Made by a program: the position numbers and the translations under genes | In this document: positions 1 to 25,619 of the stretch, in pieces | How the letters are laid out: every line of letters starts with the position of its first letter | Position numbering within the stretch: position 1 is the first letter of the stretch | Source: a virus | Virus record (IMG/VR): IMGVR_UViG_3300027844_000500 | Location: 1 to 25,619 of that record | Length of the DNA stretch: 25,619 nt | Strand: one strand, 5' to 3' | Notes under the pieces: generated by a model | Told to the model about the DNA's origin: nothing | Seen by the model: only the letters and a program-made list of their open reading frames with translations | Databases searched by the model: none

Positions 1-2
1 GC

Positions 3-200
3 GTTACTAATAATGCAGTTAAGCAAGGTTTGCCAAAATGGGCTTGTCCTGTTAGCGGGTCGGTTGAGATTAGATTACTTAAAACAATATTTACAGAGCA
101 GGGAACAGTACAAAGAATATTATTTTGTGATTTATCGCAACACCAATACAAAGTATCTAACAAGTCTTATATGGACTTTTTACAAAGAAGAATGATTTAA
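3..200 (+). CDS. C-terminal fragment of an unidentified phage protein
   Basis: This is the 3' part of a gene entering from the left, open from the window edge to a TAA at 198-200, about 65 residues. It ends in S-Y-M-D-F-L-Q-R-R-M-I. A second frame is open over the same stretch (13-195), but the chosen frame gives a more protein-like mix of residues and ends directly before a strong hairpin, as expected for the last gene of an operon. No family is recognised. It may be the end of the late operon. Confidence 0.45.
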   Translation, partial: VTNNAVKQGLPKWACPVSGSVEIRLLKTIFTEQGTVQRILFCDLSQHQYKVSNKSYMDFLQRRMI

Positions 201-204
201 TAAT

Positions 205-252
205 TATCGGACGTAGAACCGATATACAAGATTATCGGCTCTACGTCCGATA
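205..252 (+). terminator. 20-bp hairpin, probable transcription terminator
   Basis: Arms 205-224 and 233-252 are complementary over 20 bp with one G.T wobble, around an 8-base loop. It starts 4 bases after the stop codon of the partial gene and stands before the replication operon. The downstream side is A-rich, not T-rich, so it is not a textbook intrinsic terminator. Its length and position still make an operon-ending role the simplest reading. Confidence 0.65.
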
Positions 253-296
253 TAAAAAAGTTAAAATATTTTACACGATTATTAAATATAAAAGTG

Positions 297-304
297 TATC
301 TTTG
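297..304 (+). promoter_or_regulatory. Bacteroidota -7 box (TATCTTTG)
   Basis: TATCTTTG fits the TAnnTTTG -7 consensus known for Bacteroidota. No convincing TTG -33 element is visible at the right distance. A start site around 310 would produce the structured RNA described next and possibly the replication operon. Confidence 0.45.
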
Positions 305-308
305 TTGA

Positions 309-390
309 GTAGAGTTGAGGCTACAAGAAAACATTAATTAAAGATAGCCTTTAGGAAAGCGACCTCAACCGCCGACCTAAAGGTTTTTTT
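309..390 (+). ncRNA. Structured leader or small RNA ending in a terminator
   Basis: Downstream of the -7 box lie three mutually constraining helices. A is GTTGAGG 314-320 with CCTCAAC 363-369. B is CCTTTAGG 348-355 with CCTAAAGG 376-383, followed by seven T (384-390). C is GGCTA 319-323 with TAGCC 345-349. A and B interleave, so together they form a pseudoknot. C competes with both for bases 319-320 and 348-349. B plus the T-run is a classic intrinsic terminator. This could be a roughly 80-nt small RNA, or an attenuator or riboswitch-like leader controlling the replication genes that start at 437. No known class was recognised. Confidence 0.5.
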
Positions 391-436
391 ATTAACTAAC
401 TTTTTGCTTGTTTTTAATAAAACATTCACGATAATT

Positions 437-643
437 ATGAGTAACCATAGAATTACTTTCTTCGGGTCAGAGGAAAGCGAAACAGAAAACCACAAATTAA
501 ATCTATTTGCTAACGATAAAGATAATATCTATATCGGTATCGATTCTGGATTTAATAATTTACCTGATTTTATATGTTTAGATAAAGCAACAGCAATAAA
601 ACTAACAAGGGTTTTAAAAGCTGAAATATCTAAAATAAATTAA
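437..643 (+). CDS. Small hypothetical protein at the head of the replication operon
   Basis: A 68-residue protein, unrecognised. The ATG at 437 is preferred to an in-frame TTG at 404 because the TTG lies 14 bases after the terminator T-run and would add a hydrophobic tail not expected here. The middle reads as beta-rich (IYIGIDSG) and the end as an amphipathic helix (ATAIKLTRVLKAEISKI). The next gene starts one base after its stop, so the two are co-transcribed. Being first in the operon, it may assist replication, but nothing in the sequence shows how. Confidence 0.75.
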   Translation: MSNHRITFFGSEESETENHKLNLFANDKDNIYIGIDSGFNNLPDFICLDKATAIKLTRVLKAEISKIN

Positions 644-644
644 T

Positions 645-1304
645 ATGGCTAAAGATAAAAAAGGATTCATACTTTACGCTGACTTAATTAAAGTAGTTTC
701 TAAGTTACCAGACGAAACAGCAGGAAAGCTATTTAAGATAGTTTTAAGCTACGTAAATGACTTAGAGGTTAATATAGACGACTTACTACTTGAGATTGCA
801 TTTGAACCTATTAAGAATCAGTTAAAAAGGGATTTAGTGAAGTTTGAAGGAGTTAAAGACGAAAGGTCTAGGTCTGGGCAGTTAGGTAATTTAAAAAGAT
901 ACCACTTAGACCTTTATAACAAAGTGAAAAGCGAAGATATTACTATCAAAGAAGCACAAAGCATAGCTAACTCTCGCAAAGACTCGCATAGCGATACAAA
1001 ACTCGCTGTAAATGATAATGATAATGTTAATGTTAATGATATATCTATAAATATAGATAATAAGAAATATTTAGATATTATTTTAAAAGATGCTGGTTAT
1101 ATTGAAATAACAGCAATGCAAACAAAATCTAATTTAGAGACTGTAATTAAATACTTAAAAGACTTTGAAGCACACTTGATAAGAACAAGCGCCCAAAAGA
1201 ACACGATAAGAGATTTTAAAACACATTTTACTAATTGGTTTAATAAACAAGATATAAAGAAAATAGTTAAAATTAAAAAGATAGATTATGGAAACGTCAA
1301 TTGA
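645..1304 (+). CDS. Replication protein, DUF6291-like N-terminus
   Basis: A 219-residue protein. Residues 6-65 (KGFILYADLIKVVSKLPDET onwards) resemble the DUF6291 domain seen in Bacteroidota phage replication regions. A low-complexity Asn/Asp stretch (NDNDNVNVND, around residues 123-132) forms a linker to a helical C-terminal part ending in a basic segment (KKIVKIKKIDYG). This two-domain layout is typical of phage replication initiators or helicase loaders, which bring the helicase to the origin. The helicase-like gene two positions downstream supports this. The family role is inferred, not demonstrated. The next gene overlaps the last 17 bases. Confidence 0.75.
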   Translation: MAKDKKGFILYADLIKVVSKLPDETAGKLFKIVLSYVNDLEVNIDDLLLEIAFEPIKNQLKRDLVKFEGVKDERSRSGQLGNLKRYHLDLYNKVKSEDITIKEAQSIANSRKDSHSDTKLAVNDNDNVNVNDISINIDNKKYLDIILKDAGYIEITAMQTKSNLETVIKYLKDFEAHLIRTSAQKNTIRDFKTHFTNWFNKQDIKKIVKIKKIDYGNVN

Positions 1305-1755
1305 TAAATATAAATGGAATTTAGAGAAAGCGATTAAACGCCTTGCGTGGCGTTTTACTTCTAACAAACCATTTACACCTAACGATAACGATTTAGATGC
1401 CTTAAACAGCGTTATAGGGTGGTCAAACAGGCAACAAGCTGATGCGGTTAAGAGTAACCAATTGTTCGCTAAGCTTTATATCTACCATTTAAACCAAACT
1501 ATTAGATATTTTGAATCAAATATATTTGACGATATACCACAAAAAGACCTAAGTAGATTATTAGATTTGCCTTTAGATAATTATTATAGTGCTTTTCATA
1601 AAGAATTACAATCTAACAATGTTACTAGGGTTGTTGAAAATAAAAATATATCTAAAGATGATTTGCTAAAAGAATTAGAAGAAAAATACACTTTAGAAGT
1701 TGTTACTGAAAAACTAGACGAAATGATTAACGAGGCTTTAAATAGATTCTCATAA
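1288..1755 (+). CDS. Replication-operon protein of unknown function
   Basis: A 155-residue protein, mostly helical, with no family recognised. It overlaps the end of the DUF6291-like gene and is followed 9 bases later by the helicase-like gene. That arrangement suggests it acts with them, for example as a loader or accessory factor. The first half is rich in aromatic and polar residues (YIYHLNQTIRYFESNIFDD). The C-terminal 40 residues are strongly charged and likely a helix (KDDLLKELEEKY). The ATG at 1288 lies inside the upstream gene, which suggests translational coupling. Confidence 0.75.
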   Translation: METSIDKYKWNLEKAIKRLAWRFTSNKPFTPNDNDLDALNSVIGWSNRQQADAVKSNQLFAKLYIYHLNQTIRYFESNIFDDIPQKDLSRLLDLPLDNYYSAFHKELQSNNVTRVVENKNISKDDLLKELEEKYTLEVVTEKLDEMINEALNRFS

Positions 1756-1764
1756 AAACTAAAA

Positions 1765-2781
1765 ATGATAGAACTAATAAAAAAGAATGAAGATTATAAA
1801 GACGAATTAGAATTTAATTACAAAGACTACTTAGTTAGTTCAGCTTCTATAAATAGTGATTTAGATGACTTTATAACAGGTAAAATACCACAGGGTTTTA
1901 AATCTGGAGTACATATATTAGATAATCATTTTGTAAGTAAAAAGAATGAGTTTTATATTGTTACAGGTAAAAAAGGGCAAGGTAAAACAACTATCTACCA
2001 AATATTACAATTACTATTTAGTATATCCAATAATCTTATTTGGGTAGTTGCTTTTCAAGAGAACAGTAATTGGAGTATGAAACTTAATTTAATGAATCTT
2101 ATTTTGGGAGGATTTGCAAGAGATGTTAAACAAAAAAATTTATCATTATACAATAAAGCTAGTAAATGGATTGATAAACATTTTATATTTATAGAGGTAG
2201 AAAGCATTAAAACAGCAACAGAAGTTGCAGAAGGTTTAATAAATGATGGTGTAGATGTTCATGGTTTACTTTTAGACCCTATTAATTCATTTAAAAACGG
2301 TTGGCAAGATACAGGAAACGGTTATGCTGATGGTGTAGCAACTAGTTTAAAGCTGCTTAACTTTGCTAAAAAAGTTTGCTCTGTTCATATAACACAGCAT
2401 CCGAATATGTCAGGACAAAGACAAGAAGGAGCGGTTAGCAGTTACCAAGCGGAAGGAGGTTGGTTTTTAAACAAGGCACACAATACGTGTGCAATACACC
2501 GAGAGCCTGGTAGTTCACAAAATGAATTGATGGTTGAACACGTAAGAAACAAACACACAGGAGGAGACCAAACAGAAAGAGAAAACCCTGTTATTATTGA
2601 GTGGTCACCAACTCAAATAAATATCTTTATGAAAAATACACCTAACATTTCAGAAAACAATGTTATAAAAGAGTTAGTGGACAAGTATAATATATTTGAT
2701 TTAGATATTGAAGATAAAAAACCAACACCAACAGCATCACTAGATGAAGCGTTTGGAGATGATGAAGAAGTTTTATTTTAA
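1765..2781 (+). CDS. DnaB/RecA-like replicative helicase ATPase
   Basis: A 338-residue P-loop ATPase. Walker A is GKKGQGKT at residues 68-75. A Walker B-like hydrophobic strand ends in Asp171 (GLLLDPINSF). HITQHPN around 208-214 occupies the position of the sensor strand of DnaB- and RecA-type helicases. The protein is shorter than full DnaB (about 450 residues) and lacks the usual N-terminal domain, so it is more like the isolated C-terminal helicase domain of phage helicases. An acidic tail (EAFGDDEEVLF) could bind a partner. Its place as last gene of the replication operon fits a role in unwinding phage DNA. Confidence 0.8.
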   Translation: MIELIKKNEDYKDELEFNYKDYLVSSASINSDLDDFITGKIPQGFKSGVHILDNHFVSKKNEFYIVTGKKGQGKTTIYQILQLLFSISNNLIWVVAFQENSNWSMKLNLMNLILGGFARDVKQKNLSLYNKASKWIDKHFIFIEVESIKTATEVAEGLINDGVDVHGLLLDPINSFKNGWQDTGNGYADGVATSLKLLNFAKKVCSVHITQHPNMSGQRQEGAVSSYQAEGGWFLNKAHNTCAIHREPGSSQNELMVEHVRNKHTGGDQTERENPVIIEWSPTQINIFMKNTPNISENNVIKELVDKYNIFDLDIEDKKPTPTASLDEAFGDDEEVLF

Positions 2782-2799
2782 AATAAATAAGTAAATTAA

Positions 2800-2828
2800 T
2801 TGTATTTAATAAAATTGTTGTATATTCG
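2800..2828 (+). promoter_or_regulatory. Bacteroidota promoter, TTG-N18-TATATTCG
   Basis: TTG at 2800-2802 is spaced 18 bases from TATATTCG at 2821-2828, close to the TTG/TAnnTTTG consensus. A transcript would begin near 2834 and leave a leader of about 40 bases before the gene at 2872. The -7 part belongs to a repeated TTGTATATT motif seen at four other places in the window. Confidence 0.6.
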
Positions 2829-2871
2829 CTACACGAACTAATAAATAACCAATAATTACAAAAAAAACAAA

Positions 2872-3069
2872 ATGGAAGCTCACGAAGTAAAGTACGGTAC
2901 AAAAGTAGTAGTAATAGATGAAAACGTAAAAACACCACCTTCGTCAATACAGGTTAATAAAGGGGATGAAATTGTAATATACAACCTCGACGGTATGTAT
3001 TGCAACGGAAAGAACGAAAATGGAGATAGAGTTTATATTGCTGCTTGGACAGAGGTATCTTTAAAATAA
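2872..3069 (+). CDS. Small beta-rich hypothetical protein
   Basis: A 65-residue protein of alternating hydrophobic and polar residues (TKVVVIDENVK, DEIVIYNLDGMY, RVYIAAWTEVSL), suggesting a small beta-barrel. No family is recognised. It stands alone: its own promoter is upstream, a weak hairpin with a T-run lies downstream, and a 276-base non-coding stretch follows. An A-rich leader precedes the ATG. Possible roles include an early host-takeover protein, but nothing identifies it. Confidence 0.75.
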   Translation: MEAHEVKYGTKVVVIDENVKTPPSSIQVNKGDEIVIYNLDGMYCNGKNENGDRVYIAAWTEVSLK

Positions 3070-3147
3070 AACCACTAATTAAATAAATAGGCAAAAACTT
3101 AAATAAGGGTAGGTCTTAATAAAGAAAACTGAATAAAACTTTTTTAA

Positions 3148-3167
3148 CTTATTCAAATAAGATTTTT
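3148..3167 (+). terminator. Weak intrinsic terminator
   Basis: CTTAT 3148-3152 pairs with ATAAG 3157-3161 around TCAA and is followed by A and five T. The stem is short and AT-rich, so this is a modest candidate for ending transcription of the gene at 2872. The rest of 3070-3255 is AT-rich sequence in which no gene or clear site was found. Confidence 0.35.
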
Positions 3168-3255
3168 GCGGTGATGTATAATATATTGTACAAAAACATA
3201 TTAAATAGTATAGTATAATATACGTTATAAACAAAAACTACATAAGCCATCTTTT

Positions 3256-3312
3256 GCCTAACTTGCAAGTATAAGAGCCGTGCTTTTCGCATGGATTTTA
3301 TATAGTGTTGGC
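3256..3312 (+). repeat. Inverted-repeat element e1 (closed hairpin)
   Basis: The outer arms are GCCTAAC 3256-3262 and GTTGGC 3307-3312, which pair except for one bulged T. The inner arm from GTATAAG (3269) pairs with TTATATA (to 3304), and the tip CCGTGC 3278-3283 pairs with GCATGG 3289-3294 around TTTTC. The seventh inner-arm position is a G.T wobble, as in most elements of this set. This is the first element of the accessory array and lies before the gene at 3346. GCCTAAC also fits the RYYYAAC half of an integron attC, but the other side does not fit GTTRRRY. Confidence 0.7.
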
Positions 3313-3345
3313 ATTAGTTTTTAATAATAAATAAAATATATAAAT

Positions 3346-3606
3346 ATGACAAATTTGATTAAAAGCATAGACATACACTGTAAAGGCGAAGAGTATGTAA
3401 AAGTAGAAGGATTTGATAAGGCGATAATAGGTGTAGATGATAAACAAATGAGAATAATATATTCAATCCATTTATGCTTACATATACTCCAAACCGAAGA
3501 GGGAATGAATGAATTAGAAGCTATTGAGTTTTTTAATTTTAATATAAGAAATTCTTATATAGGAGAACACACACCTATTTATTCTTGGGATTTAATAATA
3601 ATTTAA
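3346..3606 (+). CDS. Small conserved phage hypothetical protein
   Basis: An 86-residue protein. The segments FDKAIIGVDD, RIIYSIHLCLHIL, EAIEFFNFNIRNSYIGEHTP and IYSWDL resemble a small cytoplasmic family frequent in phages, in which a conserved aspartate-rich start precedes a helix and an E-A-I-E-[FY]-F block ending in G-E-x-T-P. Its function is unknown. It is the first gene after element e1. The methyltransferase gene follows 10 bases later, so they are likely co-expressed. The leader before the ATG is A-rich. Confidence 0.8.
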   Translation: MTNLIKSIDIHCKGEEYVKVEGFDKAIIGVDDKQMRIIYSIHLCLHILQTEEGMNELEAIEFFNFNIRNSYIGEHTPIYSWDLIII

Positions 3607-3616
3607 TAAAATAGAT

Positions 3617-4381
3617 ATGAGTAATAAAATAAATTTAGATAAATTTTATACACCAAGTAAAATAGTTGACTTGTGTATTTATGAGTTTTGGGAAACATTT
3701 AAAGAGGTTACAGAATTAATTGAACCGAGTGCGGGTAATGGTGCTTTTAGCTTAAAATTAGATAATTGTATTGCTTATGATATTGAACCCGAACACAAAA
3801 CTATAATTGAACAAAATTTTTTAGAATTAGATTTACCTTACAAATACGGTAGAGCAATAATAGGAAACCCACCGTTTGGAAATAGAAATAATTTAGCGTT
3901 GAAGTTTTTTAAACATTCAATTAAAATGTGTGATATGATTGGTTTTATATTACCAATAAGCCAATTAAACAACGTAGATAGCCTTTATGAATTTGATTTA
4001 GTAAAAAGTATTGATTTAGGTAAAATGGAATATAGTGCAATAGAAGTTCATTGTTGCTTTAATCTTTATCATAGACCCGAAAACGGAATACTAAATAAAA
4101 AACCTAATTTAAAAAGCGACTTGTTTAGTTTACATAGAACTAATAGAGATAATTTTGAAAATACAAATGCAGATTTTATGTTTTGTAAACGTGGAAGTGT
4201 TGGAAAAGAAATATTTGAAGATGGTAAAAGGTATGGAGATGAATATAAAGTTGTTGTATTTGATAAAAATAATTTAGAATACGTTAGAAATACAATTTTA
4301 AACCACGATTGGAAAAACTTTAAAAACCACCAAAGCAGTCCAAACATAAGTAAAAATGATATTTACAGACTGTTTCTGTAA
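3617..4381 (+). CDS. N6-adenine DNA methyltransferase
   Basis: A 254-residue class I SAM-dependent methyltransferase. EPSAGNGAF at residues 36-44 is the SAM-binding motif I. NPPF at 84-87 is catalytic motif IV of N6-adenine methyltransferases. YTPSKIVDLCI at 11-21 is the usual start of this type, related to the methylase part of type I and IIG restriction systems. No restriction or specificity domain is present, so it is an orphan enzyme. It probably protects phage DNA from host nucleases by methylating adenines. The target site cannot be read from the sequence. Element e2 begins 6 bases after its stop. Confidence 0.85.
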   Translation: MSNKINLDKFYTPSKIVDLCIYEFWETFKEVTELIEPSAGNGAFSLKLDNCIAYDIEPEHKTIIEQNFLELDLPYKYGRAIIGNPPFGNRNNLALKFFKHSIKMCDMIGFILPISQLNNVDSLYEFDLVKSIDLGKMEYSAIEVHCCFNLYHRPENGILNKKPNLKSDLFSLHRTNRDNFENTNADFMFCKRGSVGKEIFEDGKRYGDEYKVVVFDKNNLEYVRNTILNHDWKNFKNHQSSPNISKNDIYRLFL

Positions 4382-4386
4382 TTAAT

Positions 4387-4532
4387 GCTAACGTTTTGGG
4401 TATGGTTAGTTTAACAGTAAATAAATAATAAATATGGAAGAAATACACGAAGAAATTAAAGAAGCAGTAAAGCAATTAGAAACCTACAAAAATAGGTACA
4501 GAACAAAGCAATTAACTTTAAACGGTGTTGTG
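4387..4532 (+). repeat. Inverted-repeat element e2 (open, partly degenerate)
   Basis: L is GCTAAC 4387-4392, followed later by GGTTA and GTTTAA 4409-4414. R is GCAATTAACTTTAAAC 4508-4523 plus GGTGTTGTG 4524-4532. GTTTAA pairs with TTAAAC; the next position is a C.T mismatch where other elements have G.T, and pairing beyond it needs a bulge. The start of the gene at 4434 lies in the loop, and R is inside that gene, encoding K-Q-L-T-L-N-G-V-V-K. Confidence 0.5.
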
Positions 4533-4619
4533 AAATCGTTGCCACAAGACAATTATTGCAATGTGTGCAACTTACCTACTGATGGCGAAAAATGTTATAG
4601 TAAGCGATGCCCTGTTTAA
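4434..4619 (+). CDS. Cys-rich mini-protein with element R arm in frame
   Basis: A 61-residue protein in two visible parts. Residues 1-23 are a charged amphipathic helix (EEIHEEIKEAVKQLETYKNR). Residues 26-34 (KQLTLNGVV) are encoded by the R arm of element e2. Residues 40-61 carry four cysteines (YCNVCNLPTDGEKCYSKRCP), a C-x2-C ... C-x4-C arrangement that could bind one zinc. No family is recognised. It might bind nucleic acid or a protein. The hairpin element e3 follows 12 bases after the stop. Confidence 0.65.
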   Translation: MEEIHEEIKEAVKQLETYKNRYRTKQLTLNGVVKSLPQDNYCNVCNLPTDGEKCYSKRCPV

Positions 4620-4631
4620 TGGCTATGTTTT

Positions 4632-4693
4632 ACAACGGTTAGTGTATGATTAAGTGAAACGACCCGATAGGGTTAATTATAAACATTGTTATA
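4632..4693 (+). repeat. Inverted-repeat element e3 (closed hairpin)
   Basis: ACAACGGTTA 4632-4641 leads into the arm GTGTATGATTAA 4642-4653, which pairs with TTAATTATAAAC 4673-4684: 12 positions with one mismatch and a G.T wobble at position 7. ACCC 4662-4665 and GGGT 4670-4673 can close a tip hairpin around GATA, sharing one base with the main arm. The outer AAC pairs with GTT 4688-4690. It separates the genes at 4434 and 4707. Confidence 0.7.
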
Positions 4694-4706
4694 AATCTGT
4701 TTTGAA

Positions 4707-4871
4707 ATGGAAAATAAAGTAAAAAAGTTAATTAAGAAACTAGAAGCTGAAAACGCTGATAGATATGATGACCTAAAATATAGTGATATAGACAAAGACC
4801 GTAGAAGGAGAATGAACCATAAGCACAACTATACAAGTGAAATAATACAGCAATTGAAAAATTGTTTATAA
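4707..4871 (+). CDS. Small charged hypothetical protein
   Basis: A 54-residue protein beginning M-E-N-K-V-K-K-L-I-K-K-L-E and rich in Lys, Arg, Asp and Glu, with a basic patch D-K-D-R-R-R-R-M. It is probably all helical. The stop codon TAA (4869-4871) lies inside the outer arm of element e4 and the protein ends in K-N-C-L, so the element supplies its last residues. No family is recognised. It sits between two closed hairpins, like a single-gene cassette. Confidence 0.6.
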   Translation: MENKVKKLIKKLEAENADRYDDLKYSDIDKDRRRRMNHKHNYTSEIIQQLKNCL

Positions 4872-4919
4872 CGGTTAGTATAAGACCCGTTTTTTCTATG
4901 GGTTTTATACATTGTTATA
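4867..4919 (+). repeat. Inverted-repeat element e4 (closed hairpin)
   Basis: The inner arms GTATAAGACCC 4878-4888 and GGGTTTTATAC 4900-4910 pair over 11 bp with one G.T wobble at position 7. The outer arms TATAAC and GTTATA (4914-4919) pair beyond a short internal loop. The tip differs from element e6 (ACCC/GGGT here, GTGC/GCAC there) but stays complementary, which is covariation. The stop codon of the upstream gene is in the left outer arm. Confidence 0.8.
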
Positions 4920-4995
4920 TACTGTACTATTTTAGAGCGTTGGTAAATTATTTTTGTTTAAAAATAAAATATTTACAAAATAATTTATAAAATAC

Positions 4996-5026
4996 TTGTA
5001 TATATAATATATATGATATATATTTG
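4996..5026 (+). promoter_or_regulatory. Bacteroidota promoter, TTG-N20-TATATTTG
   Basis: TTG at 4996-4998 and a perfect TATATTTG -7 box at 5019-5026 are separated by 20 bases, within the spacing known for flavobacterial promoters. The predicted start near 5032 gives a leader of about 18 bases before the ATG at 5050. It would drive the three overlapping genes 5050-5689. The rest of 4920-4995 is AT-rich with nothing else recognised. Confidence 0.7.
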
Positions 5027-5049
5027 TAGTGTAATTAAAAACAAGTATT

Positions 5050-5313
5050 ATGAAAACAGTATCTAAAGAGCAATTTAAAAAAGATTTAAAAAAACACTTC
5101 ACAACTGAAAGTGGATTTACAATAACAACAGCAAAGAAAATAATAAGAGAGCAGTTAAAAAAAGACCAATGGAATAACGCTATTAAAGCAGGTGGTGTTA
5201 GATTGTTTTTTACTGATAATGTTGATTATAGTGGTGGTGTTAAAAATGGGTTTGGTAAAGGGTTTTATTTAACAAGTGTAGGCTTTACTGGTGGGGCTGA
5301 AATAAAATTATAA
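5050..5313 (+). CDS. Small hypothetical protein, Gly-rich end
   Basis: An 87-residue protein, not recognised. The first 45 residues are basic and helical (KEQFKKDLKKHF, KKIIREQLKKDQW). The last 35 are Gly-rich and beta-like (YSGGVKNGFGKGFYLTSVGFTGG). It has its own promoter, and the next gene starts 2 bases after its stop. No signal peptide or membrane segment is seen, so it is probably cytoplasmic. It is one of the few accessory genes without an adjacent inverted-repeat element. Confidence 0.75.
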   Translation: MKTVSKEQFKKDLKKHFTTESGFTITTAKKIIREQLKKDQWNNAIKAGGVRLFFTDNVDYSGGVKNGFGKGFYLTSVGFTGGAEIKL

Positions 5314-5315
5314 AA

Positions 5316-5558
5316 ATGTACGAAAATAAATATAAAGATTATTTAGAAATTATAAACATATCTAAAGGGGTAAGATGTGTTTTACGTAAGGAGATGAGTA
5401 ATATGTATTTTAAACTTTGTGAAAGCGAAGCGTGTGAATACATAATTACAGACAGTAGAATTATATTTTATAAGTATATAGATTACTTAGAGAGATATAT
5501 AATAATAACCGTACCTGTTTTTAATAACACAAAAATAGAAAAATATATAGCATTATGA
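5316..5558 (+). CDS. Small hypothetical protein
   Basis: An 80-residue protein, not recognised. It is rich in Tyr and Ile and looks beta-rich in its second half (YIITDSRIIFYKYI, YIIITVPVF). It has two separated cysteines (KLCESEAC) but no full metal site. It lies in a three-gene operon: 2 bases after the upstream gene and with its TGA overlapping the ATG of the next gene (ATGA), a sign of translational coupling. Confidence 0.7.
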   Translation: MYENKYKDYLEIINISKGVRCVLRKEMSNMYFKLCESEACEYIITDSRIIFYKYIDYLERYIIITVPVFNNTKIEKYIAL

Positions 5559-5689
5559 GAAAACTAATAGATATACCTCAGGAAATATTGCAGGATTTAA
5601 AAATAATGGCTATTAAGAGTGAAAAAGACCTTAAAAACTACATACAAGATGTATTGAGTGAACACGTAAGAGTGGGTGGCAAAAAATAG
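5555..5689 (+). CDS. 44-residue ribbon-helix-helix-like protein
   Basis: MRKLIDIPQEILQDLKIMAI is followed by K-S-E-K-D-L-K-N-Y-I-Q-D-V-L-S-E-H. An N-terminal beta strand (RKLIDIP) followed by two helices is the layout of ribbon-helix-helix DNA-binding proteins, including small antitoxins and phage repressors. It overlaps the upstream gene by ATGA, so it may be expressed with it as a pair. The upstream protein does not look like a known toxin. DNA binding is inferred from fold layout only. Confidence 0.6.
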   Translation: MRKLIDIPQEILQDLKIMAIKSEKDLKNYIQDVLSEHVRVGGKK

Positions 5690-5696
5690 TATTGTA

Positions 5697-5827
5697 TATA
5701 ACGGCAAAGTATAAAAAATCGTAGCGATATGGATAACGAATTATTTGGGGAAGCCCACGAACAAGAAGAGAATGGATTATTTGGTAAAAAGCACCAAGCA
5801 GAGCAATGTTTTTTATACAATGTTAGC
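5697..5827 (+). repeat. Inverted-repeat element e5 (open)
   Basis: L is TATAACGG 5697-5704 plus the arm GTATAAAAAA 5709-5718. R is GCAATG 5803-5808, the arm TTTTTTATAC 5809-5818 and AATGTTAGC 5819-5827. The arms pair perfectly over 10 bp (A-T at position 7, where the others have G.T). The start codon at 5729 is in the loop and R is inside that gene, encoding E-Q-C-F-L-Y-N-V-S-Y. Confidence 0.75.
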
Positions 5828-5917
5828 TACTGTTACGAGTGTAACAAGCCTTATGATGATAAAGATAAAGAGCGCGGAATGTGTCATAAATGTTGGCAAC
5901 CAATTATTGAAGAGTAA
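5729..5917 (+). CDS. Zinc-finger-like mini-protein with element R arm in frame
   Basis: A 62-residue protein. Residues 1-25 are acidic and polar. Residues 26-34 (QCFLYNVSY) are encoded by the R arm of element e5. Residues 35-56 carry C-x2-C ... C-x2-C (CYECNKPYDD then MCHKCW), a likely single zinc site. An overlapping frame at 5745-5927 was rejected because it loses this cysteine pattern and does not match the R-arm frame used by the other genes. The function is unknown; the zinc unit could bind nucleic acid or a protein. Confidence 0.65.
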   Translation: MDNELFGEAHEQEENGLFGKKHQAEQCFLYNVSYCYECNKPYDDKDKERGMCHKCWQPIIEE

Positions 5918-5920
5918 TTG

Positions 5921-5970
5921 TTGCTAACGCATTGTATAAGGTGCGTTTTAATGCACTTTATACGTTGTTG
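5921..5970 (+). repeat. Inverted-repeat element e6 (closed hairpin)
   Basis: TTGCTAACG 5921-5929, then the arm GTATAAGGTGC 5934-5944, a short tip, the arm GCACTTTATAC 5953-5963 and GTTGTTG 5964-5970. The 11-bp stem has a single G.T wobble at position 7. The outer AAC pairs with GTT. It begins 4 bases after the stop of the gene at 5729 and is the clearest compact copy in the array. Confidence 0.85.
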
Positions 5971-6006
5971 TGAGTATGTATTATTTTTTAACTAAATAAA
6001 TAGATT

Positions 6007-6165
6007 ATGGATTGCCAAAGACCAGTAAAAAACAAAGAAACAAATAAGTGGGAAGTATGGGATTTTGCTTATGTAGAAAACGGAGAAAGGTTTTATGAAC
6101 TTCACGAGTTTTTTACACATAAAGAAGCAATAGAGTTTTGGAAAGTAAGAAACCCTAAAAAATAA
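6007..6165 (+). CDS. Small hypothetical protein
   Basis: A 52-residue protein with ATG at 6007 after an A-rich leader (AAATAAATAGATT). It is rich in aromatic residues (KWEVWDFAYVENGERFYELH) and ends in a helix E-A-I-E-F-W-K-V-R-N-P-K-K. It looks like a compact beta-hairpin plus helix. No family is recognised. It lies between closed element e6 and the left arm of e7, as a single-gene cassette. Confidence 0.65.
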   Translation: MDCQRPVKNKETNKWEVWDFAYVENGERFYELHEFFTHKEAIEFWKVRNPKK

Positions 6166-6173
6166 TATTACTT

Positions 6174-6366
6174 ACAACGTATTTGTGTAAGCGTTTTTGC
6201 GTGAATAAAATAATAACTTAATAAATAAAAGACTAAAAAATGAAAAGTAAATCAGAGAAAATATTTGAATTAGAATCTATGGTAGATTTTTATAAAGAAG
6301 AATTAGCAAGCCTTAAAAAAGTTAATAAAGAACTAACCGAGCAATTACGTTTACACGTTGTTAGCC
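6174..6366 (+). repeat. Inverted-repeat element e7 (open)
   Basis: L is ACAACG 6174-6179 and the arm GTGTAAGCGTTTTTGC 6185-6200. R is GCAATTACGTTTACAC 6341-6356 and GTTGTTAGCC 6357-6366. The 16 arm positions pair with a G.T wobble at position 7 and two mismatches. The start of the gene at 6240 is in the loop. R lies inside that gene and encodes Q-L-R-L-H-V-V-S-Q. Confidence 0.75.
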
Positions 6367-6605
6367 AATGTTTTGCGATTAAAGAGCCTATTATTATTGA
6401 TGCAATGGAGGCTTGTTTAAGCGTAGGGTATGCAAGCACTTCGTTATTTACCAGAAGATTGAATGTACCTTATAAAACAGCAATGAAAATAATGGATACG
6501 CTAGAGGATAATAAAATGGTAGGAATGTTTAACGGAACTGCCAAAAGAGAACTTATGCTTAATGATGTTGAATTTAAAAAACTACTTAAGCAAAATTGTT
6601 GCTAA
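6240..6605 (+). CDS. Coiled coil plus FtsK-gamma-like winged helix
   Basis: A 121-residue protein. Residues 1-36 form a likely coiled coil (KIFELESMVDFYKEELASLK). Residues 35-42 (QLRLHVVS) are encoded by the R arm of element e7. Residues 49-108 (IDAMEACLSVGYASTSLFTR onwards, then Y-K-T-A-M-K-I-M-D-T-L-E and A-K-R-E-L) match the layout of the FtsK gamma winged-helix domain, which in FtsK reads polar DNA motifs. There is no ATPase domain. A sequence-specific DNA-binding role is therefore likely, with an unknown target. The stop codon lies in the left arm of element e8 and the protein ends N-C-C. Confidence 0.75.
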   Translation: MKSKSEKIFELESMVDFYKEELASLKKVNKELTEQLRLHVVSQCFAIKEPIIIDAMEACLSVGYASTSLFTRRLNVPYKTAMKIMDTLEDNKMVGMFNGTAKRELMLNDVEFKKLLKQNCC

Positions 6606-6810
6606 CGGATGCGGTTAAGATTAGTTGCGTAGAATTAATGAATAAAACAAAATAGAAATGAAAATAGATGATATAAAGTACAGGGTAAATAGAGGCTACA
6701 CAATGAGTATTTACGGAAATAGCCAAGCAATACACGAAGAAATGTTAAAAGACATAACTTTCTTACTAGAACAAAACGAGCAATTAATTTTAACCGATGT
6801 TAGCCAACAA
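6596..6810 (+). repeat. Inverted-repeat element e8 (open, best-paired)
   Basis: L is TTGTTGCTAACG 6596-6607 and the arm CGGTTAAGATTAGTTGC 6612-6628. R is GCAATTAATTTTAACCG 6780-6796 and GTTAGCCAACAA 6799-6810. The 17-base arms pair completely with two G.T wobbles. The outer TTGTTG-CTAAC pairs with GTTAGCCAACAA apart from one bulged C. The gene at 6658 starts in the loop, and R lies inside it, encoding Q-L-I-L-T-D-V-S-Q. Confidence 0.85.
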
Positions 6811-6918
6811 CGTGAACTGTTGGAGCTTGTTACCGAGATAGCAAATAGTAAACAAGTTTACTCTAATACAAGACATAAATTATGGGCAAAAAAATTGATT
6901 AGCTCTAATTGTGGCTAA
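6658..6918 (+). CDS. Small hypothetical protein with element R arm in frame
   Basis: An 86-residue, mostly helical protein. Residues 41-49 (EQLILTDVS) are encoded by the R arm of element e8, splitting the protein into an N-terminal part (KIDDIKYRVNRGYTMSIYGN onwards) and a C-terminal helix (RELLELVTEIANSKQ). No family is recognised. The stop codon TAA (6916-6918) is inside the GGCTAAC core of element e9 and the protein ends S-N-C-G, parallel to the N-C-C end of the preceding gene. That parallel shows the elements also encode C-termini. Confidence 0.7.
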   Translation: MKIDDIKYRVNRGYTMSIYGNSQAIHEEMLKDITFLLEQNEQLILTDVSQQRELLELVTEIANSKQVYSNTRHKLWAKKLISSNCG

Positions 6919-7042
6919 CTTAGTTGTGTATGGCACGTTGCGAAATTAATAATTAAATAAAATAGATATGGGACAAAGTTGGTGTGGTACAATAGATAAT
7001 AGAAAAAAGAAGAAAAAGCAATGTGATATACACGTTGTTGTG
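6911..7042 (+). repeat. Inverted-repeat element e9 (open)
   Basis: L is GTGGCTAAC 6911-6919 and the arm GTGTATGGCACGTTGC 6926-6941. R is GCAATGTGATATACAC 7018-7033 and GTTGTTGTG 7034-7042. The 16 arm positions pair with G.T wobbles at positions 7 and 12 and one mismatch at position 8. The start codon at 6968 lies in the loop and R is in frame in that short gene. Confidence 0.75.
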
Positions 7043-7081
7043 CGACGTTATTGGAAAAAAGCCCTTAAATTGAAAATTTAA
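6968..7081 (+). CDS. 37-residue basic mini-protein
   Basis: MGQSWCGTIDNRKKKKKQCD is followed by I-H-V-V-V-R-R-Y-W-K-K-A-L-K-L-K-I. The leader AAATAAAATAGAT before the ATG matches that of other accessory genes here. The R arm of element e9 encodes Q-C-D-I-H-V-V-V, in the same frame as in the neighbouring genes, which supports translation. It is strongly basic and could bind nucleic acid, though it is short enough that coding status is uncertain. Confidence 0.5.
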   Translation: MGQSWCGTIDNRKKKKKQCDIHVVVRRYWKKALKLKI

Positions 7082-7088
7082 AATACGT

Positions 7089-7217
7089 ATGAGTAAGGAA
7101 GAATTAATTGATTTAATAATTGAATGTGTTAAAACAGCAGAGGATGACACTTACGGAACTATAAACTACGGTGTATTAAAAATATTCTTAAAAAACGAAA
7201 TACCTAATAAAAGATGA
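7089..7217 (+). CDS. 42-residue acidic hypothetical protein
   Basis: MSKEELIDLIIECVKTAEDD is followed by T-Y-G-T-I-N-Y-G-V-L-K-I-F-L-K-N-E. The pattern suggests two helices. Its TGA overlaps the ATG of the methyltransferase gene (ATGA), so the two are translationally coupled. That makes it a candidate partner or regulator of the methyltransferase. No family is recognised. Confidence 0.6.
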   Translation: MSKEELIDLIIECVKTAEDDTYGTINYGVLKIFLKNEIPNKR

Positions 7218-7972
7218 TAAAATTATACAAAGGAGATTGCTTAATAGAAAGCGATAAAATAGAAAGTGGTAGCGTTGATTTGATATTGACTGATTTACCT
7301 TATGGAACTACTAACAGAAATAAATGGGATGTTATCATACCTTTTGATGAAATGTGGAATTTTGTAAATAGAGTTAAAAAGAAAAACACAGCAATACTTT
7401 TTTTTAGTGATGAGCCGTTTACAAGTGAATTAATATTAAGTAATAGAAAACACTTTAAACAAAGAATTAATTGGGATAAAGATAGGGGAAGCGGATTTTT
7501 GAACGCTAAAAAAATGCTATTAAAACAAACTGAAGATATATGTTTGTTTTACGAAAAACCACCAACGTATAATCCCCAAATGATGGATGCTGACCCAAGC
7601 AGAATAAGACCATTTAAAAAAGATAGACCAGCAAGTAATGAAAGCACCAATTATGGAAGTACAAAAAACTTAAACTATAGCAAAGATTATGACAATACAA
7701 AAAGATACCCAACAAACTTGATTAAGTTTTCAAGTATGACAAATGATTGTAACCCAAAACACAGAATGCACCCAACACAAAAGCCAATTGAAATGCTTGA
7801 ATGGTTAATTAAAACTTATACTAATGAAGGAATGACTGTTTTAGATTTTACTATGGGTTCAGGAAGTACTGGGGTTGCTTGTGTAAATACAAACAGAGAT
7901 TTTATAGGAATTGAGCAAGACGCTAATTATTTCCAGATTGCAACCGATAGAGTGGGGGCTTTTTTACAATAA
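7214..7972 (+). CDS. Beta-class DNA methyltransferase (N6-adenine or N4-cytosine)
   Basis: A 252-residue enzyme. Motif IV TDLPYG is at residues 26-31 (a D-L-P-Y variant of DPPY). HPTQKP follows around 188. The SAM-binding motif I FTMGSGSTG is at 212-220, ahead of R-D-F-I-G-I-E. Motif IV before motif I defines the beta class, typical of solitary phage and restriction-modification enzymes. No restriction endonuclease is adjacent. It likely methylates phage DNA against host restriction; the site is unknown. It differs from the gene at 3617 in motif order, so this region carries two unrelated methyltransferases. Confidence 0.88.
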   Translation: MIKLYKGDCLIESDKIESGSVDLILTDLPYGTTNRNKWDVIIPFDEMWNFVNRVKKKNTAILFFSDEPFTSELILSNRKHFKQRINWDKDRGSGFLNAKKMLLKQTEDICLFYEKPPTYNPQMMDADPSRIRPFKKDRPASNESTNYGSTKNLNYSKDYDNTKRYPTNLIKFSSMTNDCNPKHRMHPTQKPIEMLEWLIKTYTNEGMTVLDFTMGSGSTGVACVNTNRDFIGIEQDANYFQIATDRVGAFLQ

Positions 7973-7973
7973 T

Positions 7974-8105
7974 GGCTCACAACTGAATTGTACAAGAATA
8001 GTTGCGACATAAAGCAGCAAATTAGTAAACAAACATTAACCAATAAGTTATATAAAACTTAATAAACAAGCCATAACAAGCAATTATTTTTGTACGTTGT
8101 TATGC
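7974..8105 (+). repeat. Inverted-repeat element e10 (open, non-coding loop)
   Basis: L begins GGCTCACAAC (7974-7983) with the arm GTACAAGAATAGTTGC 7990-8005. R is GCAATTATTTTTGTAC 8080-8095 and GTTGTTATGC 8096-8105. The 16-base arms pair completely, with G.T wobbles at positions 7 and 12. The 74-base loop holds no open reading frame of note. R here is not inside a gene, but its bases would still read Q-L-F-L-Y-V-V in the same phase. Confidence 0.85.
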
Positions 8106-8115
8106 ATTTTTAAAA

Positions 8116-8310
8116 ATGGGACACAGAATAAATTTAGAGGGATTACTAGCATTTCAAAGAGAAGAAAAAGTTTTGTTTGCATCGAGTAGCAAGGAACATA
8201 AAAAATTATACATTGAACTTAGGGGTAATTATACAGTGTATGTAAATAAAGAATTAGTTTTAGAAACGATGCAAGCAAAAGTTGCTATAGATAAGTACAA
8301 TTCCTTTTAA
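8116..8310 (+). CDS. Small hypothetical protein
   Basis: A 64-residue protein, not recognised. MGHRINLEGLLAFQREEKVL is followed by a beta-like central part (KKLYIELRGNYTVYVNKELV) and a short helix. The ATG at 8116 lies 10 bases after element e10 and is preceded by A-rich sequence. Its stop is 4 bases before the left arm of element e11. It is probably a small cytoplasmic accessory protein. Confidence 0.65.
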   Translation: MGHRINLEGLLAFQREEKVLFASSSKEHKKLYIELRGNYTVYVNKELVLETMQAKVAIDKYNSF

Positions 8311-8314
8311 TTGT

Positions 8315-8526
8315 GCCTAACGAATGGTGTATGGGTAGTTTATTTAACGATTAAAAATAAACAAATGGAAATATTAAAAGCAATAGAAATAATAGAAAAG
8401 CACAATGTTTGGCGAAGAGATAATAATGTACCTGCAAAAACTGAAATGGCAAACCCTACTGAATTAGGAATAGCAATTGACGAAGTACTAAGTAAGTTAA
8501 ATAAATTACTTATACACGGTGTTAAC
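8315..8526 (+). repeat. Inverted-repeat element e11 (open)
   Basis: L is GCCTAACG 8315-8322 and the arm GTGTATGGGTAGTTT 8327-8341. R is AAATTACTTATACAC 8503-8517 and GGTGTTAAC 8518-8526. The 15 arm positions pair with G.T wobbles at 7, 8 and 12. TTTAAC 8343-8348 and GTTAAA 8496-8501 can extend the stem. The gene at 8365 starts in the loop and R is inside it, encoding K-L-L-I-H-G-V-N. Confidence 0.75.
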
Positions 8527-8697
8527 TGCTGTAAGCCGACTTCATTTGAAAAGAACAACTTACCTGATGATGTAAAATATGCTTTTAATGAAGGTGTAGA
8601 GATTTACCAAGCGGTTATGAGCTATGAAAGTGCTATAATAGATAGAGCTGAATTTATAGAAGATGTACGAAAAGTTAAAAAGGCTTATTGTATTTAA
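8365..8697 (+). CDS. Two-part phage protein with conserved N-terminal domain
   Basis: A 110-residue protein. Residues 3-47 (ILKAIEIIEKHNVWRRDNNV, then M-A-N-P-T-E-L-G-I-A-I-D) match a small domain widespread in phage proteins, with the H-N-x-W-R-R and L-G-x-A-I-D signatures; its function is unknown. Residues 48-55 (LLIHGVNC) come from the R arm of element e11. Residues 60-110 form a separate helical part. The ATG at 8365 was preferred over an in-frame TTG at 8311 that lies in the element. The element thus falls at the junction of the two parts. Confidence 0.75.
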   Translation: MEILKAIEIIEKHNVWRRDNNVPAKTEMANPTELGIAIDEVLSKLNKLLIHGVNCCKPTSFEKNNLPDDVKYAFNEGVEIYQAVMSYESAIIDRAEFIEDVRKVKKAYCI

Positions 8698-8733
8698 CTA
8701 CTTATATACCAATATTCACCAAACAAAAAAGCT

Positions 8734-8979
8734 ATGCAGCACACAGAAAACGATTTGAATTACAGTATAAAAGGGTATGACTTTATTAAATGCAATAAGC
8801 AGAATACTACGTTTTACAATAACAGAACAGGTCGATTTATTAAATCTACTAAAAACGGTGGTAGTTATGGTATTTGGGTAGGTAGTAATTGGTTGACGTT
8901 ATCTAAGATAGAACAAGAAGATGTTGTTGATAATTCGCATATGTCAGACGATTTAAAACGATTATTAAGTCAATTTTAA
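8734..8979 (+). CDS. Hypothetical protein upstream of NinG
   Basis: An 81-residue protein, not recognised. It has many Asn, Lys and Tyr residues, a likely beta-rich middle (GRFIKSTKNGGSYGIWVGSN) and an acidic helical end (IEQEDVVDNSHMSDDLKRLL). Its stop codon shares a base with the ATG of the NinG gene (TAATG), so both are co-translated and it may assist DNA recombination or repair. Confidence 0.7.
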   Translation: MQHTENDLNYSIKGYDFIKCNKQNTTFYNNRTGRFIKSTKNGGSYGIWVGSNWLTLSKIEQEDVVDNSHMSDDLKRLLSQF

Positions 8980-9638
8980 TGCAGTTAACAATATATGATA
9001 TTATAAAAGAAGTAAATAAGGAAAGGATGAATAATAAACCAAAGAAATGTAAAGGTACAGGAGATTGCAAAGGTCATGGATGCGATAAAGAACACATACA
9101 ACGCAAATACGGTCTTTGTCCTGCGTGCCTTTACGAATGGTCTAAATCAACAGATGAAGGCAAAGAATGGTACAACAAGAACCTTATAAGAGTGAATAAG
9201 CCAAAGGAAGATTTAAAGGTTGCTAAAGTAGAACGTAAACAAGGTATTAAACTAGAGAATGTAAAGAAAGGAACTAAAGACGCTTTACACAAATTCATTA
9301 GAGAAAGAGACAAAGGGAAGCCTTGTATTAGTTGTAGTACTCCATGGAAGTCTAATTTTCAAGCTGGGCATTGTTTTAAAGCTGAATTATATACTTCTTT
9401 AAAGTACTATATACCAAACATAAACGGACAATGTGAACAATGTAACCTAAGAAGAGAAGGAAACGAAGCTGGTTATTTATTAAACCTACCTAATAGAATA
9501 GGGGATGATAATTATAAAGAATTAGTACGTTTAGCTTCTATAGACAAACACAATACTCACAAATGGGATAGAGAAGAATTAAAAAAGATTAGAACAAACG
9601 CAAATATTTTATATAAAAAGCTATTATTTAATAAATAG
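8979..9638 (+). CDS. ninG: NinG/Rap-like recombination endonuclease
   Basis: A 219-residue protein of the lambda NinG (Rap) family, which cleaves branched DNA such as Holliday junctions during phage recombination. The typical core is present: F-I-R-E-R-D-K-G-K-P-C-I-S-C (residues 107-119), F-Q-A-G-H-C (127-132) and C-E-Q-C-N (152-156). These Cys and His residues form the metal-binding nuclease core. An extra N-terminal cysteine cluster (C24, C30, C35, C47, C50) probably holds another zinc. It overlaps the upstream gene by one base and precedes the small-gene run before the terminase. Confidence 0.85.
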   Translation: MQLTIYDIIKEVNKERMNNKPKKCKGTGDCKGHGCDKEHIQRKYGLCPACLYEWSKSTDEGKEWYNKNLIRVNKPKEDLKVAKVERKQGIKLENVKKGTKDALHKFIRERDKGKPCISCSTPWKSNFQAGHCFKAELYTSLKYYIPNINGQCEQCNLRREGNEAGYLLNLPNRIGDDNYKELVRLASIDKHNTHKWDREELKKIRTNANILYKKLLFNK

Positions 9639-9639
9639 G

Positions 9640-9651
9640 TTGTATATTTGC
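9640..9651 (+). promoter_or_regulatory. TTGTATATTTGC promoter-like motif
   Basis: A perfect TATATTTG -7 box (9643-9650) begins just after the stop of ninG. No clear TTG lies at the expected -33 distance. Transcription from near 9656 would give a leader of about 15 bases before the ATG at 9671. It is one of five TTGTATATT copies in the window. Confidence 0.55.
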
Positions 9652-9670
9652 GTAACTTAAAACTAAGAAA

Positions 9671-9760
9671 ATGAAAACAGAAAGACAACATAACCAAAGA
9701 AGAGTATTAATAGCAATAGTAATTATATCAATCTTTTTAATAGGGGTGTTAACATCGTAA
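9671..9760 (+). CDS. 29-residue single-pass membrane mini-protein
   Basis: A basic head (MKTERQHNQRRVL) is followed by a hydrophobic stretch (IAIVIISIFLIGVLTS) long enough to cross the membrane once, with the N-terminus predicted inside. It has a promoter-like motif 20 bases upstream and an A-rich leader. The role is unknown. Small phage membrane proteins can act in lysis control or superinfection exclusion, but nothing here decides this. Confidence 0.6.
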   Translation: MKTERQHNQRRVLIAIVIISIFLIGVLTS

Positions 9761-9773
9761 AGAATAAATAAAC

Positions 9774-9905
9774 ATGGAAGCGTATTATAAACTTAAAGTA
9801 GCCTGTGATAAATGTAGTGAAGCGTTTAGAAGCGTAACGGAAGTATTTAATAAATTATCAAAAAACAGTAAATATACTAGGACAGGTAGTATCTATCATA
9901 AATAA
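9774..9905 (+). CDS. 43-residue hypothetical protein
   Basis: MEAYYKLKVACDKCSEAFRS is followed by V-T-E-V-F-N-K-L-S-K-N-S-K-Y. It has one C-x2-C pair and is otherwise helical and basic. It lies 13 bases after the membrane mini-protein and 7 bases before the next gene, in a run of tiny genes. No family is recognised. Confidence 0.55.
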   Translation: MEAYYKLKVACDKCSEAFRSVTEVFNKLSKNSKYTRTGSIYHK

Positions 9906-9912
9906 AATAAAC

Positions 9913-10098
9913 ATGGAAAAATTAAATAAATTAGAAAAGGTTCTTATAATACTTTGTATTGTGTCATGTGCTATTACGATAATAGTTAGTATGTCAACTA
10001 ATAAAATAGTATCTACAAAAACAATAGAGCCGTACAAAGTAGTATTAACTAAAGTAGATGGTAAGGTCGTAAAAACATTTCACTATAAACAACAATAA
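9913..10098 (+). CDS. 61-residue single-pass membrane protein
   Basis: Residues 1-9 are charged, 10-26 are hydrophobic (VLIILCIVSCAITIIVSM), and 30-61 form a hydrophilic beta-like tail (PYKVVLTKVDGKVVKTFHYK). The basic residues before the hydrophobic segment suggest the tail is in the periplasm. No lipobox is present. The function is unknown. It sits between other tiny genes upstream of the terminase. Confidence 0.65.
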   Translation: MEKLNKLEKVLIILCIVSCAITIIVSMSTNKIVSTKTIEPYKVVLTKVDGKVVKTFHYKQQ

Positions 10099-10102
10099 AA
10101 TA

Positions 10103-10201
10103 ATGATTACAACAACACAAACAAGACACGAGAAAAGAAAGCAAGCTGTAACTAAATGGAATAGCTTAGGTAAGTATTTAAGAACAAGACGTAAAATTTA
10201 A
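10103..10201 (+). CDS. 32-residue basic mini-protein
   Basis: MITTTQTRHEKRKQAVTKWN is followed by S-L-G-K-Y-L-R-T-R-R-K-I. It is strongly basic and probably helical, so nucleic-acid binding is possible. It starts 4 bases after the membrane protein gene and ends just before a promoter-like motif. It is short, so its coding status rests on position and leader only. Confidence 0.45.
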   Translation: MITTTQTRHEKRKQAVTKWNSLGKYLRTRRKI

Positions 10202-10209
10202 ATTATTTA

Positions 10210-10221
10210 TTGTATATTACC
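10210..10221 (+). promoter_or_regulatory. TTGTATATTACC promoter-like motif
   Basis: A copy of the repeated TTGTATATT motif with an imperfect -7 box (TATATTAC). It lies 31 bases before the small terminase gene and could start the packaging operon. No clear -33 element is seen. Confidence 0.4.
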
Positions 10222-10251
10222 GAAATCGAATAAACAATACTAATATCAAAA

Positions 10252-10569
10252 ATGGAAGACGGTAGGATAAAGAATGGTGGCGCTAGAAAAGGAGCTGGTA
10301 GAAAAAAAGTAGTTGACGAACAAAAAGCAAACGCACTATTTGTTAAAGCACTTAAAGAAAAGTTTAACAAAGAAACAGACGATGATGCTAAAGTGCATTT
10401 CATAAAAAAAGTATTAATGGAAAGCCAAAGAGGTCAGTTATTTTTAGCTGAACATATTTTCGGTAAAGCTCCGCAAGAAATCAAGCAAACCAACCTAAAT
10501 ATAGATACTACAGATTTAACAGATAGCGAAATTAAGAAGCTAAGTAAAGCACTTGATGAGCAGTATTAA
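10252..10569 (+). CDS. terS: Terminase small subunit
   Basis: A 105-residue protein starting with G-G-A-R-K-G-A-G-R-K-K (residues 9-19), the basic, Gly-rich signature that opens many Bacteroidota phage small terminases. The rest is helical (ANALFVKALKEKFNK, VHFIKKVLMES), with an acidic C-terminus that may contact the large subunit. It overlaps the large terminase gene by 14 bases. Small terminases recognise the phage packaging site and hand it to the large subunit. The assignment rests on the signature and on position. Confidence 0.75.
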   Translation: MEDGRIKNGGARKGAGRKKVVDEQKANALFVKALKEKFNKETDDDAKVHFIKKVLMESQRGQLFLAEHIFGKAPQEIKQTNLNIDTTDLTDSEIKKLSKALDEQY

Positions 10570-11950
10570 AATAAACAAAGTGCTTAAATACAAATGCGAG
10601 AACAGTCTTTTGTTTTTCGCTCGCTACATCTATAAAGAAAATCATAATAGAAAGTTCATAAGGTCTAAACACTTTGAAGAGATAGCTAAGTTCTTAGAAG
10701 CTGTTTATCGTTTGGAAATTATTAGGGGTGTTATTAATTTACCACCTAGATACGGAAAGACAGAGCTAATAATAAAGATATTTACGTCGTGGTGTATAGC
10801 AAAGAATCACAGTTCTAAGTTCATACACCTTTCATATTCTGATTCATTAGCATTAGATAACTCAGCACAAACAAAGGAGTACATACAATCTGATTCTTAT
10901 CAGTCTTTATGGTCAATGACTTTAAAAAAAGACGCTCAATCAAAATCGAAATGGTTTAATGAGTACGGAGGTGGAATGTATGCTACTGCATCGGGTGGAG
11001 CTATAACGGGTTTTGGTGCAGGCGGTACGGATGAAAACGTTTTCGAGGGTGCTATACTTATAGATGACCCTTTGAAGCCAGACGACGCTTTTAGTGAGGT
11101 TAAACGTAATGCTGTAAACAACCGATACAACAACACTATTCGCTCAAGAACTAACAATAGAAACGTTCCTATAATAGTTGTAATGCAGAGGTTACATGAA
11201 GATGACTTAACAGGTTTCTTATTGTCAGGTGGTAGTGGTGAAGATTGGACTCACTTATGTATGCCAGCATTAGACGAAGATAATACTCCTTTATGGAATG
11301 ATAAACACAACTTCGAAGAGTTAGAATCTATTAGACAAGCGGATAGATATACATTCGCAGGTCAGTATATGCAGACTCCTTCTCCAGACGAGGGAGGGGA
11401 GTGGCGAAAAAATTGGTTTCAGATAATAGACAAATCTGAATTAAGTCCTAACATAAAATGGGAAATGTTCATTGATGGAGCTTATACGGAAAACACAAAG
11501 AACGACCCGACAGGGATACAAATATCAGGTAAACACAACAACGATTTATATATTTACAGTTCAATAGATAAGTATCTAGAAATGCCAGGCTTGAAAGCGT
11601 TTATAGAGCCGCATATCGAGTCTTTAGGTGTTAAGGTTTATCATATACTAATCGAGCCTAAAGCATCGGGTAAGTCACTTAAACAACTCTTAAAGAAAGA
11701 AACAAGGCTGAACGTTTCAGAGATACAAACTGATTTTGTTAAGGTGTCTAAGATAGAACGTGCTAGAACTTCATCAACTTTTATAGAGGGAGGAAGGGTG
11801 TTTTTAGTTAAGGGAACATGGAATGAAAACTTTTTAAAACAGGTTGCTACATTCCCAAACGCAAAGCATGATGAACACGTTGATTTAACTTCTTACGCTA
11901 TTGAAAGAAATTTATTAAATAAAAAGAAAAGAACAACAGCAAGAGTTTAA
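10556..11950 (+). CDS. terL: Terminase large subunit
   Basis: A 464-residue DNA-packaging motor. Walker A-type PPRYGKTE is at residues 63-70, and AILIDDP at 166-172 is Walker B. The nuclease part follows, with W-E-M-F-I-D-G-A-Y (Asp307) and a following D-P-T-G. It pumps DNA into the prohead using ATP and cuts concatemers. The ATG at 10556 is preferred to a TTG one codon earlier. It overlaps the small terminase gene. The length is normal for the family. Tail genes follow instead of the usual portal. Confidence 0.92.
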   Translation: MSSIKINKVLKYKCENSLLFFARYIYKENHNRKFIRSKHFEEIAKFLEAVYRLEIIRGVINLPPRYGKTELIIKIFTSWCIAKNHSSKFIHLSYSDSLALDNSAQTKEYIQSDSYQSLWSMTLKKDAQSKSKWFNEYGGGMYATASGGAITGFGAGGTDENVFEGAILIDDPLKPDDAFSEVKRNAVNNRYNNTIRSRTNNRNVPIIVVMQRLHEDDLTGFLLSGGSGEDWTHLCMPALDEDNTPLWNDKHNFEELESIRQADRYTFAGQYMQTPSPDEGGEWRKNWFQIIDKSELSPNIKWEMFIDGAYTENTKNDPTGIQISGKHNNDLYIYSSIDKYLEMPGLKAFIEPHIESLGVKVYHILIEPKASGKSLKQLLKKETRLNVSEIQTDFVKVSKIERARTSSTFIEGGRVFLVKGTWNENFLKQVATFPNAKHDEHVDLTSYAIERNLLNKKKRTTARV

Positions 11951-11957
11951 AATAAAA

Positions 11958-11969
11958 ATTGTATATTGC
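11958..11969 (+). promoter_or_regulatory. TTGTATATTGCC promoter-like motif
   Basis: A copy of the TTGTATATT motif 8 bases after the terL stop codon and 43 bases before the next start. It may give an extra start for the tail block. The -7 box deviates from consensus (TATATTGC) and no clear -33 element is seen. Confidence 0.4.
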
Positions 11970-12011
11970 CGATAGCTAAATACTATTTGAAATTTAATTA
12001 GCATAGATAAC

Positions 12012-12293
12012 ATGAATACAGAAGAGTTTACAGGATTAGACAAAGATATGCAAGCGTTGAACTTCAAGGTGATACAGTCTATACAGATAAAAGAAAATGA
12101 AATGGTCAAAAGTATTCTTAAAGACTACTTAAAGCGTGACGTTAAAGGAAATGATTTAAAGTTTATAGATAAGCAGTTCGACATGGTCAGAAAGAATGTA
12201 TATTTCCTGTATTTTAAAGATGAATTGCTAGGAGCTATTGAATATATAATGAGGGATAACAAGGTAGGTTTAAGTTTTGAGCCGATGGTTTAG
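12012..12293 (+). CDS. Hypothetical protein, first gene of the tail block
   Basis: A 93-residue, mostly helical, acidic protein (NTEEFTGLDKDMQALNFKVI onwards, then a segment K-N-V-Y-F-L-Y-F-K-D-E-L-L-G). No family is recognised. It follows terL after a 61-base gap with a promoter-like motif and ends directly against the next gene. Its place before tail genes suggests a virion-assembly role. Confidence 0.75.
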   Translation: MNTEEFTGLDKDMQALNFKVIQSIQIKENEMVKSILKDYLKRDVKGNDLKFIDKQFDMVRKNVYFLYFKDELLGAIEYIMRDNKVGLSFEPMV

Positions 12294-12848
12294 ATGAATA
12301 TAGAAGACATAACAATACGTGAATATTTCACTATGAGAGACACATCAGAATACGATGTGTTTTTGGACGTTATAAACCCAAAGAATAAACTATGTGGGAA
12401 TGAGTGTAATTTGAACAACATTACGTTTGACGAGTACCACGTTATGAGAGGTGTGTTTAATCAGCCTGTTATTGAAGATATACAGGAGCTTCTTATACAT
12501 ATTTATAATATAAAAGGAGGGTTTATGTGTACGGATGTAAACAAGTTTCTAAGCGAGTCTATATTTAATTTCTTTAGGGTGTTTAATTACTTAAAGGAAT
12601 ACATAGTGAAGAGAAATGAATTAGAAGCTAATGCATTGTCGTCAACTCCAGATTATAGAATGATAGCTGTAAACGCAAACGAGAGGTTATCTCCTTACAG
12701 TTCGCAATTGACAAAGAATAGATTAGCTGAACAGTTCGGTCAAGACCCTTCTACTATTGGAGGTTGGAAATACAGTAAGGTATTTAATATATTAGCAGCT
12801 AATCACGCTTTAAGCACAGTTCAAGCAGAAGCATCAAAGATAAAATAA
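12294..12848 (+). CDS. Hypothetical virion-assembly protein
   Basis: A 184-residue helical protein. Its start codon follows the upstream stop with no gap, and the next gene follows the same way. The C-terminal part (SQLTKNRLAEQFGQDPSTIG, then G-W-K-Y-S-K-V-F-N-I-L) recalls small conserved regions of phage tail-assembly chaperones that follow a D-P-x-T-[IV]-x-x-W pattern, but the match is loose. It is best called unknown. Confidence 0.75.
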   Translation: MNIEDITIREYFTMRDTSEYDVFLDVINPKNKLCGNECNLNNITFDEYHVMRGVFNQPVIEDIQELLIHIYNIKGGFMCTDVNKFLSESIFNFFRVFNYLKEYIVKRNELEANALSSTPDYRMIAVNANERLSPYSSQLTKNRLAEQFGQDPSTIGGWKYSKVFNILAANHALSTVQAEASKIK

Positions 12849-13361
12849 ATGAGTGATATAGTAGAAGTATTTGAAAAGCACGCTAGTTCTTACAATTGGC
12901 AGTTTAGCTATGGCAATAAGTATAATCAAAACCTATTGCAATCTGATTTAACGATAGGTAGAGTCTATATGGTGCTAGACCCTGTTGTTAGATTAAGAGC
13001 GTTTAGTCAATACGGAGGTTCAGGGAATCAAACTTTTACAGGTTCTTTTCTATTGGTTGTTAAGTCTACAATAGACCAAGTCTACCATAATCAAACAAAT
13101 GAAGATGCTTTTCACAATAGAGTTACTTCGCAAGGTGGTACTATAATAGAGAATGCGTGTGCGACTGATTCAGATTATGTAGCTGGTAAATACATTGAAA
13201 ACATTAAACCTTTATTGAATACAGAGATAGTTAAGTTAGAAGATGATTTAAACTGCTCTAAGTATGAAATAACGAATTGGAGTATTATAGATGTAGTTAA
13301 CGCATTAGATGCAAACACTGATGGAATATTAGTTACTTACGGTATAAAGGCTTTAAACTAA
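12849..13361 (+). CDS. Probable tail or neck protein
   Basis: A 170-residue protein with beta-rich segments (GRVYMVLDPVVRLRAF, SFLLVVKSTIDQVY, GILVTYGIKAL). It lies just before the HK97 gp10-like gene, where tail-terminator or neck proteins are often found. No motif proves this. It is packed without gaps between neighbours, so it is part of one translation block. Confidence 0.65.
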   Translation: MSDIVEVFEKHASSYNWQFSYGNKYNQNLLQSDLTIGRVYMVLDPVVRLRAFSQYGGSGNQTFTGSFLLVVKSTIDQVYHNQTNEDAFHNRVTSQGGTIIENACATDSDYVAGKYIENIKPLLNTEIVKLEDDLNCSKYEITNWSIIDVVNALDANTDGILVTYGIKALN

Positions 13362-13826
13362 ATGACAGTAGAGCAAGTATTAGAAAAAGAATTTATATCA
13401 CTACAAGAAGACTTTGTAAAGAAATATGACGAGTTAGGTATGCGTTCTAGTGGTGAGTGGTCAGAGTCATTAGAACACCCTGTCACACCTACTAGCGCAA
13501 AGATAATAGCAGAAGACTACACAACTCAATTAGTTAAAGGTAGGCGACCAGGCTCGTTCCCACCGATAGACGCTATAAAGAAATGGATAGTTGATAAGGG
13601 AATAGTAAACAATATAAAAGGGAATATTAGCATAAGTAGTTTAGCTTTCTTAATAGCACGTAAAATAGCTAGAGAAGGTACTAAGTATTTTAAACAAGGT
13701 GGTACTGATTTAGTAGATGCTGTTTATACAGAACAAAGAATACAAATGATAATTAATAAAGTAGGTGAAGCTGCTACAATTACTATCGTTAAAAAAATAG
13801 AGAACGAATTAAAAACAATTAAATAA
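13362..13826 (+). CDS. HK97 gp10-like neck/tail-completion protein
   Basis: A 154-residue protein with the signature G-R-R-P-G-S-F-P-P-I-D-A-I-K-K-W (residues 60-75), followed by a block ending L-A-F-L-I-A-R-K-I-A-R-E-G-T-K. This pattern is typical of HK97 gp10-type and phage virion-morphogenesis proteins of the neck and tail-joining region. The rest is helical. It abuts both neighbours. Its role would be to help join the tail to the head. Confidence 0.75.
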   Translation: MTVEQVLEKEFISLQEDFVKKYDELGMRSSGEWSESLEHPVTPTSAKIIAEDYTTQLVKGRRPGSFPPIDAIKKWIVDKGIVNNIKGNISISSLAFLIARKIAREGTKYFKQGGTDLVDAVYTEQRIQMIINKVGEAATITIVKKIENELKTIK

Positions 13827-15053
13827 ATGGCTACATTTTCTATAACAGGAGTTGATGCAAATAATTTCTTAAACATTTACAATAATAATGTAGTAAATAT
13901 AGATTATGATGGTTCTCCAGAAACCGAGACAGCTAACTATCTTAGGGTGACAGTAACAAGGGGTGTTGAATCTGCTGAATTTCAAGTAACTCAATTCACA
14001 ACATCTCCAGAAGCACAACTATTTACATTTAACTTAAAAGAAGTATTTAAGTCATTAGTTTCAGATGCTAAGAACAGGGATTTAAAAACACCTATTTCAC
14101 AAGTCGTAACAGATGGGGGTTTATTGCAAGAATATAGTGTTCAATACGGATTAATACACAACGAACCAGAGCCTAATAATTACTACAACTATACCTATAA
14201 GGCTTTTAAATCAGTTGAACAGATAGGTGAGACTATTGTTAAACCAATAACAGACCCTTATATCCTTAGTAATTATAATATAACAATGTTCAAAGGTTAT
14301 CCGTTTGACTTTTCCTTGTATACGGATGCTGGAAGTATGAATATAGTAAACCTGACTAATGGAAATTCTATTCATTACCCTTCTGTTGGGGTTGGTGTTA
14401 ATAGGGTGTTTTTATCTAGAGGTGAATATTTATTAGATGAAATTGATGAGTATCAAAATTTTGTAAACAGGGTTGCAAATGCTGGTGGAACATTAATAAC
14501 AAACCCTTGTTACTCACCGTCTTCTTCATTACCTATACTAAATATAGGATACAACAATATTCAAATAGAATCTGGTTCGTTTACTTCACAAGTTTTAAAA
14601 GTTAGGTTAATAGATGCGTGTGAAGGTGTTTATTTGAAATGGTTTAACGAGAAAGGAGCGTGGAGTTATTGGCTTTTTAATAATATACATAAAGATAAGA
14701 TAAGTTCGAGAGTTATAGATGTTTATAATACGGATTTCGATAGTATAGAACAAACTTATTTCCCATCATTAATAACAGGAAAGGAGGCTGAAAATACACT
14801 TGATTTAATTTACAACGCATTAGATGATAACGAGTACAATCAAGTGAAGTCTGTTATAACATCCCCTAGAGTTGAGTTGTTTATAGGCAATAAAGATGAC
14901 GATTATTCTTTAAGTGTTGCAAATGGGGGAGCTGATTACGCAAAGGCATGGATGGGTGTAAGGGTGTTAAATGGAACTATCACAAAAAGTAACAAGATAG
15001 GTTTTAACGATATAAAGATTTCAATAGATAAAAAGAAATACACTCAATCTTAA
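13827..15053 (+). CDS. Probable tail structural protein
   Basis: A 408-residue protein dominated by beta-like segments (EYSVQYGLIHNEPEPNNYYN, FDFSLYTDAGSMNIV). No membrane span or enzyme motif is seen. No family is recognised, but its size and place between the gp10-like gene and the baseplate-like gene support a tail structural component. Its last base is shared with the next gene (TAATG), which couples them. Confidence 0.7.
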   Translation: MATFSITGVDANNFLNIYNNNVVNIDYDGSPETETANYLRVTVTRGVESAEFQVTQFTTSPEAQLFTFNLKEVFKSLVSDAKNRDLKTPISQVVTDGGLLQEYSVQYGLIHNEPEPNNYYNYTYKAFKSVEQIGETIVKPITDPYILSNYNITMFKGYPFDFSLYTDAGSMNIVNLTNGNSIHYPSVGVGVNRVFLSRGEYLLDEIDEYQNFVNRVANAGGTLITNPCYSPSSSLPILNIGYNNIQIESGSFTSQVLKVRLIDACEGVYLKWFNEKGAWSYWLFNNIHKDKISSRVIDVYNTDFDSIEQTYFPSLITGKEAENTLDLIYNALDDNEYNQVKSVITSPRVELFIGNKDDDYSLSVANGGADYAKAWMGVRVLNGTITKSNKIGFNDIKISIDKKKYTQS

Positions 15054-16804
15054 TGGAGGAACTATATATAAATGGTCAAAGGATATATTTATCTGATAGG
15101 GTTATTTCTAGGACTCTACAAATTAATGATTTTAGAGAGATTAAGGACAGACAAGCTAACTACTCTAGCAATATAAAGATACCAAAAACACCTGAAAACA
15201 TAAAAACCTTTGATTATTTGGGTATTTCAGGAAGTATATCTACAATAGCTTATAATGAAATAAGTGTTAAGTATGTTTTGGATGGTATAGAAATGGTTGT
15301 AGGCGGTAAAGGAATTATAAAGTCTGTGAATGAATTTTATGAGTTTAATTTTTATGATGGAAACGTTAGCTTGTCTGATTTATTAGGCAATAAAACGCTA
15401 TCTAGTTTAGATTACACATCTTACAATCACAACCTTAGTTTTAGCACTTTCTTTGCATCATTTACAAATACTAGTGGTTATGTATACGGTCTTGATTTGA
15501 ATTCAAACAACGATTTAAATAAAACTTCTCCATCATTTTACATACATACTTTATTTAGTATGATATTCGCACAGAAAGGTTGGACTATATCAGGTAGTTT
15601 TTTTACAAATACAGACTATCTAAGCAGGTTAACCACTATGAATTTAGGGTTTGACCAAACATTAACACCTAGTTTATTAAATAAATATACTCAGGCTAAT
15701 TCAGACCCACATTCGCAGAGTGATGTTACACCTTTTTCAATATCTTATTTGGTTGATTCTTACACTTCTTTAGTAGATGATATTTATAAGGTTGGTTTTT
15801 CTGGAAATATATCCGTATCGTTAGGAACTGTTGAATTAGATGTTAGGGTTAACGGAGTTAGTAAGGGTATTATAAGAGATGTATTAACTTCTATAACAGA
15901 TAGTGTAAATGTTTATGCAGAAACTAGTGATATAATAACTGTTTATGCAGTAGCAACTTCTCAAGAAGTTACACCAACAGAACATGAGGTTGATTTTCAA
16001 GAGAATTTCACAACCTTGATAGATGTAGACAATTCTTATTATTCTATAGATTTTGCAAATATAATAGGTAATACCAAGCAAATTGATTTAGTAAAAGATG
16101 TGATGCAGAGGTTTAATCTATCTTTTAAAAAGACTAGAAACGAAAACAATTTAGAGTTCATATCTTCGGAGGAGCTATTGACAAGTCAAATATCAGCTGA
16201 AAACTTCACATCAAAATACAGTCGTAAACTAAGCGAGATAACAAAATCAACCTACGCAAAGCAAAATGAGTTTAAATATCTATATGACAATTCTGGCAAC
16301 AATCACGCTAATGGTTATATAGACTTAACAGATGTTAATTTAAAGGAAACAAAGACGCTTGTTACTTCAATATTCAAAGCAAGTCAGAGAAACAACGATG
16401 TATATTCAATAAATTTATGGGAAAGAGACGGTGATATTTTTACACCGATACAGGATGGTTTGAGAATATTTAAAATAATACAATCCGATACTGTTTATAA
16501 ATATAGATTAAAGTATGGGGAAGATAATTACGTGGAGATAGACAGAACTGTAGCGTTGCTAGATTTTTCTAATCTTAGTTATCAGCTAGAAGTGGATAAC
16601 AATTACCCTACATTTTCTAGTTTACTAAACACTTATAAGTTAGTTACTATGGAATTAAACTTATCAATAGTAGACGTTTATCAATTAGATTTCTTTAAAT
16701 TGAAGTACTTTGAACAGACTGGTAGATTTTACTATCTAAATAAAGTCATCAGCTTCAAGAATAACAAAACAACAAAATGTGAATTAATAGAAATACCAAT
16801 TTAA
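15053..16804 (+). CDS. Large tail/baseplate-like structural protein
   Basis: A 583-residue protein rich in Ser, Thr, Asn and beta strands. It begins E-E-L-Y-I-N-G-Q-R-I-Y-L and has long polar stretches (NHNLSFSTFFASFTNTSGYV). Such composition and size fit a distal-tail or baseplate structural protein. It overlaps the gene before it by one base and the tape-measure gene starts one base after its stop. No enzyme motif is seen. Which tail part it forms cannot be told from the sequence alone. Confidence 0.65.
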   Translation: MEELYINGQRIYLSDRVISRTLQINDFREIKDRQANYSSNIKIPKTPENIKTFDYLGISGSISTIAYNEISVKYVLDGIEMVVGGKGIIKSVNEFYEFNFYDGNVSLSDLLGNKTLSSLDYTSYNHNLSFSTFFASFTNTSGYVYGLDLNSNNDLNKTSPSFYIHTLFSMIFAQKGWTISGSFFTNTDYLSRLTTMNLGFDQTLTPSLLNKYTQANSDPHSQSDVTPFSISYLVDSYTSLVDDIYKVGFSGNISVSLGTVELDVRVNGVSKGIIRDVLTSITDSVNVYAETSDIITVYAVATSQEVTPTEHEVDFQENFTTLIDVDNSYYSIDFANIIGNTKQIDLVKDVMQRFNLSFKKTRNENNLEFISSEELLTSQISAENFTSKYSRKLSEITKSTYAKQNEFKYLYDNSGNNHANGYIDLTDVNLKETKTLVTSIFKASQRNNDVYSINLWERDGDIFTPIQDGLRIFKIIQSDTVYKYRLKYGEDNYVEIDRTVALLDFSNLSYQLEVDNNYPTFSSLLNTYKLVTMELNLSIVDVYQLDFFKLKYFEQTGRFYYLNKVISFKNNKTTKCELIEIPI

Positions 16805-16805
16805 T

Positions 16806-19292
16806 ATGGCTAAGATAATAATAGCAGAACTAGATTTGAATACAGATGCTTTAACTAAAAAGGCTGTTGTTACTAAAAAAGCTATACAAGATTTAAAAGA
16901 TGCTCAGAAGATACTTCAAATACAAGGGAAGCAAAACTCAACTGAGTTTGTTAAAAACGAAATAGCATTAAAAAAACTATCTACAAGCTACAGAGAGCAG
17001 ACAAAGGTGTTGGGTTCTTTAACTAGTAGGAGTGATGATTTTATAAAAGTTGAGAAAGCTATCGATAATGCTGTAAACAAAAACATTAACACAATAGCTC
17101 AAGCTAGAAAAAGCAATAAAGATTTACTAGCTGTAAGGAATGAGTTGAATCTAAATTCAGTAGAAGGTCAAAAGCAGTTAACAAGGATTAACTCAAAGCT
17201 AGATAAAAACAACAAGGTAATAAAGCAAAATGTAAGCGGATATGAGCAGCAAAAAATAGGGATAGGGAACTATACAGGTGCTTTAGGTAAATTCTTTCCT
17301 AGAATAAGCGGTGCGATTACACAAGGTATAGCACTTAAAAACTCTTTAGTATTGCAAAAGCAGGCTATGAATGCTAGTGCAACAGCTACAGGAACAGCAT
17401 CAAAGGCTCTACGTATATTTAGAATAGCATTAATATCTACAGGGATTGGTGCTATAGTTGTTGCAGTTGGTACATTAATAGCTGCGTTTTCTTCTACACA
17501 AAAAGGGGCTGACGGTATTAGCAAAGCGCTAGCACCTATAAAGGGAGCTTTTCAGGGTATAATCGGAGTTATACAAGATATTTCTTTAAATATATTTGGA
17601 CAATTAAGCGATAGGTTTCTAATAGTAAAGAACAATCTGTTAAATGGTATTGACTTAATAAGATTAGGCTGGAATACATTAACAGGAGATACAGAAGAAG
17701 CTGCTGATGTTCAGTCGAAAATGATTGAAAGAACAAAGCAAATGGGTGAGGCTCAGGTTAGGCTTAATGCACAAACAGCAAAGTTAGGTAATATTTTTAA
17801 AGGTGCTGGAGATGAGATTGCAAAATCTGTTTTAGCTCAAAAGGAAATTGAAAGGCTAACTATATCGATAGAAACAAAGGAGGCTGAAATCGTATTAAGT
17901 AGGGCGAAGGCTGGTGTAGAGCTTAGAAAACTACAATTAATAGCCAACGATAGGTCTAAGTCAGCGGAAGAAAACAACGCAGCAGCAGATAAGGCTATTG
18001 TTATTGCTAAAAAACTAGCAAGCGAGGAAAAGAATCTAGTTGGTTTAAAAGTGTTGCAAGAGGAGTTAAGACAATCTCAAAACGATACGGATAGAAAAGA
18101 TTTAAAAAAACTAAATGAGATTAAAGCAGAAGGAATTGCAGCAGACGAAAAAGCATCAGCTACTGAATTAAAATTCTTAACAGCTAAAAGCAATCTAAAG
18201 AAAATACAAGCACAGGAAGAAGCAAAAGCTAGAAAAGATGAGGATGATGTTAAGGCAGAAAAAGAAGCAAAAGAATTGGAGGGTATTAGTGCATTTGAAG
18301 AAAGAAAGAAGCAATTACTTAATAAAATAAAATCAAGTAACGCAGAAGATGAAGAACAAGATGCTATATTAAAAGCAGAAAAGGACTTTGAGAAGCAAGA
18401 AGCTGAGTTTGAAAAAATGAATCTAACTTCTGAACAAAAAAAAGAGTTGTTAGCTTTATTAACAACTAATGAAGAACAAGTAAAAGCAGATATAAGACAG
18501 CATTTTTTAGACCAAGAACTAGAAATGCTAAAAGAATCCAACGTTAAAATAATAAAAGGCGAAGAGAAACAAGCAGCTGGCAGGTTAAGGGTCGCAAGTT
18601 CTTTAACTAGGTCTTTATCTAAGATGTTAGGAGACAGCTTAGGTGCTAGGTTAGCTTCTATCGCTATACAAGCGGGTGTTGAGGCTGGTCTTGTTAAGAT
18701 GCAAGCAGCTTCCGCGAGTGGTCAAGTAGCATCAAACACAGCTATCGCAGTTTCTAAGTCAATAGCAGCTTCACCGTTAACAGGTGGTTTGCCATTTTCA
18801 GCAGCAGCAATAGCAGCGGGTGGTTTACAGCAAGCATCAATAGCAGCTTCTTCTACATCGGCAATATCAACTATATTAGGTAGTGCAGCGTTGAAAGGAT
18901 TAAGCTCTTTAGCTAGTTTTGATAAAGGTGGTGTTGTTGGATTGGGCAGTGGAAAGATAACTAACAATTCAAACATACCAACTCAGTCAGGAGGTGATAA
19001 TATTTTAGCAACTGTAAAACGGGGAGAAGTTATATTAAACGAATCACAGCAAGAAAAAGCTGGAGGTGCTGCGTTCTTTAGTTCAATTGGTGTACCAGGC
19101 TTTGCAACAGGGGGTGTGTTTGGTGTTAACTCAACGGTTACATCACCAATACAACAAGCTAGCACGAACATCGATAACATTGCAAACAGAATAGTTGAAG
19201 GTATTAATAATATTAAAGTAGTAACGGTTGTTGACGATGTAACAAATGCACAAGCAATACAATCAGAAATAGTTAATGGTGCTGATATTTAA
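16806..19292 (+). CDS. Tape measure protein
   Basis: An 828-residue protein. Residues 1-150 are helical and coiled coil. Residues 206-228 form a hydrophobic segment (IALISTGIGAIVVAVGTLIA). A long charged coiled coil rich in Lys, Glu and Ala (KDEDDVKAEKEAKELEG) fills the middle. The C-terminal part is Ala- and Gly-rich, with F-D-K-G-G-V and F-A-T-G-G-V repeats. This layout is characteristic of tape measure proteins, which set tail length and help DNA cross the membrane. The presence of such a gene indicates a long-tailed phage. Confidence 0.9.
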   Translation: MAKIIIAELDLNTDALTKKAVVTKKAIQDLKDAQKILQIQGKQNSTEFVKNEIALKKLSTSYREQTKVLGSLTSRSDDFIKVEKAIDNAVNKNINTIAQARKSNKDLLAVRNELNLNSVEGQKQLTRINSKLDKNNKVIKQNVSGYEQQKIGIGNYTGALGKFFPRISGAITQGIALKNSLVLQKQAMNASATATGTASKALRIFRIALISTGIGAIVVAVGTLIAAFSSTQKGADGISKALAPIKGAFQGIIGVIQDISLNIFGQLSDRFLIVKNNLLNGIDLIRLGWNTLTGDTEEAADVQSKMIERTKQMGEAQVRLNAQTAKLGNIFKGAGDEIAKSVLAQKEIERLTISIETKEAEIVLSRAKAGVELRKLQLIANDRSKSAEENNAAADKAIVIAKKLASEEKNLVGLKVLQEELRQSQNDTDRKDLKKLNEIKAEGIAADEKASATELKFLTAKSNLKKIQAQEEAKARKDEDDVKAEKEAKELEGISAFEERKKQLLNKIKSSNAEDEEQDAILKAEKDFEKQEAEFEKMNLTSEQKKELLALLTTNEEQVKADIRQHFLDQELEMLKESNVKIIKGEEKQAAGRLRVASSLTRSLSKMLGDSLGARLASIAIQAGVEAGLVKMQAASASGQVASNTAIAVSKSIAASPLTGGLPFSAAAIAAGGLQQASIAASSTSAISTILGSAALKGLSSLASFDKGGVVGLGSGKITNNSNIPTQSGGDNILATVKRGEVILNESQQEKAGGAAFFSSIGVPGFATGGVFGVNSTVTSPIQQASTNIDNIANRIVEGINNIKVVTVVDDVTNAQAIQSEIVNGADI

Positions 19293-19300
19293 TATATTTA

Positions 19301-19311
19301 TTGTATATTGC
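19301..19311 (+). promoter_or_regulatory. TTGTATATTGC motif touching a start codon
   Basis: A copy of the repeated TTGTATATT motif only 4 bases before the ATG at 19316. If it is a real -7 element, transcription would begin at or just next to the start codon, producing a leaderless message. The box deviates from TAnnTTTG (TATATTGC). Confidence 0.4.
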
Positions 19312-19315
19312 AACA

Positions 19316-19555
19316 ATGATTAAACCTAAAGTAATTGCTAAAGCGTGGATAAGCGTTTTTAAAGGTGTAACAACTAAAGAACACAAAAGACGTTCAGGTA
19401 TTTGTAAAGACTGCACTAGTGCTATTTACAATAAGTATACGGACTTTATTAATGATGAGTTAAAAGATGTTAAAGGGTTGATTTGTGATGATTGCGGATG
19501 TCCTTTAGTTGCTAAAATTAGGTCAACAGAAATTTGTAAACATTGGAAGAAATGA
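19316..19555 (+). CDS. Small zinc-ribbon protein
   Basis: A 79-residue protein. After a helical start (IKPKVIAKAWISVFKGV), it has C-K-D-C (residues 30-33) and C-D-D-C-G-C-P (57-63), which can form a zinc ribbon, plus a final C-K-H. An in-frame TTG at 19301 lies in the promoter-like motif, so the ATG is preferred. It stands right after the tape measure gene, and its TGA overlaps the ATG of the next gene, so the pair is coupled. The role is unknown. Confidence 0.7.
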   Translation: MIKPKVIAKAWISVFKGVTTKEHKRRSGICKDCTSAIYNKYTDFINDELKDVKGLICDDCGCPLVAKIRSTEICKHWKK

Positions 19556-19782
19556 TATTACACGAAGTCATTAAACAAATTGAGAACGATAGTAGATTTA
19601 TAAAGCTATTACAGTTAGGTGTAATTCCTTTATCTGTATTAGATAAAAAAGTTTACTACGAGAGATATTTACAAGAAAGGAGAAAAGAGGGTAGAATGCA
19701 GTCAGTAGCAAATGTATCGGAGGAGTATAACATACACGTTAATACCGTTCGTAACGCTATTAAATTCATGACTAAAGATTAA
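19552..19782 (+). CDS. Helix-turn-helix mini-protein
   Basis: A 76-residue protein beginning M-I-L-H-E-V-I-K-Q-I. Residues 52-74 (SVANVSEEYNIHVNTVRNAI onwards) read as a helix-turn-helix: a helix, a turn at E-Y-N-I-H, and a recognition helix V-N-T-V-R-N-A-I. It likely binds DNA, perhaps as a regulator of late genes. The ATG at 19552 overlaps the upstream stop (ATGA). A strong bidirectional terminator follows. Confidence 0.7.
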   Translation: MILHEVIKQIENDSRFIKLLQLGVIPLSVLDKKVYYERYLQERRKEGRMQSVANVSEEYNIHVNTVRNAIKFMTKD

Positions 19783-19808
19783 TATTTTTGTGTTTTTTTA
19801 TTTTAGTT

Positions 19809-19837
19809 AATACCCTTATATTATATATAAGGGTATT
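19809..19837. terminator. Bidirectional intrinsic terminator
   Basis: AATACCCTTATA 19809-19820 pairs perfectly with TATAAGGGTATT 19826-19837 around TTATA. T-rich sequence follows on the plus strand (TTTATTTTG) and A-rich sequence precedes it, so it can work both ways. It sits between the plus-strand gene ending at 19782 and the convergent minus-strand lipoprotein gene ending at 19853. Confidence 0.85.
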
Positions 19838-19852
19838 TTATTTTGTATATAA

Positions 19853-20242
19853 TTAATTTAAGAGTGTTAATCTTAACTCTACAACTTCATTCCAATAAAA
19901 GAAACTATCTAGGTTGTCTTTATTTGTTACCTCAATACTATAACCATCTGTATAATCTACTTTATATTCTTCTGAGCCTGTAACTAGAACTAATTTATAA
20001 CACTTATAAAAAGACTTAACGATAAATCCATAATCAGTTCTTTCTAGGCTGACTTCGTTAATCCTATCACCTGTATACAGGTCTATATTCACTTTCCATC
20101 CTTGCTCGTCATAGTTCATGACATTATCTTGCATATCAAATAGTACGTTTATTTCTTCTGCACCTAAGTTGTCAGAATATTCACTTGATTGACAAGAGCA
20201 AAAAGATAATACGATAATAATAATTGTAATTAATTTTTTCAT
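19853..20242 (-). CDS. Phage-encoded lipoprotein, candidate superinfection-exclusion factor
   Basis: A 129-residue protein. The start MKKLITIIIIVLSFCSCQSS is a lipoprotein signal: a basic head, a hydrophobic core and a lipobox-like end at Cys17 (or Cys15). The mature part is acidic and beta-rich, ending L-R-L-T-L-L-N. It is the only convincing minus-strand gene in the window. It has its own promoter-like box and a terminator, the layout of a moron gene expressed from a prophage or early after infection. Exclusion of other phages is a known role of such lipoproteins, inferred here and not shown. Confidence 0.75.
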   Translation of the reverse strand: MKKLITIIIIVLSFCSCQSSEYSDNLGAEEINVLFDMQDNVMNYDEQGWKVNIDLYTGDRINEVSLERTDYGFIVKSFYKCYKLVLVTGSEEYKVDYTDGYSIEVTNKDNLDSFFYWNEVVELRLTLLN

Positions 20243-20270
20243 TTTATTTGTTTTAAATTATTTCAATAAT

Positions 20271-20278
20271 CAAATGTA
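20271..20278 (-). promoter_or_regulatory. Minus-strand -7 box (TACATTTG)
   Basis: Reading on the minus strand, TTG-TACATTTG matches TAnnTTTG. It lies about 29 bases upstream of the lipoprotein start at 20242, so the leader would be roughly 20 bases. No clear -33 TTG is seen at the usual distance. Confidence 0.5.
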
Positions 20279-20381
20279 CAACAATTTTATTAAATAAAAG
20301 AAACTATAAATAAATATTATACAAATTAGATTAACGATAGATTTACAATATACTTTGTAAACGATGTGTTCCTTTATTTTA

Positions 20382-20389
20382 TATTTTTG
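20382..20389 (+). promoter_or_regulatory. -7 box (TATTTTTG) before the head module
   Basis: TATTTTTG fits TAnnTTTG and lies 23 bases before the ATG at 20413. A TTTG at 20354-20357 is 24 bases upstream, a little further than usual. It would start the head operon independently of the tail block, which ends at the terminator at 19809. Confidence 0.45.
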
Positions 20390-20412
20390 TTATATTCTAA
20401 TAGATTTTAATT

Positions 20413-21492
20413 ATGGGTAACGATGTTTATTTAATTGGTGAAGTTGGCTACGAGATTACTCTAGCTAATACAATTGATAAAGTTAATAGTACGGATAAAT
20501 CTAAGCCACTAAACGTTCACGTTCATTCAGTAGGCGGTTCTGTTTATGAGGGGTTAGCAATTTATAACTACCTAAAAGGATTGAAGCAAGAGGTCAACAC
20601 TATTTCTGACGGATTAGTCGCATCTATTGCTTCTATTTTCTTTTTAGCAGGAAACAAAGAAACAAGAAAAGTAAATAGTACAGATTCTTTTTTAATTCAT
20701 TTACCTACAGGCGGAATGCAAGGTAATGCTTCTGACTTCGAAAAGACAGCAAAAGAATTAAGAGATATAGAGGACAAACTAGCAAGTATATATGTAAACG
20801 AAACCAACCTAACTAAAGAAGAGGCTTTGTCTTTAATGAAAGAAGATGAAATGCTTAACGTAAACTTTTTGAAGGATAAGGGTTTTGTAAATACAATAAA
20901 CGAATTTAAGGCAGTAGCAAAATTTAATATTAATAATAAGAATAAGAATGAAATGAGCGATACATTAACGAAAGATGAAGCTGAAGGTTTATTTGCAAAG
21001 TTTGAGAAAACATTGTCTAATATATTCGGTAAAAAAGAAGAGCCTACTAATAAAATAGTACAGGACTCAACAGGAGCGGAAATCAATTTTCCAAACGTAG
21101 CAGAAGATGCTAATCCACAAGTCGGAGATTCAGCAACAGTTGATAACGAAAAAGCAGAAGGGAGCTATATTATGCCAAGCGGTGAGACATTTGTTTTTGT
21201 CGATGGTGTATTAGATTCTATTGCGGAGGTTGCAGAAGATAACTCTAACGAGGAATTAGAAGCAGCTAAAAAGAAAGTTGAAGAATTAGAAGCTAGTTTA
21301 GATATTAGTAACACTTTAAACACAGAAAAAGATACTGAGATTTCAGAAATTAAAGCATCTTTTGAAACGGTTACAAACGAGTTCAAAGAATTAAAAAACA
21401 CTTTCACTTCTGGTAACGTTCCAGCCGAGAAGAAAGAAGGAAACAAAGAAAAAGCTGGAGCAGTAAACAAAAGAACATTTAGAAATAAATAA
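20413..21492 (+). CDS. Head maturation protease (ClpP fold) fused to a scaffold domain
   Basis: A 359-residue protein. Residues 1-175 have a ClpP-like fold: G-G-S-V at 41-44, catalytic Ser71 in G-L-V-A-S-I-A-S, likely His96 in F-L-I-H-L-P, and a possible Asp145. Residues 180-330 are acidic and coiled coil (NSNEELEAAKKKVEELEASL), as in capsid scaffolds, followed by a basic tail K-R-T-F-R-N-K. The major capsid gene follows 2 bases later. The protease would process head proteins while the rear part guides capsid assembly. An internal ATG at 20953 (codon 181) could yield the scaffold alone. Confidence 0.85.
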   Translation: MGNDVYLIGEVGYEITLANTIDKVNSTDKSKPLNVHVHSVGGSVYEGLAIYNYLKGLKQEVNTISDGLVASIASIFFLAGNKETRKVNSTDSFLIHLPTGGMQGNASDFEKTAKELRDIEDKLASIYVNETNLTKEEALSLMKEDEMLNVNFLKDKGFVNTINEFKAVAKFNINNKNKNEMSDTLTKDEAEGLFAKFEKTLSNIFGKKEEPTNKIVQDSTGAEINFPNVAEDANPQVGDSATVDNEKAEGSYIMPSGETFVFVDGVLDSIAEVAEDNSNEELEAAKKKVEELEASLDISNTLNTEKDTEISEIKASFETVTNEFKELKNTFTSGNVPAEKKEGNKEKAGAVNKRTFRNK

Positions 21493-21494
21493 TT

Positions 21495-22547
21495 ATGGCG
21501 ACAAAATTTGACGTAACAGGATTAACTCTTAATCCATTAGAAGCAACTGACGTATCAGAAGCGATTGTAGAAAAAGTATTTGTACAAACTGAAATGAGTG
21601 CTATTCACAACATCGAAACAGGTGTTGGAATGAAATCTCAGATTATTTTCGTAGACCAATTAGGAATTGGTGGGGAAGCATTAACAGGTTGTACACCAGC
21701 AGAACAAGAAGGGTTAACCTTCACTCAAAAGTATTGGGACCCAGCTTTGATTGCAGGTAGATTAACGAACTGTGCAGCAGACTTAAACAAATTATTCAAG
21801 GTTTTCAAGAAGGCACAAAAAGCAAACCCAGACTATTTTGATAAAACAGGAAGTCAAGAGATGGGTATGTTAATGGCAGCAGTAGTAGAATCTTTAAAGG
21901 TGTCTATTAATGCAAAAGTATGGTATGGAGATACAGCAGCAGCAGTACAGCCTGCTGGAGACTTTACAATCACAGGATTTAACGCTGGGTTGTGGAATCA
22001 GTTTGACGGTTTATGGAAGCAAATATTTGCGGATGGTTCTATCCCTGTTTGCACAATTTCTGAAAATTCAGGAGCTACTTACGCAGCACAAGTTTTAGCA
22101 GCAGGAGAATCTTACAATATTTTTAAAGAAATGTATAAGAAAGCAGACCCTAGATTATTAGGTGATTCTGAAAATCAGATTTTAGTAACTCGCTCTATTT
22201 GGGATAACTACTTAACTTATTTAGAAGCTACACAAGCTAACGGAGGTGTTACAGAAGTTTTAGAAGATGGTAGAACAGTAATGAAGTTTAGAGGTATTAA
22301 CGTAACGTTGATGAATGAGTGGGATAGATTGCAGAATCTATATCAAAATGATTTAACAGTTGTTTACTTACCTAACAGAGCATTAATGACTACACCAGAT
22401 AACATTCCTGTAGCTACATTATCAGAGCAAGATTTACAGAGTTTGGAATCTTGGTACGAGAAAAAAGACAAGACTAATATCGTTGACTATTCTTATTTCT
22501 TAGATGCAAAGTTCGGTGAGTCTTACATGGCTGTAGCTGCATATTAA
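21495..22547 (+). CDS. Major capsid protein
   Basis: A 350-residue protein directly after the protease-scaffold gene, the usual place of the capsid gene. It begins A-T-K-F-D-V-T-G-L-T-L-N-P and contains segments such as Q-I-I-F-V-D-Q-L-G-I-G-G and N-C-A-A-D-L-N-K-L-F. It has no membrane span or enzyme motif, and its composition and length are typical for capsid proteins of Bacteroidota phages. The assignment rests on position, size and family resemblance. Confidence 0.75.
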   Translation: MATKFDVTGLTLNPLEATDVSEAIVEKVFVQTEMSAIHNIETGVGMKSQIIFVDQLGIGGEALTGCTPAEQEGLTFTQKYWDPALIAGRLTNCAADLNKLFKVFKKAQKANPDYFDKTGSQEMGMLMAAVVESLKVSINAKVWYGDTAAAVQPAGDFTITGFNAGLWNQFDGLWKQIFADGSIPVCTISENSGATYAAQVLAAGESYNIFKEMYKKADPRLLGDSENQILVTRSIWDNYLTYLEATQANGGVTEVLEDGRTVMKFRGINVTLMNEWDRLQNLYQNDLTVVYLPNRALMTTPDNIPVATLSEQDLQSLESWYEKKDKTNIVDYSYFLDAKFGESYMAVAAY

Positions 22548-22568
22548 TTAATTTAAAAAAGAAAAATT

Positions 22569-23162
22569 ATGGCACTTAATTGTGAAGATAAATTAGCAGC
22601 AAACATAGAAAGAGACTGTGACAATAAGCCGTCTGGCGGTATTGAAGTAAACGTTGTATTGATTAATTTTGACGACGTTGACAAAACAGTCTCAACATTA
22701 GATGTTGCAAACGACTTAATAATTACAAACTTAGCTACAATGTCAACTACTTCTGGATTCTTTCTTGAGGGTGTTAAGCAGGCTCAAGGAACGTCTTACG
22801 AGTTGGTCAAGAAAGAAAATAGCTTTGACGCTTATAAGCACTTATTTTCTGGGGTTATTTTAAACCCTAGTGCAGCAAACAAGAAATCTCTATCGAACAT
22901 CGCTAGTGGTGGGAGGTATGTTGTGGTTGTAGAGAAAATTTGGAAAGGAATATCGCAAGAAGACGCTTTTGAAGTTTTAGGATTCGACAGAGGGTTGGTT
23001 ATTTCCAGCTTAGTTCAAAATTCTAAAGAAGATGACGGTATCATTAAGTTTGAATTGGCTAGTCCTGATGGACTTGAAGAGCCTGAAATTACAAGAGTAA
23101 ACTTAGAAACTGATTATGCAACTACTAAAATTGCATTTGACTCTAAGTACGCTACTGTTTAA
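22569..23162 (+). CDS. Virion-associated hypothetical protein
   Basis: A 197-residue beta-rich protein (GIEVNVVLINFDDVDKTVST, GRYVVVVEKIWKG, KFELASPDGLEEPEITRVNL). It stands just after the capsid gene and overlaps the next gene by one base. It could be a head decoration or a tail-tube protein; the sequence does not distinguish these. No enzymatic motif is seen. Confidence 0.7.
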   Translation: MALNCEDKLAANIERDCDNKPSGGIEVNVVLINFDDVDKTVSTLDVANDLIITNLATMSTTSGFFLEGVKQAQGTSYELVKKENSFDAYKHLFSGVILNPSAANKKSLSNIASGGRYVVVVEKIWKGISQEDAFEVLGFDRGLVISSLVQNSKEDDGIIKFELASPDGLEEPEITRVNLETDYATTKIAFDSKYATV

Positions 23163-23587
23163 TGACAGATAAATACAAAGGATTAGGTAAAGCAGTCGTT
23201 TTTAGAGACACCTCTAGAAATGGCTTGCTTACTAATTTTTTAAAAGATTACAAACTAGAGTTTGGAGGTGGTAAATTAAACCCATCTTGTTCTAGTTGCA
23301 GAAATGAATACTGGAATAATTACCTAAATTTATTTAAAATGAAAGAAGTAGTATCATGTGATTACGAATTGCATAAAAAATATAGCGGAGGTGTTAAAAT
23401 TGGATTTAATGGACGACCTATTAGAAACGGTGAAATGACAAACGAAGTAGCTGCTGAGTTACTTAGAACACATCCAAGAGGTGAATTGCTATTCAGCAAG
23501 CTACCTAAAGCAAAAGAAATTGAAGTAAAAGAAGAGGTTGTAATTGAGCCTAAAAAGATAAAAAGAAGACGCAAATCTACTAAGTAA
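23162..23587 (+). CDS. Hypothetical head-module protein
   Basis: A 141-residue protein with a C-S-S-C pair followed by aromatic residues (CSSCRNEYWNNYLNLF) and a strongly basic C-terminus (EPKKIKRRRKSTK), suggesting nucleic-acid contact. No family is recognised. It shares one base with the genes on both sides (TAATG), so it is made together with the capsid and portal proteins. Confidence 0.7.
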   Translation: MTDKYKGLGKAVVFRDTSRNGLLTNFLKDYKLEFGGGKLNPSCSSCRNEYWNNYLNLFKMKEVVSCDYELHKKYSGGVKIGFNGRPIRNGEMTNEVAAELLRTHPRGELLFSKLPKAKEIEVKEEVVIEPKKIKRRRKSTK

Positions 23588-24780
23588 TGGGTTTAAAAAC
23601 TACTCTTATTGAAATCTATAAGAAGTTAACCACCTATGATAAAAGGATAGGTATTATAACGAACGGTGTTGATAATCTTTATCCTGAGAGAGTTGATAGA
23701 TTTATCAACAACTCTGTAACAGCTAAAACTTGCGCTAAAATAATGGCAACATATATAGCTGGCAAAGGTTTTGGGGAAGTCAATGATAATATAATTGTTA
23801 ACTCAAAAGAAAAAACAACTCTACAAAAATTAACATCTCAAATATCTAAAAGTTTATCTAAGCAAAGAGGTGTTTTTATTAACGTAACCTATACTTTAGG
23901 CTATGAGCCTTCGTCTTATAAAGTATTACCTTACAATAGTTGTAGACTAGGCAAAAAGGACGACAACAAATATAACGGAAAGATAGGTGTTTCTGACAAT
24001 TGGGAAAATACAAAATTAAAAGAAATTGATATTACTTTTATAGATGTATTTAACAATAATAAAGAAATAGTAAAAAATCAAATAGCTAATGAAAAAGGAG
24101 ATACTGAACTAGAAAAGTTAGGTAACTATAGAGGTCAGATACTTTACTTTAATTTAGACGATGAGTACTTGTACGCTTTGAGTCAAATAGACCCTGTTTT
24201 AAAAGATTGTGACAGTGAAGCACAAGCGAGTGTTTACAAAAATCGTTCATTAAGAAAAGGGTTCTTTGGGAAGACAATTGTAATAACAAAACCATTAGCA
24301 GGTACTTTAACGGACTATGCAGACTCTACTGAGTATCACGAAGCACTAAGCGAAAGAGATAACTTTAAAGAAACTATAGATAGTTTTATAGGTGCAGAAG
24401 ATAATGGAGGTGTTATTCATGTTGAACTAGAACACGATTCTGAAAATTTCGACCAAGAAATTAAGTTTGAAAACATTGATAGTAATATTGATGACAAGAT
24501 TTTTGAGTACACAGAAAGCTCTGTTTTTAACAATATTTTAATGGCTTTTAACTCTATTCCTAGTGGATTGATTCGACCTGTTAATACATTATTTGGACAA
24601 AGTGAAGGCGCAATAAATCAAATGAAACTAGTGTATCAAGACAACACGAGGGCAGAACGTAACGAAATGACACAGCTGATACAGTTTTTGATGAGTATTT
24701 TTGTTAGACCTGTGAAAGGATTAGAATTAGAACCTTTAGTAATTGAAACACAAGAAGAAGATGACACTACTAATAAATAG
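23587..24780 (+). CDS. Probable portal protein
   Basis: A 397-residue protein near the size of siphovirus portals. It has an N-terminal G-V-D-N-L-Y-P-E-R-V-D-R-F and a basic, beta-helical core, followed by a long acidic helical end (AERNEMTQLIQFLMSIFVRP) as in portal crown and wing regions. No enzymatic motif is seen. It precedes a connector-like gene, which supports a role as the ring through which DNA enters the head. It lies after the capsid gene, unlike the usual order. Confidence 0.7.
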   Translation: MGLKTTLIEIYKKLTTYDKRIGIITNGVDNLYPERVDRFINNSVTAKTCAKIMATYIAGKGFGEVNDNIIVNSKEKTTLQKLTSQISKSLSKQRGVFINVTYTLGYEPSSYKVLPYNSCRLGKKDDNKYNGKIGVSDNWENTKLKEIDITFIDVFNNNKEIVKNQIANEKGDTELEKLGNYRGQILYFNLDDEYLYALSQIDPVLKDCDSEAQASVYKNRSLRKGFFGKTIVITKPLAGTLTDYADSTEYHEALSERDNFKETIDSFIGAEDNGGVIHVELEHDSENFDQEIKFENIDSNIDDKIFEYTESSVFNNILMAFNSIPSGLIRPVNTLFGQSEGAINQMKLVYQDNTRAERNEMTQLIQFLMSIFVRPVKGLELEPLVIETQEEDDTTNK

Positions 24781-25276
24781 AAATGATTTCGCAGTAAATA
24801 ATAGACAAATAACACAGTCTAATTTCAATTCTGGAACTCTAGATCAGCACGTTTCAGATGCTCAATTTGTAGATATTCAGAAGTTAATGGGTTTAGATTT
24901 CTATAACGATATGATTAGAAACTATACAGATACTAAATATCAAACATTGTTGAACGGAGGTAGTTACACTTATAATAACACTACTTACACAAACGTAGGT
25001 TTGAAGTCTGCGATAGTATTTTATGCGTATAGTAGGTATGTATTAATGGGTAGTCAAACAGACACTCCATTTGGTTACATTGAGAAAACAACTACAGATA
25101 GCATTCGTGTTTCTGATGGTGGTAAGAAAAATATGTATAAAGAAAACAAAAATATTGCTTTTAATTATTGGGAAAATGTAAGAAACTTCTTAGAAAGAAA
25201 ATCTACAGAATACCCTTTGTGGGAAAGTAATTGCTTTGTTAAAAGAGGAGGTTTTAAAATTTCAAAAATAGGATAA
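24761..25276 (+). CDS. Probable head-tail connector protein
   Basis: A 171-residue protein. The ATG at 24761 lies 20 bases inside the end of the portal gene and is preferred over a TTG at 24743. It is helical with Y-rich segments (QKLMGLDFYNDMIRNYTDTK, then V-F-Y-A-Y-S-R-Y-V-L-M-G), a look shared by small phage connector or adaptor proteins. The position directly after the portal agrees. No defining motif is seen. Confidence 0.65.
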   Translation: MTLLINRNDFAVNNRQITQSNFNSGTLDQHVSDAQFVDIQKLMGLDFYNDMIRNYTDTKYQTLLNGGSYTYNNTTYTNVGLKSAIVFYAYSRYVLMGSQTDTPFGYIEKTTTDSIRVSDGGKKNMYKENKNIAFNYWENVRNFLERKSTEYPLWESNCFVKRGGFKISKIG

Positions 25277-25619
25277 ATGGCAGAAAAAATAGAAATAATA
25301 AACAACGCTTTAGTTGTTACGAATACAGGCACAGGTATTATATCAATATCAGAACCGTCAAAAGATTATTGGTACAAAGAATCTGATTTGCAAATTGGTA
25401 GAGTAACTTTTTATGATGCTAACGGATTAAAGGGAGATTTTCAAATCACACAACCAATAATTAATTTATCGGATGCTGTTGATAGTGAGTTAACACCTTT
25501 TACAGAATCAACGTTTAGGACTTTCTGTACTGCTAATCTGGGAAAGTCTAGCTCCTCGGATGCGGGAGCAGATTTAGACGAGCATATTGGCTTTGCAGAT
25601 TACAATGATGCGTCTACAT
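25277..25619 (+). CDS. Start of a further virion protein (cut by window end)
   Basis: The reading frame begins at the ATG directly after the connector stop and stays open for 114 codons to the window edge. It starts A-E-K-I-E-I-I-N-N-A-L-V-V and is beta-rich (GIISISEPSKDYWYKESDLQ). It is probably another tail or connector component. Its length is unknown because the end lies outside. Confidence 0.7.
   Translation, partial: MAEKIEIINNALVVTNTGTGIISISEPSKDYWYKESDLQIGRVTFYDANGLKGDFQITQPIINLSDAVDSELTPFTESTFRTFCTANLGKSSSSDAGADLDEHIGFADYNDAST

Follow-up and report, generated by a model that had tools for sequence, protein, structure and literature searches.

In integron cassettes, the complementarity between the R' box of one site and the R'' box of the next, R'(n)/R''(n+1), is a hallmark that arises because the two boxes are parts of a single circular cassette. 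The I2 helix of the integron integrase is held to enable a tyrosine recombinase to handle the folded, single-stranded attC site, and is the feature used to find integrons. Clusters of attC sites in phages, P12002L included, have already been published (Qi et al. 2023, PMC9892861); in that work, the P12002L sites were predicted by HattCI, two of them were tested, and attC2 was recombined with attI1 by IntI1 on the bottom strand only. For IntI1, I2 has been described as necessary for cassette capture and as found in no other protein (PMC7790495). Among complete integrons in Bacteroidetes proper, the available portion of the IntegronFinder 2 paper names Salinibacter only, and no flavobacterial integron appears in that portion (PMC9024848). 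The open-licence literature contained no report of flavobacterial arrays, of an I2-less recombinase or of inverted phage cassettes; earlier work elsewhere is possible.

The window analyzed here is the whole virus record IMGVR_UViG_3300027844_000500 (25,619 bases), which has phage head genes (terminase), and its nearest terminase relatives are other viral contigs. It contains 11 paired-arm elements at 3253-8530 that are very probably integron-type attC sites, forming an integrase-less cassette array in a phage of marine Flavobacteria on which a host recombinase would act in trans. A paired-arm finder (score of at least 12, span within 250 nt) returned 12 matches against 0.1 expected from shuffled windows, and the high-scoring matches were confined to 3240-8525. 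Each element has outer AAC and GTT boxes; a spacer of 3-6 nt separates AAC from the inner stem, and 0-3 nt separate the matching arm from GTT, with the loop between the two arms. The arms paired with their own partner with a mean score of 13.6, versus a mean of 6.2 (maximum 12.6) with the partners of other elements, so they covary. The excess over shuffled windows and this arm specificity bear out the initial annotation, which had described four closed elements with covarying tips (e1, e3, e4 and e6) and seven open ones with the same two arms, all 11 of which were recovered by coordinates. The stretch 4632-5970 on which it had focused comprises only e3-e6 of the array, and it included neither the complementarity of each right flank to the next left flank nor the AAC and GTT motifs as recombination boxes.

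A covariance model trained solely on 40 bacterial chromosomal sites, the E-values of which are rough, matched 10 of the 11 elements, all on the minus strand. Coordinates are given from AAC to GTT on the plus strand of the window, and the minus strand is the one with the canonical bacterial (ORF-sense) site orientation, to which the array as delimited by finder, covariance model and arm scores (11 sites, 10 complete cassettes) is assigned. The four closed elements, with loops of 2-19 nt, were all recovered by the finder and include site 1 (3253-3316, AAC at 3260 and GTT at 3309, tip CCGTGC/GCATGG), site 3 (4627-4697, AAC-GTT 4634-4690, 44.3 bits), site 4 (4863-4923, AAC-GTT 4870-4916, 50.7 bits) and site 6 (5919-5976, AAC-GTT 5926-5969, 43.9 bits); the model thus matched three of the four at about 44-51 bits, missing 3260-3309. 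The seven open elements, with loops of about 74-159 nt and the inner motif AGTTGC/GCAATT in common, were all matched (18.3-67.5 bits). Site 2 (4383-4536, AAC-GTT 4390-4529, 20.1 bits) has the weakest arms (score 6.7), and its loop holds the start of ORF 4434-4619. The remaining open elements, also recovered by the finder, are site 5 (5693-5831, AAC-GTT 5700-5824, 39.4 bits), with the start of ORF 5729-5917 in its loop, site 7 (6169-6369, AAC-GTT 6176-6362, 18.3 bits), with that of ORF 6240-6605, site 8 (6597-6808, AAC-GTT 6604-6801, 44.2 bits), with that of ORF 6658-6918, site 9 (6910-7046, AAC-GTT 6917-7039, 58 bits), with that of a short ORF (6967), site 10 (7974-8108, AAC-GTT 7981-8101, 67.5 bits), with a non-coding loop of about 74 nt of the chromosomal type, and site 11 (8312-8530, AAC-GTT 8319-8523, 29.3 bits), with the start of a 110-aa ORF ending at 8697. 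That open inserts usually hold a gene start is therefore correct for six of the seven loops, in which the ORF reads on through the right arm, and incorrect for 7981-8101, where the gene begins just 3' of the site. The closed and open elements had been regarded as forms of the same element, and a model built from host sites alone matches both; they are the short and long variable terminal loops of one attC site type. A search of the window against Rfam gave no match.

Between neighbouring elements, the right flank of one matched the reverse complement of the left flank of its successor at 52 of 80 letters, compared with 29 of 88 for the two flanks of a single element, and neighbour permutations reached 52 matches once in 200,000; the array thus has the complementarity between neighbours that marks integron cassettes. 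In DNA folding, the attC bottom strand was the more stable one in 38 of 40 host sites and in all 11 window sites, and a preference for bottom-strand folding is a known asymmetry of integrons. As in attC sites, the elements are imperfect inverted repeats with AAC/GTT boxes, inner arms and a variable loop; AAC and GTT are present in every element, with the outer four bases fitting the RYYYAAC/GTTRRRY consensus only loosely. A PHROGs scan of ten window proteins revealed no integrase, and the array corresponds to a CALIN, that is, a run of two or more attC sites with mobile cassettes and no integrase nearby.

The cassettes of the window, all transcribed from the plus strand where a function could be assigned, include ORF 6240-6605, which starts in the loop of site 7, carries FtsK_gamma (PF09397, E 8e-12) in the cassette body as its C-terminal part and ends with a TAA formed within the AAC box of site 8. 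The cassette at 6917-7980 has an N6_N4 DNA methyltransferase (7214-7972, PF01555, E 7.5e-30), and the cassette at 3260-4391 has a methyltransferase-like gene (3617-4381) with matches to phrog_5172 and phrog_799 and no Pfam match. The ends of the former cassette (7037-7064/7956-7983) are inverted repeats of each other over 28 bp (86%), a length far above that of the R boxes. In nucleotide searches with the array, the matches listed were mostly to methylase genes for phages, and to methyltransferase genes for plasmids.

The same sites are present in bacterial chromosomes. A left-arm pattern with 20 specified bases, searched in genome contigs, was found in 116 stretches. Among the matches listed, nearly all belonged to Flavobacteriaceae; the others were from a few further Bacteroidota and a contig titled Candidatus Kapaibacterium. 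The host sites lie in arrays with a spacing of roughly 0.3-2 kb, after stop codons; most of their loops measure 70-89 nt, and a second class measures 120-150 nt. Neighbouring host sites are complementary at 4.89 of 7 letters on average, versus a shuffled mean of 2.41 (maximum 2.74), and 109 of 175 neighbour pairs match at 6-7 of the 7 letters. Between sites, ORFs of at least 90 aa number 204 in one sense versus 4 in the opposite one, which is the typical cassette polarity, with the ORF upstream of attC and in the same sense. In Lacinutrix neustonica, an array of about 160 kb occupies one strand between 841 kb and 1,000 kb. Duplicated cassettes at different places in this genome match each other exactly from GTT to the end of the site that follows the ORF and diverge beyond it, with the break at ..ACC|GTT. 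Together with 20 homologous cassette pairs, in 16 of which the downstream site was the better conserved one (16:4), these duplicates place the exchange point where integrons have it, at the GTT that lies beyond the site when read along the gene. Sites occur in 55 of 60 Flavobacteriaceae genomes, often as long arrays, and a tyrosine recombinase of about 380 aa in 48; the five site-free genomes all lack the recombinase as well (Fisher p about 1.5e-4), and seven of the 55 site-bearing genomes have none at E<=1e-40. Phylum-wide, sites were present in 33 of 80 sampled genomes.

The recombinase is also co-located with the sites. Regions of up to 20 kb around it had sites within 20 kb in 13 of 15 cases, compared with none of five control regions around XerC/XerD-like genes. 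In most of the recombinase regions the array starts no more than about 1.6 kb past the stop codon of the gene and extends in the direction leading away from it. The exceptions include one locus (L217) with its sole site on the 5' side, one with only a partial recombinase match (L229), and two without a site, shortened by contig ends (L224 and L227). The recombinase passes the NCBI XerA/"integron integrase" model NF040815 and not TIGR02249, which was above its cut-off in none of 16 genomes. In the segment that takes up 64 residues in IntI4 (2A3V), the recombinase has 22 and so lacks the I2 region; I2 was missing in all 12 aligned array-side recombinases, in which the catalytic R, K, H, R, H and Y columns are invariant. 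It thus has the catalytic residues of an IntI and lacks the I2 or additional domain. An N-terminal extension of about 100 residues (L216:9164-10303, residues 1-110) lies outside all Pfam matches and has no counterpart in the XerC/D proteins from these genomes; recognition of the sites might depend on it in place of I2. The recombinase copy of L. neustonica (L228:9242-10379) has its reading frame broken by stop codons.

At seven loci, a candidate attI was found as a GTT junction 41-174 nt past the recombinase stop codon with complementarity to the R'' box of the first array site, and these candidates are preceded by an inverted-repeat segment resembling dif. Two further loci have junctions much farther from the stop codon, the first site probably having been missed, and at two loci no attI-like junction was found. 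The host loci hence combine the components of a complete integron, namely a recombinase that may qualify as an integron integrase, an attI, as a candidate recognized by sequence, and an adjacent array.

The Polaribacter phages P12002L and P12002S, which are more than 99% identical around their arrays, differ by whole cassettes. The finder and the covariance model located about ten sites in P12002L. P12002S has one extra cassette of 914 bp at a site common to P12002L, consisting of a closed site and a body, which by coordinate mapping falls on the methyltransferase gene gp38, and an additional block of three cassettes (303, 360 and 431 bp). Replacements between the two phages start at AAC|G, and most of the breaks are located at the AAC box. 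In the three-cassette event, the exchange was not exactly at the box, since the spacer belonging to the first of the extra cassettes is retained in P12002L; it took place either inside the spacer/L arm or by homologous recombination. The comparison of related phages that had been suggested earlier thus does find different site forms at equivalent positions, and these share a flank as a result of cassette insertion or replacement rather than of the filling of a tip.

The viral set comprised 23 arrays from 22 records with 89 sites, some of the contigs being near-duplicates (e.g. L276/L278). In these arrays, the ORFs are opposite in sense to the host cassettes (94:1), the reverse of the typical cassette polarity. 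An ORF starts in the loop and continues through the arm at 32 of 68 open viral sites, with GTT in frame 0 in 27 of the 32, whereas host loops rarely contain ORF starts and are mostly non-coding. With the exchange point on the AAC side, a single cassette contains the site together with both the start and the end of the gene. A scheme in which the N-terminus derives from the preceding cassette was rejected, the crossover side being fixed by the host duplicates and by P12002L/P12002S. The viral loops are unrelated in sequence at most sites; two of them (L003:541-726 and L040:10578-10763) have nearly the same loop, with 89% protein identity over 44 residues, on stems that differ and are each self-complementary, followed by unrelated C-terminal parts. 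This common loop on different stems indicates that loops are separable from stems over longer times, either by loop exchange or by arm replacement. A loop-domain search of the viral contigs gave nothing beyond these two.

Several side observations concern other viral sites. The window site at 5700 has a weak match in P12002S (E 1.5e-4), which may be a second case of loop sharing. By eye, ORF 6658-6918 of the window and 11968-12152 on the minus strand of L253 have similar N-terminal halves (RGYT.S.YGNS...HE.M..DI..LLE) and different C-terminal halves; a profile comparison gave no confirmation of this N-terminal likeness. The terminase relatives L032, L034, L042 and L026 have one or a few sites each, whose inner motifs differ (e.g. 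GCGATGTGG) and which may represent another attC lineage. A group of viral contigs (L044, L047, L067 and L073) has a conserved 16-bp inverted repeat, ACAATTCGTTCGCGTG / CACGAGGACGATTTGT.

In the mechanism proposed here, the best-folding strand, which is the phage sense strand, would be the substrate for recombination, and the I2-less tyrosine recombinase of the host would act on the phage sites in trans. Exchange would take place at the AAC box, corresponding to the R' box (GTT) in the host gene direction, and a phage cassette would consist of a site and the downstream gene body, with the gene often beginning in the site loop and ending with the TAA formed in the next AAC box. We infer that the recombinase moves the sites, on single strands and in trans for phages, and that there is cassette traffic between phage and host. 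It could be argued that the sites belong to the attC type and are moved by another enzyme, such as XerC/XerD, an unrecognized IntI or a phage recombinase, the adjacent recombinase being a bystander. The site-bearing genomes without the recombinase at the threshold (7 of 55), its lack of I2 and the use of P12002L attC2 by IntI1 (PMC9892861) are compatible with such an enzyme. However, no genome of the 16 had TIGR02249 over the cut-off, the arrays adjoin the recombinase of about 380 aa and not XerC/D, its catalytic R-K-H-R-H-Y set is invariant in the alignment, and attI-like junctions follow its stop codon, so that a bystander role is unlikely.

The initial annotation had suggested that closed hairpins gain or lose a mobile insert at the tip. 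The inner motif in common among open sites and the L003/L040 pair, with its common loop and different stems and C-terminal parts, would agree with this, and the part that stands is that a loop can be separated from its stem. Nevertheless, the sister phages change by whole cassettes with breaks mostly at the AAC box, most viral loops are unrelated, host loops are mostly non-coding, and closed forms have no conserved tip boundary; gain or loss at the tip is contradicted for recent events and is very unlikely to account for the two forms. A control of translation by RNA hairpins at start codons might likewise be considered, as six of the seven open loops of the window contain a start codon, 27 of the 32 viral ORFs are in the same frame at GTT, and the sense strand of the window folds better. 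It has no place for the R'/R'' complementarity between neighbours or for the exchange of whole cassettes, while host sites lie after stop codons with non-coding loops and closed forms have no start codon, which makes a primary role at the RNA level extremely improbable; a secondary effect of the sites on translation may exist. Cassette recombination at attC sites is thus the preferred reading.

On balance, it seems rather probable that Flavobacteriaceae have a widespread lineage of I2-less integrons working on single-stranded attC hairpins, and that their phages have, and exchange, a separate cassette pool of reversed polarity with loop-encoded gene starts, the shuffling of which can yield new combinations of N- and C-termini. 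If an I2-less integron is indeed family-wide, integrons would be far commoner in marine Bacteroidota than has been counted, and the lineage would offer a natural test of the requirement for I2. The phage arrays show methyltransferase and other genes being acquired and lost one cassette at a time.

Compared with the phage CALINs of Qi et al. 2023 (PMC9892861), the sites are of the same class; the available part of that study does not cover a host array, a host recombinase, the inverted polarity, the starts in loops or the cassette differences between sister phages. The flavobacterial system resembles XerC/XerD-dif in the Xer-like length of the catalytic domain and in the dif-like inverted repeats of the attI candidates, and differs from it in that no sites lie within 20 kb of the XerC/D loci that the genomes also contain. 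Similarly to the Vibrio-type superintegrons with IntI, it has an integrase gene, an attI-like junction and a long array of one-ORF cassettes, as well as R'/R'' complementarity within the cassette, crossover at GTT and a preference for folding of the bottom strand. Unlike the Vibrio type, its recombinase is XerA/XerC-like, without I2 and with an extra N-terminus of about 100 aa, and transcription of its gene proceeds towards the array and in the sense of the cassettes, with the attI candidate past the stop codon.
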